A DNA stretch of 64,000 nt from Sorangium cellulosum (GTDB lineage: Bacteria > Myxococcota_A > Polyangia > Polyangiales > Polyangiaceae). Below, piece after piece: positions 1 through 64,000 of the stretch; the first letter of the stretch is position 1, and each line of letters starts with the position of its first letter. The notes under the pieces are model-generated. The model worked only from the letters and a program-made list of their open reading frames with translations. It did not search any database and had not been told where the DNA came from. The stretch lies in NCBI RefSeq assembly GCF_002950945.1, contig NZ_CP012673.1:11670501-11734500 (forward strand), in the 5' to 3' direction. The translations under genes were made by a program, and so were the position numbers.

Positions 1-33
1 ACAGCCTCGCAACAAGCGACGAGCGCTGAAGAC

Positions 34-40
34 AGGAAGG
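34..40 (+). promoter_or_regulatory. Ribosome binding site of the Met-rich gene
   Basis: AGGAAGG lies 6 bases before the ATG at 47. It supports that start and shows that this extremely repetitive reading frame is translated rather than a chance open frame. Confidence 0.7.
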
Positions 41-46
41 CCCCCC

Positions 47-568
47 ATGACGACCGCGATGCAGATGCCAATGATGCCGCAGATGATGAACCCGATGGCT
101 TCGACGCCGGAGATGACGTCTGGTTCCTCGATGATGTCCGGCATGATGGGCATGGGCATGCCGATGATGCCCGGCATGGGCATGGGCATGGGCATACCGA
201 TGATGAACATGCCGATGATGCCCGGCATGATGGGCATGCCGATGATGCCCGGCATGGGCATGGGCATGGGCATGCCGATGATGCCCGGCATGATGGGCAT
301 GCCGATGATGCCCGGCATGATGGGCATGGGCATGGGCATGCCGATGATGCCCGGCATGGGCATGGGCATGCCGATGATGTGCAAGATGACCTGTGAGATG
401 ACCAAGGACGGGATGACCTGCAAGATGATGCCGGCCGAGGGCATGTCGATGGACATGCTCAAGGAGCGCTGCGACGCGATGATGAAGATGATGTCGGCCG
501 GCATGCCGATGATGATGATGTGCGGCGGGATGCCCATGATGATGGGCACGACCGCCATGACCAAGTAG
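47..568 (+). CDS. Methionine-rich repeat protein (173 aa, 75 Met)
   Basis: I do not recognise a family. By direct count 75 of 173 residues (43 percent) are Met. Residues about 30-110 are built of variants of MPMMPGMMG and MPMMPGMGMGMG. The C-terminal third has five Cys in contexts MCKM, TCEM, TCKM, RCDA and MCGG, with Lys, Glu and Asp between them, and could form a helix. There is no signal peptide or membrane segment, so it is probably cytoplasmic. Thioether and thiol side chains are soft-metal ligands, so Cu(I) or Ag(I) binding or a methionine oxidant sink is possible; this is inference only. A good ribosome site precedes it and a perfect hairpin follows it. It converges on an XRE-cupin regulator. 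I am sure it is a gene and unsure of its role. Confidence 0.8.
   Translation: MTTAMQMPMMPQMMNPMASTPEMTSGSSMMSGMMGMGMPMMPGMGMGMGIPMMNMPMMPGMMGMPMMPGMGMGMGMPMMPGMMGMPMMPGMMGMGMGMPMMPGMGMGMPMMCKMTCEMTKDGMTCKMMPAEGMSMDMLKERCDAMMKMMSAGMPMMMMCGGMPMMMGTTAMTK
161..385 (+). repeat. In-frame tandem repeats coding for MPMMPG/MGMG
   Basis: The core CCGATGATG starts at 161, 212, 239, 275, 302, 341 and 371. Intervals are 51, 27, 36, 27, 39 and 30 bases, all multiples of three, so units of variable length keep the Met-rich frame. This fits expansion and contraction of GGCATG and ATGATG units under selection for the protein. Confidence 0.8.
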
Positions 569-607
569 CGCAGCCAGCCAGTTAGCTTTCTTTGCTCCGA
601 TCCACAG

Positions 608-629
608 AACGCCGGCTCTCGCCGGCGTT
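608..629 (+). terminator. Hairpin after the Met-rich gene
   Basis: A perfect 9-bp stem (AACGCCGGC / GCCGGCGTT) with a TCTC loop lies 40 bases after the stop at 568, followed by CGTGTTT. It sits between convergent genes and could stop transcription from both sides. Confidence 0.65.
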
Positions 630-665
630 CGTGTTTCCACCCCCCCGGGTGGCGAGCGCCCCTCT

Positions 666-1376
666 TCAGGGGGCCGACAGCGAATAGGTCATCACCAGGT
701 ACATCTGCGCCTCGATGTTGGCCGGGTTGCGGTACACGTGCTGCGTATCTGCCTGGAACACCAGCGCGTCGCCCGTCGCGAGCAGGAAGCGCTGTGCATC
801 GACGCGGATCTCCACCGTCCCCTGGCTCACCACGATGTTCTCCATCGTGCCGGGCGGGTGGGGATCGGCGTCCTCCTCGGTGAGCGGGGCGAGGCGGAGT
901 TCGTAGAACTCGACCGTCCTGGGTGCATCGAACGGAAACAGCGCGCGTGACGTGAACTTTCCGTCATGGGACGTGAGCCGCTTCGCGCGGTCGCCGCGCA
1001 GCAGCATCGGCCCGCTGGAGGCGCGGTTGCTGACGAGCGCCGAGAACGGCACGCCGAGAGCGCGGGCGATCTTCCACACGACATTGATGGTGGGCGCGCT
1101 GCGTCCGAGCTCGATCTGCCCGAGCATGGCGCGGCTGACGCCGGAAACCTTCGAGAGCCGCTCCAGGGAGAGGCCGCGCCGCGTGCGGAGCCGCCGGAGG
1201 TTCTCGCCGACGACCGCCGTGAGATCGGTGGGCGCGTCGGGGTGGGCGACCTCGTAGGCCCATCCCTCCTCCCCATCCATCTCCTGCTCGCCGGCCTGCT
1301 CGTGTTGCACGTCCAGAGCGGCCGGGACGGCGCCGTTCACCGTGGCAAGGCCGCTGTTCTGTCGTACCGATTTCAT
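666..1376 (-). CDS. XRE-family regulator with C-terminal cupin sensor domain
   Basis: A 236-residue DNA-binding regulator. Residues about 55-118 form an HTH_3 fold (GENLRRLRTRRGLSLERLSK followed by VSGVSRAMLGQIELGRSAPT). A small beta-barrel cupin follows (about 160-230, with PHPPGTMENIVVSQG and GDALVFQADTQHVY). HTH plus cupin_2 is the layout of small-molecule-responsive regulators such as PuuR and SutR. The first 50 residues are acidic and unlikely to be structured. It converges on the Met-rich gene, and its own upstream side faces the C-rich repeat region. The ligand cannot be read from the sequence. Confidence 0.9.
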   Translation of the reverse strand: MKSVRQNSGLATVNGAVPAALDVQHEQAGEQEMDGEEGWAYEVAHPDAPTDLTAVVGENLRRLRTRRGLSLERLSKVSGVSRAMLGQIELGRSAPTINVVWKIARALGVPFSALVSNRASSGPMLLRGDRAKRLTSHDGKFTSRALFPFDAPRTVEFYELRLAPLTEEDADPHPPGTMENIVVSQGTVEIRVDAQRFLLATGDALVFQADTQHVYRNPANIEAQMYLVMTYSLSAP

Positions 1377-1390
1377 ATCAGGTTGGCGCC

Positions 1391-1418
1391 ACTCTACACG
1401 GGATCATCGTGCTGGCAA
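1391..1418 (-). promoter_or_regulatory. Possible promoter of the XRE-cupin gene
   Basis: Read on the minus strand: TTGCCA (1413-1418), a 16-base spacer, then TAGAGT (1391-1396), 14 bases before the ATG at 1376. It is a partial sigma-70 match with a very short leader, so this is a weak call. Confidence 0.35.
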
Positions 1419-1611
1419 TACGACCACGAACGTCACCTAACTGTAATTCAGCATAGCGGATATCAGGAGATTTCCGTCACTCCTCGGGATTGCGCCTGAG
1501 CTCGGCACCCGGCATCTCCTTGCGCGGTGTTCCTGTCCGGCGGGCGCGACATCGCCCGTACGCTCTCCCCCATCGAGCGTGCCCCCGCCCATTCCTCTTC
1601 CGACACGCGCG

Positions 1612-1711
1612 CTCTCCAGGCCGCGCCCTGCCGGACTCTCCAAGCCGCGCCCTGCCGCGCTCTCCAAGCCGCGCCCCGCCGCGCTCTCCAAGCCGCGCTC
1701 TCCAGGCCGCG
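1612..1711 (+). repeat. 24-bp tandem repeat, about 3.6 copies
   Basis: CTCTCC starts at 1612, 1636, 1660 and 1684, exactly 24 bases apart, then again at 1698 after a shortened unit. The consensus begins CTCTCCAAGCCGCGCC and continues with CTGCCGCG. Copies differ at only one or two bases, so the array is young. Confidence 0.85.
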
Positions 1712-1754
1712 CGCTTGCGGCGCTCTTGCGGCGCTCTTGCCGCGCGCCCCGCCG

Positions 1755-1830
1755 CGCCCCTGCCACGCCCCGCCCCTGCCACGCCCCGCCCCTGCCACGC
1801 CCCTGCCGCGCCCCGCCCCGCCCCTGCCGC
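1755..1830 (+). repeat. 16-bp C-rich tandem repeat
   Basis: TGCCAC recurs at 1761, 1777 and 1793 (period 16, unit TGCCACGCCCCGCCCC) and decays into CCCCGCCCCGCCCC. One strand is almost purely C with some G. It lies just upstream of the kinase gene that starts near 1944. Confidence 0.8.
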
Positions 1831-1943
1831 TCCCTTCCGGCTTCCGCCCGTACCTACCGCCGGAACGCGAGAGCGGCTAGAACGTGGGCTCGTCTCGCAT
1901 GGAGGTGCCGGCGCAGCGGGGTCGGGACACCGAGGAGTTGCCG

Positions 1944-3020
<1,077 letters not shown>

Positions 3021-3105
3021 GACGTTTCCCTACCCGAGCGCCTTGCGACGCGGGAAGCGCCGCTGATAGCGTATCGGAAGCCATGTCTGAACCGAGGGCC
3101 GCAGG

Positions 3106-4779
3106 ATGAGCTCCTCGCCCGGCCTACTGCAGCCGAACACGCGGTTTCGCGACCGCTACCGCGTCCTGCGCGTCATCAAGTCGGGCGGCATGGGCGCGGT
3201 GTACGAGGTCCTCGACGAGGTGACCGCGACCCCCCGCGCGCTCAAGGTGATGCTGCCGAGCCTGCTCGACAGCGAGGAGCTGCGCGCCCGCTTCGCCCTC
3301 GAGGCCCGCGTCACGGGGAGCATCGAGAGCGACCACATCGTCAGGACCTCCGACGCCGGCATCGACGAGGCGACCGGCACGCCGTTCCTCGTCATGGAGC
3401 TGCTCCGCGGCGAGGAGCTCGGCAGCCTCATCAAGAAGCGCGGCGCGCTCCCCCCCGAGGACGTCGCCCTCTACCTCTTCCAGGCGTCGCTCGCGCTCGA
3501 CAAGACGCACGCGGCCGGCATCATCCACCGCGATCTCAAGCCGGACAACCTGTTCGTCACGGTCCGCGACGACGGCTCGCCGTGCGTGAAGATCCTCGAC
3601 TTCGGCATCGCCAAGGTCATCGAGCAGCACCACGCCTCCACGCTGACCCGGCAGATGATCGGCACGCCCGTGTACATGTCGCCCGAGCAGATCCGGGCCG
3701 AGCGCAACGTCGGCCCGCGCGCCGACATCCACGGGCTCGGGCACGTCGCGTACACGCTGCTCGTCGGCGAGACGTACTGGGCCGAGCAGGCCGAGTCGAT
3801 CCCGTCGCCCTACCTGCTCGCCGCCGAGCTCCTGCGCGGGCCGCAGGAGCCGCCGAGCGTGCGCGCCGCCCGCCGGCGCTCCGCGACGCTGCCGAAGGAG
3901 TTCGACGCCTGGTTCTTCCGGGCGACCGCGCTCAAGCCGGACGACCGCTTCGAACGCGCGTCCGCCGCGATCGACGCGCTCGCCGCCGCGTTCGGCGTCC
4001 CGCTCCCGCGGGTGCCGCGCATCGTGCTGCTGCCGGATCGCCCGCCGCCTCCCGCCGGCCCGAGCCCGACTGCCCCCACGCAGCCGTCGCAGGCCGTCCA
4101 GGCCGCCGGCTTCGCCGACGTGCCGACCGTCACCGTGCCCGAGCTCGTCAAGACGCCGGTCTCGCGCCACTCGCTGCGCCCGCACCCCGCGCCGAGCCCG
4201 CTGCCCCCCTCGCGCCCGGAGTCGTCGCGCCCGGAGATCCCGCCGGAGCCGTCGCGCCCGGAGCTCTCGCAGCGCGCGCCGCTGAGCGGCGTGGCGCCGA
4301 GCCGGACGACGCCCTCCCTCGGCGAGCCGTCGAGGCCCTCCCTCGGCGAGCCGTCGAGGAGGCCCGGCCCCGAGCCGACCTCGCGGCGAGAGCGCCCGCC
4401 GCAGCGCCGGTTCCAGGTGCGCGCCGACACGACGACCGGCGTGCTCCACGTGAAGGTCTGGGGGTTCTGGGACGTCGACGAGGGCAGGGCGTACCTCGAC
4501 GACTTCCGCAGCAAGGCCTCGACGCTGCTCGGGCTCGGCAAGCCCTGGTACGTGCTCGCCGACATCGCGGACTTCCCGCCGCAGCGGCCCGACGTGAGCC
4601 CCTACGTCGAGCAGACCATGGCGTTCGCGGCCGGCAACGGCATGCGGAGGGCCGCGAACCTCGTGAACAGCGCGCTCTCGAAGATGCAGATCTCCCGCCT
4701 GTCGGCCGCCATGGGGCTGCCCGAGTACTCGTTCTTCACCACCGAGGCGGACGCCCTCGCGTGGCTCTTCAAGGGCTGA
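3106..4779 (+). CDS. Ser/Thr protein kinase with C-terminal STAS-like domain
   Basis: A 557-residue protein. The kinase domain (about 15-290) is complete: KSGGMGAVYE, ALKVM, HRDLKPDNLF, ILDFGIAKV, and SPEQ in place of APE. A Pro/Ser/Arg linker (about 300-435) includes the duplicated SLGEPSRPSLGEPSRR, visible in the DNA at 4317-4358. The last 120 residues (VLHVKVWGFWDVDEG, then a segment ending ADALAWLF) resemble the SpoIIAA/STAS-like domains seen in delta-proteobacterial proteins and may be the output or docking part. No membrane segment. Its 3' end converges on the cNMP-domain gene with a 4-base gap, so the two transcripts must overlap or share termination signals. Confidence 0.9.
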   Translation: MSSSPGLLQPNTRFRDRYRVLRVIKSGGMGAVYEVLDEVTATPRALKVMLPSLLDSEELRARFALEARVTGSIESDHIVRTSDAGIDEATGTPFLVMELLRGEELGSLIKKRGALPPEDVALYLFQASLALDKTHAAGIIHRDLKPDNLFVTVRDDGSPCVKILDFGIAKVIEQHHASTLTRQMIGTPVYMSPEQIRAERNVGPRADIHGLGHVAYTLLVGETYWAEQAESIPSPYLLAAELLRGPQEPPSVRAARRRSATLPKEFDAWFFRATALKPDDRFERASAAIDALAAAFGVPLPRVPRIVLLPDRPPPPAGPSPTAPTQPSQAVQAAGFADVPTVTVPELVKTPVSRHSLRPHPAPSPLPPSRPESSRPEIPPEPSRPELSQRAPLSGVAPSRTTPSLGEPSRPSLGEPSRRPGPEPTSRRERPPQRRFQVRADTTTGVLHVKVWGFWDVDEGRAYLDDFRSKASTLLGLGKPWYVLADIADFPPQRPDVSPYVEQTMAFAAGNGMRRAANLVNSALSKMQISRLSAAMGLPEYSFFTTEADALAWLFKG

Positions 4780-4783
4780 GCGC

Positions 4784-7027
4784 TCAGCCGAGCACGAACC
4801 GGCGGATGCGCCCGGCGAGGCTCCGCACCTTCTCCTCGGCCTCGATGTACCGCTCGGCCGCGTCGCGCAGGTTGGCCTGGCGCGACGCCATGAGCAGGCT
4901 GAGCTCGATCACGAGCTGCGGGCGCGCCTCGATGATCGGCTGCAGCGCCTCCTTCGTGATCTGGTAGAGCACCACCTCGTCGATCGCGCGCACCGTCGCG
5001 GTGCGCTCCTCGCCGGTGAGCAGCGCGAACTCGCCGAAGACGGCGCCCTTCTCGAGCGCGGCGACCGGCGTGTCCTGCCCGTCGGGGTGCCGCACCAGGA
5101 CCTCCACGGTGCCCGACGCCACGACGAACATCGCCGAGTCCCGCTGCCCCTGCAGCACGATCCGGTCGAGCGGGCCGTACTCGACCCGCCGCGCCTTCGT
5201 GGCGAGCCGGCGGAGCTCGCGATCGAGCAGCGGCTTGAAGACCGGCGTGCGCCGGAGCAGCGTCATGACGTCCTCGGCGGTGGCCTCGCGCTGCGACTTG
5301 CTCGGCTCGTCGAGCTCGACGGACTGCGCGGCCCCGTAGCCGTCGCGCCGCTGCAGCGCGGCGAGCAGCGCGGGGTTCTTGTCCATGTACGCCTCGAGCA
5401 GGCTCGCGTTCCGCGGGATGCACTCCTCGCCCGTGTAATCCATGAGGTGCCGCTCCGCGGCCCACCGGGCGACGTCGTTCATCGACTTCCGGTACTGCCG
5501 GCACGCCGCCGGGAAGATGCCGTCCTGGTCGCCGAAGAGCCCGGTGAGCGCCTCGGGCATGAGGTTCAGCCCGAACACCCGCATGTCGCCCCGCTGGTGC
5601 CAGAGCGCGAAGTCGCGCCAGCGCGGGTCCAGGTGCGAGAGCTCGGGGAACGCGAGCGCGCTGTTCTTGAGCACCGCCCGCTCCGCGTCGCGGAACACCC
5701 GGTGCCAGGTCTCCTGCGCGTTCCACAGGTTGGGGCCCGCGAGCTCGATCGCCTTCTGCAGGTCCGCGTGGTGGACGTGCAGGAACGCGAGCGTCGCCTT
5801 CTGCTTGCGCATCAGGTTCGTGAGGCTCACGGGCCCCGCCGAGAAGAAGCCGGCCGCGCGCGGCGCGACGTGCCGCATGTCCCAGACCTGCTTCCACGCC
5901 GCGGGGTCGATCGCCGCGCGGATCGGGGCGAACGCCTCGCCCTTCTCGAAGGCGTGGCGCTCCTCCGGCGAGAGCATGTCGGGGTACTCGTCCTTCACGG
6001 CCTCGAAGATGCCGAGGCACGTGAGGAGCTCGAGGTAGAGCCCGAGCCGCAGCAGCCAGCGCGGATCGGGGAGGTTGCGCCGGTGCTGCTCGAGGTCCTG
6101 GTGGATGGCCCGGAGGTACAGGAGGGACTTGTCCGTGCCGATGGTGAGCACGGGGAACCACGGGTGGTAGCCGACGTGCAGATCCTCGATCCCGAGCTCC
6201 CGCTGCTGGGCCTCCAGGTCCGCCTTCACGAGCCGGTCGAGCAGGCGCGCGTAGAGCGAGCCGAAGCGGCCAGTGTCGAAGACCTCGACGTCGGTCGACT
6301 CGGACGAGACCGTCCTGCCGCCCTCGCTGAGCCTGATCTCGACCCGGATCTGCTGGCGGAACAGGCTCGCGAACGTGAACGGGTCGGCGCCGTCGGGGAT
6401 GCGCGCCCGGAACTCGTCGGGCAGCTCGCGCCAGCTGTAGCCGCCGCCGGTCTGCTCGCCGGGCGGGTGCGGCATCAGCTGCCGCGCGGGGATGATCGTG
6501 GCGACGTAGACCGTCTGGTGGAACGAGTTCCACGGCGCCGGCTCGAGCTTCGGGACCGGGTAGGACGACGTCGAGACGATCTGGGGGCTGAGCGGCAGGT
6601 CGAGGATGCCGGGCACCGGGCAAGGCTCGCAGTCGACGAGGTTCGCGGGGAGGAACCACGCCGACATGGTCACCTCGAACGGCCGCTCGAAGGGCGCGAC
6701 GAACGCGTAGAGGTCGCGCAGGCGGTAGAGCAGCCACACCTCGTCGCCGAGCTCCGCCGGGTCGCCCGCGGTGTTGACGCAGCCGACGCGCTCGCTGCAC
6801 CCGTGCCCCGGGTAGAGCGCCTCGTCGACGGGCCGCTTGCCGGGCTCGAACGGGATGAGCTCCAGCGAGGGCGTGAGCTCGGCCGACTCCTCCTCCGGGC
6901 TCTGCCGCGCCTCGAGCTGGCGCAGGTACTGGCGGACCCGGGCGAGCTTGTCATCCCAGTCCATTCCCTCGACGCGGCTCATCAGCAGCCGCTTGAACTG
7001 CTTCTGGAACTCCTTCGGCGTCATCAT
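4784..7027 (-). CDS. Large protein with C-terminal cyclic-nucleotide-binding domain
   Basis: A 747-residue protein. Residues about 590-705 form a Crp/CAP-like cNMP-binding domain: DRIVLQGQRDSAMFVVASG, then the phosphate-binding cassette GEFALLTGEERTATVRA with its Glu and Arg. The first 580 residues match nothing I recognise. They are soluble, rich in Trp, His and acidic residues (HVGYHPWFPVLTIGTDKS, WHQRGDMRVFGLNLMPEAL), and end in an Arg-rich helix after the cNMP fold. There is no HTH or ion-channel segment, so this is neither a Crp regulator nor a channel. A cAMP- or cGMP-controlled enzyme or scaffold is the best guess. It is transcribed away from the acyltransferase gene across a 148-base divergent spacer. 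Confidence 0.85.
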   Translation of the reverse strand: MMTPKEFQKQFKRLLMSRVEGMDWDDKLARVRQYLRQLEARQSPEEESAELTPSLELIPFEPGKRPVDEALYPGHGCSERVGCVNTAGDPAELGDEVWLLYRLRDLYAFVAPFERPFEVTMSAWFLPANLVDCEPCPVPGILDLPLSPQIVSTSSYPVPKLEPAPWNSFHQTVYVATIIPARQLMPHPPGEQTGGGYSWRELPDEFRARIPDGADPFTFASLFRQQIRVEIRLSEGGRTVSSESTDVEVFDTGRFGSLYARLLDRLVKADLEAQQRELGIEDLHVGYHPWFPVLTIGTDKSLLYLRAIHQDLEQHRRNLPDPRWLLRLGLYLELLTCLGIFEAVKDEYPDMLSPEERHAFEKGEAFAPIRAAIDPAAWKQVWDMRHVAPRAAGFFSAGPVSLTNLMRKQKATLAFLHVHHADLQKAIELAGPNLWNAQETWHRVFRDAERAVLKNSALAFPELSHLDPRWRDFALWHQRGDMRVFGLNLMPEALTGLFGDQDGIFPAACRQYRKSMNDVARWAAERHLMDYTGEECIPRNASLLEAYMDKNPALLAALQRRDGYGAAQSVELDEPSKSQREATAEDVMTLLRRTPVFKPLLDRELRRLATKARRVEYGPLDRIVLQGQRDSAMFVVASGTVEVLVRHPDGQDTPVAALEKGAVFGEFALLTGEERTATVRAIDEVVLYQITKEALQPIIEARPQLVIELSLLMASRQANLRDAAERYIEAEEKVRSLAGRIRRFVLG

Positions 7028-7175
7028 GCTGCGTCACCTGAGTGGCCGGCGGCGGACAGCCGCTCTCCGCGCGAGCTTACCGGCTCCGCGCGCGCGGCGT
7101 CCCCGAATCGGAGGAGGCCCGGGCGGCGCGATCCCCTTGCGGCGCCGCGGGGCGGACGGTACGGGCTTGCGCCTT

Positions 7176-8312
7176 ATGGCTATCGAGATCCGCGAGGTCC
7201 GGCAGGGCGACAAGCAGGTCCTGAAGGACTTCTTGAACGTGGTCGACACCGTCTACGAGGGCGACCCCAACTACATCCGGCCGCTCGACATGGACATCCG
7301 CGATCGGCTCGACAGGAAGAAGAACCCGTTCTTCGAGCACGCCGAGGGGACGGCGTGGGTGGCCTACAAGGACGGCCGGCCGGCGGGCCGGATCACCGCG
7401 CAGATCGATCACGAGCACCTACGATACCACCGGGACGAGACGGGCATGTTCGGCTTCTTCGACACCGTCGATGATCCCGAGACGGCGCAGGCGCTGCTCG
7501 CGGAGGCCGCGAGCTGGGTGCGCGCGCGCGGGATGAAGCGGATGCGCGGCCCCTACTCGCTCTCGATCAACGAGGAGGCCGGCTGCCTCGTCGAGGGCTT
7601 CGATCGCCCGCCGGTGCTGATGTTGGCCTACCACCGGCCGCATCAAGGCCGGCTCATCGAGCAGGCGGGGCTCGAGAAGGTGAAGGATCTCTACGGGTGG
7701 CGGTACGAGGTCGGCGACATCCCCGTCCGCGCGCAGAAGGCCCACACCGAGATCCTGGCGATGCCGGAGGTGCACACGCGGTGCGGCGATCCGAAGCACC
7801 TGCTGCGCGACATCCGCATCATCATGGACGTCTTCAACGACGCGTGGAGCGACAACTGGGGCTTCGTCCCGATGACCGAGAAGGAGCTCGTCAAGTGGGC
7901 GAACGACGTGCGGCTCATCCTGATGCCCGAGCTCACCAAGCTCACGTTCATCGACGGCGAGCCGGCCGCCGTGTCGCTCGGGCTGCCCGACCTGAACGAG
8001 CTGATCAAGGGCCTCCACGGCCGGCTCCTGCCGGGCGGGATCTTCAAGCTGCTCTGGCGGCTGCGCGTGCGCGGCCCGAAGAGCGGGCGCCTCGTCGTGC
8101 TCGGCATCCGCAAGAAGTGGCGCCACGTGCGGCGCTACGCCGGGCTCAGCGCCTTCCTCTACGTCGAGATGAACCGGGCGGCGCACCTGCTCGGCATGCA
8201 GGGCGGGGAGCTCGGGTGGACGCTGGAGGACAACGCCGCCATCAACGCGGGCATCCGGCTGATGGGCGGCCGGATCTACAAGAAGTACCGGCTGTACGAG
8301 CGCGCGCTCTGA
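7176..8312 (+). CDS. YghO-like GNAT-superfamily acyltransferase
   Basis: 378 residues, starting at ATG 7176; the longer open frame upstream lies antisense to the preceding gene. It has the hallmarks of the conserved family around E. coli YghO: EGDPNYIRPLDMDIRDRLDR, KKNPFFEHAE, the central RGPYSLSINEEAGCLVEGFD, a second half with NDAWSDNWGFVPMTEKEL, and a closing KKYRLYE. The family is related to GNAT N-acyltransferases, but a substrate is not established. The gene is divergent from the cNMP-domain gene and is followed 52 bases later by an SDR gene on the same strand, which may be cotranscribed. Confidence 0.85.
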   Translation: MAIEIREVRQGDKQVLKDFLNVVDTVYEGDPNYIRPLDMDIRDRLDRKKNPFFEHAEGTAWVAYKDGRPAGRITAQIDHEHLRYHRDETGMFGFFDTVDDPETAQALLAEAASWVRARGMKRMRGPYSLSINEEAGCLVEGFDRPPVLMLAYHRPHQGRLIEQAGLEKVKDLYGWRYEVGDIPVRAQKAHTEILAMPEVHTRCGDPKHLLRDIRIIMDVFNDAWSDNWGFVPMTEKELVKWANDVRLILMPELTKLTFIDGEPAAVSLGLPDLNELIKGLHGRLLPGGIFKLLWRLRVRGPKSGRLVVLGIRKKWRHVRRYAGLSAFLYVEMNRAAHLLGMQGGELGWTLEDNAAINAGIRLMGGRIYKKYRLYERAL

Positions 8313-8364
8313 GCGCGCGGGGGCGCAGCGCGGCAGCAGGGAGCGGCAGGGAGGGAGCGGGTCG

Positions 8365-9360
8365 ATGAGGGTGCTGGTCACGGGCGCGAGCGGGTTCCTC
8401 GGCTCGCATGTCGCCGAGCAGCTCGCGCAGAAGGGGTACGGCGTCGTCGCCCTGGTGCGGCGCTCGTCGAGCACGAAGTTCCTGGCGACGCTGCGCGGCG
8501 TCGAGCTCGTCTACGGCGCCGTCGAGGACGCGGAGAGCGTCCGCCGCGCGGTGCTCGACGCGGGCGTCACCGCGATCGTGCACTCGGCCGGGCTGGTCAA
8601 GGCGCGCGACGAGGCGGAGTTCTTCCGGATCAACGTCGGCGGCACGCGCAACCTCCTCGACGCCGCGAAGGCCGCGGGCCCGATGACGCTGCGGCGCTTC
8701 GTGTTCGTCTCGAGCCTCGCCGCGGTCGGCCCGAGCCTCGACGGGCGCCCCGTCGCGGCCGACGCGCGCCCGTCGCCGGTGACGCGCTACGGCCGCTCCA
8801 AGCTCGAGGCCGAGCGGCTGGTCCTCGCCGAGAAGGACGCGCTCCCCGTCGTCGTCCTCCGCCCCCCGATGATCTACGGGCCGCGCGACCAGGAGTCGTT
8901 CGCGTTCTTCCAGAGCGTCGCGCGGCGCTTCCTGCCGATGCTCGGCGACGGCAGGAACACGCTGAGCGTCATCTACGCCTCCGACGCCGCCGCCGCGTGC
9001 GTCCGGGCGCTCGAGAGCGACGCGCCGAGCGGCCGCGCCTACTTCATCGACGACGGCCGCGTGTACGTGTGGCGCGACATGCTCGCGGACGTGGAGGCCG
9101 CGCTCGGCGCGCGCGCGTTCGTCCGGGTCGGCGTGCCGTTCCCGCTCGTGCGCGGCGCCGCGCTCGCCAGCGAGGGCCTGAGCCGCCTCACCGGCAAGCC
9201 CGTGATGCTGACGCGCGACAAGCTGAACGAGCTCGCCGCGGCGCACTGGGTCTGCGACTCGAGCGAGGCCCGCAAGGAGCTCGGCTGGGCGCCCGAGGTG
9301 AGCTGGCCCGAGGGGACGCGCCGCGCCGTCGCGTGGTACCGCGAGCACGGCTGGCTGTGA
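8365..9360 (+). CDS. NAD(P)-dependent epimerase/dehydratase (extended SDR)
   Basis: 331 residues. The Rossmann motif TGASGFLGSH is at residues 6-15 and the catalytic pair is Y142-x3-K146 (YGRSK), with the active-site Ser in FVFVSSLAAVGPS. The form is that of extended SDRs such as sugar-nucleotide epimerases, dihydroflavonol-4-reductase-like proteins and 3-beta-hydroxysteroid dehydrogenases. HSAGLVKARDEAEFFRINVGG favours the DFR/3-beta-HSD side, so a lipid or isoprenoid substrate is as likely as a sugar. A purine-rich stretch with GGAGGGAG precedes the start. Three envelope genes follow on the same strand. Confidence 0.9.
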   Translation: MRVLVTGASGFLGSHVAEQLAQKGYGVVALVRRSSSTKFLATLRGVELVYGAVEDAESVRRAVLDAGVTAIVHSAGLVKARDEAEFFRINVGGTRNLLDAAKAAGPMTLRRFVFVSSLAAVGPSLDGRPVAADARPSPVTRYGRSKLEAERLVLAEKDALPVVVLRPPMIYGPRDQESFAFFQSVARRFLPMLGDGRNTLSVIYASDAAAACVRALESDAPSGRAYFIDDGRVYVWRDMLADVEAALGARAFVRVGVPFPLVRGAALASEGLSRLTGKPVMLTRDKLNELAAAHWVCDSSEARKELGWAPEVSWPEGTRRAVAWYREHGWL

Positions 9361-9419
9361 CGGCGGCGCCGCGGCGCGCGCTGTTTGACGCTCGCCCGCC
9401 GGCTCCGTACGGTAACCGC

Positions 9420-10325
9420 ATGTGCCGCTGTCCGCACGCTGCCTCGGTCCTCACCGCCGCGGCGCTCGGCCTCGCGGCCGCGCTCGCGCAGGCGGAGGAG
9501 CCGCCGCCGGGCGGCGCGCCGGCCGCGGAGGCGCCGCGCGTCGCCCCGGCCGCCGCCGCGCCTCGGGCGGCCCTGCGCGGCGCCGTCGTGGTGGCCGCGG
9601 ACGACGAGAGCGCCGAGGCGGCCCGGTCGCTCGCGCGTGTGGTCTACCGCGACCCCGCGCTTCGCCCGCCCATCGACGAGGCGGCGGCGCAGGCGCTCGC
9701 CGGCGAGCCCGCGCCGCCCGACGCGCCGGCCTCGGTGAAGGAGCTCGCCGAGGTGCGCCGCTCGGCTGGGCGCGCCGGGTCCGAGCCGGTCGCGCGCGGG
9801 CTGCTGGCGTCGCTCGGCGCGGGCGCGGGCGCGGCGCTCGTCGTGGCGGTGACCACGGCCCAGGGCCACCCCGTCGCCCGCGTGCTCCACGTCGCGGGCG
9901 CGCGTTACGCGCCGCTCGAGCTCGGCGCGACGGTCCAGCGCGCCGCGGACGGCGCGGCCGCCTCGCCCGCGGCGACCATCGACTGGCCCGGCGCGGCCGC
10001 GGCGCTCCGCGCGCTGCTGCCCGCGGACGGGGGTGTGGCGGGCGCGGCGCCGGGCGCAGGTGGCGCCCCCGCGCCGTCGTCGGAAGGTGGCCCGGTGCGC
10101 CCGCTCGCGACCGCGGCCCCGACCGCGCCGGCGGGCGCGGCGCTCGCCCAGCGTGGGCGGCGCGCGCCGCCGGCGCCGGGTGAACGCCGCTCGGTGTGGA
10201 GCTCTCCCTGGTTCTGGGGGCCGCTGGCGGGCGTCGCCGCGACCGGGCTCGTGGTGCTGGTGCTCGCCCAGACGGGCGCGAGCGACGGCGACACCGTTCA
10301 CCTCAAGGGCCGGATCGCGCCATGA
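9420..10325 (+). CDS. Exported Ala-rich protein with C-terminal membrane anchor
   Basis: Unknown family, 301 residues, starting at ATG 9420. An N-terminal signal segment ends at a probable AQA site near residue 25. A compositionally simple Ala/Pro/Gly/Arg region follows, then one membrane helix near the C-terminus (WFWGPLAGVAATGLVVLVLA) and a short tail. A middle section (about 45-190) with GAVVVAADDESAEAARSLA and LVVAVTTAQGHPVARVLHVAG could be a small alpha/beta domain. The stop overlaps the next start as ATGA, implying translational coupling and joint function with the peptidase-MA-like protein. Confidence 0.75.
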   Translation: MCRCPHAASVLTAAALGLAAALAQAEEPPPGGAPAAEAPRVAPAAAAPRAALRGAVVVAADDESAEAARSLARVVYRDPALRPPIDEAAAQALAGEPAPPDAPASVKELAEVRRSAGRAGSEPVARGLLASLGAGAGAALVVAVTTAQGHPVARVLHVAGARYAPLELGATVQRAADGAAASPAATIDWPGAAAALRALLPADGGVAGAAPGAGGAPAPSSEGGPVRPLATAAPTAPAGAALAQRGRRAPPAPGERRSVWSSPWFWGPLAGVAATGLVVLVLAQTGASDGDTVHLKGRIAP

Positions 10326-11470
10326 CGCGGTCGGCCCGGCGCAGCCCGGCGGCATCGGGGCTGGGGCTCGCGGCGCTCCTGTGCCTCGCGCTCGTCGCCG
10401 CGCCCCGCCCGGCCCGCGGCGCCCCGCGCGTCTACGACGCGCCCGCCGCGGCGCTCCACGGCGCGGCCGCGCCCGCCGTCCCGCCGCGCCCGCCGGAGTA
10501 CCTCACCGAGGATCTCGGCTGGCTCGAGGTCGACTACCACCCGTCGACGCGCGACCGCGTCCGTCCCCTGATCGCGCGCGCCGACGCCTTCCGCGCCGAG
10601 CTCGGCGCCTTGCTTGGCCGCGAGGTGCTGGTCGCGCCGGTGGAGGTCCGGATCGCCGCCGTCCCGGCCGAGCTCGACCCCCTCGTCGCCGGGGGCATCG
10701 ACGGCCCTGCGACGGCCGTCTCGTTCGGCGCGCTGCGGCTCGCCGTGCTCAGCGCCGGCCCCCGGCTCGGCTTCGACCCGCCCGACCTCGAGCGCGCCTT
10801 CCGTCACGCGCTCGCGCACCTCGCCCTCGACGAGGCCACGGGCGGCGCCGAGCTCCCGCCCTGGTTCCACGAGGGCTTCGCCGTCCACGCGGCGGGCGCC
10901 GGCGCCGCCCGTCGCGCGCAGCGGCTCAGCGTCGCCGCGCTCAGGTCGCGCCTGCTCCCGCTCGCCGAGCTCGAGGCGGGCCTGCCGGGCGCCGGGGACG
11001 CGGCGGCGCCGCTGGCCCGCGCGCAGGCGGCGGATCTCGTCCGTTTCCTCGTCGACGGCGACCGCCGGCCGCGCTTCGCGCTCGCCCTGGATCAGGTGCG
11101 CGCCGGCGCGCCGCTCGCGGACGCGCTCGAGGCTGCCTACGCCGCGACGCGCCCCGAGCTCGAGCGCGCGTGGCGCGCCGACGTGGCGCGCCGCTACGGC
11201 TTCCTCCCGGTGCTCGCGGGCTCGCTGCTGCTGCTCGGGCTGATCATCGCGGGCAAACTCGCGGTGCAGCGGCTCCGCGGGCGCAGGCCTTCGCCGCCTC
11301 CCGCGCCGCGCCGGAGGTTCCGCGCCGCGCCGGAGCCGCGCCCCCGGCCGGCGCGCGCGTCCACGGCCCAGCTCGTGGCCACGCTGGGCGCGCGCCACCG
11401 CGGCGACGTGGACGGCGACACCGACGTTCCCAAGGTGGAGCACAACGGCCAGTGGCACACGCTCCACTGA
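10322..11470 (+). CDS. Peptidase-MA-like membrane protein lacking the catalytic Glu
   Basis: 382 residues with a signal peptide (LGLAALLCLALVAA, then PARGA), a periplasmic domain and a membrane helix near residues 300-320 (LPVLAGSLLLLGLIIAG), ending in a basic Pro-rich tail. The centre contains RHALAHLALDEATGGAELPP followed by WFHEGFA. This matches the peptidase MA family, where HELTH and a downstream WxxEG give two His and a Glu as zinc ligands. Here HExxH reads HALAH, so the general-base Glu is Ala; the His pair and the EG Glu remain. It may bind zinc without cleaving substrate, or act as a pseudoprotease. ATGA-coupled upstream; the next gene starts 19 bases before this stop. Confidence 0.8.
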   Translation: MTRSARRSPAASGLGLAALLCLALVAAPRPARGAPRVYDAPAAALHGAAAPAVPPRPPEYLTEDLGWLEVDYHPSTRDRVRPLIARADAFRAELGALLGREVLVAPVEVRIAAVPAELDPLVAGGIDGPATAVSFGALRLAVLSAGPRLGFDPPDLERAFRHALAHLALDEATGGAELPPWFHEGFAVHAAGAGAARRAQRLSVAALRSRLLPLAELEAGLPGAGDAAAPLARAQAADLVRFLVDGDRRPRFALALDQVRAGAPLADALEAAYAATRPELERAWRADVARRYGFLPVLAGSLLLLGLIIAGKLAVQRLRGRRPSPPPAPRRRFRAAPEPRPRPARASTAQLVATLGARHRGDVDGDTDVPKVEHNGQWHTLH

Positions 11471-12288
11471 ACGCCGCAGAGGGCGCCGGCCCTCGCCCCG
11501 GCCTCGGGCCGGAGCAGCGCCGGCTCATCGATCTCGCGATCGGCGCCGCCTGGCTCGTCGGCCTCGCCGCGGTCCTGCGGCTCACCGCCCTGCTGCTCTC
11601 GTCGAGCCCGCTCGCGGCGGCGCTCGCCGGCGCCGTCGTCGCCGACCTCGCCGCGGCCCGCGCCGGGGTGCACTGGCTGGATCCCGTGGAGCGGGCCGAC
11701 CCGGCCCACCGCGCCCGCATCGCGCGCCGCATCGGCCTCGGCGCGGCGCTGGGCGCGCTCGCCGTGCTGCTCCCGCTCGGCGTCTCCGTGGTCCTCGGCT
11801 GGGCGCACGTCGAGGCCGGGGCCCCCTCGGCGAGCTTCGGCTTCGCCCTCGCGCGCGCGGTCGCGCTCGCCGTGCGCGACGAGCTCCTGCTCACGGGCAT
11901 CCCCTTCGCCACCGCGGCGCGCGCCGGCCTCTCGAGCCGCTACGCGCTGGGCTTCTCGGCGCTCGCGCACGGCGCCGCCATCGGGCTCGCCCCGGGCGCG
12001 TCCGCGTCGAGCTTCGCGCTCGCCGCCGCGCTGGGCGCGCTGACCGCGGCGCTCTGGCGCCGTGGCCGGGGCGCGTTCGCCGCGGTCGCCGCCCACGCGA
12101 GCTTCATCGCGCTCGCCGGCGCCGGCCTGCGCGGCGCCCTGCTCGACGCCACGTGGGCCGACGGCGCGCTCGCCGCCGGGACCCGCGCCTTCGGCCGCCC
12201 GGCCTGGCTCACCGCGATCGCGCTCGCCGCCTTGGCCGCCCTCGTCCTCCGCCCCGCCGCGCCCCGCCACAGCCCGCCGGCGCCGTGA
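11452..12288 (+). CDS. CPBP (CAAX-protease-like) integral membrane protein
   Basis: 278 residues starting at GTG 11452, with AAGGTGGAG 11 bases upstream and a 19-base overlap with the preceding gene. At least six hydrophobic helices. The pattern RDELLLTG...FSALAH...AAHASF follows the three CPBP/Abi motifs (EExxxRG, FxxxH, HxxxN/D), but the first is DELLLTG rather than EExxFRG and the last lacks Asn/Asp, so activity is uncertain. The family includes prenyl-protein proteases and bacteriocin self-immunity proteins. Operon position next to a protease-like protein suggests a membrane complex; inference only. Confidence 0.75.
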   Translation: MAHAPLNAAEGAGPRPGLGPEQRRLIDLAIGAAWLVGLAAVLRLTALLLSSSPLAAALAGAVVADLAAARAGVHWLDPVERADPAHRARIARRIGLGAALGALAVLLPLGVSVVLGWAHVEAGAPSASFGFALARAVALAVRDELLLTGIPFATAARAGLSSRYALGFSALAHGAAIGLAPGASASSFALAAALGALTAALWRRGRGAFAAVAAHASFIALAGAGLRGALLDATWADGALAAGTRAFGRPAWLTAIALAALAALVLRPAAPRHSPPAP

Positions 12289-12429
12289 CGTCCCCGCCCC
12301 GCGCGCGGCGGTGAGAACGTCCGCTGAACCGACACGGAGAGTTCACAGCGCGGTGCGACGACCGGCAGCGCGGCCGCGCGCGGGCCGAACTGCGCACATC
12401 CCACAGCGACTCACTCCTAGGACAAGGCT

Positions 12430-13269
12430 ATGACATATTCCAGCGCAGCGCGTCAAACCCACATTGACGCGGCGCCTGCGAAGATCCAACGATGGGAGAT
12501 GCATTTCGGAAACGTCCGTCAGATTGCGCCGGTGCTCCTGCTCGTCCTCGGGATGACCGGCTGCGGCATGGCGACGATGGTCGAGACGAACACGCGCTCC
12601 ATCCAGGCGACCACGGAGGCGATGAAGCGCACGCAGGAGGTGATCGAAGCGTCGAACCAGACGCTGCGGGACTCGCAGAAGAGCCTCGATCGCCTCGCCG
12701 AGCTGCGCCAGCCGATGGAGAAGGTCGCGGAGATGCAGGAGGCGATGGCGCGGCTGGCCGAGCTCAAGGAGTCGATGGACGCGATGCAGCGGAGCCTGCG
12801 GGAGACCGCGAGCCTCGAGCAGTCGATGGATCGCCTGAGCGAGATGAAGGCGACGATCGCCGCGATGAACGAGAGCCTCGAGGGCATCCGGGGTCCGCTC
12901 TCGGACGTCGCCGCTCTGAACGCCCCGATGCGCGACGTCGCCGGCCTGAAGCAGCCGATGGAGCAGGTCGCGACGCTGCGCGAGCCGATGAAGGAGGTGA
13001 GCAAGCTGTCGGCGCCGATGGAGGAGATGAGCCAGCTCGGCAGCGACGCCTCGCGGCAGACCGGCCTGATCGCCGTCGGCCTGCTCGGCTGGGGGCTCAT
13101 GACGTTCCTCGGCGTCTATTTCGGCGTCCAGGCCGGCGCCCGCCGGCAGCAGCGCCTCGCGGAGGGCGAGGGGGACGCGGGCCCGGCCCCGCCGCGCACC
13201 GACCCCGTGTCCCGCCTGCTCGCCAGGGGCCGGAGCTTCGAGCGCCGGGCCCAGGTCAAATCGATGTGA
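12430..13269 (+). CDS. Coiled-coil lipoprotein with C-terminal membrane helix
   Basis: 279 residues from ATG 12430; an in-frame ATG at 12499 would give a more normal signal peptide directly before the lipobox (LGMTGC, Cys near 41). The body is a long coiled coil in which the phrase LxxPMxxVxxL recurs (LRQPMEKVAEM, LNAPMRDVAGL, LKQPMEQVATL, LREPMKEVSKL, LSAPMEEMSQL). A membrane helix follows (GLIAVGLLGWGLMTFLGVYFG), then a basic tail. A lipid anchor plus a membrane helix would tie both ends to a membrane, with the coil spanning or lying along the periplasm. No known family recognised. Confidence 0.75.
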   Translation: MTYSSAARQTHIDAAPAKIQRWEMHFGNVRQIAPVLLLVLGMTGCGMATMVETNTRSIQATTEAMKRTQEVIEASNQTLRDSQKSLDRLAELRQPMEKVAEMQEAMARLAELKESMDAMQRSLRETASLEQSMDRLSEMKATIAAMNESLEGIRGPLSDVAALNAPMRDVAGLKQPMEQVATLREPMKEVSKLSAPMEEMSQLGSDASRQTGLIAVGLLGWGLMTFLGVYFGVQAGARRQQRLAEGEGDAGPAPPRTDPVSRLLARGRSFERRAQVKSM

Positions 13270-13289
13270 CCACGTTGCGCTCGGCGGAG

Positions 13290-13314
13290 CGAGCAGCGGA
13301 GTACCCGCTGCTCG
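13290..13314. terminator. Hairpin between convergent genes
   Basis: Perfect 10-bp stem CGAGCAGCGG / CCGCTGCTCG with an AGTAC loop, 21 bases after the coiled-coil lipoprotein gene and before the metalloprotease stop at 13405. It lacks a U-run but suits termination from either side. Confidence 0.55.
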
Positions 13315-13404
13315 TCCCCGTGCGCGCGGCGGTGACTCCGCCGCTCGTCTTCCGCATCATCCACATCCGCCGCGCTGCGGCTGTGACCGGACGTCAGGCG
13401 CCGG

Positions 13405-14337
13405 TCAACGGTACGAGTCCCACTGGCTCTGCATGCGCGCGATCTGCCCTGGAGAGAACGCGTCCATGCAGGAATCGTCGGTGTAGTCCATGAAGTTCTT
13501 GACCGGATCGAGGCCTGAAGCCCTCGTGCAGCTATCCCGCGTGGTCGGGCAACCGTACGCGGGCTCTTTCTCAGCCGCCGTGTCGGAGACGTAGTCCCCA
13601 CTCCCCGTGCAGCCGCCCTGGAACGTGTGATAGAGGCCGAGCCAGTGCCCGACCTCATGAGTCGCCGTGTCTCCCAGGTTGTACGGGGCCGCGTTGCCGC
13701 CCGGCAGCGACGAGTAGAGGAGGACCACGCCGTCGTAGGTGGGATTCCCGTTGTACTGCGAGGGGAACGTCGCCCAGCCGAGCAGACCGTCGCCCACGTT
13801 GGCCGTGTAGATGTTGAGCTCCGCCGACGTGCCGACGCGCAGCGCGCTCTTGGCGTTCCGCTCGTTCGTGGAGCCCTGCCTCATCGTGTACCACCTCGAG
13901 TTGGTGGTCCGGTCGACCGAGGCCAGCTCGAATTTGAAGCCGGCCACCTCGTAGGCGCTGTTGAGCACCGCGATCTGGTGGTCGATCACCGATTGGGGCA
14001 CGTCGCCGTTCGAGGCGCCCGTGCCTTTGTTGATGACGTGGAAGTGCACGGGGATGGTGACCGTTCCGGTGAACGCGAACCCGCGCACCGAGCGGCTGCG
14101 AAGGACCTCCTCGACCGCCAGCTTCTGCTCCTCGCTCAGATCGACGGTGCCGCAGCCGCGCTTCAGCCGGACCGGCGCCACGTCCGCCTGCTCGGCGTCG
14201 GCGTCGGCGTCGACGTCGGCGACGGTCGTCTCTTCTCCTTCTGCTTCTGCGGGGTCGATCGGCTCGCCGCTGCACGCGGCGCTCACGGTAGCGATCAAGA
14301 CTAAGGCAAGTACCTCCGCACGCGTCCGATCTCGCAT
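13405..14337 (-). CDS. Secreted M43-type (pappalysin-like) zinc metalloprotease lipoprotein
   Basis: 310 residues. A lipoprotein signal ends at SAAC (Cys 22). An Asp/Glu/Ala-rich linker includes DVDADADAEQAD. The protease domain has HEVGHWLGLYH starting at residue 227 (three His zinc ligands, catalytic Glu) and a Met-turn NFMDYTDDSCM near 281, which is diagnostic of metzincins. The cytophagalysin/pappalysin (M43B) pattern is clear: four Cys after the zinc site and a C-terminal FSPGQIARMQSQW. It is predicted to act at the cell surface, perhaps in prey lysis or protein turnover. AAGGAG precedes the ATG, and a good promoter lies about 40 bases upstream. Confidence 0.93.
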   Translation of the reverse strand: MRDRTRAEVLALVLIATVSAACSGEPIDPAEAEGEETTVADVDADADAEQADVAPVRLKRGCGTVDLSEEQKLAVEEVLRSRSVRGFAFTGTVTIPVHFHVINKGTGASNGDVPQSVIDHQIAVLNSAYEVAGFKFELASVDRTTNSRWYTMRQGSTNERNAKSALRVGTSAELNIYTANVGDGLLGWATFPSQYNGNPTYDGVVLLYSSLPGGNAAPYNLGDTATHEVGHWLGLYHTFQGGCTGSGDYVSDTAAEKEPAYGCPTTRDSCTRASGLDPVKNFMDYTDDSCMDAFSPGQIARMQSQWDSYR

Positions 14338-14376
14338 AGACGTTCTCCTTGGGTCGTTCCCCGCAAAGGACGTCTA

Positions 14377-14406
14377 AATATAGCGCTTCAGTGACAACCG
14401 GTTCAA
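14377..14406 (-). promoter_or_regulatory. Sigma-70-type promoter of the metalloprotease gene
   Basis: Minus strand: TTGAAC (14401-14406), an 18-base spacer (14383-14400) and TATATT (14377-14382). This is an unusually AT-rich patch for this DNA. The leader would be about 30 bases, with AAGGAG at 14345-14350 before the ATG at 14337. Confidence 0.65.
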
Positions 14407-14557
14407 TTCGAAAAGAAAGGTTTCAGGTCAAAACGACAGGGGAAAATCCCGCGCCGGTCTGCGCTGGTCCCTGCCCTCCTTTGCTGGCGGAATCCGCGCA
14501 CACACACGCGCGAGCGATGACGCAGCGCAAGGGCCTGTTTCGATCGGACACTCAGGC

Positions 14558-14591
14558 GCTCCAACTTGGATCGATCGCTCCATTATGGAGC
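14558..14591. promoter_or_regulatory. Tandem 15-bp dyads, operator-like
   Basis: Two related inverted repeats start 19 bases apart: GCTCCAACTTGGATC (14558-14572, with TCCAA-C-TTGGA a perfect dyad) and GCTCCATTATGGAGC (14577-14591, GCTCCAT-T-ATGGAGC perfect). They share GCTCCA-N3-TGGA. A roughly two-turn spacing of similar dyads is typical of a dimeric repressor bound cooperatively. The regulator and the target are unknown; the divergent genes are the metalloprotease and the Fur-family regulator. Confidence 0.45.
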
Positions 14592-14939
14592 ACACGCCGC
14601 TTGTCGGAGCGCGCGGCGACGCGTCCGCCTGGCATGTGCAGATCGCGGGACGCGCGGCCTGCTGGAGGCACACAGGGTCACCCGACTCGCCATCTGCCAC
14701 GTTGTCGTCCCTGCTTCCTCTTTTCGCATCCGCCCAGGATCTCGCGGCGCCGGCGCGTCCGCGCGGAGCGAAACCGAGGGTGCTCGCCGGGCCGGTGCGC
14801 CCGCGACCCCGCGGCGCGCCGGCCTCGGCAGCGGACGGGCGGCCTCTCGCCGGCGCGCGATCGGCCCGGGCGCAGCGTGCCCGGCGCGCCACGCGCATCC
14901 CGATTGCAGTACCGTCCGGGCGACGGTAGAGGTGTCCCC

Positions 14940-15392
14940 ATGGCGCGTTCGAAAGCAGGTCAGTCCGCGGACCAGCTCCGCGAGCAGATCCGGGCGGCCG
15001 GACTGCGAGCCACCTCACCGCGCATCGCCGTGCTGCAGAGCCTCGGCCGCTCACGCATGCCCACCAGCCACGCCGAGCTCGCGGCAGAGCTCGCCCCCAA
15101 GGGCTGGGATCGCGCCACCATCTACCGCAACCTGATCGACCTGACCAACGCCGGCCTCGTGCGCCGCACCGACATGGGCGACCACCTCTGGCGCTTCGAG
15201 CTGCGCGAGGGCGCCGGCAGCCACGCGACGGACGAGCACCCGCACTTCATGTGCGACACCTGCGGCGACGTGCTCTGCCTCCCCGACGAGAGCATCGAGA
15301 TCAAGGCGGCGCGCGGCGCCCCCCGCGCGCTGCGCCGCAAGGGGCTCCAGATCCAGATCAAGGGCCGCTGCGACCGCTGCGTGCAGGCCTGA
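14940..15392 (+). CDS. Fur-family metal-responsive regulator (Fur/Zur/PerR type)
   Basis: 150 residues, starting at ATG 14940 with AGAGG upstream. The winged-helix half contains LRATSPRIAVLQSLGRS and the recognition helix WDRATIYRNLIDLTNAGLV (Fur-type xxATxYRxL). The dimerisation half has HPHFMCDTCGDVLCLP and a closing CDRCVQA: two Cys pairs that form the structural zinc site, and His residues suitable for the regulatory site. The subtype is not certain. Because the next gene is a ZIP-domain metal transporter preceded by a Fur-box-like dyad, a zinc-sensing Zur role is the best guess. Confidence 0.92.
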   Translation: MARSKAGQSADQLREQIRAAGLRATSPRIAVLQSLGRSRMPTSHAELAAELAPKGWDRATIYRNLIDLTNAGLVRRTDMGDHLWRFELREGAGSHATDEHPHFMCDTCGDVLCLPDESIEIKAARGAPRALRRKGLQIQIKGRCDRCVQA

Positions 15393-15446
15393 GCCGCGGC
15401 GGCAGCGCCGCACGGCCGAGGTGAGCGGCCGCATGCATCCCGGTTG

Positions 15447-15465
15447 CAACATCCATTTGATGTTG
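15447..15465. promoter_or_regulatory. 19-bp dyad upstream of ZIP-permease gene, candidate Fur-family box
   Basis: CAACATC-CATTT-GATGTTG is a perfect 7-5-7 inverted repeat of 19 bp, the size of a Fur-family operator. It is AT-rich against its surroundings, lies 38 bases before the ATG at 15503, and follows a gene for a Fur-family protein. No in-sequence proof of binding. Confidence 0.55.
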
Positions 15466-15502
15466 ATTAGGGCCCGTCGCTCGGGCATAGCCCAGCGCTC
15501 CC

Positions 15503-17395
15503 ATGCTCGCGCTCGTCGTCGTCCTGTCGATCGCCGGCCTCGCCGCGGGGCCGCTCCTCGTGGCGCTCGGCCGGCGCCGGGTGCTGCCGACGTCCGCGCT
15601 CGACGGGCTGACGCTCGGCCTCGTCCCCGCCCTCGTCCTCTCGCGCCACCTGCCGCACGTGGTCGAGGAGATCGGCGCGCAGGCGGTCCTCTGGCTCGCG
15701 CTCGGGTACGCGGCGCTCTGGCTCACGGAGCACCGGCGGCGCGGCGCCGGCGAGGCGCTCGGGCGGGAGGTCGCGTTCTCGGCGCTCGCCGTCCACGGGC
15801 TGCTCGACGGCGCCGGGCTCGCGCTGGCCGCGGCCGCGGCCGACGGGAGCACCGACGGGGTGCTCTTCGCGGTCGCCGTCGTCGTGCACCGCCTGCCGGA
15901 GGGGCTGTCGCTCGCGGCGCGCTTCCTGCCGGCCTGGGGGTGGCGGCAGCTCTCCGCGCGCCTCGGGCTGCTCGCGGCGCTCACGCTGCTCGGCGCCCTG
16001 CTCGGCCACGGCCTCCTCGAGCGCCTGCCGCACGAGTCGTTCGAGGCGTTCATCGCGTTCGGCCTGGGCGTCCTCCTGCGCATCGTGGTGCACACGCACG
16101 AAGCCCCGCCGCGCGACGCGAGGGCGCGGCTCACGAGCGCCGTCGCGTTCGCCTCCGGGCTCGCCGTCGTGCTCGCGCTCCCCGACCCGGAGAGCGCCTT
16201 CACCCGCGCTCACCCGGGCGAGCTGTCGATCGCCGAGTCGCTCGGCCCGCTGTTCGTCGAGACCGCGCCCGCCATGCTCGCCGGGCTCGCCGCGGCGGGG
16301 CTCCTGCGCGTGTTCCTCCCGCGCCCCGCCGGCTGGCCGCTGCGCGGCGGCCCGGCGTTGATCCAGGCCGTCCGGGGCGTCGTGTCCGGGCTGCAGCTGC
16401 CCCTCGGCGCGCCCGGCGTCCTGCCGCTCGTGCGGCGGCTCCTGCTCGCGGGCGCGCCGGCCGCCGCGGTCGTCGCGCTCGCGATCGGCGCGCCGGCGCT
16501 CGACGTGGGCAGCGCCGCGCTCTCGCTGCGGCTGCTCGGCCTGCCGCTCGCCGCTGCGCGCGTCGCGGCGAGCGCGCTCCTCGCCGTGGCGGTCGCGATC
16601 CTCGTCGCCCGCGTCGCGGCCGGCGCGGCGCGGCCCGGCAGCGCCGGCGCGGCGCAGCCCGACGGCGCGCCCGCCGGAGACGCGCTCGCGCGCGGTCGAG
16701 CCGCGCCGCGGGCGCAGCTCCGCGCGGCGGTCGCCGAGGCCATCGGGCCGGAGCTCGACCGCGTGGCCGCGTGGTACCTCGTCGGCCTGGTGCTCGCCGC
16801 CGTCGCGGACGCGGCGCTCGCCCCGGCCGCAGCGAGCGCGCTCGGCGCCCCGGCCGACGTCGTCGTGAGCGCGCTCGCGGCGATGCCCTTCTACGTGTGC
16901 GCGCTGGGCGCGACGCCGCTCGCGGCCGTGATGATCCACAAGGGCCTCTCCGCCGGCGCGGCGCTCGCGTTCCTCCTCGTCGGACCCGCGATGAACGTCG
17001 CCGTGCTCGCCGTGTTGAAGCGGTCGCTCGGCGCGCGCGCCGCCGCCGTGTTCGCGCTCGCGAGCGTCGCCGTCGCCGTCGCGCTCGGCCTCGCCGCGAA
17101 CGCCCTCGTCGCCGGCGCGGCGGTCCCGGAGCTCCACGCGCTCCTGGCCCACGAGCACGCGCTCATCGAATGGCTCTGCGCGGCGGCGCTCGGCGCGCTC
17201 CTGCTCGCGAGCTTCATGAGGCTCGGCCCGCGCGCGTGGTTCGGCAACATGAGCGCCCACGGCAACGCCGCTGCGCTCGATCCCGCGGATCCACACGAGC
17301 ACGGCGCCCACGAGCACCGGTGTGATCGCCATGGCGCGCCGGCCGATCCTCGTGAGCCCGCCGCCGCCGTCGTTCCCGGCGCGCCGCGCCCCTGA
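15503..17395 (+). CDS. Fusion of ZIP-like domain and SO_0444-type metal permease
   Basis: 630 residues, almost wholly membrane helices. The first 210 look like a ZIP transporter: HGLLDGAGLAL and HRLPEGLSLA are the TM4 and TM5 metal-site motifs. The rest resembles the SO_0444 Cu/Zn efflux permease family (related to ArsP/DUF318), with FYVCALGATPLAAVMIHKGLS then AFLLVGPAMNVAVL near the end. The family's PLCSCG motif reads PLGAPG here, so its cysteines are lost. The C-terminal tail is His-rich (DPHEHGAHEHRCDRHG). The gene follows a Fur-family regulator. Zinc is the likeliest metal. Direction of transport is unclear because the halves come from importer and exporter families. Confidence 0.8.
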   Translation: MLALVVVLSIAGLAAGPLLVALGRRRVLPTSALDGLTLGLVPALVLSRHLPHVVEEIGAQAVLWLALGYAALWLTEHRRRGAGEALGREVAFSALAVHGLLDGAGLALAAAAADGSTDGVLFAVAVVVHRLPEGLSLAARFLPAWGWRQLSARLGLLAALTLLGALLGHGLLERLPHESFEAFIAFGLGVLLRIVVHTHEAPPRDARARLTSAVAFASGLAVVLALPDPESAFTRAHPGELSIAESLGPLFVETAPAMLAGLAAAGLLRVFLPRPAGWPLRGGPALIQAVRGVVSGLQLPLGAPGVLPLVRRLLLAGAPAAAVVALAIGAPALDVGSAALSLRLLGLPLAAARVAASALLAVAVAILVARVAAGAARPGSAGAAQPDGAPAGDALARGRAAPRAQLRAAVAEAIGPELDRVAAWYLVGLVLAAVADAALAPAAASALGAPADVVVSALAAMPFYVCALGATPLAAVMIHKGLSAGAALAFLLVGPAMNVAVLAVLKRSLGARAAAVFALASVAVAVALGLAANALVAGAAVPELHALLAHEHALIEWLCAAALGALLLASFMRLGPRAWFGNMSAHGNAAALDPADPHEHGAHEHRCDRHGAPADPREPAAAVVPGAPRP

Positions 17396-17451
17396 ACGCC
17401 GAGGCTCCGGCGCGCCGGCGCCGGGCCCTCGCCGGCGGTGCTCGCGGCGGC

Positions 17452-17475
17452 GGCGCTCGCGGTGCTGCGAGCGCC
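17452..17475. terminator. Hairpin between convergent transporter and kinase genes
   Basis: Perfect 9-bp stem GGCGCTCGC / GCGAGCGCC with a GGTGCT loop, between the stops at 17395 and 17487. Probably bidirectional. Confidence 0.6.
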
Positions 17476-17486
17476 TGCTCCGTCCC

Positions 17487-18569
17487 TCAGCGGATCCAGT
17501 ACTTGCCGATCAGCACGAACACCATCACCCAGAACGCCACCCCGAGCCCCGCGGCGATGAGCATCGCGGGCGGCAGCCGCTTCCCGCGCTGCAGGAGCCG
17601 GCTCAGCGATCCGGCGGCGCCGCCGCGCACCGCGGCGCCCATCGGCGCGAGGCCGAGCTTGCCGCCGAGGCCGTGGTCCGAGGCGCGCCGCCCCTGCTGG
17701 CCGCGGAACCGCGCGGCGCGGAGCTCGCGGCGCACGGCCTCGAGCTCCTTTGCGAGGGCGCCCGCCGAGGCGATCCGGTCCTCGCGCTCGCGCCTGAGGC
17801 AGGCGTCGACGATCTGGCAGAGGCGCGGCGGGAGCCCTGGGTTGCGCGCGGCGATCGGGTCGCAGTCCTTGCTCAGGATGCGGACCATGAGCGCGTTGTA
17901 GTTCGGCGCCTGGTGCGGGAGCGTCCCGGTCAGCGCCTCGTACATGACGACGCCGAGCGACCAGATATCGGCGCGGGCGTCGATATCTTCGCGCCCCGCG
18001 GCCTGCTCGGGCGACATGTAGGCCGGCGAGCCGACCACGCAGCCCGTGCGGGTCAGCGCGAAGTTGTGCTCCTTCTCCATCACCTTGCTGATCCCGAAGT
18101 CGAGGATCTTCCCGATGAGCTCGCCCTGGTGATTGCGGTGGATGTAGAGGTTCGCGGGCTTCAGGTCGCGGTGGATGATCCCCTGCTGATGGGCCATGTC
18201 GAGCGCCCGCGCGAGCCCGGTGAAGATCTCGACCAGCGTCTCCGGCTCGATCGTGCGCTCGCGCCGGAGCCACTCGTCGAGCCCCTCGCCGATGAGCAGC
18301 TCGAACACGAGGAAGGGCGAGCCGTCCTCGGCCTGGCCGAGGTCGAGGATCTCGACGATGCTGGGGCTCCGCACCCGCCCGCTCGCCTTCGCCTCGTTGA
18401 AGAAGCGCTGGAGCGCGACCGCGTCCTCGGCGACGTCGGGGCGCATCACCTTGAGCGCCACGTCGCGATCGATGAGCTCGTTCTTCGCAGCCCAGACCGA
18501 CCCGCTGGCCCCTGCGCCGAGGAGCTTCACGAGCCGGTAGCGAGACTGGATGAGATCGCCGGGGTTCAC
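17487..18569 (-). CDS. Membrane-anchored Hanks-type Ser/Thr protein kinase
   Basis: 360 residues from GTG 18569. The kinase domain (about 10-275) is complete: LGAGASGSVW, VALKVM, HRDLKPANLY, KILDFGISKV, SPAYMSPEQ, DIWSLGVVMYE. A basic, Gly-rich juxtamembrane stretch follows, then a single C-terminal helix (AMLIAAGLGVAFWVMVFVLI, about 335-354) and only a few residues beyond it, so there is no extracellular sensor. The kinase therefore faces the cytoplasm with its tail in the inner membrane, and signals must come from a partner. It is separated from glnA by 219 bases without a gene. Confidence 0.93.
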   Translation of the reverse strand: MNPGDLIQSRYRLVKLLGAGASGSVWAAKNELIDRDVALKVMRPDVAEDAVALQRFFNEAKASGRVRSPSIVEILDLGQAEDGSPFLVFELLIGEGLDEWLRRERTIEPETLVEIFTGLARALDMAHQQGIIHRDLKPANLYIHRNHQGELIGKILDFGISKVMEKEHNFALTRTGCVVGSPAYMSPEQAAGREDIDARADIWSLGVVMYEALTGTLPHQAPNYNALMVRILSKDCDPIAARNPGLPPRLCQIVDACLRREREDRIASAGALAKELEAVRRELRAARFRGQQGRRASDHGLGGKLGLAPMGAAVRGGAAGSLSRLLQRGKRLPPAMLIAAGLGVAFWVMVFVLIGKYWIR

Positions 18570-18788
18570 TGCTGCGCCGAGGTGTCGTCTTTCGGGAGGA
18601 GGGAGTCACCCCTCCGACCCCCGAGACGAGGCGAGGATAACCCGAGGCGGCGGCGAGCGGTATCACACGCCGCCGTCGCCGCGAGCGCGACTCGAGAGGA
18701 AGGCCGGCGGACAGCGAGGGTCACAGCGCAATTTTCTGCTGCGCCGGCCCCTGCGCTGTCCGGGTGGAGGGGGTCGGACGTCCGAGGA

Positions 18789-20201
18789 TCAGACGTCGTA
18801 GTAGAGGAAGAACTCGTGCGGAACCGGGCGCAGCCGGATCGCGTCGACCTCGCGCTCGCGCTTGTAGTCGAGCCAGGTCTTGAGGATGTCGCGCGTGAAG
18901 ACGTCGCCGCGGAGCAGGAACTCATGGTCGCGCTCGAGCGCGCTGAGCGCCTCGTCGAGCGAGCCCGGCATGTGCGGCACTTCCTTCAGCTCCTCGGGCG
19001 AGAGCGCGTAGATGTCCTTGTCGAGCGGGTCGCCCGGATCGATCCGGTTCTGGACGCCGTCGAGGCCGGCCATCATCATGGCCGCGAAGGCGAGGTACGG
19101 ATTGCAGCTCGCGTCCGGGAAGCGGACCTCGATGCGGCGGCCCTTCGGGCTGTTGCCGGGCGGCAGCGGGATGCGGATCGACGCCGAGCGGTTGCGGCTC
19201 GAGTACGCGAGGTTCACGGGCGCCTCGTAGCCGGGGACGAGGCGGCGGTAGCTGTTCGTCGTCGGGTTGGTGAGCGCCGCGAGCGCCTTCGCGTGCTTCA
19301 GGATGCCGCCGATGTACCAGAGCCCGGTGTCCGAGAGGCCCGCGTAGCCGTCGCCGGCGAAGAGCGGCTTGCCCTCCTTCCAGAGCGACTGGTGGCAGTG
19401 CATGCCGCTGCCGTTGTCCCCGTAGAGGGGCTTCGGCATGAACGTCACCGACTTGCCGTGCTTGCGGCCGACGTTCTTGATGACGTACTTAAACCACATG
19501 AGGTTGTCGGCCATCGCCGTCAGCGTCGAGAACCGGATGCCGATCTCACACTGCCCGGCAGACGCCACCTCGTGGTGGCCGACCTCGACGCCGATGCCGG
19601 TCTCGATCAGCGTGGTCATCATGTCGGCGCGCAGGTCGGAGAGCGTGTCGGTCGGCGGGACGGGGAAATAACCCTCCTTCGACCGGATCTTGTGCCCGAG
19701 GTTCAGGCCGCTCTTGCCGGTGTTCCAGACCGCCTCCTCGCTGTCGATCTCGTAGAAGGCGCCGCGCTGGCTGCTCTCGTAGCGGACCGAGTCGAAGACG
19801 AAGAACTCGGCCTCGGGCCCGAAGTAGGTCGTGTCGGCGATGCCGCTCGCGCGGAGGTGGTTCTCAGCCTTCTGCGCGATGTAGCGCGGGTCGCGGCCGT
19901 ACGGCTGGCCGGTCACCGGGTCGCTGATCTTGCAGATCATGCTGAGCGTCTTCTGGGCGTGGAAGGGGTCGAGCTTCGCCGTCGTCGGGTCGGGCGTCAT
20001 GAGCATGTCGCTCGCGTTGATCGGCTGCCACCCGCGCACCGACGAGCCGTCGAACCCGATCCCCTCCTCGAAGATGTCCTCGTTCAGGCGAGACGCGGGG
20101 ATCGTCGTGTGCTGCCAGATGCCGGGCAGATCGATGAACTTGAGATCGACAAACTTAACGTCGTTTTCCTTCGCAAACGCGACGACATCTTTCGGCTTCA
20201 T
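18789..20201 (-). CDS. glnA: Glutamine synthetase type I (EC 6.3.1.2)
   Basis: 470 residues, full length for GSI-beta. It condenses glutamate and ammonia with ATP in the dodecameric cytosolic enzyme. Visible signatures: [10 protein letters not shown], the ATP-site [20 protein letters not shown] region, NRSASIRIP, and [22 protein letters not shown]. The adenylylation loop keeps its Tyr ([13 protein letters not shown]), so control by GlnE-type adenylylation is likely. AGAGGA lies 5 bases before the ATG. glnB lies 142 bases upstream on the same strand, with a large inverted repeat between the two genes. Confidence 0.98.
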
Positions 20202-20252
20202 GATCTTCCTCTACCTCGCTGAACTCTCTGCTCTCGATAGCCTGTGAATGAC

Positions 20253-20309
20253 GGCGGGCGGGCTCGCTTCTCGCCTGTCGCTGCTCGATCCCCGAGCCCG
20301 TGGCCCGCC
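20253..20309 (-). promoter_or_regulatory. Large inverted repeat between glnB and glnA
   Basis: GGCGGGCGGGCTC (20253-20265) pairs with GAGCCCGTGGCCCGCC (20294-20309), a 13-bp stem with one 3-base bulge and a 28-base loop. It could be a partial terminator that lowers glnA relative to glnB, or an mRNA-stability element. There is no U-run. Confidence 0.45.
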
Positions 20310-20343
20310 GTGAATGCCCAGTGACGCTCTGCCCGCGGCTCGG

Positions 20344-21248
<905 letters not shown>

Positions 21249-23990
21249 ATGGCTTTGCCGAACAAAGCGAAGATCCCGGTAGGCACGGTCCTCGCCGGAA
21301 AATACCGCATCACACGCGAGATCGGGCGCGGCGGCATGGCCGCCGTGTACGAGGCCGAGCACATCGACATCGGCAAGCGGGTTGCGATCAAGGTGCTCGC
21401 ACAGGAGCTCACGACCTCCGCCGTTGTGGTCGAGCGCTTCCTCCGCGAGGCCCGCGCCGCCGCGTCGATCCGCAGCCCGTTCATCTGCGACGTCTACGAC
21501 TCCGGCAAGCTCGAGGACGGCCGGCCCTTCCTGGTGCTCGAGCTGCTCGAAGGCGAGTCGCTGTACGAGCGCATGACGGTCGTGCGGTACCTCGATCCCG
21601 AGACGACCGTGGCCGTGGTGTCGCAGGTCTGCCGCGGGCTCACGAAGGCGCACGCCGCCTCGATCGTCCACCGCGATCTCAAGCCGGAGAACATCTTCCT
21701 CACCAAGGACGAGGAGGGCCGGCTCTGCGCGAAGATCCTCGATTTCGGCCTCGCGAAGTTCTACGCGCCGGTCGACGGAGGCGACGCGCACCCGCGCCTC
21801 ACCCGCGAGGGCGCGGTCTTCGGGACGCCGGCGTACATGAGCCCGGAGCAGGTGCGCGGCCAGGGCGCGGTCGACCACCGCGCGGATCTCTGGGCGCTCG
21901 GCTGCATCACCTACGAGTGCCTCACCGGCCGCACCGTGTGGCAGACCGAGCAGGGCGTCGCGATGACGTTCGCGCAGATCGCGAACGCGCCGCTGCCGCT
22001 GCCCTCGGCGCTCCGCCCGGACCTCCCGCCGAGCTTCACCGTGTGGTTCGAGAAGGCGCTCGATCGCTCGATCGACCGGCGCTTCCAGACCGCGAAGGAG
22101 TTCGCCGACGAGCTCTCGATCGCGCTCGGCGTCGCGCAGCCGGCGTCGCCGCGCGGCGCGGAGCCGTCGCAGGTCGGGCTCGCCCCCACGCCCAGCGGGC
22201 AGGGGAACATCAACGTGGCCCCGCCGATCGACGTGGCGTTCGACACGCCGGGGCCGCTGCACATCGACGAGTCGCGGCGGACCGTCTCCTCGGGCCCGAT
22301 GGATCGCGCGGTGGATCCCCTGGGCGGGGTCGATCTCTCCGGCCAGCCCGGCGCCGCGACGGCCGGGCGCCCGAGCCACGGCGCGGGGCACCAGATCACG
22401 TTCTCGGGAGGCCCGGGCGACGCGTCGCTCCCCGACGCGCTCGCGCCGCCGCGCCCGGCGCGGCGCGGCGGCGGCGGCGGTCGCGCGCTCGTCCTCTTCG
22501 GCGTGCTCGCGCTCGCCGCCGGCGCCGCGTACGCGGGCTACCGCCAGTTCCTCAAGCCGACGGCCCTGCCGCCCGTCTCGAGCGCCGCGGCGCCCGCCGC
22601 ATCGAGCGCGCCCGCCACCTCGAGCGCGCCCACGGTCCCGGCGCGCGCCGACGCCTCGGCAGAAGCGGCGAGCGGCCTCCCGTGGCCGCCGCTCGTCGCG
22701 CAGGCGCAGGAGGCGATCGCCGCCGGCGACCTGAAGGGCGCGCTCCGGCTGCTGAAGGACGCCCAGGAGAAGGGCAACCACCCGGTGCCGCGGACGCTGA
22801 GCGAGCACGTGCAGGTCGCGCTGAAGGACGCGAGCGGCAAGGCGCCGTGCCAGCTCACCGGGCTCGCCAGGCCGCGCACGCACGATCTCGTGCGCGAGGG
22901 CGGCCGCGCCATCGGGGCCAGCCGACCGTCGATCGCGCTCGGGCCGCGCGGCGCGGTGATCACCTGGACCGACTCGCACGAGGGCACCGAGCACGCGTAC
23001 ACGACGTCCCTGGACAGCGCGATGCGGCCGTCGTCGCCGGCGCTCGACGTGACCCCCGAGGGCCGCGCCATCGGGCGCCCCGAGCTGACCTCCGCCGGCG
23101 AGCGGCTGGTGCTCACGTACTGGGACGGCAAGGGGCCGGAGGCCGGCGTGCACGTGCGCTGGCTCGACGCGGACGGCCGGATCGACGGCCCCGCGATGAT
23201 GGTGGCGCCGTTCCCGCGCGGGGGGAACTCGTGGCCCTCGCTCGCGCGCTCCTCCGACGGGTTCGTGATCGTGTGGTCGGACGACAGCGACAACGCCTCC
23301 GAGGACCTCTTCCTGCGCCGCCTCTCCCCGAACCTCGAGCCGCTCGGCGAGAGCATCCGGCTGACCGACGTCACCCCGACCGGCCCCTCGAAGCCGCGCG
23401 TGCGCTTCCCCTCGCTCGCGGTCGCGAGCGACGTGCTGCACCTCGCCTTCCGCTTCGATCGCGATCCGATGCGGGTCATCCAGTACATGCGCCTCCCGCT
23501 CGCGAGCGCCGACAAGGGGCTGCCGGCGCCGAGCCCGGGCAAGCGCGCCGACCGCGCGCTCGGCGACCTGTCGCTGGTGAACAGCGACCGGGTGCGCAGC
23601 GACAGCCCGTCGATCGCGTGCGGCGCGAGCGGCTGCTTCGTCGTCTGGCACGGCGAGCCGCCGCTCGGCGGCGCCTCCGCGGCCTACATCGATCCGGCGA
23701 AGGGCCAGCCGCTCTGGCGCAAGAGGATCTCCAAGGCCGGCGCGCGGCCGTCGATCGCGACCGCGCCGAACGGCCAGGCCCAGCTCGTCTGGTTCGAGCA
23801 GGGCCGCATGGTGACGGCATCGATCAACCGCGACGGCCTCGGCACGCCGACGAGGTTCGCGCGGGTCAGCGGCGACCAGCCGACGCCTTCGATTAGCCCC
23901 GGCGCGAGGCCCGGAGAATGGTATGTCGCCTGGCTTGACTACGAGGCGGGTCATCTCGAGCCGTACGCAGCTCGCATCCAGTGCCGGTGA
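21249..23990 (+). CDS. Receptor-type Ser/Thr kinase with extracytoplasmic repeat domain
   Basis: 913 residues. An N-terminal kinase (about 18-285) has IGRGGMAAVYEAE, VAIKVL, HRDLKPENIF, ILDFGLAKF, GTPAYMSPEQ and DLWALG. A Pro/Ser/Gly linker (290-405) leads to a basic patch and one membrane helix (about 412-432, ALVLFGVLALAAGAAYAGY). Outside is an Ala/Ser/Pro stalk, a short helical piece (LVAQAQEAIAAGDLKGALRL), then about 340 residues with recurrent strands ending in Trp-containing turns (RPSIALGPRGAVITWTD, WPSLARSSDGFVIVWSDD, RPSIATAPNGQAQLVWFE). These suggest a beta-propeller sensor. The kinase is a likely inner-membrane receptor. The next gene starts 5 bases after its stop. Confidence 0.93.
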   Translation: MALPNKAKIPVGTVLAGKYRITREIGRGGMAAVYEAEHIDIGKRVAIKVLAQELTTSAVVVERFLREARAAASIRSPFICDVYDSGKLEDGRPFLVLELLEGESLYERMTVVRYLDPETTVAVVSQVCRGLTKAHAASIVHRDLKPENIFLTKDEEGRLCAKILDFGLAKFYAPVDGGDAHPRLTREGAVFGTPAYMSPEQVRGQGAVDHRADLWALGCITYECLTGRTVWQTEQGVAMTFAQIANAPLPLPSALRPDLPPSFTVWFEKALDRSIDRRFQTAKEFADELSIALGVAQPASPRGAEPSQVGLAPTPSGQGNINVAPPIDVAFDTPGPLHIDESRRTVSSGPMDRAVDPLGGVDLSGQPGAATAGRPSHGAGHQITFSGGPGDASLPDALAPPRPARRGGGGGRALVLFGVLALAAGAAYAGYRQFLKPTALPPVSSAAAPAASSAPATSSAPTVPARADASAEAASGLPWPPLVAQAQEAIAAGDLKGALRLLKDAQEKGNHPVPRTLSEHVQVALKDASGKAPCQLTGLARPRTHDLVREGGRAIGASRPSIALGPRGAVITWTDSHEGTEHAYTTSLDSAMRPSSPALDVTPEGRAIGRPELTSAGERLVLTYWDGKGPEAGVHVRWLDADGRIDGPAMMVAPFPRGGNSWPSLARSSDGFVIVWSDDSDNASEDLFLRRLSPNLEPLGESIRLTDVTPTGPSKPRVRFPSLAVASDVLHLAFRFDRDPMRVIQYMRLPLASADKGLPAPSPGKRADRALGDLSLVNSDRVRSDSPSIACGASGCFVVWHGEPPLGGASAAYIDPAKGQPLWRKRISKAGARPSIATAPNGQAQLVWFEQGRMVTASINRDGLGTPTRFARVSGDQPTPSISPGARPGEWYVAWLDYEAGHLEPYAARIQCR

Positions 23991-23994
23991 CCCC

Positions 23995-24570
23995 ATGCTC
24001 ATCCTGCCGCCTCGCAGCGAGGTCCGCGCCCGCCCGATCGAGACCGAGCGGCTGATCCTCGTCCCCATCGACCCGTCCGACGGCCCCGAGCTGTGGCTCG
24101 CGGTGAGCGGCTCGCGCGCGACCCTCCAGCGGTGGCTGCCCTGGGTGCAGTTCCACACGGACCCGGCCGCGAGCGCGCGCTTCGCCGAGGCGTGCGCGGC
24201 CGACTGGGACCACGGCCGGGCGCTGCGCTTCGTGATCCGCGAGCGCGCCCACCGCTCGCTCGCCGGGGTGGTCGGGCTCGAGGCCTGCGTGCACCTGCAC
24301 CGCTCCTGCGAGCTCGGCTACTGGCTCCGCAAGGAAGCCACCGGCCGCGGGCTCATGACCGAGGCCGCGAAGGCCGCGCTCGGGTTCGCGTTCAACCACA
24401 TGGGCGCGCACCGGGTGCGCGTCGCGGCCGCCACGGACAACCACCCCTCGCTCTCGGTCATCGGCCGGCTCGGCTTCCGCTTCGAGGGCATCGCCCGGCA
24501 GGCCGAGTGGTGCGACGGCCGCTGGCTCGACCACTCCGTCTTCGCGCTGCTGGCGACCGATCCCAGGTGA
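23995..24570 (+). CDS. GNAT acetyltransferase, RimJ/RimL type
   Basis: 191 residues from ATG 23995. RPIETERLILVPIDPSDGP opens the fold, ELGYWLRKEATGRGLMTEA is the beta4 to acetyl-CoA pyrophosphate-loop motif, and RVRVAAATDNHPSLSVIGRLGF is the RimJ/RimL C-terminal signature. These enzymes acetylate protein N-termini or small amines; the target is not predictable. It lies 4 bases downstream of the receptor kinase and 42 upstream of a histidine kinase, so cotranscription is likely. The longer frame starting at 23923 overlaps the kinase gene and is not used. Confidence 0.9.
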   Translation: MLILPPRSEVRARPIETERLILVPIDPSDGPELWLAVSGSRATLQRWLPWVQFHTDPAASARFAEACAADWDHGRALRFVIRERAHRSLAGVVGLEACVHLHRSCELGYWLRKEATGRGLMTEAAKAALGFAFNHMGAHRVRVAAATDNHPSLSVIGRLGFRFEGIARQAEWCDGRWLDHSVFALLATDPR

Positions 24571-24612
24571 GCGCGCCCGTGTCCGAAGCGCGCTAACATC
24601 CGACATTCCGCC

Positions 24613-26162
<1,550 letters not shown>

Positions 26163-26166
<4 letters not shown>

Positions 26167-28079
26167 CCGAGGAGCGCCCGCGGGACGACGCGCTCCACTT
26201 CGAGCGCCGCGTGCTGGTCCGCCAGGCGCTCGTCGGCGTCGCCGCCTTCGGGGCGATCGCGGCGCTCGCGCCGAAGCTGCTCATCCTGGAGCAGGACGTC
26301 GCCGCGAGCGTGCTCTCGGTCGGCGCGAAGATCGCGCTCGCCGCCGTCGTCGCGACCACCTTCCTGACCCTGCTCCGGCTGCGCACCCACCGGGAGCTCC
26401 TGCGCTCGCTCGTCATCGGCGCGCGCGAGATCGATCACGAGGAGCTCGAGCGGTTCGCCGAGCTCCCGCCGGCCCTGGCGATGCGCTTCGTGCTGGCGAG
26501 CTCGGCGATCTCGAGCCTGACGATGATCCCGGGGATCAGGCCGGAGAAGCTCGACGACGGCCGCGCCGTCAGCCTGCTCATCCTCGCGATCACGATCCTG
26601 TGCGCGTCCGGGATCCCGCACTACGTGCTGACCCGCGCCGCGACGTTCAGCCTCTTCGAGATCAGCCCCGTCGAGGCGGTCGGCGCCCTGCTCGAGACGT
26701 CCGAGCTCTACCAGACGCCGCGCCGGCGGGTCACCTACAAGCTGCTCCTCTCGGTCGCCGCGCCGGTGCTGCTCGTCGGCGTCGGGGCGGTGCTCATCGC
26801 GAACGCGCACCTGCAGACGTTCGTCGAGCGGAGCCGGCGCACGACCGCGGGGCTCATCGCGCGCACGGCGCTCGATCCGGCGCTCGGCGCCCTCGAGGAG
26901 GCCGACCGCAACGACGTCGTGGCCGCCGCCGCGGAGTTCGGGTTCCTCGCGCGCGTGGAGGGCTGCTCCATCGCGGAGCCGTCGTTCGGCCGCGAGGCCG
27001 ACGGGCAGATCGCCGTGATCACGCCGATCGACGGCGGCTGCGCGAACATCCGGTTCTCCGCCGACCTCGAGCCCTCCGTCGCGACGTGGGGCGCGCTCGT
27101 GGCGCTGCTCGCGATGCTCGTCGCCGGCGCGCTCGGCAACGTGTTCGGCCGCGTGCTCGCGGCGGATCTCGTGCACGCCACGAAGCAGGTGCGCCTGCTC
27201 GGCACCGACAGCGTGCTCCGCGGCGCGACCCAGATCGCGCGCCCGGCCCGGTTCGCCGTCGTCGCCCGGCTCGGGCTCGCGATCGAGGGTCTCGCCGAGC
27301 GCTTCCGCGTCTTCGCCGCGGCGCAGGAGCGCGCGCTCGAGGCCCGCGAGGCGGCGCAGCGCATGCGCGGCCTCTTGTTCGCCAGCGTGAGCCACGACCT
27401 CAAGAGCCCGCTGAACGCCATCCTCGGGTTCGCCGAGCTCGTCGGCCAGGAGGACCTGACCGCGGCGCAGCGCGAGAGCCTCGAGCTCATCGCCACGCGC
27501 GGCCGGGAGCTCCTCGGCCTCATCGAGTCGATCCTCGACGCCGCCCGCGTCGAGGCCGGGCAGCTCACCCTGGAGCCGCAGCCGACGTCCGTCGGCGCGC
27601 TGATCGCGGGCGCGCTCCGCAAGGCGCGCGAGCTCTCGAGCGACGCCGACGGCGAGGTCGTCGTGGAGGTCGGCGACACCCTGCCGCTGATCCCGGTCGA
27701 TCAGGCGTACGCGACGCGCGCGATCGCCGTCATCGTCGCGCACGCGCTCAGGACGGGCGCGGCCGACCCGTCCGCGCGGCTCGTGCGCCTCACCGCGACG
27801 ATGGGCGGTGATCTCAACACCGAGGTCCGCATCGACATCGAGTACGGCAGCCGGGACGTGCCGCCGGACGAGCTGGAGGCCCTGTTCAGCCGCCAGACCA
27901 CGGCGCGCGGGCGCGGCCTGACGCTCGGGCTGAGCCACGCCCGCTCGGTGATCGAGCTCCACGGCGGCTCGCTCGAGGTGGACGGCGCCCCCGACGGCCG
28001 CCCGGTGTGCCGCGCCCGGCTGCCGCGCATCCCGCCCCCGCGCCGCCCGCGCCTCTCCTCGGTCCCCGCGCTCGGCTGA
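26163..28079 (+). CDS. Membrane histidine-kinase-like protein with degenerate ATPase domain
   Basis: 638 residues, GTGA-coupled to the preceding kinase. Several N-terminal helices come first (about 20-40, 57-80, 137-157, 195-217) and another near 305-325. HisKA is intact: [21 protein letters not shown]. In the C-terminal domain the N-box reads [12 protein letters not shown], without the Asn pair, and the G1 region reads [12 protein letters not shown] instead of DxGxG; only a G2-like [15 protein letters not shown] remains. It probably cannot bind ATP normally, so it may be a phosphoacceptor partner or regulator of the upstream kinase. Confidence 0.88.
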
Positions 28080-28153
28080 CCCAGCCCGCACCTGCGCGAG
28101 CCCGCGGCCCCGCGGCGCTTCCCTTCGCCTCCTGCCCGCGGTACTCCCCGGGC

Positions 28154-29176
28154 ATGGCTGAACGGGCGCTCTCTCCTGCCGAGACAGGCGACGACGATCG
28201 CTTCGACCGCCTCTTTCGGCCTGCCTCGCTCGCCGAGTACGTCGGCCAGGCGAAGCACACCGAGAACCTCAAGGTGTTCGTCGAGGCCGCCCGCCGGAGG
28301 CGCGAGCCGCTGGATCACATGCTCTTCTGCGGCCCGCCGGGGCTCGGGAAGACCACGCTCGCCCACATCATCGCCCGCGAGATGGGCGTCACGCTGCACG
28401 TCACCAGCGGCCCGGCGATCGAGCACAAGGGCGCGCTGGCCGGGCTCCTCACGAAGCTGGAGCGCAACGACGTGCTGTTCATCGACGAGATCCACCGGCT
28501 CACCCCGGCGGTCGAGGAGAGCCTCTACCCGGCGATCGAGTCGTTCAAGATCGACATCATGACCGGCGACGGCCCCTACGCGACCACGATCCAGCTCGCG
28601 CTGAAGCCCTTCACGCTGGTCGGCGCGACCACGCGCACCGGCCTGCTCACCGCGCCGCTCCTCTCGCGCTTCGGCCACGTGGTCCGCCTCGATTTCTACT
28701 CCGTGGAGGATCTCGAGCGCATCGTGCAGCGCAGCGCGGGCCTGATCGACGTGCCGATCGACGCCGGGGGGGCGCGCGAGATCGCGGCGCGCGCGCGGGG
28801 CACGCCGCGCGTGGCCAACCGCCTGCTGCGCCGCGTCCGCGACTTCGCCGAGGTGCTCGGCGACGGCGCGATCACCCAGGCGATCGCGCGGAAGACGGCG
28901 GAGCGCCTCGAGATCGACGCGGCCGGCCTCGACGAGATGGATCGCCGGCTGCTGCTCGTCATCATCGATCACTACGACGGCGGCCCGGTGGGCATCGACA
29001 CCCTGGCCGCGGCGCTCAGCGAGCCGCGCGACACGATCGAGGACGTGTACGAGCCCTTCCTCCTGCAGCAGGGCTTCCTCGGCCGCACGCCGCGGGGCCG
29101 GATCGCGACCCGCCGCGCGTACGAGCACCTCGGCCTCTCGGCTCCGGCGGCGAAGCAGGGGGATCTCTTCTCCTGA
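28154..29176 (+). CDS. ruvB: Holliday junction branch-migration ATPase RuvB
   Basis: 340 residues from ATG 28154. It is the hexameric AAA+ motor that drives branch migration with RuvA. Walker [13 protein letters not shown], Walker [10 protein letters not shown], sensor 1 [10 protein letters not shown], Arg finger in LSRFGH, and the winged-helix end with [22 protein letters not shown] are all present. Length and order match E. coli RuvB. No ruvA or ruvC is nearby; an isolated ruvB between signalling genes is unusual in general, but the gene itself shows nothing abnormal. Confidence 0.98.
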
Positions 29177-29336
29177 GCCCGCACCGCGGGCGCGCGCGCC
29201 GCCAGCGCCGGCGCGGTCGCACGCGGAGCACACGGGGCGGACCGGGCGCGCGCTGGTTGCGCCGCGGGCAAACGTCGGGCCGGCGCCGGCCGGAAATTCT
29301 CGCATCGCCGCAGCCTGGAATCGATAAGCTCTCCCC

Positions 29337-31364
29337 GTGCCGCGTCGCGATCCAGTGCTCGTCGTCGACGACGACGCCGTCAGCCGCCAGATGCTGCTGC
29401 ACGCGCTGGACGACGCGGGCATCGAGACCATCGCCCTGCCCTCCGGCGCCGAGGCGCTCGTCTGGCTGAAGACGAGCGTGCCCGCCCTGGTGCTGCTCGA
29501 CCTCGTGATGCCGCCGCCCGACGGCTACGTCGTCCTCAGCACCGTCCGGGACGACCCGCGGACGCAGGACGTGCCCGTGGTCGTGCTCACGGCGCTGGAC
29601 GCCGACGAGGACGTCGCCCGCGCCTTCGAGCTCGGCGCGGACGACTTCATCCGCAAGCCGTTCCGGCCCGCCGAGCTCATCGCCCGCATCCGCGGGCAGC
29701 TCCGGATCCGCGACTACGTCGACGCGCTCGCGCGCAAGGAGCACGACGCGAAGGTGGTCCTGGAGCTCACGCAGGCGCTCTCGTCGACGCTCGATTTCCG
29801 CAACATCCTCTTCACGGTCGTGCGCCGCATCGCCGAGGTGGCCCGCGTCGACCGTTGCAGCATCGTGCTCGTGCGCGATCAGGGCGACGTCGGCTACGTG
29901 GTCGCCGCGAGCGACGACAGGGAGCTCCGGGATCTGCCGATCGATCTCGGGAAGTATCCGGAGATCCAGCGGGTGATGCGCACGGGCGACGTGCTCGTGA
30001 TCGACGACGCGAAGGCGCACCCGCTGTTCGACATCGTGCGCGCGGAGCTCCCCGAGAACGGGTTCCGCTCGCTCGCCCTCCTGCCCATCCTGTTCGAGGA
30101 CAAGCCGCTCGGCGTGCTCTTCCTGCGGGGGCGGGAGCCGGTGGCGCCCCACGACCACTCGCTGTCGCTCGCCCGCACCGTCGCGAGCGCCACCGCGATC
30201 GCCCTGCGCAACGCGCGCATCTTGCAGTCGCTCCGCGACCAGACCCAGCAGAGCACCTTCGCGCGCTTCGAGGCGGAGCGGCGGCTCAAGGCGCTCCAGC
30301 GCTACGCGGACTTCTTCTACTCGACCGCCGACGGGATCATCGTCGCCGATCCCGACGGCCACATCCTCTTCTCCAACCCGCGCGCGCAGACGATCACCGG
30401 CCGCACGGCGGAGGACCTCGCGAAGGGCAACCTGGCCGACCTCGTCGACCCCCGCGAGCACCCCCTGCTCGAGGAGATCCGGGCCGGCTTCGTCAAGGGC
30501 TCGTTCCCGCACCGGGTGGACTTCACCGTGAAGCGGGCGGAGCCCGACTACGAGAAGCTCATCCTCAGCTTCAGCTTCAGCAGCGTGCTCCGGGAGGAGA
30601 GCGGCGCCGTCCTGGTCAGCTTCCGCGACGTCACGACCGAGCGCGCGACCGAGGCCGAGCTCACGAAGACCAAGGAGTTCCTCGAGCGCGTCATCGAGAG
30701 CTCCGTCGACGCGATCGTCTCGGCCGACATGGCGGGCGTCGTCCTGCTCTTCAACCGCGCGGCCGAGAGGATCTACGGCTACGACGCGAAGGAGGTCGTC
30801 GGCGCGAAGAACGTCCGCGATCTCTACCCGGACAACAACGCCGAGCAGATCATGAGGCTCATCCACGCGAAGGAGCACGGCGGCCCCGGCCGGCTGGAGG
30901 GCTACCGGACCGAGGTGCTGGCCAAGGACGGCTCGCGCGTCCCGGTGCACCTCTCCGCGGCGCTGATCTTCGAGAACGGCGTCCCCGTCGGCTCCGTCGG
31001 CATCTTCACGGATCTCCGCGAGCGCATGCGGATGGAGGCCCGCCTCACCGAGGCCCAGGAAGAGCTCCGCGCCCGCGAGAAGCAGGCGATCGTCGCCGAG
31101 CTCGCGGGCGCGGCCGCGCACGAGCTGAACCAGCCGCTCACCAGCGTGCTCGGCTACGCGGACCTCATCTGCCGCCGCGTCGACGATGCTTCGCCCATCA
31201 AGGGCGCCGCGGCCACGATCCTCAGCGAGGCCGAGCGGATGGCGGAGATCGTCCGCAAGATCGGCAAGATCACCCGTTACGAGACGAAGTCCTACGTCGG
31301 CGCCGCGAAGATCATCGATCTCGATCTGGCGAGCGGCGACGACCCGAACAGGGTGATCGGGTGA
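29337..31364 (+). CDS. Receiver-GAF-PAS-PAS-HisKA protein without an ATPase domain
   Basis: 675 residues from GTG 29337. The receiver (1-125) has the acidic triplet VVDDD, phosphoacceptor D55 (LVLLDLVMPPPDGY) and the KPF lysine. A GAF domain (about 140-290), a PAS (about 322-440), a second PAS (about 448-570) and a HisKA dimer with LAGAAAHELNQPLTSVLGYA follow. The protein ends about 45 residues after HisKA with no N, G1 or G2 box. It is therefore a full sensor with a phosphoacceptor His but no catalytic domain. The next gene, coupled by GTGA, has HisKA plus a complete ATPase domain and may phosphorylate it in trans. Confidence 0.93.
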   Translation: MPRRDPVLVVDDDAVSRQMLLHALDDAGIETIALPSGAEALVWLKTSVPALVLLDLVMPPPDGYVVLSTVRDDPRTQDVPVVVLTALDADEDVARAFELGADDFIRKPFRPAELIARIRGQLRIRDYVDALARKEHDAKVVLELTQALSSTLDFRNILFTVVRRIAEVARVDRCSIVLVRDQGDVGYVVAASDDRELRDLPIDLGKYPEIQRVMRTGDVLVIDDAKAHPLFDIVRAELPENGFRSLALLPILFEDKPLGVLFLRGREPVAPHDHSLSLARTVASATAIALRNARILQSLRDQTQQSTFARFEAERRLKALQRYADFFYSTADGIIVADPDGHILFSNPRAQTITGRTAEDLAKGNLADLVDPREHPLLEEIRAGFVKGSFPHRVDFTVKRAEPDYEKLILSFSFSSVLREESGAVLVSFRDVTTERATEAELTKTKEFLERVIESSVDAIVSADMAGVVLLFNRAAERIYGYDAKEVVGAKNVRDLYPDNNAEQIMRLIHAKEHGGPGRLEGYRTEVLAKDGSRVPVHLSAALIFENGVPVGSVGIFTDLRERMRMEARLTEAQEELRAREKQAIVAELAGAAAHELNQPLTSVLGYADLICRRVDDASPIKGAAATILSEAERMAEIVRKIGKITRYETKSYVGAAKIIDLDLASGDDPNRVIG

Positions 31365-32560
31365 ACGCCAAGACCGCGGAGCGCCTGGGAGAGCAGCCGG
31401 CGTCGGAGGCCCCCGTCTCGCTCCGGAAGCCCCTCACCCGGGACATCCCGCTCGAGTGGGTCGACGACCTGCTCGTCGCGGCGAGCGAGATCGACCCTTC
31501 GTCCTCCGTGGAGCAGCGCGCCTCGTCGCTGCTCGGCGCCGCCACCAGGATGCTCACGCGGTGCGCGCTCGGCGTCTGCCTCCCCGGCGCGGCAGGCGCG
31601 CAGGCCGTCGTCCGGGTGTCGCCGCGCCCCCGCCGCGAGGAGGGCCGCGATCCGACGCGGCTCTTCCCCGAGTTCGCGTTCGAGCGCGTCGTGTCCATCG
31701 AGCCCGAGGGCCGCTCGACGATGCACGTCGCGGCCGACGACAGCGGGCTGCTCGAGAGCGCGCCCGTCGAGGCGCTGGTCGATCGGCTCGTGCTCCTCCT
31801 CGGCGCGTCGATCCGCGAGGCGCGCGCGCAGGAGTCGCTGCGGAGCCAGATCATCCAGGCGGAGAAGCTGGCCTCCCTCGGGAAGATCGCCGCCAGCGTC
31901 GTGCACGAGCTCAACAACCCGCTCACCTCGATCCTCGCCTACTCCGAGTACCTGCGCCGCAAGGGCGAGCGCAGCGGCGGCGACCCCTCGGATCTCGAGC
32001 GGCTCGCGAGGATCAACGAGGCGGCGGACCGCATCCTGCGCTTCTCGCGGGACCTGATCGCGTACTCGAGGCCGTCCGCGGAGAGGCCGGGCGCCGTCTC
32101 CCTGCACGACATCATCGAGCGCGCCCTCGTCTTCTGCGAGCACCTCCTCGACCAGACGGGCGTCACCGTCGAGAAATGCTTCGGCGAGATCCCCCCCGTG
32201 CGGGGCGTCATCGACCCGCTGACCCAGGTGTTCGTCAACCTGTTCACGAACGCGGCGCACGCGATGCACGAGCGCGGCGGCTGCCTCAGCATCGCCACCG
32301 CGATGTCGCCGCAGGACGGCTACATCACGGTGACCATCCAGGACGACGGGCACGGGATCGAGGCCGCCCACCTGCCGAGGATCTTCGACCCCTTCTTCAC
32401 GACCAAGACCGACGGGACCGGCACCGGGCTGGGCCTGTGCATCGTGCGGAACATCGTCCTCTCGCACGGCGGCGCCATCCGCGCGAACGCGCGCGCGCCG
32501 CGGGGGACGGCCTTCCACGTCGACCTGCCGATCGCGCCGCCCTCGTCGGCGCGCCGCTGA
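31361..32560 (+). CDS. Cytosolic histidine kinase (HisKA-HATPase), partner of upstream protein
   Basis: 399 residues from GTG 31361, overlapping the previous stop by 4 bases. The N-terminal 165 residues look like a reduced GAF-type domain. HisKA has GKIAASVVHELNNPLTSILAYSEYL, of the NtrB-like class, and the ATPase domain has FVNLFTNAAHAM (N-box), DDGHGI (G1), IFDPFFTTK (F-box) and GTGLGLCIVRNI (G2). There is no receiver or membrane segment. The H-boxes of the two coupled proteins are alike (HELNQPLTSVLGYADL and HELNNPLTSILAYSEY), which suits heterodimer formation or descent from a duplicated kinase. Confidence 0.93.
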   Translation: MNAKTAERLGEQPASEAPVSLRKPLTRDIPLEWVDDLLVAASEIDPSSSVEQRASSLLGAATRMLTRCALGVCLPGAAGAQAVVRVSPRPRREEGRDPTRLFPEFAFERVVSIEPEGRSTMHVAADDSGLLESAPVEALVDRLVLLLGASIREARAQESLRSQIIQAEKLASLGKIAASVVHELNNPLTSILAYSEYLRRKGERSGGDPSDLERLARINEAADRILRFSRDLIAYSRPSAERPGAVSLHDIIERALVFCEHLLDQTGVTVEKCFGEIPPVRGVIDPLTQVFVNLFTNAAHAMHERGGCLSIATAMSPQDGYITVTIQDDGHGIEAAHLPRIFDPFFTTKTDGTGTGLGLCIVRNIVLSHGGAIRANARAPRGTAFHVDLPIAPPSSARR

Positions 32561-32585
32561 GCGCGGCGGCCCACGCCGGCTCGGC

Positions 32586-33101
32586 TCAGGGCGCGACCTT
32601 GATGCCGAGCACGAGCACGCCGCCCTGGTGCTGCTGACCCGCCACGAAGAAGTTCTCGCCGGCCTTGGCGTTCACCTCGAGCAGCGGCAGGAACGTGTTG
32701 CCGCCCGGCTTCTGGATGCTCGCGCTGACCACGAAGCGCTTCGGCTCGTCCTGCTTCTTCGCGGCCACCACGTCCTTCAGCGACACCATGAGGACGCTGC
32801 CGTTCGGCAGCTTGGTCGTGGTCGGCGCGCCCTTCTTCAGGCTGATCTTCAGCCGATCGAGGAGCTTGTAGCTGTTGTACGCCGAGAACGGCGGCTTCCC
32901 GAGCTCGGGCATCTTGCCGATCTTCGGATCGATCCCGGTCCCGTCGTTCGTCGCGTGGAGGATCACGACCTCGGTCGTGATCGCGGCCTCCGGCGACGCC
33001 GCCGGCGCGGGGGGCGCCTGCTCCTGCGCGGCAGCAGGGGAAGGGCTCACGCCGAGCGCCAGGGCCAACACCGCGGTGATCGCACTCGCAAGGAATCTCA
33101 T
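32586..33101 (-). CDS. Secreted protein of the sigma/anti-sigma operon
   Basis: 171 residues with a standard signal peptide (AITAVLALALGVSPSPAAAQ, cut after AAA). The mature part is a single compact domain containing VVILHATNDGTGIDPKIG, KPPFSAYNSYKLLDRLKISL and GVLVLGIKVAP. I do not recognise a family, though the style is of a conserved periplasmic protein. ATGA overlap with the anti-sigma-like gene upstream makes it the third gene of that operon, so it may modulate or respond to the same envelope signal. Its 3' end faces the histidine kinase. Confidence 0.8.
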   Translation of the reverse strand: MRFLASAITAVLALALGVSPSPAAAQEQAPPAPAASPEAAITTEVVILHATNDGTGIDPKIGKMPELGKPPFSAYNSYKLLDRLKISLKKGAPTTTKLPNGSVLMVSLKDVVAAKKQDEPKRFVVSASIQKPGGNTFLPLLEVNAKAGENFFVAGQQHQGGVLVLGIKVAP

Positions 33102-33814
33102 TGCTGTCCTCCCGGACCTTCATCGGAGAGCCAAACCACCGTGGTCGTTGGGCCTGATGCCACGGCCTCTCGCGGGACGTAGAAGATCGTGCCCATGCGC
33201 GCCCCGAAGTCGACCGCGGCGATCTCGACGCCGGGCTCGGCCTCGCTCTCGGCGCTCGGCGCGGCTGCGGGCTCGGCGCTCGGCGCAGCCGTCCGCGGGG
33301 AGGGCACCTCGACCGGAGCCGGCGCCGGCAACGCTGCGCCGGGCGCCGGCGCTTCCGTGCGACCCCAGATCATCAGCGCGGCGGCGGCCGCCGCGGCGAG
33401 CGCGGTGAGCGCGAAGATCCCCCGCGCGTTGTCGTTGGCCGGCGCCCGCTCCAGGCGCGGCCGCGCGCGGGGCAGCGCGCCCGCCGGGGAGGCCGCGGGC
33501 GGCGCGACCGGCCGCAACGCGGCGCCGGCGTCGTCCGCCGCGACGTCCACCTTCGCCCCCGCGATCTTCGCCATGACCCCGTCCGCGATGCCGTCGGCCG
33601 CGCTGGAGGAGAGCGCGCCGTCCCGGATCATGTCGGCCGCGGCGACGAGCCCTGCGACCTTCGCGCTGCAGCGCGGGTCGTGGAGCACATACGCCTCCAC
33701 CTGCCGGTGGCGGGCCTCGTCGAGCTCGCCGTCGACATAGAGCATCAGCTCCAGATCCGTCGGCGGGGAGCCCGCCTCCCCGTGGTTCGCCTTGCTGCTG
33801 TTGGCGGTGCTCAC
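33098..33814 (-). CDS. Probable membrane anti-sigma factor
   Basis: 238 residues. The N-terminal part (ELMLYVDGELDEARHRQVEAYVLHDPRC, in two adjoining pieces) has the shape of the anti-sigma domain common to transmembrane anti-sigma proteins. The Zn-type HxxxCxxC motif is absent, with only one Cys. A Pro/Ala linker, a membrane helix (about 133-150, IFALTALAAAAAAALMIW) and a low-complexity Glu/Ala/Pro periplasmic part follow, with a short conserved-looking end (ARMGTIFYVPREA). It is flanked by ATGA overlaps, with the ECF sigma gene before it and the secreted-protein gene after it. The role is inferred from this position and fold. Confidence 0.82.
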   Translation of the reverse strand: MSTANSSKANHGEAGSPPTDLELMLYVDGELDEARHRQVEAYVLHDPRCSAKVAGLVAAADMIRDGALSSSAADGIADGVMAKIAGAKVDVAADDAGAALRPVAPPAASPAGALPRARPRLERAPANDNARGIFALTALAAAAAAALMIWGRTEAPAPGAALPAPAPVEVPSPRTAAPSAEPAAAPSAESEAEPGVEIAAVDFGARMGTIFYVPREAVASGPTTTVVWLSDEGPGGQQ

Positions 33815-34620
33815 GCGATGTCCTCCGGCTCGTCCGCGGCGGCCTTGGCCTTGCCCTCTTCCTCGGCGTAACAGTCAGCGAGGGCGCGCTGAAGCTTCTG
33901 GCGGGCATGGAACAGGCGGCTCATGATCGTACCCTTCGACACGCCCATGGCCTGGGCCATCTCCTCGTAGGACATCCCCTCGACCTCCCGCATCAGGATG
34001 ACCCCTCGGTGGTAAGGCGGCAGCGCGTCGAGCGCCGCCTGGATGCGCCCCGCGATCTCCCGGCGGCGGACGACGTTGAGCGGGTCGGCGCCGTCGATCC
34101 GGGCGACCAGCGGGAAGTCGGCGTTCTCCTCGGCAGCCTGGTTCTCCTGGAGCTCGAGATCGCGGCGCCCCGGCTTTCGCATGAGGTCGATCGCCAGGTT
34201 GGTGACGATCCGGTAGAGCCAGGTGAAGAACGAGGAGCCGCCCTGGAAGGACCCGAGGCCCTTGTAGACCCGGAGAAAGGCGTCCTGGACCAGCTCCCGG
34301 GCGTCGTTCTCGTCGCGGACGAGCCCCATCGCGATCGCGAACGCCCGGCGCTGGTGCCGCTCCACGAGCGCACGAAAGGCCGCCTGGTCCCCCTTCTGCG
34401 CTCGTTCGATGAGCTCACGATCCTCCTCCGCTTCCCTGCGCCGCGCCTCGCGATTGGACGCGCGCGCCGGGGCGCTATTCAGGCGCGCGTGGAGCTGCGC
34501 GTCGGGGGGGCTGCCGTCGGCGGGCGGCTCGGCGACTTCCAGGTCGCCCGGCTCATCGCCGGGACCGCCGGGGGGCGCGAGCCGCTCCAGCTCGTCCGGG
34601 TGGGAGGGTGCAGTGGCCAC
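33811..34620 (-). CDS. ECF RNA polymerase sigma factor (RpoE-like)
   Basis: 269 residues from GTG 34620. A 70-residue Pro/Ala/Arg N-terminal extension precedes the sigma domains. Region 2 is clear: DQAAFRALVERHQRRAFAIA, then ENDARELVQDAFLRVYKGL and FFTWLYRIVTNLAIDLMR. Region 4 has LPPYHRGVILMREVEGMSYEE and the recognition helix MGVSKGTIMSRLFHARQKLQ. It directs RNA polymerase to its regulon and is probably held at the membrane by the coupled anti-sigma factor. HtrA, DUF1844 and SlyD genes lie immediately upstream, which hints at an extracytoplasmic protein-folding stress response. Confidence 0.95.
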   Translation of the reverse strand: MATAPSHPDELERLAPPGGPGDEPGDLEVAEPPADGSPPDAQLHARLNSAPARASNREARRREAEEDRELIERAQKGDQAAFRALVERHQRRAFAIAMGLVRDENDARELVQDAFLRVYKGLGSFQGGSSFFTWLYRIVTNLAIDLMRKPGRRDLELQENQAAEENADFPLVARIDGADPLNVVRRREIAGRIQAALDALPPYHRGVILMREVEGMSYEEMAQAMGVSKGTIMSRLFHARQKLQRALADCYAEEEGKAKAAADEPEDIA

Positions 34621-34693
34621 GGGGGTCAGCTTACCTGAGGTGGTTGGAGGACGAGGATCGCCGCGCAGCCGAGCGCCCCTTGCGGCGCGCGGC

Positions 34694-34713
34694 GTCCGGC
34701 GGGCGTGCCGGAC
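34694..34713 (-). terminator. Hairpin after the htrA-like gene
   Basis: Perfect 7-bp stem GTCCGGC / GCCGGAC with a GGGCGT loop, about 20 bases beyond the protease stop (34735) and before the sigma gene at 34620. It would separate the two operons. Confidence 0.55.
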
Positions 34714-34734
34714 GGGACACGGGAGCCGCCCAGC

Positions 34735-35886
34735 TCACGGCTCATCGGGCTCTTCGGTGAGCTCGGGGAGCTCGCCCAGCGTGAGGCGCACATCGAAGAC
34801 CCGCTCGAGCCTTGCGACGCGCAGCGTAACGACCTTGTTCACGCCGGCGATGCTCGCCATCCACCGGAGCTCGTTCGGGTCGGAAATCGGCTTGCCCTCG
34901 AAGGCGAGGATCACGTCGTCCGGCGCGATGCCCGCCCGGTCCGCGGGCCCCCCGGCCACCACCGTCTTCACCCAGGCGCCCTTCCGGTCAGGGCGCTTGA
35001 GCCGCGCCGCCTCGATCGAGTTGAGAAAATCGACGAACACCCCGACCTGGCTCCGCCGGATCTTCCCGTCGCGCAGCAGCATCGGCAGGAGCTGCCGCAC
35101 CATGTTGATCGGGATCGCGAAGCCGATGTTGTTCGCGTTGGCGCGCACGGCCGCGTTGATGCCGACCACCTCGCCCTTGAGGTTCAGGAGCGGACCGCCG
35201 GAGTTGCCCGGGTTGATGCTCGCGTCGGTCTGGAGGAAGTTGAAGTAGCCGCTCGGGTCGAGCCCTTTCACGTCGTCGCGGGTGCGGCCCTTGGCGGAGA
35301 GGATGCCGGCCGAGACGGTGTGGGAGAGGCCGAAGGGGTTGCCGATCGCGACGACCCAGTCGCCGACCTCGATGAGGTCCGAGTCGCCGAGCGGCAGCGA
35401 CGGCAGCCCTTTCTCCTCGACCTTCAGCACGGCGACGTCCGTGTGTTTGTCGCGGCCGACGACGGCGGCCTTGATGTCGCGGCCGTCGACGAAGCTCACG
35501 AGGATGTCGGTCGCGCCTTCGATGACGTGGTTGTTCGTCAGCAAGAAGCCCTCAGGATCGTAGACGAAGGCGGTCCCGAGCCCCTCGGCGACCGTCCGGC
35601 GGCGGCCCCCCGGGTGCTGCTGCCGCTCGACGCGGGCCTTGACCGTCGCGACCGCGGGATCCGCCTTGCGCGCGAGCGGCGCGAAGGAGCCGGGCATGCC
35701 CTCGGAGCGGACGATCGGGGGCTCCGGCGTCGCAGGGGGAGGCGGCGGGGCGGTCGCTACAGGCACCGCGCCCGTCGGGATGGCGGCGCTGCCCGCGCCG
35801 GAGGGTTGGCCAGGAGTGCCGTTGCTGCATGCGGCGACCAGCCAGGAGAGGAGGACCCACGAGAGAGCCCTGGCCCCCGCGGTCAC
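34735..35886 (-). CDS. HtrA/DegP-type serine protease, lipoprotein
   Basis: 383 residues from GTG 35886. The signal ends in a lipobox (LVAACSNG). A Pro-rich linker is followed by a trypsin-like domain with a complete triad: His in LTNNHVIEG, Asp in HTDVAVLKV, Ser in NPGNSGGPLL. One PDZ domain follows (GPADRAGIAPDDVILAFEGKP). One PDZ rather than two is DegS-like, but it is lipid-anchored instead of helix-anchored. Role: periplasmic protein quality control or anti-sigma cleavage. GTGA overlap couples it to the DUF1844 gene. The ECF sigma/anti-sigma operon is adjacent downstream, so the protease could act on that anti-sigma factor; this is inference. Confidence 0.93.
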   Translation of the reverse strand: MTAGARALSWVLLSWLVAACSNGTPGQPSGAGSAAIPTGAVPVATAPPPPPATPEPPIVRSEGMPGSFAPLARKADPAVATVKARVERQQHPGGRRRTVAEGLGTAFVYDPEGFLLTNNHVIEGATDILVSFVDGRDIKAAVVGRDKHTDVAVLKVEEKGLPSLPLGDSDLIEVGDWVVAIGNPFGLSHTVSAGILSAKGRTRDDVKGLDPSGYFNFLQTDASINPGNSGGPLLNLKGEVVGINAAVRANANNIGFAIPINMVRQLLPMLLRDGKIRRSQVGVFVDFLNSIEAARLKRPDRKGAWVKTVVAGGPADRAGIAPDDVILAFEGKPISDPNELRWMASIAGVNKVVTLRVARLERVFDVRLTLGELPELTEEPDEP

Positions 35887-36185
35887 GACCGTTTCGAGAC
35901 CTCGAGGTAACGCATGCGCAGGTCGTAGAGCGCCTGCTCGAGCAGCCGCTCCTCGTCCCCCGTGAGATTCCCCTTCGTCTTCTCCTGGAGCACGCTGAGC
36001 AGATCGATGTCCTGGTGCGCGAGGACCAGGTTCTGCTCCAGCTCGCCGTCCGGGCTGGGCGCGTCGCCCAGGTGCACGTAGGCGGAGCCGATGATCGACA
36101 GCACGAACGTGGAGAAGTCGAGCGTCGGCAGCTCCGGGGCGCCCTCGAGGTGGGGCGAATCCTCCTGTTCGTTCACGTCGCTCAC
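35883..36185 (-). CDS. DUF1844 family protein
   Basis: 100 residues. LDFSTFVLSIIGSAYVHLGD, NLVLAHQDIDLLSVL and KTKGNLTGDEERLL are the DUF1844 signature, known from delta-proteobacteria, Acidobacteria and others without an assigned function. No signal peptide. It is ATGA-coupled to a 76-residue gene upstream and GTGA-coupled to the HtrA gene downstream, so all three are one translational unit. Confidence 0.9.
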   Translation of the reverse strand: MSDVNEQEDSPHLEGAPELPTLDFSTFVLSIIGSAYVHLGDAPSPDGELEQNLVLAHQDIDLLSVLQEKTKGNLTGDEERLLEQALYDLRMRYLEVSKRS

Positions 36186-36412
36186 TCGGACCCTTCGTCG
36201 TCGAGATCAGGCTCGACCCGCGACGTGTGGGTTGAAGGGCCGAGCGCCGGCTGATCGATGGAGATCGACTCGGCCTGCTCCTCCAGATCCTGCAAGCCTG
36301 CGAGGTGCCCCTCGATCGTCTCGGCGCCGAGCCGCCCGCTCGCCAGCAGGCGCTCGCGCACCCGGCGGTCGAGGTCGAGCTCCGTCAGCTTGCCCTTCTC
36401 ACCTACGGTCAT
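36182..36412 (-). CDS. Small protein of the htrA operon, unknown
   Basis: 76 residues from ATG 36412, with GAGGAG 10 bases upstream; the open frame extends further but upstream residues are low-complexity and overlap the slyD gene. It is a charged helical N-terminal half (LTELDLDRRVRERLLASGRL) and an acidic tail (EPDLDDEGSE). No family is recognised. First gene of the DUF1844-HtrA operon by ATGA overlap. Confidence 0.7.
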   Translation of the reverse strand: MTVGEKGKLTELDLDRRVRERLLASGRLGAETIEGHLAGLQDLEEQAESISIDQPALGPSTHTSRVEPDLDDEGSE

Positions 36413-36455
36413 GATGTGTGATCTCCTCAGACAGGCCCACCCGTCCGCGGCGGGC

Positions 36456-37064
36456 CTAGGACGACTTCTTCGAGAGCGTGACGAGCGCCTCGCCGCCACC
36501 GTGATGGTGGTGGCCGTGCTCGTGGTCGTGGTCGTGCTCATGGTCGTGGTCGCAGCACCCCGCGCCCTCCGACTCCTCGATGCGCTCCTCCAGCTCGGCC
36601 TGAGCCTGCGCGATCTCTTCCTCGCTGGCGGCGCGGACCTCGCTGACCTGGACCTTGAAGCGCACGGTCTGCCCGGCCAGGGGGTGGTTCGTGTCGACCC
36701 GGAAGCCCTCGGGGAGGACGTCGACGACCCGGAGCGCCACCGGCTCGCCGTCCGGTCCCTGGGCGATGAACTCGTCGCCGACGGCGACCGCCTCCGCGTC
36801 GGGGAAGTCGGCCTTGTCCACCTCGAACACGCCGGCCTCTTCGCGCTCGCCGAAGGCCTCTTCCGGCTGGACGGTGATCTCGCGCTGCTCGCCGGCGCGC
36901 AGCCCTTCGAGGGCGCGCTCCAGGCCGGGAACGATCTGGGCGTATCCGTGCACGTAGACGAGCGGCTCGGAGGGAGTCGCCTGGTCGACCGTCTCGCCGT
37001 TTTCGTTCAGAAGGACGTAGGACAGCGTGACGACCGTGTCCGTTGCGATGGGTAGCGACTCCAT
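36456..37064 (-). CDS. slyD: SlyD-like FKBP-type peptidyl-prolyl isomerase with His-rich tail
   Basis: 202 residues from ATG 37064 (MESLPIATDTVVTLSYVLL). The FKBP half has NENGETVDQ, EPLVYVHGYAQIVPGLERAL and EEAFGEREEA. The inserted IF domain (about 70-130) includes VDTNHPLAGQTVRFKVQVSEV. Both halves match SlyD. The C-terminus is CCDHDHEHDHDHEHGHHHHG, a nickel/zinc-binding tail longer and more regular than the usual one. SlyD folds proteins around prolines and helps nickel insertion into hydrogenase in E. coli; no hydrogenase gene is visible here. Cytosolic. It lies 43 bases upstream of the small-protein/DUF1844/HtrA unit. Confidence 0.93.
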   Translation of the reverse strand: MESLPIATDTVVTLSYVLLNENGETVDQATPSEPLVYVHGYAQIVPGLERALEGLRAGEQREITVQPEEAFGEREEAGVFEVDKADFPDAEAVAVGDEFIAQGPDGEPVALRVVDVLPEGFRVDTNHPLAGQTVRFKVQVSEVRAASEEEIAQAQAELEERIEESEGAGCCDHDHEHDHDHEHGHHHHGGGEALVTLSKKSS

Positions 37065-37145
37065 AGGAGTCGCTGGTCTGCCACGGCGGTTCCGCGGTTT
37101 CAAGCGAACCGCGCGTGCGCAGCGGCGTGCTATGAGGACGGTCCG

Positions 37146-38606
37146 ATGGCCGATTCGATAGCTCGGGCGACCGGTCGCGACCCCCTCGACGCGTCGGCCT
37201 CAGCAGCGCCGGTCGGGCCGGAAGGGGAGCACGCGCCGCCGAGCGACGCGCCGCCGGGCGGGGCACGTCCGGCCGCGGCCGCCCCCGCCCCCCGCGGCGG
37301 CGCCTCGGCCCGGGCGCCGCGCTCTGCTGGTGGAGGACCGTCGCCCGGGGTCGGGCGGCAAAACCTGGAGCAGGAGCTCTCCCGCGTCGGCGCGAAGCGC
37401 TGGCTCGGCCGGCTCGGCGCCGTGGCCGCGATCGCCGCGATCATCGCGGCCATCGTCGTGTGGCGGATCCGGACGAGGCCGCCGCCGCCGCCCCGCTACG
37501 TCGTGGCCGAGCTCACGACCGGCGACGTGCTCGAGGTCGTGCAGTCGACGGGGCAGGTCAAGCCGCTCACCGAGGTGCAGGTCGGGGCGCAGGTCTCGGG
37601 GCGGATCACCAAGGTGTACGTGGACTTCAACAGCCTCGTGAAGGCCGGCGACGTGCTGGCCGAGATCGATCCGACCCTCTTCGGGGCGCAGATCGACTCG
37701 AACCAGGCGCAGCTCGAGGCGGCGAACGCGAGCGTCGTGCGCGCCGAGGCCTCCCTCGCGACCGCCAAGCAGCGGCTCGACCGCGCGAAGAAGCTGGTCG
37801 CGGAGGGGGTGGGCTCGCAGGCCGATCTGGACACGGCGCAGGGCGCCTACGACGTGGCGCTCGCCGATGTCGCGGCCTCGAAGGCGCAGGTCGCCCAGCT
37901 GCGGGCCGTCCTGCGCTCCTCCACGACGAACCTCCAGTACACGCGCATCTTCTCGCCCATCGACGGGGTCGTCATCAACCGGGCGATCGATCCCGGGCAG
38001 ACCGTGGCGGCGAGCTTCCAGGCGCCCACGCTCTTTGTCATCGCGCAGGATCTCCGCAAGATGCGCGTGCTCGCCGACATCGACGAGGCCGACGTCGGGC
38101 GGCTCCGCGAGGGCATGGAGGCGGACGTCAGCGTCGACGCGTTCCCGGGCGAGACGTTCCGCGGGAAGGTGAGCCAGGTGCGCTACAGCCCGCTGAACCA
38201 GTCCGGCGTGGTGACGTACGCGGCGGTGGTCGAGGTCGACAACCCCGACGTCAAGCTGCGGCCGGGGATGACGGCGACGGTGAGCGTCCGGTCCGCCGAG
38301 GCCCGCGGGGTGCGGCGGCTGCCCAACGCGGCGCTCCGGTTCAAGCCGGCGCCGGAGCGGGACAAGGATGGCAAGGAGATCAAGGCGCCGCCGCTCGAGG
38401 CGCTCCCGCCGAAGAAGGGCCGCGTCTACGTGCTGACCGACGCGACGCCGGGCGCCGAGAAGATCGAGCCGCGCGTCGTCGACGTCGGGATCACCGACGG
38501 CGTCTTCACCGCGCTGATGACCGATCTCGGCCCGCTCAAGGTCGTCACCGACGAGAACGACGACCCGTCGCGGAGCGGCAGGGGGCGCGGCCCCCGGCTG
38601 TTCTGA
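37146..38606 (+). CDS. MacA-type periplasmic adaptor of an ABC exporter
   Basis: 486 residues. An Ala/Pro/Arg cytosolic N-terminal region of about 95 residues is longer than usual. A membrane helix follows (LGRLGAVAAIAAIIAAIVVW), then the adaptor: lipoyl-like half motifs VQVGAQVSGRITKVYVDFNS and FSPIDGVVINRAIDPGQTV flank a coiled-coil hairpin (NQAQLEAANASVVRAEASLA). A beta-barrel and membrane-proximal domain close it. It should link the inner-membrane transporter encoded downstream to an outer-membrane channel; no TolC gene is present. The stop lies 6 bases before the ATPase gene. Confidence 0.93.
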   Translation: MADSIARATGRDPLDASASAAPVGPEGEHAPPSDAPPGGARPAAAAPAPRGGASARAPRSAGGGPSPGVGRQNLEQELSRVGAKRWLGRLGAVAAIAAIIAAIVVWRIRTRPPPPPRYVVAELTTGDVLEVVQSTGQVKPLTEVQVGAQVSGRITKVYVDFNSLVKAGDVLAEIDPTLFGAQIDSNQAQLEAANASVVRAEASLATAKQRLDRAKKLVAEGVGSQADLDTAQGAYDVALADVAASKAQVAQLRAVLRSSTTNLQYTRIFSPIDGVVINRAIDPGQTVAASFQAPTLFVIAQDLRKMRVLADIDEADVGRLREGMEADVSVDAFPGETFRGKVSQVRYSPLNQSGVVTYAAVVEVDNPDVKLRPGMTATVSVRSAEARGVRRLPNAALRFKPAPERDKDGKEIKAPPLEALPPKKGRVYVLTDATPGAEKIEPRVVDVGITDGVFTALMTDLGPLKVVTDENDDPSRSGRGRGPRLF

Positions 38607-38612
38607 GGCGCG

Positions 38613-39424
38613 ATGCGCTCGGACGACGCGATGCTCCCGCAACCCCAAGGCGTCGCCGCGGTGCTCCGGGACGAGCCGCTCATCGAGCTCTCGAGCGTCG
38701 GCAAGGACTACACGACCGAGGCCGTCGTGGTGCGGGCGCTCCGCCACGTGGACCTGACCATCCAGCACGGCGATTTCGTCGCCATCGTCGGGCAGAGCGG
38801 CTCGGGCAAGAGCACCTTGATGAACATCATCGGGTGCCTGGACCGGCCGACCCGGGGCGCCTACCGGCTGGACGGGCTCGACGTCACCCGGCGCAACAAC
38901 GACGCGCGCGCGATCGTGCGAAACCGCCTGATCGGGTTCGTCTTCCAGGGCTTCAACCTGCTGCCGCGCACCACGGCGCTCGAGAACGTCGAGCTGCCGC
39001 TCGTCTACCGGGGCGTCGGCGTGGCGGAGCGGCGCAAGCTGGCGCTCGAGGCGCTCGGCGCGGTGGGGCTGGCCGATCGCCTGCACCACACCCCGAACCA
39101 GCTCTCGGGCGGCCAGCAGCAGCGCGTCGCCATCGCGCGGGCGCTCGTCACCTCCCCGCCGCTGCTCCTCGCCGACGAGCCCACGGGCAACCTCGACACC
39201 CGCACGAGCTACGAGGTGCTCGGGCTGCTCCAGCGGCTCAACCTCGAGGGGATCACCATCGTCCTCGTCACGCACGAGCCGGACATCGCCGCCTGCGCGA
39301 GCCGGGTGATCACGATGCGCGACGGCGAGGTCCGCAGCGACGTCAGGAACGAGCGCCCCGTCGACGCGGCGGCGGCCCTGGCCGCGCTGCCGCCGCCCGA
39401 GACGTCCGATCCGGAGCAGGCGCC

Positions 39425-39428
<4 letters not shown>
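38613..39428 (+). CDS. ABC transporter ATPase, MacB/LolD type
   Basis: 271 residues. Walker [14 protein letters not shown]-loop FQGFNLLP, signature [15 protein letters not shown], Walker [13 protein letters not shown] and H-loop VTHEPD are all intact. The GNLD ending and overall form are those of the MacB/LolD/FtsE family, where the ATPase drives mechanotransmission rather than classical transport. The permease is on a separate polypeptide here, unlike E. coli MacB. Overlaps the next gene by GTGA. Partners: adaptor upstream and two permeases downstream. Confidence 0.95.
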
Positions 39429-40641
<1,213 letters not shown>

Positions 40642-40645
<4 letters not shown>

Positions 40646-41874
40646 GGGCGACGCTCACGCGCCTCTTCTCGGCGGTCGTGATCGCGCTGCGCGCCGTCCG
40701 CCGGAACAAGCTGCGCGCGGGGCTCACGATCCTGGGGATCACGATCGGCGTCGCCGCCGTGGTCACCGTCACCGCGCTGGCGAGCGGCGCGCGCGCCAAC
40801 GTCAACGCGCAGATCTCGAACCTCGGCTCGAACTCGCTCATCGTCTTCGCGCGCTCCGCCCGCGCCTCGGGCGTCCGCAGCACGACCGGCACGAGGCTCT
40901 CGGAGCTCGACGCCCAGGCGCTCGTGCGCGAGTCGACGAGCATTCGGCTCGCGGCGCCGTTCCTCAGGGCGAGCGCCCAGGTGATCTACGAGGGCCAGAA
41001 CGCGAGCCCGACGCTCGTCGGCACGCGCCTCGGCTACTTCGAGATCCGGAGCTGGAAGGTGGCGCAGGGAGAGGCGTGGAGCCCCGCCTCGGAGAACCTC
41101 TCGGAGAAGGTCCTCGTGATCGGGGCCCAGACGGCGAGGGATCTGTTCGGCTCGCTCGACCCGATCGGCCGCACGGTGCGGCTCGGGCGCCACGCCTACC
41201 GCGTCGTCGGCGTGCTGGAGGAGAAGGGAGCGTCCCCGTTCGGTCAGAGCCAGGACGACATCGTGCTGATGCCCATCACCACGATGCGCTCGCACGTCGT
41301 CGCCACGCGCCCCGGGGAGGTGCACGCGATCCTGCTCAGCGCGACGTCCGCCGAGACGTCCGAGCGCGCCAGGCTGCAGGCGGAGGCGATCCTCCGCCAG
41401 CGGCACCGCATCGGCGAGGGCGACGAGGACGACTTCGCCGTCCGGAGCCAGGCGGAGTTCCAGGCGATGCAGGACGCGATCTTCGCGGCGCTCTCGGCGC
41501 TGCTCGTCAGCATCGCGGCGGTGTCGCTCGTCGTCGGCGGCATCGGCGTCATGAACATCATGCTCGTGTCGGTCACCGAGCGGACGCGGGAGATCGGCAT
41601 CCGCATGGCGATCGGCGCGCGCGAGATCGACATCCTCTTGCAGTTCCTGCTCGAGGCGCTCGTGCTCGCCACGCTGGGCGGCCTGGTCGGCAGCGCGCTG
41701 GGGTACGGCGTCATCCTCGGCTTCGCGAGCGCCCTCGGCTGGCCCATGAAGCTCGAGCCCGTGGCCCTCGGCGTCGCGCTCGGGGTGAGCACGGCGATCG
41801 GGATCGTGTTCGGGTTCTTCCCGGCGCGGCGCGCGGCGCGCATGGATCCCGTGAACGCGCTCGGCCGCGAGTAA
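40642..41874 (+). CDS. MacB-like ABC permease, second copy
   Basis: 410 residues from GTG 40642, GTGA-coupled to the first copy. Same layout and many shared blocks: LRAVRRNKLRAGLTILGITI, DLFGSLDPIGRTVRLGRHAYRVVGVLEEKG in adjoining pieces, GGIGVMNIMLVSVTERTREI, FGFFPARRAARMDPVNALGRE. The periplasmic domains differ more than the helices, so each copy may contact a different part of the adaptor or substrate. It is the last gene of the operon; an 8-bp GC hairpin begins right at the stop. Confidence 0.93.
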
Positions 41875-41895
41875 CGGCGTCCGGCGGGACGCCGT
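41874..41895 (+). terminator. Hairpin at the end of the ABC exporter operon
   Basis: ACGGCGTC / GACGCCGT, 8-bp perfect stem with a CGGCGG loop, starting at the last base of the stop codon at 41874. Confidence 0.5.
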
Positions 41896-41965
41896 CGCTC
41901 TGCAGCTGCGCGAACGCACGGCCGTCGCGGCAGCAGCGCAAACGCGCGACCGACGCGACGGAGCC

Positions 41966-41992
41966 GGCGCGCCGCCGCGTGGGCGGCGCGCC
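41966..41992 (-). terminator. Hairpin after the S1-domain gene
   Basis: GGCGCGCCGCC / GGCGGCGCGCC, an 11-bp perfect stem with a GCGTG loop, 9 bases beyond the S1-protein stop (42001) on the minus strand. Confidence 0.65.
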
Positions 41993-42000
41993 TCGGGGGA

Positions 42001-44190
42001 TCAGCTCTTCTTCATCAGGTCGGCGAAGGTGCCGAACTTGGCCTCGCGCGCGACGCCGGCGCGGTACTGCTGGTAGGCCTGCTTCTCGGCGTCCTCCTTG
42101 AGGGCGCGGATCGACAGCTTGGCCTCTCCCCGGCGCGGATCCACCTCGATGACCTTCGCCTCGAGCTGGGTCCCGATGGGGAACTCCTTGCGGAGATCGG
42201 TGCCGCGCTGCGTGCCGGTGTGGCCGGCCGGGATGAAGCCGCGGGCCGCCCGCCCCGTGGCGCCGAGCACCCGGACGACGAGCCCCCCCTCGGTCACCTG
42301 CGTGACCGCCACCTTCACCGGCCTGCCCTGCTGGACGCGCTGGCGCGGCTCGCTCTCCTCGCCCTCGGGCGGAGCCGGGTGCAGCCCGATCCGCCGCGCC
42401 GCCGCGTCGCAGCTCGCGACCACCACGTCGACGTCCTGGCCGACCTTCACCACCTCTTCCGGGTGCTGGATCGGCTTCATCGAGAGGTCGGCCGTGTGGA
42501 TGAGCCCATCGATGCCCGGCTCGAGCTCGATGAACGCACCGAACGGCTGCAGCCGGGCGACCTTGCCCTTGTGCCGCGTGCCCACCGCGTACTTGTCCTT
42601 CACGGCGTCCCAGGGGTCGACCGTGGCGGCCTTGCGGCTCAGCCACAGCTTGCCCTTGTCGTCGACGCGCAGGACCTTCACGTCGATCTCGGCGCCGGGC
42701 TTGAACAGGTCGGCCAGCTTGGCGCCCCGGTCGTGGCTCGCCTCGCTCATGTGGACCAGCCCCTCGACGCCGCCCGCGTCGGGGAGCGCGACGAACACGC
42801 CCCACGCCACGACCTTGCGCACCACGCCCTTGTGCAGGGACCCGGGCTCGATCGACGTGAGCGCCTCGGTGCGCGCCCGGCGGCTGTCCTCCTCGAGCAT
42901 CTTGCGGCGGGACACGACGATGTCGCGCCCCTTCTTCGCGAACTGCGTCACGATGAAATCGAGCCGCTGGCCCACGAGGTAGTTGAGGTCGGCGCCGTGG
43001 CGCAGATCGACGTGCGACGCCGGCGCGAAGGCGCGGAGGCCGCCGAGGTCGACCTCGAGCCCGCCCTTGACCGCGCCGGTCACGAACCCCTCGATCGGCT
43101 CGCCGCTCTGCAGCGACGCCTCGGCGCGCGCGCGCGCCTGATCGAGCTGCACGGGCGCCCTCGAGAGGAGGAGCATGCCGCCGCGCACGCCGGTGCTCGC
43201 GACCGTCGCGATGAACTGGTCGCCATCGACCGGCGGCTCTTCGTCGAGGATCTCGCGCCGGTCGAACAGCCCCGTGGCCTTCCCGGCGATGTCGATCCAG
43301 ATGGCGTGCTCGGTGATCCTGCTGACCTTGCCGAACACTTCCTCGCCGATGCTGAAGGCCGGGCGCTCGCGCGGCGGCGGCGCGCCCTGCCCCTTGCGCC
43401 GTTTGCGCTTCTCGCCGCCGGGCTGCGGCTGCCCCGCCTCGCCGGCCGCCTGCTCCTCGTCGCCCTCGTCGTCCGCGCCGGCTTCGTCGTCCGCGCCGGC
43501 CTCGCCAGCCTCGCCGGCCTCGCCGGCCTCCGCTGCGGCGGCGGTCGTCTCGGCGGCCTCGGCCCCGGGTTGGCCGCCCTCCTCCGCGCCCTTCTTGCGG
43601 CGGCGGCGGCGGCGCTTCTTCCCGGCGCCCCCCTCCCCCGGCGCGGTCGCGCCGGCCTCGCCGGCCGCCGCGGGCTTCGCCGCCTGCGCGGGCTTCGGCC
43701 CCGGTGCGGGCCTCGCAGCCGCCGGGGGATTCCGCCTGCCCGGGGCTCCCGGCTTGCGGTTGCCGATGTCGTCTCTCGGCAGGCCCGGGACGCGGTTGCC
43801 GATGTTATCGCCCGGCTGCTCTTCCCACTCGTCGTCCTCGTCCGCGGCGCGCGCCGGCGCGGCGGCGGGTGCCGCCTCGGCCGGTGCCGCCTCGGCGGGT
43901 GCAGCTTCGGCGGCTGCTGCTTCGGCGGGTGCCGCCTCGGTCGGCGCTGCCTCGGCGGGTGCCGCCTCGGCGGGTGCCGCCTCGGTCGGCGCTGCCTCGG
44001 ACGGGGTCGAGCTCGCTTGCGACGCTGTTTCTCCGCCGACCTCGCTCGCTTCAGGCGGGGAACTGGCCCCCGCGTCATGAGCTTGTGCGGCCTGCTCGGG
44101 CGCGGCGTTCGACGCGTCGAGCGGGCCGCCCTGGTCGGCCGGAGCTGCCGGCGCGTCCGCCGGCGTGGTGGTATTTTCGTGGGTATTCAT
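42001..44190 (-). CDS. S1 RNA-binding-domain protein with long low-complexity N-terminus
   Basis: 729 residues. The C-terminal 450 carry about five S1 (OB-fold) units, e.g. VFGKVSRITEHAIWIDI, GFVTGAVKGGLEVDLGGLRA, GVVRKVVAWGVFVAL...VEGLVHMSE, GKVARLQPFGAFIELEPGIDGLIH and KVAVTQVTEGGLVVRVL. This resembles a ribosomal-S1-like protein, though the N-terminal ribosome-docking part of E. coli S1 is not evident. The first 280 residues are disordered: Ala/Glu/Pro pentapeptides (about 60-110), a twice-used DNIGNR/DDIGNR with PG ends (about 128-150), a Lys/Arg cluster (KKRRRRRRKKG) and an acidic stretch. Likely an RNA-binding factor in translation or decay. Confidence 0.9.
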   Translation of the reverse strand: MNTHENTTTPADAPAAPADQGGPLDASNAAPEQAAQAHDAGASSPPEASEVGGETASQASSTPSEAAPTEAAPAEAAPAEAAPTEAAPAEAAAAEAAPAEAAPAEAAPAAAPARAADEDDEWEEQPGDNIGNRVPGLPRDDIGNRKPGAPGRRNPPAAARPAPGPKPAQAAKPAAAGEAGATAPGEGGAGKKRRRRRRKKGAEEGGQPGAEAAETTAAAAEAGEAGEAGEAGADDEAGADDEGDEEQAAGEAGQPQPGGEKRKRRKGQGAPPPRERPAFSIGEEVFGKVSRITEHAIWIDIAGKATGLFDRREILDEEPPVDGDQFIATVASTGVRGGMLLLSRAPVQLDQARARAEASLQSGEPIEGFVTGAVKGGLEVDLGGLRAFAPASHVDLRHGADLNYLVGQRLDFIVTQFAKKGRDIVVSRRKMLEEDSRRARTEALTSIEPGSLHKGVVRKVVAWGVFVALPDAGGVEGLVHMSEASHDRGAKLADLFKPGAEIDVKVLRVDDKGKLWLSRKAATVDPWDAVKDKYAVGTRHKGKVARLQPFGAFIELEPGIDGLIHTADLSMKPIQHPEEVVKVGQDVDVVVASCDAAARRIGLHPAPPEGEESEPRQRVQQGRPVKVAVTQVTEGGLVVRVLGATGRAARGFIPAGHTGTQRGTDLRKEFPIGTQLEAKVIEVDPRRGEAKLSIRALKEDAEKQAYQQYRAGVAREAKFGTFADLMKKS
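43866..44012 (-). repeat. 15-bp tandem repeats coding (A/T)EAAP
   Basis: About ten 15-base units with small variants (GCCGAGGCGGCACCC and similar, minus strand) encode AEAAP or TEAAP pentapeptides in the S1-domain protein. All length changes keep the frame. Confidence 0.75.
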
Positions 44191-44317
44191 CCGCGCCTCG
44201 CGCGACTACGCATGCCGATGGGGGCGAAACGTGCTCGCGTTCTCTCCAGCGGCCCCCTCGGTTCGATGGGGGGAAGGGGCCGGAACCATAACTTACCCGG
44301 GACGTTTACGCGAGTGC

Positions 44318-45418
44318 CTACCGCATGATGGGCAGGTGCTTGTTCGTCCCCCCGCTCCGGTCGATGCGGATGCCGCCCCCGCTCGCGAGGTTGTGGGCGC
44401 TGATCTGGCTGGTCAGCCGCTCTGCCACCTCCACGAAGGCGCGCGCGATCGGGCTCTCGGGGGCCGCCTGGACGACCGGCGTGCCGGCGTCGCCCCACTC
44501 CCGGATGGCGGGGTCCATCGGGATCTGGCCGAGCAGCGGCGCCTCGGCGAACTCGGCGATCTTCTGCCCGCCGCCGGCGCCGAAGAGCTCGTGCCGCTTG
44601 TTGCACCCGTCGCACACGAAGTAGCTCTCGTTCTCCACGACGCCGAGCAGGGCGATCCCGACCTTCTGGGCCATCGAGACGGATTTGTACACGTCCTGGA
44701 GGGCCACCTCCTGCGGCGTCGTCACGACGATGGCGCCCGTGGTCCTCATCTTCTGGGAGATCGTCAGCGCGATGTCGCCGGTGCCCGGCGGCAGGTCCAG
44801 CACGAGGTAGTCGAGCTCGCCCCACTCCACGTCGCGCATGAACTGGATCAGGGCGTTCTGGAGCATCGGCCCGCGCCAGACGACCGCCGATCTCGGGTCC
44901 TCGAGCAGGAAACCGATCGACATGAGCTTCACCCCGAAGCGCTCGAGCGGCAGGAACTTCTGGCCGTCGGTGGACGTCGGGCGACCCATCACGCCGAGCA
45001 TCGTCGGGACGCTTGGCCCGTACATGTCCGCGTCGAGCAGGCCGACCTTCGCCCCGGCGCGGTTCAGGGCGAGGGTCAGGTTCGCGGCGACCGTGCTCTT
45101 GCCGACGCCGCCCTTGCCGCTCATCACGAGGACGATGTTCCGCACCCCGGGGCAGGGGTCGTCCTGAAGGATGGTGCGCGTCGGGATGTTGACGTCCCAC
45201 GCGATCCGGACCTCCTTCGCGCCGGCTCCCTTGAGCGCCGCCTCGATGTCGGCCGCGAGCCGTTGCTTGAAGTAGCCGGTCAGCTCGACGGTGAGCGAGA
45301 CCGCCGCCCCCTCGATCGAGAGCTCCCGGACGCGCCCGAGCTCCGTGATCGGGCGCTTCACATCGGGGCCGATGACGTTTCCGAGCGCGGCGAGCGCGGC
45401 ATCCTTCGTGATGGACAT
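44318..45418 (-). CDS. Mrp/ApbC-family P-loop ATPase, iron-sulfur carrier
   Basis: 366 residues. An N-terminal MIP18/DUF59 domain (about 5-90) is followed by the Mrp ATPase: deviant Walker A SGKGGVGKSTVAANL, LDADMYGPSVPTML, Walker B YLVLDLPPGTGD, and the FVCDGC CxxC pair that bridges a [4Fe-4S] cluster between subunits. It is thought to assemble and deliver Fe-S clusters in the cytosol. The S1-protein gene lies 127 bases downstream on the same strand, probably separately expressed. Confidence 0.95.
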   Translation of the reverse strand: MSITKDAALAALGNVIGPDVKRPITELGRVRELSIEGAAVSLTVELTGYFKQRLAADIEAALKGAGAKEVRIAWDVNIPTRTILQDDPCPGVRNIVLVMSGKGGVGKSTVAANLTLALNRAGAKVGLLDADMYGPSVPTMLGVMGRPTSTDGQKFLPLERFGVKLMSIGFLLEDPRSAVVWRGPMLQNALIQFMRDVEWGELDYLVLDLPPGTGDIALTISQKMRTTGAIVVTTPQEVALQDVYKSVSMAQKVGIALLGVVENESYFVCDGCNKRHELFGAGGGQKIAEFAEAPLLGQIPMDPAIREWGDAGTPVVQAAPESPIARAFVEVAERLTSQISAHNLASGGGIRIDRSGGTNKHLPIMR

Positions 45419-45612
45419 AGGGCGGAGCAGTTAAAACCGCTGCAGATGCCCGTCAACGGGCGAGCGCGGGGTAGGGCTCGGGGCCGGTCGTTCGTTCGCC
45501 CCGCCCGCGCCCCGCGCCTCGCCGATGAGGACGATCGGCCGCCCCGGTCCTCTCCGAGCGCGGAGCGCGCGCCCGAGCGCGCGCGGCGCCGGCAGCGCCC
45601 GCCGGGGCGCGT

Positions 45613-46881
45613 TCACCAGCAGCTCTGGACGACCGAGCCCTCGTCGCGGGGATCCCTCTTGTACATGGGGAGGCTGCAGCTGCCGTCCGCGAGGCAGGCG
45701 CCGTGCCGCCCGCTGGGCGACTCGGGGCAGTCGTCGTCGGAGGTGCACGGCTCGGTGCGCGCCGAGAAGTCCAGGCACGCGCGCTGCCCGCGGAGCGTGC
45801 TGACGCACGCCGTCAAGGTGCCGACGCCGCCGCAGTCGTTGTCGTTCCGGCACGGCTCGCAGAAGCCGCCGTCGCCCACGCAGGCGCCGAAGCGCGGGAT
45901 GCAGGCCCCTTCGGTGCACTGGTAGTCGAGCTCGCAGTCTTCATCGTTGTTGCAGGTCCGCGCGCAGCGGTCCTCGCCGCCGATGGAGACGCAGCGCTGG
46001 CCGGCGATCCGCGAGCAGTCGAGATCGCTCTCGCAGGGGGCACACTGCGCCCGCTTGATGCAGGCGGTCCGCAGGAGGCAGACGGACCCCTCGATGAACT
46101 GGTTGCCGTTCGCGTTGAACGCGGCGGGATCGACGCACTCCTCCTCGGTCTCCCCGCAGAACGAGTTGTCGCCCTTCTCCGTACCGCAGATCGCGTGGGC
46201 GTCCCGGGTGAGTGCGCACTCGTAGCCGTCCGCGCAATCCGCGTCGCTGGCGCAATGCGGCTGCGTGCAGTAGGCCTCGGCGTCGCCCTCGCCCTGCCCC
46301 CTGCACTCCAGGCCCAGCGAGGTGCACGCCGCCGCGTCGCAGGTCGGAAGGACGCAAGGCTTGCCGTTGCTGCACTTGCCGAGGGTGCAGTTGGGATCGT
46401 CCCCGCCGCACGCATCGGTGTCGCGCCGGCAGTCGGCGAGGTTGTTGTCGCACTGCGCCAGGTTGCACGCCGAGCCGTCGGGGCAGCTGCCGTACTGGCC
46501 GCACTCGTTGCCGAACGGGCAAGGTGCGCCGTAGCCCTGGGGTTTGCCGTGCGGCTGGCAAACGGAAATCGTGTCGTTTGTGTCATCTTCCTGGGCCGGC
46601 CCACAGACCTGGTCTGGGCGGCAGTCCAGGTGGTTGCTGCACTCGAGCACGCAGCGGTTGTCCACACAGGTATTCCCTGCCAGGCAGAGCGAGGGCATGC
46701 ACTTACCCTCACATTCCCCGTTGACGATCACCCCGCCGAAACATTCGTCCCGCGGTTGGTCCGAGGAGCAGGCGCTGCCCGCGATGGCTGCTCCGACCGC
46801 CAGGCAGCCGAGCACCAGGAACGCGTAGATACGACGGGAACGGGGCTGACGGGCGCTCTGCGATGCGACGACCTGCTGCAT
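45613..46881 (-). CDS. Cysteine-rich lipoprotein (54 Cys in 422 residues)
   Basis: Signal peptide and lipobox (VGAAIAGSACSS). By direct count 54 of 422 residues are Cys. The pattern C-x-x-D/H-x-D-C recurs (CSNHLDC, CASDADC, CESDLDC, CNNDEDC, CRNDNDC, CTSDDDC), as in the small disulfide modules, possibly Ca-binding, frequent in myxobacterial surface proteins. It ends QSCW. It must fold with about 25 disulfides outside the cytoplasm. The divergent neighbours across 172 bases are two thioredoxin-fold lipoproteins and an outer-membrane barrel, which fits a role in its folding or display. No function known. Confidence 0.85.
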   Translation of the reverse strand: MQQVVASQSARQPRSRRIYAFLVLGCLAVGAAIAGSACSSDQPRDECFGGVIVNGECEGKCMPSLCLAGNTCVDNRCVLECSNHLDCRPDQVCGPAQEDDTNDTISVCQPHGKPQGYGAPCPFGNECGQYGSCPDGSACNLAQCDNNLADCRRDTDACGGDDPNCTLGKCSNGKPCVLPTCDAAACTSLGLECRGQGEGDAEAYCTQPHCASDADCADGYECALTRDAHAICGTEKGDNSFCGETEEECVDPAAFNANGNQFIEGSVCLLRTACIKRAQCAPCESDLDCSRIAGQRCVSIGGEDRCARTCNNDEDCELDYQCTEGACIPRFGACVGDGGFCEPCRNDNDCGGVGTLTACVSTLRGQRACLDFSARTEPCTSDDDCPESPSGRHGACLADGSCSLPMYKRDPRDEGSVVQSCW

Positions 46882-47053
46882 AGAACCTCAGCGCGGGCGG
46901 TGCCCGCGGGTCGGGGCAGGCACGGAGGGCCTGCCCGGAAATTGCGGAGGGACCCCTCCGGGAACGAGGCGGCTGCGCCAGGTTGCCCTTGACGCGTCCC
47001 GCGCCGCCCAGAAGAATGAGCTCCTACTACACCATACTTCAGGCGGTGGCATC

Positions 47054-47758
47054 ATGCGAATCGACGCAGTTCTCGGTTGGATGGGCCTTTTCGTCGTGGC
47101 GGCCCTGGGGCTCGTGGGCTGCGGGGGTGAGGATCCCATTCCGGCTCCTGAGTTTCCCGAGGGGACGGGGCAACCCGCGGCCAATGCTGTCAGTTATCCC
47201 GAAGGACCGTATGGCATCAACCCCGGCAAGGTGATCGCGAATTATCAGTTCGTCGGGTTCGCCAACGCCGAGAAGAACAACAGCGAGATGCAGGCGATTC
47301 AGCTCGCCGATTTCTACAACCCGACCGGGGCGGATGTCTTTCCCGAGGGATCGCCTTACGGCGCCGGGGAGGCGAAGCCGAAGGTGCTGCTGATCGACGT
47401 ATCGTCCGTGTGGTGTGCCCCTTGCAAAATTGAGGCGGAGACGGTCCTGCCCCGGCTTTACGCCGAGTACCAGCCGAAAGGCGGCGAGTTCCTGGTCCAG
47501 CTCGCGGACGGAAGGAATCCGGGCGAGGCGGCCGTGGTAGACGACCTGTATCGCTGGACGACCCGGTACGAGGTGGCGTACCCGTCGGCGATCGACCCCT
47601 CGTACAAGCTCGGCGCGCTCTTCCAGGCGGACGCCTTCCCCGCGAACATGATCGTCAAGACGCAGGACATGACCATCGTCGAGGTCGTCGCCGGCGTGCC
47701 CGAGGAGGGTAGCAGTTTCTGGCGTACCTTCGAGAAGGTCATGAACGGCGAGAAGTGA
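47054..47758 (+). CDS. Thioredoxin-fold lipoprotein with WCAPC active site
   Basis: 234 residues. The lipobox is LGLVGCGG. After a Pro/Gly-rich linker, residues about 100-230 form a TlpA/thioredoxin-like domain with W120-C-A-P-C124 in VSSVWCAPCKIEAETVLPRL. The cis-Pro loop is less standard (AFPANMIVKT). It probably works as an extracytoplasmic thiol reductase or isomerase. It starts 172 bases from the divergent Cys-rich lipoprotein gene and is followed by a second TlpA-like gene. Confidence 0.88.
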   Translation: MRIDAVLGWMGLFVVAALGLVGCGGEDPIPAPEFPEGTGQPAANAVSYPEGPYGINPGKVIANYQFVGFANAEKNNSEMQAIQLADFYNPTGADVFPEGSPYGAGEAKPKVLLIDVSSVWCAPCKIEAETVLPRLYAEYQPKGGEFLVQLADGRNPGEAAVVDDLYRWTTRYEVAYPSAIDPSYKLGALFQADAFPANMIVKTQDMTIVEVVAGVPEEGSSFWRTFEKVMNGEK

Positions 47759-47914
47759 ACAAGCCTCCGCGCGGGCGCGCCGTCGATCACCGCCGGACGG
47801 CGCGCCTACGCGAGAGACCGAGCCAGGGCGCGACACGAAGCGCCCGCGACAGGGTGCCCTCATGCCGGCCGTTCTGCCCACGCCGGCCCCACCGATACCG
47901 ACCCGGAATCCCCT

Positions 47915-48442
47915 ATGACTCGAACTACCCGCTGCGCGCTCTCGTTGGCGTTCACCGTCCTCGGCCTCGCGGCCTCCGGCTGCGGAGCGGCCGCTCGCCC
48001 GTCCTCGGCGAGCCCGGCGCCTGATTTCTCGCTGCCCGCCCTCGACGGCAAGACGGTCCGGCTCTCGGACTACGCCGGCAAGAGCGTTGTGCTGATCGAC
48101 TTCTGGTCGACCACCTGCGACCCGTGCCTCGCGGAGATGCCGCACCTCGTCGAGCTCTACAAGAAGCACAAGGACAAGGGGTTCGTGGTGCTCGCCGTGT
48201 CGCTCGACGGACCGGAGTCCCGCGCACAGGTGAGCAGCACCGTCCACGACCGAGAGATGATCTTCCCCGTGCTGCTCGACGAGGAAACGACGGTCACCGC
48301 CAGGTACAATCCGAAGCGCGAGCTTCCGTTCTCCGTGCTCGTCGGCAAAGACGGATCGATCCTCCAGAAACGCAGCGGTTACCAGCCCGGCGACGAGGCG
48401 GCGCTCGCGGGCGACGTCGAGAGGGCGCTCGGCCAGCAGTAG
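47915..48442 (+). CDS. TlpA-family thiol-disulfide lipoprotein, C68-D-P-C71
   Basis: 175 residues with the lipobox ASGCGA. The fold starts with APDFSLPALDGKTVRLSDYAG and has the redox pair C68/C71 in WSTTCDPCLAEMPHLVELY; the usual Trp before the first Cys is Thr (TTCDPC). The cis-Pro region is LPFSVLVGKDG. AhpC/TSA-type features (LAVSLDGPESRAQV) are present. It should exchange disulfides in the periplasm. Second of two such genes ahead of the predicted barrel at 48513. Confidence 0.92.
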   Translation: MTRTTRCALSLAFTVLGLAASGCGAAARPSSASPAPDFSLPALDGKTVRLSDYAGKSVVLIDFWSTTCDPCLAEMPHLVELYKKHKDKGFVVLAVSLDGPESRAQVSSTVHDREMIFPVLLDEETTVTARYNPKRELPFSVLVGKDGSILQKRSGYQPGDEAALAGDVERALGQQ

Positions 48443-48512
48443 CCGGGCGGGCCGGCGCTGCCGACGGCGACAGGGCGCTCCACGGGCCGGAAGTCCGTGG
48501 TAGGAACGCGAG

Positions 48513-50504
48513 GTGCGCTCACCTCTCCACGCCTCCTGCGCTTGCCTGTCCGCAGCGTTGCTCCTCGCCGCCCTTCCGGCGGCGGCGGTCGACCTCCCGA
48601 ACGTCGGCGGCGAACCGATGGCGGTCGACGTCGTGAACACCGCCGCCGCGGTGTATCACTTCGATAACCGGAACGACAATCCCAACATAACGGCGCGACA
48701 CCTCGACGACAATTACGGGGAGCTGCTCGAGCGGCTGGACGCGCAGATCAACTGGTGGCGCCTGCAGCTCGGAGCGCGGATCAACGCCTCTTTCTATCCG
48801 ATCAGCCCCTCGGCGACGGACATCGATCTGCAGCGGAAGGTCCTGCGCAAGGAGGTCAATTTCGGCTTGGACGACGCCGCGCGGGAGCTCCACTCCCGGT
48901 ACCGGACGACGGTCTATCCGGCAAAGCTCTGGCTCACCTACACGCAGCCGGGCGTCGAGGCCACGGTGGGCGACTTCTACGCCCAGCTCGGGCGCGGGCT
49001 CGTGTTCAGCGTGCGCAAGCTGGACGAGCTGGCCATCGACACGACCGTGAGGGGCGGCAGGCTCGTGCTCGACAAGGATTTTCAGGTCCTCCGCCTCGAG
49101 GCGACCGCCTTCGCGGGACAGATGAACCCGCTCCGTGTGGACGAGGCGAGCGGGAGGCGGCTCCACGGAGATGGATCGCCGCTCTTCTTCTTGTTTCCAG
49201 GCAGGGACAGCGCCGGCGACCTGAGGGATCTGCGCACCCAGGAGGTCACGGCGAAGGCGCGCCCGAACTACCTCGAGGACACCGCGCTCGGCGGACGCCT
49301 CGAGGTGGGCGTGAAGGGCGTGGAGATCGCGGCGAACGGATCGCTGCTCCTGCGTAAATCGTACACCGAGGAGCTCCTCCGCTGCCAGCGCGAGCACGGC
49401 GGGGATGAGGGGGACGCGGTGGGCGCATGCGCGGCGGAGTACCCCGAGTTCGAGCTCACCGGCGCGCCTCACGCGCAGCGATTCAACGAGATCCGCACGT
49501 TCAGCGGCTCCGTGAGCGTGCCGTCCGTCGCGAACCACGGGGACGTCTATGTCGAGGTGGCCGGGCAACAGCTCCGCGAGCGTCATCGCGCCAGCGCCGC
49601 CGCCGGTCAGGGAGACCTGTCGGGGTACGCGGTCTACGCGGCGGCGAACGCGCGCGGCGGCCCGGTCGCCTTCCTGCTTGAAGGGAAGCACTACCGGCGG
49701 TTCTTCTCGCTCTCCTCCAACATCGACACCAACGCGCTGTCGAACGTGGGATTCAACGCGCCGGAGTTCGCAGGAGTCGCCTACAGCCAGCCCCCGACTG
49801 CAGAGCCCATCTACACGAAGCCGCTCGGGGCGCCCAACGTCTGCGTCACGGGCGGGCGCGGGCGCGTCGACTATCGCTTCAACCGGAGCACGGCCGTTTA
49901 CGCCTGGCTCGGGCGCTACGTGAGCTTCTCGGAGCGCGAGGAGAACAACGACTGCAAGACCGATGACCGGTACCGGACCGGCACCTGGGACACCGCGGTA
50001 GGTGCCGAGATCGATCTCGACTCCGGCCGCTCCCACGTGCGGGCGTGGGCCGGCGGGCGGCAGGTCGACGCGGCCGCCGTCGACGGCCTCTTCTACAGCG
50101 AGAGCTACGTCCGCTACGACGTCGTGAAGCACCTCGCCGGGCCGTTCTCCCTCCAGGTGCAGGGCAACAACCAGCGCCAGTACAAGACCGACGCGTACGG
50201 GTTCGAGGGGGAGAACTACATCGCGCTCCAGTGGTCACCGCACCTCACCGCGATCCTCGGGCACGAGTACACGTCGCCGGAGCTGGGCGGGTGCGAGGTG
50301 CCCGAGGGCGGCGGGATCTGCCACTACTTCAACGGAGGGCTGCAGTGGAAATCCGGAGGAAGCGGCACAGCCCTCCAGCAGGTCTTCGATACGGCGCAGC
50401 TCTTCGTGGGCCAGCGGCGCGGCGGGCTGCGCTGCGTCTCCGGCGTGTGCCGGGTCTTTCCCTCGTTCGAGGGCGCGCGGCTCGAGCTCGTCTCGAGGTT
50501 CTGA
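48513..50504 (+). CDS. Predicted outer-membrane beta-barrel, DUF6029-like
   Basis: 663 residues from GTG 48513, with TAGGAA upstream. A signal peptide ends at AAAVDLP. The mature protein alternates amphipathic strands (INWWRLQLGARINASFYPI, AKLWLTYTQPGVEATVGDFY, VDYRFNRSTAVYAWLGRYVS, FSLQVQGNNQRQYKTDAYG) and ends LELVSRF, with the terminal aromatic residue typical of BAM-assembled barrels. Extracellular loops carry six or more Cys that could form disulfides. The DUF6029 assignment is from general resemblance and is less certain than the barrel call. It follows two TlpA-type lipoproteins, so a shared function is likely. Confidence 0.8.
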   Translation: MRSPLHASCACLSAALLLAALPAAAVDLPNVGGEPMAVDVVNTAAAVYHFDNRNDNPNITARHLDDNYGELLERLDAQINWWRLQLGARINASFYPISPSATDIDLQRKVLRKEVNFGLDDAARELHSRYRTTVYPAKLWLTYTQPGVEATVGDFYAQLGRGLVFSVRKLDELAIDTTVRGGRLVLDKDFQVLRLEATAFAGQMNPLRVDEASGRRLHGDGSPLFFLFPGRDSAGDLRDLRTQEVTAKARPNYLEDTALGGRLEVGVKGVEIAANGSLLLRKSYTEELLRCQREHGGDEGDAVGACAAEYPEFELTGAPHAQRFNEIRTFSGSVSVPSVANHGDVYVEVAGQQLRERHRASAAAGQGDLSGYAVYAAANARGGPVAFLLEGKHYRRFFSLSSNIDTNALSNVGFNAPEFAGVAYSQPPTAEPIYTKPLGAPNVCVTGGRGRVDYRFNRSTAVYAWLGRYVSFSEREENNDCKTDDRYRTGTWDTAVGAEIDLDSGRSHVRAWAGGRQVDAAAVDGLFYSESYVRYDVVKHLAGPFSLQVQGNNQRQYKTDAYGFEGENYIALQWSPHLTAILGHEYTSPELGGCEVPEGGGICHYFNGGLQWKSGGSGTALQQVFDTAQLFVGQRRGGLRCVSGVCRVFPSFEGARLELVSRF

Positions 50505-50540
50505 GACGACGGCGCGCCTCGCGCGGAGCGCCGGCCACGT

Positions 50541-51863
50541 TCAGGACGCGCGGAGCATGGCGCAGGCGACCGCGAGCCTGACGTGGGGCTCGGCGTCGGC
50601 GAGGAGCAAGGCCGCGCGAGGCAGCTCGCCCAGCTCGACCAGACCGATCCCCGCCGCCTCGCGCACCGGGTGCTCCCTGGATCGGAGATCGCGCTCCAGG
50701 AGCGGAACGGCCTGCCGGACCCCTGCGCGGGCGAGGACGCCCCGCGCGAGGACCGCGCGGGTCGACGCCCCGGCGGCGAGCTTCATCATCCAGGCGATCG
50801 CGGCGGCGCGCTCGCGCGGGGCGACGGTGTCCGGCGAGGCCTCGACGTAGCGGGCGTGGGCGGCGAAGGCGACCGCGTCCTCGGGATCGCCCTGCGTCTC
50901 GGCGAGCGCGGCCCGCACGGCGGCGTCCTCGAGCGGCGCAGAGAGGATCGCGTAGACGCGGTCTCTCCCGGGGCCGGAGCCGATCGCCCGCACGAGGACC
51001 GAGACGGCCTCGCCGGCGTCGGCGCCTCCTGTACGCACCAGCGCCCGCGCGGCGGCGATCGCGGGCGCGCCGCGCTGGGTGGAGATCGCCCAGTGGAGCT
51101 GCGCGCGTCCACCGGCGTCGAGCACGCGCGGCGCTGCCCACGCCTCGGCGATCGCCTCACGCCTGGGTTCGTCCGAGAGGACCCAGAGATCCCGCAGCGC
51201 CAGCGCGATCACCTCGCCGCCGAGCGCGCCGCTCGCTCGGATCGCGAGCGTCCGCGCGAGCGGGTACGGGTCGAGCCGCGCCGCTTCCAGCAGGGCGCCG
51301 CGATCGGCGGGGTCCGCCGCTGCGATCGCGGCGCGGAGCGCCGAGACGCGCACCTCCTGATCGCCGTCGAGCATCCGCGCGCGGCGCGCCGCGCCGTCTC
51401 CCGGCGCGATGAGGGCGCGCGCCGCGAGCGCGCGGAGCGCCGCGTTCTCTCCGGGCCGCTTCGCTGCGGCCGACTCGGCTGCGTACCGCTTCACGCCCTC
51501 GGCATCGGTGAGCCCTGCCTCGAGCAGGATCAGCGCGGCGGCCACCGCGACCCCATCCGAGCCCGCGGCGCGCCCGGCGAGCGCCTCCTCCACGTGGCGC
51601 GCGCACGTCCGGACCTCGCCCAGCCGCTCGACCCCGCGCGGCGGCGCAGCGCGCGCGATCTCTCCCTCGGCGACCGCGCGCGCGATCGCTCGAGCCTCGT
51701 CGCTGTCGAGCGAGCCGCGGCGGAGCTCCTCGGTCAAGGCGCGGCGGAGCTCGTCGTAGCTGCCCGCCTCGGCGGCGCGCACCGACGCCGATCGCGCGCA
51801 GCCCGCGGCCGCGGCGAGCGAGAGGAGGGCGGCGAGGAGCGACCCGGGGAGCGCGCGGAGCAT
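50541..51863 (-). CDS. Lipoprotein with HEAT-like helical repeats
   Basis: 440 residues. Lipobox LAAAAGCAR. The rest is Ala/Arg/Leu-rich helical pairs of about 30-35 residues (EVRVSALRAAIAAADPADRGA, YPLARTLAIRASGALGGEVI, PVREAAGIGLVELGELPRA, PHVRLAVACAMLRAS), the look of HEAT/armadillo solenoids used as scaffolds. No catalytic motif. Convergent with the barrel gene, 36 bases apart. Confidence 0.8.
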   Translation of the reverse strand: MLRALPGSLLAALLSLAAAAGCARSASVRAAEAGSYDELRRALTEELRRGSLDSDEARAIARAVAEGEIARAAPPRGVERLGEVRTCARHVEEALAGRAAGSDGVAVAAALILLEAGLTDAEGVKRYAAESAAAKRPGENAALRALAARALIAPGDGAARRARMLDGDQEVRVSALRAAIAAADPADRGALLEAARLDPYPLARTLAIRASGALGGEVIALALRDLWVLSDEPRREAIAEAWAAPRVLDAGGRAQLHWAISTQRGAPAIAAARALVRTGGADAGEAVSVLVRAIGSGPGRDRVYAILSAPLEDAAVRAALAETQGDPEDAVAFAAHARYVEASPDTVAPRERAAAIAWMMKLAAGASTRAVLARGVLARAGVRQAVPLLERDLRSREHPVREAAGIGLVELGELPRAALLLADAEPHVRLAVACAMLRAS

Positions 51864-51981
51864 GAGACGCGTCTTACCGCGCCGAAGTTCGCGCTCGAAG
51901 CCCCTTCGGCTCGACCACCCAGGGAATCCGTTCTATACGGGCGCGCACGCGTCTGTACGGACGTGCGCGCGTTCCGGCACC

Positions 51982-52971
51982 ATGCGTATCGACGTCATCG
52001 TCAACACCACAGCGCGTCGGTACCGGGCAAGCCCTTCGCTCATCGACCGCATGGCGGCCGCCTGTGCCGGCGCAGCGGAGCTCCACCCGACCTCGAGCGT
52101 CGCGGAGCTCGACGCGGCCTGCGGCCGGATCGCCGAGCGGGGCACCGATCTCGTCGCGCTCTCCGGCGGCGACGGCAGCTTCATGGCGGGCGTCACTTCC
52201 CTCTCCCGCGCGTTCGGCGAAGGCGCCTTGCCGCCGCTCGTCTTGTTGCCCGGCGGAACCGTGGCGACCGTCGCTCGGAACTGGGGCATGACCGGGGATC
52301 CTGCCGTGCTCCTCGCGCGGCTCGTCCGCGACCTCCGCGCCCGCGAGCGCGGCGCCGGCGTCCCGGGGACCGTCCGGCGGCCCACCCTGCGCGTGCGCGC
52401 GACGACGCGCGGCGGTGTGGAGGAGCGCATCGGCTTCATCTTCGGCACCGGGCTCGTGGCCAGCTTCTTCGATGTCTACTACGAGCGCGGCGGTGACGGG
52501 TACGGCGCCGCCGCGCGCATCGTCGCGCGGGTGTTCCTCGAGTCCTTTTACGGTGGCGCCTGCGCGCGTCGGGTCCTCGACCCGCTGCCTTGCACGATCG
52601 AGGTGGAGGGCCGGCCGCTCGCCCCCCGCGCCTGGTCGCTGGTCTGCGCGTCCGTGGTGCGCGACCTCGGCATTCACATGCGGGTCACCTACCGGGCTGG
52701 GGAGGATCTCGACCGCCCGCACCTCGTCGCCAGCGCCCTGCCCCCGCGCGAGCTCGGCCCGCGTGCGCCGCTGGTCCTCGCGGGCCGCCGCATCGGCGGC
52801 AGGGACCACGTCGACGACCTCGTCCGCGAGTTCACCGTCCGATTCGGCGCCACGCCCAGCGCGGCGCCGGGCAGCGACGGCCCCTACATCCTCGACGGAG
52901 ACCCGCTCCGGGCTTGCGAGGTCCGGGTCTCGGCCGGGCCGCCCATCGACGTCCTGTCCCCGCGCCGCTGA
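51982..52971 (+). CDS. Diacylglycerol-kinase-family lipid kinase
   Basis: 329 residues from ATG 51982 (MRIDVIVNTTARRY). The DAGK catalytic motif is LVALSGGDGSFMAGV, with GGDGS at 62-66, and LLPGGTVATVARNWGM matches the LPxGTxNxxA loop with Asn replaced by Val. The second domain (RIGFIFGTGLVASFFD) is the usual beta-sandwich. Candidate substrates are diacylglycerol, undecaprenol-like lipids or sphingoid bases, all plausible in sphingolipid-making myxobacteria. The altered Asn in the second motif deserves attention. A desaturase gene follows on the same strand. Confidence 0.88.
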   Translation: MRIDVIVNTTARRYRASPSLIDRMAAACAGAAELHPTSSVAELDAACGRIAERGTDLVALSGGDGSFMAGVTSLSRAFGEGALPPLVLLPGGTVATVARNWGMTGDPAVLLARLVRDLRARERGAGVPGTVRRPTLRVRATTRGGVEERIGFIFGTGLVASFFDVYYERGGDGYGAAARIVARVFLESFYGGACARRVLDPLPCTIEVEGRPLAPRAWSLVCASVVRDLGIHMRVTYRAGEDLDRPHLVASALPPRELGPRAPLVLAGRRIGGRDHVDDLVREFTVRFGATPSAAPGSDGPYILDGDPLRACEVRVSAGPPIDVLSPRR

Positions 52972-53093
52972 GCCTCCCTCCGCGTCCGCGGCGTGCCGGG
53001 AGCGCCCGAGCGCCACGCCGCATGACGGAATCATGACCGGCGTCGTGAACCTCAGTGACGGGCGTGTCCGATGCTCCATCCACCTTGGAAACC

Positions 53094-54056
53094 ATGACGC
53101 AAGCTCCCGCATCGAGCCCTACCCGAGTCGTCGTACCGAAGCAGCGGCTGGGCCTAGGCCAGTACTTCAACGCGCTGGGGATCGTCGCCATCCACGTCGG
53201 CACCGTGGTCGCCATCGTCCGCGGCGCCACGTGGAAGCTCGCAGCGCTCGCTGCGGCCACGTACTTCGTCCGGATGTTCGCGATCACGGCGGTCTACCAC
53301 CGGTACTTCTCGCACCGGAGCTACAAGACGAGCCGCGGCCTCCAGTTCCTGCTCGCGCTGCTCGGAACCACGGCGACCCAGAAGGGCCCGCTGTGGTGGG
53401 GAGGGACGCACCGCCTCCATCACAAGTACTCGGACACCGAGCGCGACGTCCACAGCCCGCTCCGCAGGGGGTTCTGGCACGCGCACATGGGCTGGTGGCT
53501 CGGCCGCGAGCACGAGGATCTCGATCTGAAGCGCATCCCCGACTTCGCGGGGTTCCCCGAGCTCCGCTGGCTGGATCGCTTCCACGTGGTCGGGCCGCTC
53601 GGCATGATCGCGCTGCTCTTCCTGTTCGGCGGCTACGACGCGTTCCTGTGGGGCTACGTCGTCTCGACGTGCGCGCTCATGCACGGGACGTTCACCATCA
53701 ACTCGCTGGCGCACGTCTTCGGGTCGCGGCGTTACGCGACCACCGACACGAGCCGCAACAATTTCTGGCTCGCGCTCATCACCCTCGGCGAGGGCTGGCA
53801 CAACAACCACCACCACTACATGAGCAGCGCGAACCAGGGCTTCTTCTGGTGGGAGATCGACGTCAGCTTCTACATCCTGCGCGGGATGGAGAAGCTCGGC
53901 TTGATCTGGGAGCTCCGGACCGCGCCGGCGCACGTGATGCGGAAAAACCTGCTCAAGGACGTCGGCGAGCGCTCGCCGCTCCTCGCCCCCCAGACCGCGC
54001 CCGTCGAGCCGCACGACGCTCCGCCGCTCGGTCAGCCCAGCCTCGGCGACGTCTGA
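53094..54056 (+). CDS. Membrane acyl-CoA delta-9-type fatty acid desaturase
   Basis: 320 residues from ATG 53094; GTG 53055 would add 13. The three histidine boxes that hold the di-iron centre are present: HRYFSHR, HRLHHKYSD and HNNHHHY, plus the NSLAHVFGSRRY block specific to stearoyl-CoA desaturase-like enzymes. Four membrane helices in two hairpins. It introduces a cis double bond into saturated acyl chains, using reduced ferredoxin or cytochrome b5-like donors. Next to a lipid kinase gene, it suggests membrane-lipid tailoring. A strong hairpin follows the gene. Confidence 0.95.
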   Translation: MTQAPASSPTRVVVPKQRLGLGQYFNALGIVAIHVGTVVAIVRGATWKLAALAAATYFVRMFAITAVYHRYFSHRSYKTSRGLQFLLALLGTTATQKGPLWWGGTHRLHHKYSDTERDVHSPLRRGFWHAHMGWWLGREHEDLDLKRIPDFAGFPELRWLDRFHVVGPLGMIALLFLFGGYDAFLWGYVVSTCALMHGTFTINSLAHVFGSRRYATTDTSRNNFWLALITLGEGWHNNHHHYMSSANQGFFWWEIDVSFYILRGMEKLGLIWELRTAPAHVMRKNLLKDVGERSPLLAPQTAPVEPHDAPPLGQPSLGDV

Positions 54057-54081
54057 TCGCCAGCCTCACGCCACGGTACCT

Positions 54082-54114
54082 GCGGACGAGCGTTGCCCTG
54101 CAGCGCTCGTCCGC
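54082..54114 (+). terminator. Hairpin after the desaturase gene
   Basis: Perfect 11-bp stem GCGGACGAGCG / CGCTCGTCCGC with an 11-base loop, 25 bases past the stop, followed by GTGCGTTTA. The convergent pyrG gene ends at 54276. Confidence 0.7.
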
Positions 54115-54275
54115 GTGCGTTTATCGCGAGCATCGCCGCGAGCAGCCCCGGGCCGCGAGCAGCACTCCGGCGGCTCTACACGGCCAGCGGCCGACGCCGG
54201 CCCCCTTCAGGGCTCGCGGGAGCGTCGGCCGCCCTTCGCCGTCTCGGGCCGCTCGCCAGGTTTCTTGACCTGCGA

Positions 54276-56415
<2,140 letters not shown>

Positions 56416-57324
56416 ATGCGCATCGCTCACGTGTTCCAGCTCGCGACGTCGACCTCGATCGTCGCGCTGGAGCGCGACAGCGCGCTCTACGACGTCGCGG
56501 AGCTCGAGCGCCACTTCGGAACGAAGCTCGCCGACATCCCTGGCGTGTCCGACTTTCACACGCGCGTGGTGGCGCTTCGTTGCGCCGGCCTTCATGTGCT
56601 GGACGACCGGCTGCTCAGCGGCGATCGACCCGCGTCGGCGCAGCTCCTTCCGGGCGCCTTCCTCTGGCTTCCCCCGTGCGCCACCGACCGCGCGGCGTAC
56701 GTCCAGCTCGGGCCCTGCGCGCGCGACGCCGAGCACCCCTGGTACCGGTTCGGCAACAGCCGCGCGCTGCAGGGACATGCCGCGGTGATCCCCTTCCCCG
56801 CGCTCGAGGACGAGCCCGACTACGAGCTGAACCTGGCGGCGCTCCTCTGCGAGGATCTGCGCCGCGCCACCCCGGAGGAAGCGGAGCGCGCGATCGCGGG
56901 CTACGCCGTGCTGAACGACTGGACGGCGCGCGGGCTGGAGGCGCAGGCGCAGGCGCGGGGGATGCCGCCCTCCGATGCGAAGGACTTCGCCACGCAGCTC
57001 GGCCCGGTGCTCGTCACGCCGGACGAGCTCGGTCCGGTCGAGGTGCTGCGGACGCAGGTCCGCGTCGACGCCGAGGTGCGCCTCTGCTCCCGCATCGGCG
57101 AGTGGGCGTTCTCGCTGGCGGAGGCGATCGCGTGCGTCAGCGATCGGATCGAGCTGCGCGCTGGCGACGTGATCGGAGCAGGACGGGTCGTCGGCGGGAG
57201 CGCCTGGTGCGCTGGCCGGCGCGTACCGTACGGCGCGCGCGTGGAGCTGATGATCGAGCGCATCGGATGGCTGGCCGGCAGGCCGGTCCGCGGCCCCGAG
57301 CCGCTGCCGTGGCGCCGCCGTTGA
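56416..57324 (+). CDS. Fumarylacetoacetate hydrolase (FAH) family protein
   Basis: 302 residues from ATG 56416. PDYELNLAALLCEDLR supplies the Glu metal ligands of the FAH fold and GYAVLNDWTARGLEAQAQ matches the family NDxTARDxQ motif, followed by DAKDFATQLGPVLVTPDEL. The family cleaves C-C bonds or tautomerises beta-keto acids in aromatic catabolism with Mg or Ca. GARVELMIERIGWLAGRPV is at the end in place of the usual GDVVEVEIEGIGTL. No pathway genes are adjacent, so the substrate is open. Confidence 0.9.
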   Translation: MRIAHVFQLATSTSIVALERDSALYDVAELERHFGTKLADIPGVSDFHTRVVALRCAGLHVLDDRLLSGDRPASAQLLPGAFLWLPPCATDRAAYVQLGPCARDAEHPWYRFGNSRALQGHAAVIPFPALEDEPDYELNLAALLCEDLRRATPEEAERAIAGYAVLNDWTARGLEAQAQARGMPPSDAKDFATQLGPVLVTPDELGPVEVLRTQVRVDAEVRLCSRIGEWAFSLAEAIACVSDRIELRAGDVIGAGRVVGGSAWCAGRRVPYGARVELMIERIGWLAGRPVRGPEPLPWRRR

Positions 57325-57369
57325 GCGGCGCCTGCGCGCCAGCGTGCGGCGACGGGCTCCGGGGGCCGT

Positions 57370-57849
57370 TCAGAACGTGCCGACGACGCCGAAGGCCACG
57401 CCGCTCGCGGTGACAACCGGCGCTGGCCGCACCGTCACCGCCGCGGGTTTCGGCGGCTGCGCCGAGCGCGCCTCGGTGGTCATGAAGATGCCTTCTCCGA
57501 TGAGGCCGAGCCCTGCGAGCTGCACGAGCCCGTCGATGACCGTGAGCGCACCGCGAACGTACAGCCTGTACCCGCAGTCCGGGTCGTCCGGAGCGCAGCC
57601 GTTCTTGGCGAGCGCCATCCAGGGGCCCGCGACCGGGATCTTCAGCTCGCTCGACCCAGGCACCTCGGGCCACGACGACGCAGCGACGAACGCTGCGCCA
57701 TAGGCGAGCGCTGTCACGGCCGCCCCGCCGACGATGAGCTTCACGCGCACCGAGGACGGCGGATACCGCGGCGGCGACGGTTCCTCTGCGCCCGCCGAAG
57801 CGGCGGCCAGCACGAGCGCGGAGGCGACGGCCAGGGCGGCGCTCTTCAT
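57370..57849 (-). CDS. Small exported membrane protein, unknown
   Basis: 159 residues with a signal peptide (ALAVASALVLAAASAGAEE) and two or three hydrophobic segments (VKLIVGGAAVTALAYGAAFVAA, LTVIDGLVQLAGLGLIGEGIFM). Two Cys pair in NGCAPDDPDCGY. This 4-helix-like layout with a central CxxxxxxC is seen in several myxobacterial proteins of unknown function. ATGA overlap with the AgmX/PglI-type lipoprotein gene, so probably a partner of it. Confidence 0.75.
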   Translation of the reverse strand: MKSAALAVASALVLAAASAGAEEPSPPRYPPSSVRVKLIVGGAAVTALAYGAAFVAASSWPEVPGSSELKIPVAGPWMALAKNGCAPDDPDCGYRLYVRGALTVIDGLVQLAGLGLIGEGIFMTTEARSAQPPKPAAVTVRPAPVVTASGVAFGVVGTF

Positions 57850-58358
57850 GGCGTCTTCGCACCGCCAGCCGCGGAGCCGCCTTTCTTGGCCGGCAGCTTC
57901 ACGGTGTACGGGACCTCGAGCGGCTCCCCCTCGAACGGCAGCACGATCTCTCCGACGAAGGCCCGCTTCACGCACGCCTCGGCGGGCGTCCCCGCGAAGG
58001 GCGGCCCGACCAGCACGTCGGTCACGCGCCCCTTCTGCCCGTCGAAGACGACCTTGACCTCTCCCTCGCCGGTCGGCGCGTTGGTCACGACCTCCGCGCA
58101 GTTCGCCGCCTTGTCGCCCCCGCGCCGCAGCGCGATCTCCATCTGCTTCTTCTGATCCTCGTTCAGCCCACGGCCGTTGTCCTTCGACCCGCTCTCCTCC
58201 GCGTCGGAGCTCTCCGCCTCGGCGGGCGGAGCCTCGTCGGAGTACGTCTGGTCGAAGTTGTAGTCTTCCCCTGCCTGCTTGGGTTTGGCGCCCGAGCATG
58301 CTGCAGCCGCGAGGATGAAGAGCGGCAAGAGCACGCGGGCTGGATGCTGCTGGGACAC
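57846..58358 (-). CDS. Lipoprotein with AgmX/PglI-type C-terminal domain
   Basis: 170 residues from GTG 58358, with GGAGGA 4 bases upstream. The lipobox is AAAACSG. An acidic, Ser-rich linker (DEAPPAEAESSDAEESGSK) is followed by a TonB-C-like fold: QMEIALRRGGDKAANCAEVV, GEGEVKVVFDGQKGRVTDV and AEACVKRAFVGEIVLPFEG, with the two Cys characteristic of AgmX/PglI C-termini. In Myxococcus, AgmX/PglI is linked to gliding motility; membership of this domain family does not prove that role. The coupled gene downstream encodes a small membrane protein. Confidence 0.82.
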   Translation of the reverse strand: MSQQHPARVLLPLFILAAAACSGAKPKQAGEDYNFDQTYSDEAPPAEAESSDAEESGSKDNGRGLNEDQKKQMEIALRRGGDKAANCAEVVTNAPTGEGEVKVVFDGQKGRVTDVLVGPPFAGTPAEACVKRAFVGEIVLPFEGEPLEVPYTVKLPAKKGGSAAGGAKTP

Positions 58359-58544
58359 GGTGTCCTCCCTTCGAACAGAGCGTGAAGAACTGCTTGCGCG
58401 CACCGTAGCAAGCTCTCCTTTGCGAGGACAACCCCGTGCATGCCCGTTGGGCCGAGCGCCGCCGGCAGCGGCCGCGCTGCACCGAGCGGATCGATCCGGG
58501 GGGAGGCGCCCGTGGCAGAGACATTGTACAGCCCGGGAGCCGCC

Positions 58545-60113
58545 ATGCCTCGCGCCCCCCGTGCCGTCTCCCTGATCGCGCTCGCGCTCCTGTCGACCCT
58601 CGCCCGCCCGGGCGGCTCGCAGCCGATCGAGAGCAGCGGCGCCGCGGAGCGCTCGACCGACGCCGCGGGTTCGACGCGGGGTGCGACGGGCTCGGCGACC
58701 CCACCCGGGTCGCCGCTCGCCGCGCCCGGCTCCCGGGACTTCGACCCGACCCGCGCGCGGGAGCAGCTCGAGAAGCTCACCACCGACGTACGCCGCTGGG
58801 GAGGACGCGTCGGCGTGCTCGCGCTCGACGTGGCCACCGGCGCGACGCTCGCTGCGTTCGATGAGCGCGGCCTGTACAATCCCGCGTCGAACGCGAAGCT
58901 GTTCACGGCCGCGGCGGCGCTGCGCCTGCTCGGCCCGAGCTACCGCTACCTGACCGGCCTCTACGGCGAGGCGTCGAACGGAACCGTCCCGGAGCTGGTG
59001 TTCCGGGGCTCGGGCGACCCGTCGCTCAGGACGCGAGACCTCTGGGAAATGGCGCGCGACCTGCGCGCGGCTGGCGTCCGGAAGGTCGCTGCGATCGCCG
59101 TCGATCAGGGCTACTTCGACGGGCGTTACGTCCCTCCCGCCTTCGAGCAGCAGCCGGAAGAATGGGCGGCGTTTCGCGCCCCGGTCGCCGCAGCCTCGCT
59201 GAACGCGAACACCGTGCTCTTCACGATGCGCCCGGCGAAGGCAGGCCAGGCCGCCTCCGTCGCGCTCGATCCCCCGGGCTTCGCGGTGCTCCGCGGCAGC
59301 GTGACCACCGCGAAGCGCGGCACACCGGAGAAGATCGGGCTCCGCCTCGAGCCGAGCGGGCAACGGCTCCTCGTGCACCTCAGCGGGCAGATCCCCGAGG
59401 GCGGCCGCGCGGTGAGCCTGGCGAGGCGGGTCGACGACCCGCGCTTGGTCGTGGCCTACGCGCTCAAGGAGATGCTGCAGGAGGTCGGCGTCGAGGTCGG
59501 CGGCGAGGTGCGGCTGGGCGGCGAGCACCAGAAGCGGCTCCTCGTCGCCCACCGCTCGGCGCCGCTCGGCGAGCTGCTCTCTGCGCTCGGGAAGGACAGC
59601 GACAACTTCTACGCCGAGACGATCTTCAAGACGCTCGCCGCAGAGAAGCGCGGGCGCCCCGGCACGGCCGAGGCCGCGGCGGAGCTGGTCGGCGAGGCCC
59701 TCCGCGAGCTCGACGCCTCCGAGGAGGGCGTCTTCCTCAGGAACGGCTCTGGCCTGTTCGACGCCGCGCGCGCGTCGCCACGGTCCGTCGTCCGGCTGCT
59801 GCGCGCTGCCTTCCTCGACCCGGCGCTCGGCGCCGACTTTACCGCGCAGCTCGCGATTGGCGGTGTGGACGGCACCCTGCGCGGTCGCTTCCGCGCGTGG
59901 TCCAGGGAGCGCGCCATCCGCGCGAAGACGGGGACGCTCGCGTCGGTCGCGGCCCTCTCCGGCTACATCCTGCCGCCCAGAGGCCGATCCCCGATCGCCT
60001 TCTCCGTGCTCGCCTCCGACCTCCCCGGGAAGATCGAGCCGGCGCGGAGGGCGATCGACGACTTCGTCGGAGCGCTCGCCGAGGAGCTCTGGAAGGGGGC
60101 GCGCGCGCCGTAA
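58545..60113 (+). CDS. dacB: D-Ala-D-Ala carboxypeptidase/endopeptidase, PBP4 (DacB) type
   Basis: 522 residues from ATG 58545, the start best placed before the signal peptide (SLIALALLSTLARPGG). The penicillin-binding motifs are all there: S115-N-A-K118 in NPASNAKLFTAA, SDN in KDSDNFYAETIF and KTG in RAKTGTLASVAALSGY. GSGDPSL, ending the first strand block, is the S13 family marker. It trims peptidoglycan cross-links and stem peptides in the periplasm. Divergent from the AgmX/PglI-type gene; converges on the sigma factor gene behind a 13-bp hairpin. Confidence 0.95.
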   Translation: MPRAPRAVSLIALALLSTLARPGGSQPIESSGAAERSTDAAGSTRGATGSATPPGSPLAAPGSRDFDPTRAREQLEKLTTDVRRWGGRVGVLALDVATGATLAAFDERGLYNPASNAKLFTAAAALRLLGPSYRYLTGLYGEASNGTVPELVFRGSGDPSLRTRDLWEMARDLRAAGVRKVAAIAVDQGYFDGRYVPPAFEQQPEEWAAFRAPVAAASLNANTVLFTMRPAKAGQAASVALDPPGFAVLRGSVTTAKRGTPEKIGLRLEPSGQRLLVHLSGQIPEGGRAVSLARRVDDPRLVVAYALKEMLQEVGVEVGGEVRLGGEHQKRLLVAHRSAPLGELLSALGKDSDNFYAETIFKTLAAEKRGRPGTAEAAAELVGEALRELDASEEGVFLRNGSGLFDAARASPRSVVRLLRAAFLDPALGADFTAQLAIGGVDGTLRGRFRAWSRERAIRAKTGTLASVAALSGYILPPRGRSPIAFSVLASDLPGKIEPARRAIDDFVGALAEELWKGARAP

Positions 60114-60138
60114 GGGCGCGCTGGAAGCTCGAGCGACA

Positions 60139-60167
60139 CGGCCGCGCAGCGTGACGCTGCGCGGCCG
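60139..60167. terminator. Strong bidirectional hairpin
   Basis: CGGCCGCGCAGCG / CGCTGCGCGGCCG, a 13-bp perfect stem with a TGA loop, midway between the dacB stop (60113) and the sigma-factor stop (60194). Confidence 0.7.
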
Positions 60168-60193
60168 CATCATGGCAGTCGCCGGGCCGTCGC

Positions 60194-61678
<1,485 letters not shown>

Positions 61679-63114
61679 GGCGGCTCCCTCCACGGTGGTG
61701 GCTCCTTGCAAGTGCGAGCGCGGCGTCAGGCTGTCCTCGTGCTCTTCGAGCTCGGGGACCCCTGGATCGATGGTCTGCGATGCCGCCCGCCGGGGACCCG
61801 GTGCTGTCCCGACCCCCTGCGAGCTCTTGGATGCCGCGGGCCGCGCAGAGGTACCTACACCGGAGGACTTGGTGTTCCTCCGGGCGGTTTCTGGACGGCG
61901 GGCGGTCGACGTGCTCACCTTGGTCTTTGTTTCAGCGTTCACTTCTAAACGGCGGTCGTTGCGAGATTGAAAGGCATCGCCACCATTTGACGGCGGGCGA
62001 GACGCTTTTGTGCCAAACAAGGAACTGGAGCTGACCGAAGAAGCTCCCGTCGGAGCTGGCAACCGGCGGCGCTCTCGTTTGATTCCGGGCGAAATCTTCC
62101 CACCAGAGGAGGACTTGCTCTTGCAGAGCGCCCCTCTTGAGTCTGCTCCCTGTGGCAGCCCAACTCGGGAAGCAAAAACAGTGCCCTTTTTGGTGCCCGT
62201 TTCGTGTTCTCCCGTTTGAGAGCCCGCGCTGGGTGCGGTATGAAGAAGCAGAGGCGCGGTCCGTGTCGCATCGAGCGAGATGGTTGGCCGTGACCGAGCC
62301 GAGCGGCTTGGCTGGGTACTCTTTCGGGGACGCAACAGCATCGGCAACCTGTCCTTCTTACTTAGGAGACACCTCGAGCTCGCCAGCCTCGGGGGATTGA
62401 TGGGCCGTTCCCGCCGTACGGGCAGGGGGGATCCGCTGCCTTTCCGGCAGGTGGAGGCTGGACCGCGCCGCAGAGGCCGTCCTCTCAGTGAGCTTCGATG
62501 TTTCCTGAACCTGGGCCTCCCGATGGCGATGTCGAGCCCTCACCCGACGTCCAAAGGCGGAGAACATTATTTTTCGCGAGAGATCGCCTGGAAATTCAGC
62601 ACTTCCAGAAATTCGTTTCGTAGGGGGACGACGGACGGGACGAAGGGCGTACCCGAGCCTGGAGCCAGGAGCTCCCGCAGTCCCACAGCTCCGAGCTCGT
62701 GCGAGGCCAGCCCCAGCGGGGACCCATGCAGCAGGTTGCCCCTGGCAAGGGGCCTGAGCCTGGACCAGGGCTCGCCCTGATCGTTCGATCATAGCGTGCC
62801 GCCAAAGATGCACAGCGCCCGTGCAGCATGTGCACACTGCACGTCTGACTGGCCCCAAACTGCCCCACCTAGCAGTCCCTGACCTCCCGCGGCCCTTCGG
62901 CGTGTGGAGGTTCTCCGTGATTTCGATGGCTGCTCGGACACTCAAGGTCGAGGGTGACGTCGTTGAGCGCGTTCAGCGCGAACGAACGAGCCTCGTGACC
63001 TGCTGAAAAGTTTGCGAGCCCTCCCAGGGGGGCGGCACGGCGGCCCTGGCCGGACCTGACCGAGCCGCCCTCAGGGCATCGCGCTGGGCGAGAGGCGCCG
63101 CCCCTGGAGGAGGC
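61679..63114. other. 1.4-kb region without a supported gene
   Basis: It lies upstream of the sigma gene and beyond rplT (both minus). The first 660 bases stay open in the sigma frame but encode Ser/Thr/Arg/Lys/Pro-rich residues, so it is either a long 5' leader or an N-terminal extension. Around 62560-62630 the DNA is distinctly less GC-rich (ATTATTTTT), unlike flanking genes. Hairpins occur at 62738-62773. No RNase P, tmRNA or SRP RNA signature was seen on either strand. Confidence 0.6.
62738..62773. repeat. Two adjacent inverted repeats in the long intergenic region
   Basis: GCCCCT-GGCA-AGGGGC (62738-62753) is a perfect 6-bp stem with a tetraloop. GAGCC-TGGACCAG-GGCTC (62756-62773) follows after two bases. 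Twin hairpins of this kind could belong to a structured leader or small RNA, or end transcription from the rplT side. Confidence 0.45.
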
Positions 63115-63474
63115 TCAGGTGCTGGCGGGAGACGCAGCGAGCTTGGCTACAGCCCCAAAAGAAGCCGGATCGTGGATCGCGATCTCGGACAGGATCTTTC
63201 GGTCGAGCACGATGCCCGCCTTCTTGAGCCCGCTGACGAGCCGGGAGTAGGTCGTGCCGTTGATGCGGGCGGCGGCGTTGATCCTGGTGATCCAGAGGCG
63301 GCGGAAATCCCGCTTCTTCAGCTTCCGGCTGATGTAGCCGTACTCCCAGGCGTGGCGCAGAACCTCGACGGCCTGGCGGAAGCGGTTCTTTCGGCCGAGG
63401 TGGTAGCCCTCGGTCTGGTTGAGGACGCGGTTGCGACGGCGACGGGCTTTGAACCCTCTTTTAACGCGCGGCAT
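63115..63474 (-). CDS. rplT: 50S ribosomal protein L20
   Basis: 119 residues starting [20 protein letters not shown], with [20 protein letters not shown] and [20 protein letters not shown], the universal L20 pattern. It binds 23S rRNA early in 50S assembly. rpmI lies 27 bases upstream and both are probably transcribed from the promoter at 63796-63824. L20 represses this operon in some bacteria; no leader pseudoknot could be judged here. Confidence 0.98.
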
Positions 63475-63501
63475 CGGAGCTTTACCTCACTGATTCCAGG
63501 G

Positions 63502-63699
63502 TCAGCCGTAAGGCAGAAGCAGCTTGACGCGCTTCTCCATCGCCGAGTCGACCATGTCGTTCTTGCGGAGGCGACGCAGGCGCTTCTTGCTCTTCTCCTG
63601 CATGCAGTGGTTGAGCCCGCCCTTGCTGCGGCGAATCCGGCCGGAGCCGGTCACCTTGAACCGCTTGGCCGCAGCGCGGTTCGTCTTCATCTTCGGCAT
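63502..63699 (-). CDS. rpmI: 50S ribosomal protein L35
   Basis: 65 residues starting MPKMKTNRAAAKRFKVTGSG, with KSKKRLRRLRKND near the end. Full-length L35. It lies directly upstream of rplT; the infC gene that usually precedes this pair is not here. The gene upstream (from 63876) encodes an unrelated protein. Confidence 0.98.
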   Translation of the reverse strand: MPKMKTNRAAAKRFKVTGSGRIRRSKGGLNHCMQEKSKKRLRRLRKNDMVDSAMEKRVKLLLPYG

Positions 63700-63795
63700 G
63701 ACGCCCTCGATCCGTGTGCCTACCGCTCCCGGCGGCCACCCCTCCGAACCACCGGAGAGGCTGTTCCGCGCCGCAGGGATGCGTAGAGGGGGCGC

Positions 63796-63824
63796 TTTAT
63801 GGCGAGCCGGCAGGTGGTTGTCAA
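63796..63824 (-). promoter_or_regulatory. Sigma-70 promoter of rpmI-rplT
   Basis: Minus strand: perfect TTGACA (63819-63824), a 17-base spacer (63802-63818) and CATAAA (63796-63801). The leader to the rpmI ATG at 63699 would be about 90 bases, room for regulatory RNA structure. Confidence 0.7.
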
Positions 63825-63846
63825 GCGCGGCGCAGGCCCAGGGTGC

Positions 63847-63864
63847 CGGCGCCGCGGCGCCGGG
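63847..63864. terminator. GC hairpin after the partial gene
   Basis: CCGGCGCC-GC-GGCGCCGG, a perfect palindrome, 12 bases beyond the stop at 63876 and upstream of the rpmI promoter. It would insulate rpmI-rplT from the upstream gene. Confidence 0.5.
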
Positions 63865-63875
63865 CGGCCTCCGCT

Positions 63876-64000
63876 CACTTGCCGAGCACGACCCGCTGGC
63901 CGAAGGCGCGGTCCGCCGTCTCGCAGAACGTCTTGAAGGACGTGTACTCGGACGGCTTGATCCGGGACTTCTTGAGGGCGATGCGGCTGCGGACGACGAC
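63876..64000 (-). CDS. 3' end of a gene cut by the window edge, probably DUF3857/transglutaminase type
   Basis: Only the last 41 residues are present: a strand with VVVRSRIALKKSRIKPSEYT, then SFKTFCETADRAFGQRVVLGK and the stop. The PSEYTSFKTFCETADRAFGQ style matches the C-terminal end of DUF3857/transglutaminase-like proteins (xxEYPxFRxFxxxxDxAxGQ). It is not infC, whose ending is different. The assignment is tentative given the short fragment. Confidence 0.5.

Follow-up and report, generated by a model that had tools for sequence, protein, structure and literature searches.

What do a protein with 54 Cys, two thioredoxin-fold (Trx) lipoproteins and an outer-membrane barrel do together, and do they form one machine? 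The question is raised by four neighbouring genes in a window of 64,000 nucleotides from the genome of Sorangium cellulosum (14.56 Mb, single contig). Bacterial disulfide catalysts are usually general. An earlier note, made from the letters of the window, had proposed that these genes encode a dedicated folding and export or display machine for Cys-rich proteins at the outer membrane. All four genes were found in place (Table 1), and the gene of the Cys-rich protein, here called CYS1, is divergent from the two Trx lipoprotein genes and the barrel gene, as the note had described.

Table 1 Positions of the four genes and related features in the window
Feature	Position	Strand	Remark
CYS1, Cys-rich lipoprotein-type protein	45613..46881	-	422 aa, 54 Cys, C-terminus ...SCW
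CYS1–Trx1 divergent intergenic region	46882..47053		172 bases
Sigma-70-like match in the CYS1–Trx1 intergenic region	46989-47017	+	Consensus match only
Trx1, TlpA/ResA-like lipoprotein	47054..47758	+	Active site VWCAPC
Trx1 active site C121-A-P-C124	47414..47425	+	First Cys predicted to be Sec in L253
Trx2, ResA/TlpA-like lipoprotein	47915..48442	+	Active site TTCDPC
Trx2 active site C68-D-P-C71	48116..48127	+	Thr just before
DUF6029 outer-membrane barrel	48513..50504	+	GTG start, 663 aa, 24 predicted strands
Invariant CX4C (C641-C646) of the barrel	50433..50450	+	Small hairpin before the last strand

Of the 54 Cys of CYS1, one belongs to the signal peptide and another, C38, is likely lipidated, leaving 52, from which up to 26 disulfides are predicted, close to the figure of about 25 given earlier for this surface-type protein. 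CYS1 has no match in Pfam or NCBIfam. In an alignment of 51 sequences, 20 Cys columns are invariant and 15 more are conserved at over 90%, indicating that the linked Cys-rich proteins of the relatives described below are a single orthologous family absent from both databases. Downstream of the lipid Cys, 41 of 44 CYS1 proteins have an even number of Cys. Readings of CYS1 as a metallothionein-like or free-thiol protein were set aside, the even Cys counts speaking against them. The AlphaFold2 model of CYS1 is confident (pLDDT 85.8) and has no match among PDB folds at an E-value of 0.001 or better, which does not by itself make the fold new. The lipobox of CYS1 in the window is weak (GSAC), and ordinary lipoboxes are found in many relatives; the three CYS1 cases with odd Cys counts look like misplaced lipoboxes or starts.

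The barrel is a member of DUF6029 (PF19494; 47 bits against a cut-off of 27, E = 2e-12), which is its sole match in Pfam, with no match to OmpA or to an usher family. Its nearest relatives are other Sorangium barrels, with identities of 69-73%. The AlphaFold2 model of the barrel, made with 74 sequences, reaches a pLDDT of 91 and a pTM of 0.88, and 24 strands are counted from its DSSP string. All eight Cys of the mature barrel are predicted to lie in outer loops, a placement that depends on the inferred orientation with both ends periplasmic and that agrees with the earlier description of a barrel with Cys in its loops. Two of them, C641 and C646, are conserved in every one of the 74 barrels. 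All 19 barrels examined from other parts of the phylum have a motif of the type C.GG.CR..P.F.G, which contains this CX4C, and 8 of them have no other Cys pair. Moreover, the number of Cys is even in 72 of the 74 mature barrels. Since the counts are even in both CYS1 and the barrel, both proteins are probably fully disulfide-bonded.

Structural alignments of the barrel are best to the FimD/PapC ushers, over most of its length (Z 13-15, maximum 15.2), with the OccK and AlgE pores close behind (Z 12-13.7). The usher likeness was not read as homology because unrelated porins score almost as high, and 'large barrel' alone is the safe statement. The accessible part of the only published study found on DUF6029 (PMC9603273) describes the family as similar, by HHpred, to plug-less Wzi-type polysaccharide barrels, with a possible polysaccharide role suggested from similarity alone, and that part contains no mention of Trx linkage or of the CX4C. 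The invariant CX4C may provide a first handle on the function of DUF6029.

Both Trx proteins carry a lipobox, LVGC in Trx1 and ASGC in Trx2. The Redoxin score of Trx1 in Pfam (16.9 bits, E = 0.0055) and its ResA-like match in NCBIfam (E = 3e-7) are under the respective cut-offs, and its assignment draws support from its family. Its CXXC is invariant across 82 relatives, and the dipeptides within the CXXC of Trx1 are highly variable (CGYC, CTYC and CVYC included). Trx2 matches AhpC-TSA (PF00578) with 88.7 bits and a CXXC that reads CDPC, and its nearest solved relatives are ResA and DsbE (ResA 4nmu in the PDB, E = 1e-21). The site is always CxPC in the aligned Trx2 set, which was itself selected with the CxPC motif. 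In the Sorangium group the residue before the first active-site Cys of Trx2 is mostly T (also S or I); other relatives have W, F or Y at this position. The Thr in place of Trp that had been noticed in the second TlpA thus recurs among relatives, and the alignment indicates a lineage trait of the Sorangium–Polyangium–Minicystis group, not a peculiarity of the window genome. No DSBA (PF01323) match is found for Trx1, Trx2 or the other window proteins, and the active sites are CAPC and CDPC, not CPHC; a DsbA-like CPHC is present in the Trx beside CYS1 in one other genome (G043).

In genome G025 (locus L253), an in-frame TGA occupies the position of the first active-site Cys in the Trx1 gene that is divergent from CYS1, and the site becomes GWUPYC if this codon is read as selenocysteine (Sec). 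A hairpin lies 3' of this TGA, SelB of the same genome is over the cut-off (331 bits against 242), and this CYS1-linked Trx1 is predicted to be a selenoprotein. Other Sec-type Trx1-like proteins carry FWUGxC (G015 and G053, the hairpin loop of the latter reading AGGTCT) or VWUGAC (G136). No SelB is found over the cut-off in the window's genome. The predicted Sec cases mark the first Cys of Trx1 as the reactive nucleophile; they would be compatible alike with oxidation, isomerisation or reduction, and do not say which. Studied members of TlpA/ResA, the group that both Trx proteins resemble, are mostly reductants and not oxidants, which speaks against the reading preferred below. Partner disulfide families are encoded elsewhere in the window genome (three VKOR, several DsbA-type and two DsbD-type genes), and the cassette is therefore not its only disulfide system.

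To follow the four genes across relatives, 80 named loci were gathered with the barrel alone, using an alignment of close barrel relatives and without selection for the Cys-rich gene. Genes of the relatives were called by a simple codon-usage gene finder, and low-G+C loci were treated by a frame-wise profile search. A gene was counted as Cys-rich when it encodes at least 25 Cys, and as linked when it directly adjoins a Trx gene and is divergent from it. In this way, 55 out of 80 barrel loci were found to carry a linked Cys-rich gene, whereas 1000 permutations of the Cys-rich labels among the other genes of each locus gave 9.9 on average and never more than 20. The linkage between the Cys-rich gene and Trx is not a product of chance. 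Of the 25 loci without linkage, about ten are truncated because the contig stops close to the Trx or barrel gene. The cassette ranges over Sorangium, Polyangium, Minicystis, a Byssovorax MAG, Labilithrix-type MAGs and more distant Myxococcota. In a tally of neighbourhoods in Polyangia, CYS1 is divergent from a Trx gene in 28 of the 30 assessable CYS1-bearing genomes, a count that is not independent of the previous one, many MAGs being shared between the named loci and the class-genome series. In two genomes, G140 and G086, CYS1 is instead tail-to-tail with the barrel gene, and three barrel loci (L183, L217 and L250) have no Trx gene nearby; both observations count against two dedicated pairs. 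The earlier note had staked its proposal on the Cys-rich gene not being unlinked in relatives, and at this point the proposal held.

Cys-rich genes are generally common in these genomes, and it is the linkage that is unusual. The DNA pattern C..D.DC..G..C has 32 matches in the window genome, compared with 0 for the control, and the motif occurs in all 144 Polyangia genomes, with a barrel match in only 55. A machine serving Cys-rich proteins in general, as had been envisaged at first, was therefore rejected: with the motif abundant whether or not a barrel is detected, such a general role appears unlikely.

The two parts of the cassette also occur separately. CYS1 and Trx1 are found together in genomes without a barrel match (G007, G016, G043, G025 and G001), the absence being uncertain in G001, whose contig stops after Trx2 and whose assembly has a completeness of 74%. 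Candidate substitute barrels follow CYS1-Trx1-Trx2 in one locus (L254) and Trx1 in others (L262 and L264); of these three, one proved to be an ammonium transporter and the others matched no family. In turn, loci throughout Myxococcota carry the Trx–barrel pair but have no Cys-rich gene in the vicinity. Trx1 has undergone duplication in one group of Polyangiaceae, with one copy lying beside CYS1 and the other beside the barrel. Of the 12 barrel-linked copies, 11 group in a single supported clade (98/94) that is separate from the CYS1-linked copies. The twelfth, from Minicystis, is sister of that genome's own CYS1-linked Trx1, suggesting that its duplication is independent and is divided between the clients likewise. 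Such a pattern would be expected of enzymes dedicated to individual clients.

We consider the chances about even that the cassette consists of two dedicated Trx/client pairs joined together, Trx1 for CYS1 and Trx2 for the barrel. The assignment of Trx2 to the barrel is weaker than that of Trx1 to CYS1 because Trx2 stays with CYS1 in rearranged loci: in about ten loci Trx2 is found with Trx1 and CYS1, and the barrel operon has just a Trx1-type neighbour. If the two pairs are real, Trx1 would handle the disulfides of the Cys-rich lipoprotein, and Trx2 would handle those of the barrel, above all the invariant CX4C hairpin. Both enzymes are predicted to be lipid-anchored and would act on their clients within the periplasm, at a stage that precedes exposure at the surface or insertion of the barrel. 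They may work as isomerases or oxidases, recharged by the general systems of the cell (VKOR, DsbA-type and DsbD-type). We infer the clienthood of the neighbours, the direction of the reaction, the localisation and the arrival of CYS1 at the surface; that genes are adjacent is no proof that their products are catalytically related.

Dedicated disulfide handling, which the earlier note had proposed, is still the most economical reading of the locus, whereas its single obligatory machine and its role for the barrel as an exporter or display pore fit poorly with CYS1–Trx1 occurring where no barrel is detected and Trx–barrel pairs occurring where there is no Cys-rich gene. It is accordingly unlikely that the 24-strand barrel serves as a pore or platform delivering CYS1, with both Trx proteins folding CYS1 en route, even though the gene order CYS1 / Trx1-Trx2-barrel is conserved, the barrel is large with its best alignments to usher pores, and TraA/TraB shows that a Cys-rich surface protein can be partnered with a barrel in myxobacteria; the usher likeness is unspecific, as the OccK and AlgE scores indicate. 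A far bolder variant, in which the CX4C of the barrel is redox-active at the surface and forms with the Trx proteins a trans-outer-membrane thiol relay remodelling the disulfides of CYS1, seems very improbable. The barrel might instead be a pore for small molecules, metals or polysaccharides, with CYS1 as a binding partner on the surface side and the Trx proteins acting on the redox state of the cargo (e.g. copper). This, too, is unlikely. It draws on the HHpred similarity to Wzi-type barrels reported for DUF6029 in the accessible part of PMC9603273, and on a fusion protein encoded close to the barrel in several Labilithrix-type loci, which joins a lipoprotein Trx to a MauG/MbnH-like di-haem enzyme and leaves room for a redox or metal role. 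However, clustering of the partly annotated neighbours revealed no polysaccharide or metal gene that recurs by the cassette in most lineages, and even Cys counts indicate closed disulfides rather than metal thiolates.

The four envelope proteins could also be co-regulated neighbours without a catalytic relation, belonging to one regulon or to a lineage-conserved synteny. Divergent genes often share a promoter region, and genes for Mrp and an S1-domain protein are syntenic with the cassette as well, in 26 loci each. We nevertheless regard this as a poor explanation, since the linkage spans many families, outlasts rearrangement of the barrel part and tracks the duplication of Trx. Least probable is a role of the Trx proteins in cytochrome c maturation with incidental neighbours, the second point on which the earlier note had made its proposal depend. 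Such enzymes do occur within the ResA/TlpA family, and ResA and DsbE are the nearest solved relatives of Trx2, but the neighbourhoods of the 80 loci contain no recurring maturation gene, and CXXCH proteins lie near few loci only, mostly as the MauG-like fusion.

The cassette connects the uncharacterised DUF6029 barrels and the hitherto unnamed family of CYS1 with particular thiol-disulfide enzymes. It also provides a testable rule of one Trx per client, kept even after gene duplication. If this is true, client-dedicated lipoprotein catalysts of the envelope, one of them predicted to contain selenocysteine, would show how proteins with about two dozen disulfides are made.

No description of this cassette was found in a literature search that left subscription journals mostly outside its range. 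Dedicated Trx/client pairs are an established principle. What seems to lack a published account, within the literature searched, is the set of families involved, the rule of pairing and the variant with selenocysteine. By sequence, Trx2 is a member of the ResA/TlpA group, yet its gene context is a Cys-rich lipoprotein and a barrel instead of cytochrome maturation, and Thr replaces the Trp before its CXXC. In Myxococcus, TraA/TraB mediates outer-membrane exchange through a Cys-rich surface protein that works together with a barrel (PMC12045341), and thus shares with the window a Cys-rich surface-type protein alongside an outer-membrane barrel. However, the MYXO-CTERM tag of TraA and the OmpA domain of TraB were not found in CYS1 or the barrel of the window with NCBIfam and Pfam, and the TraA/TraB pair has no Trx partners, whereas the window cassette has two. 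A parallel in principle is DsbL/DsbI with an arylsulfate sulfotransferase in uropathogenic E. coli (cited in PMC6067686). The likeness lies in a Trx-fold enzyme encoded for one client with disulfides and not for the whole periplasm, an arrangement that may also hold in the window. DsbL is a DsbA-type oxidase with the membrane partner DsbI, whereas the window cassette, in which no DsbB/DsbI-type gene was noted, relies on TlpA/ResA-like lipoproteins, and its putative clients are a multi-disulfide lipoprotein and a barrel.

In-frame TGA codons replace the first active-site Cys in the Trx1-like thioredoxin-fold genes of six loci from relatives (L253, L266, L267, L268, L269 and L237) and in the barrel-adjoining Trx gene of L116. 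With TGA read as selenocysteine (U), the active sites across this set are GWUPYC, FWUGxC and TFUPVC, and these genes are predicted from their sequences to encode selenoproteins. SelB is present in genomes G025, G053, G015, G136 and G108. The TGA in the Trx1-like gene of L265 is likely an assembly error or a sign of a decaying copy, rather than a selenocysteine codon.

Close to the barrel gene in L201, L202, L208, L210, L218 and L231 lies a gene for a lipoprotein of ~616 aa, in which a Trx-like domain (WCGTC or WCGPC) is joined to a MauG/MbnH-like di-haem domain.

Cys-rich proteins other than CYS1 are also encoded in relatives. A second Cys-rich lipoprotein, unrelated to CYS1, with ~31 Cys and C..C repeats (e.g., KCEGKCEG), is encoded 3' of CYS1 in many of them (L176, L190 and ~20 loci), and is absent from the window and from the Sorangium loci. 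The 189-Cys protein of L107 is encoded a few genes away from the barrel.

ORFs resembling the long one adjoining CYS1 in L101 are present in L093, L095, L255 and L260 (1310-1363 aa in the set). The L101 ORF contains a mid-protein MYXO-CTERM-like segment followed by a second lipobox-like signal, and it looks like two exported proteins sharing one reading frame.

Features in loci of relatives (L, locus; G, genome; C, contig)
Feature	Locus	Position	Strand	Remark
Uninterrupted ORF adjoining CYS1	L101	4905-8945	+	
Trx-MauG/MbnH-like fusion lipoprotein	L202	6920-8800	-	
Trx1-like gene, in-frame TGA	L253 (G025:C64)	3690-4694	-	TGA at first active-site Cys
Trx1-like gene, AG[TGA]CGPC	L265 (G010:C705)			TGA at Trp preceding CXXC
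Second Cys-rich lipoprotein	L176	1022-2320	-	
Second Cys-rich lipoprotein	L190	16377-17606	+	
1110-aa protein	L107 (G094)	14097-17429	+	189 Cys (17% Cys)
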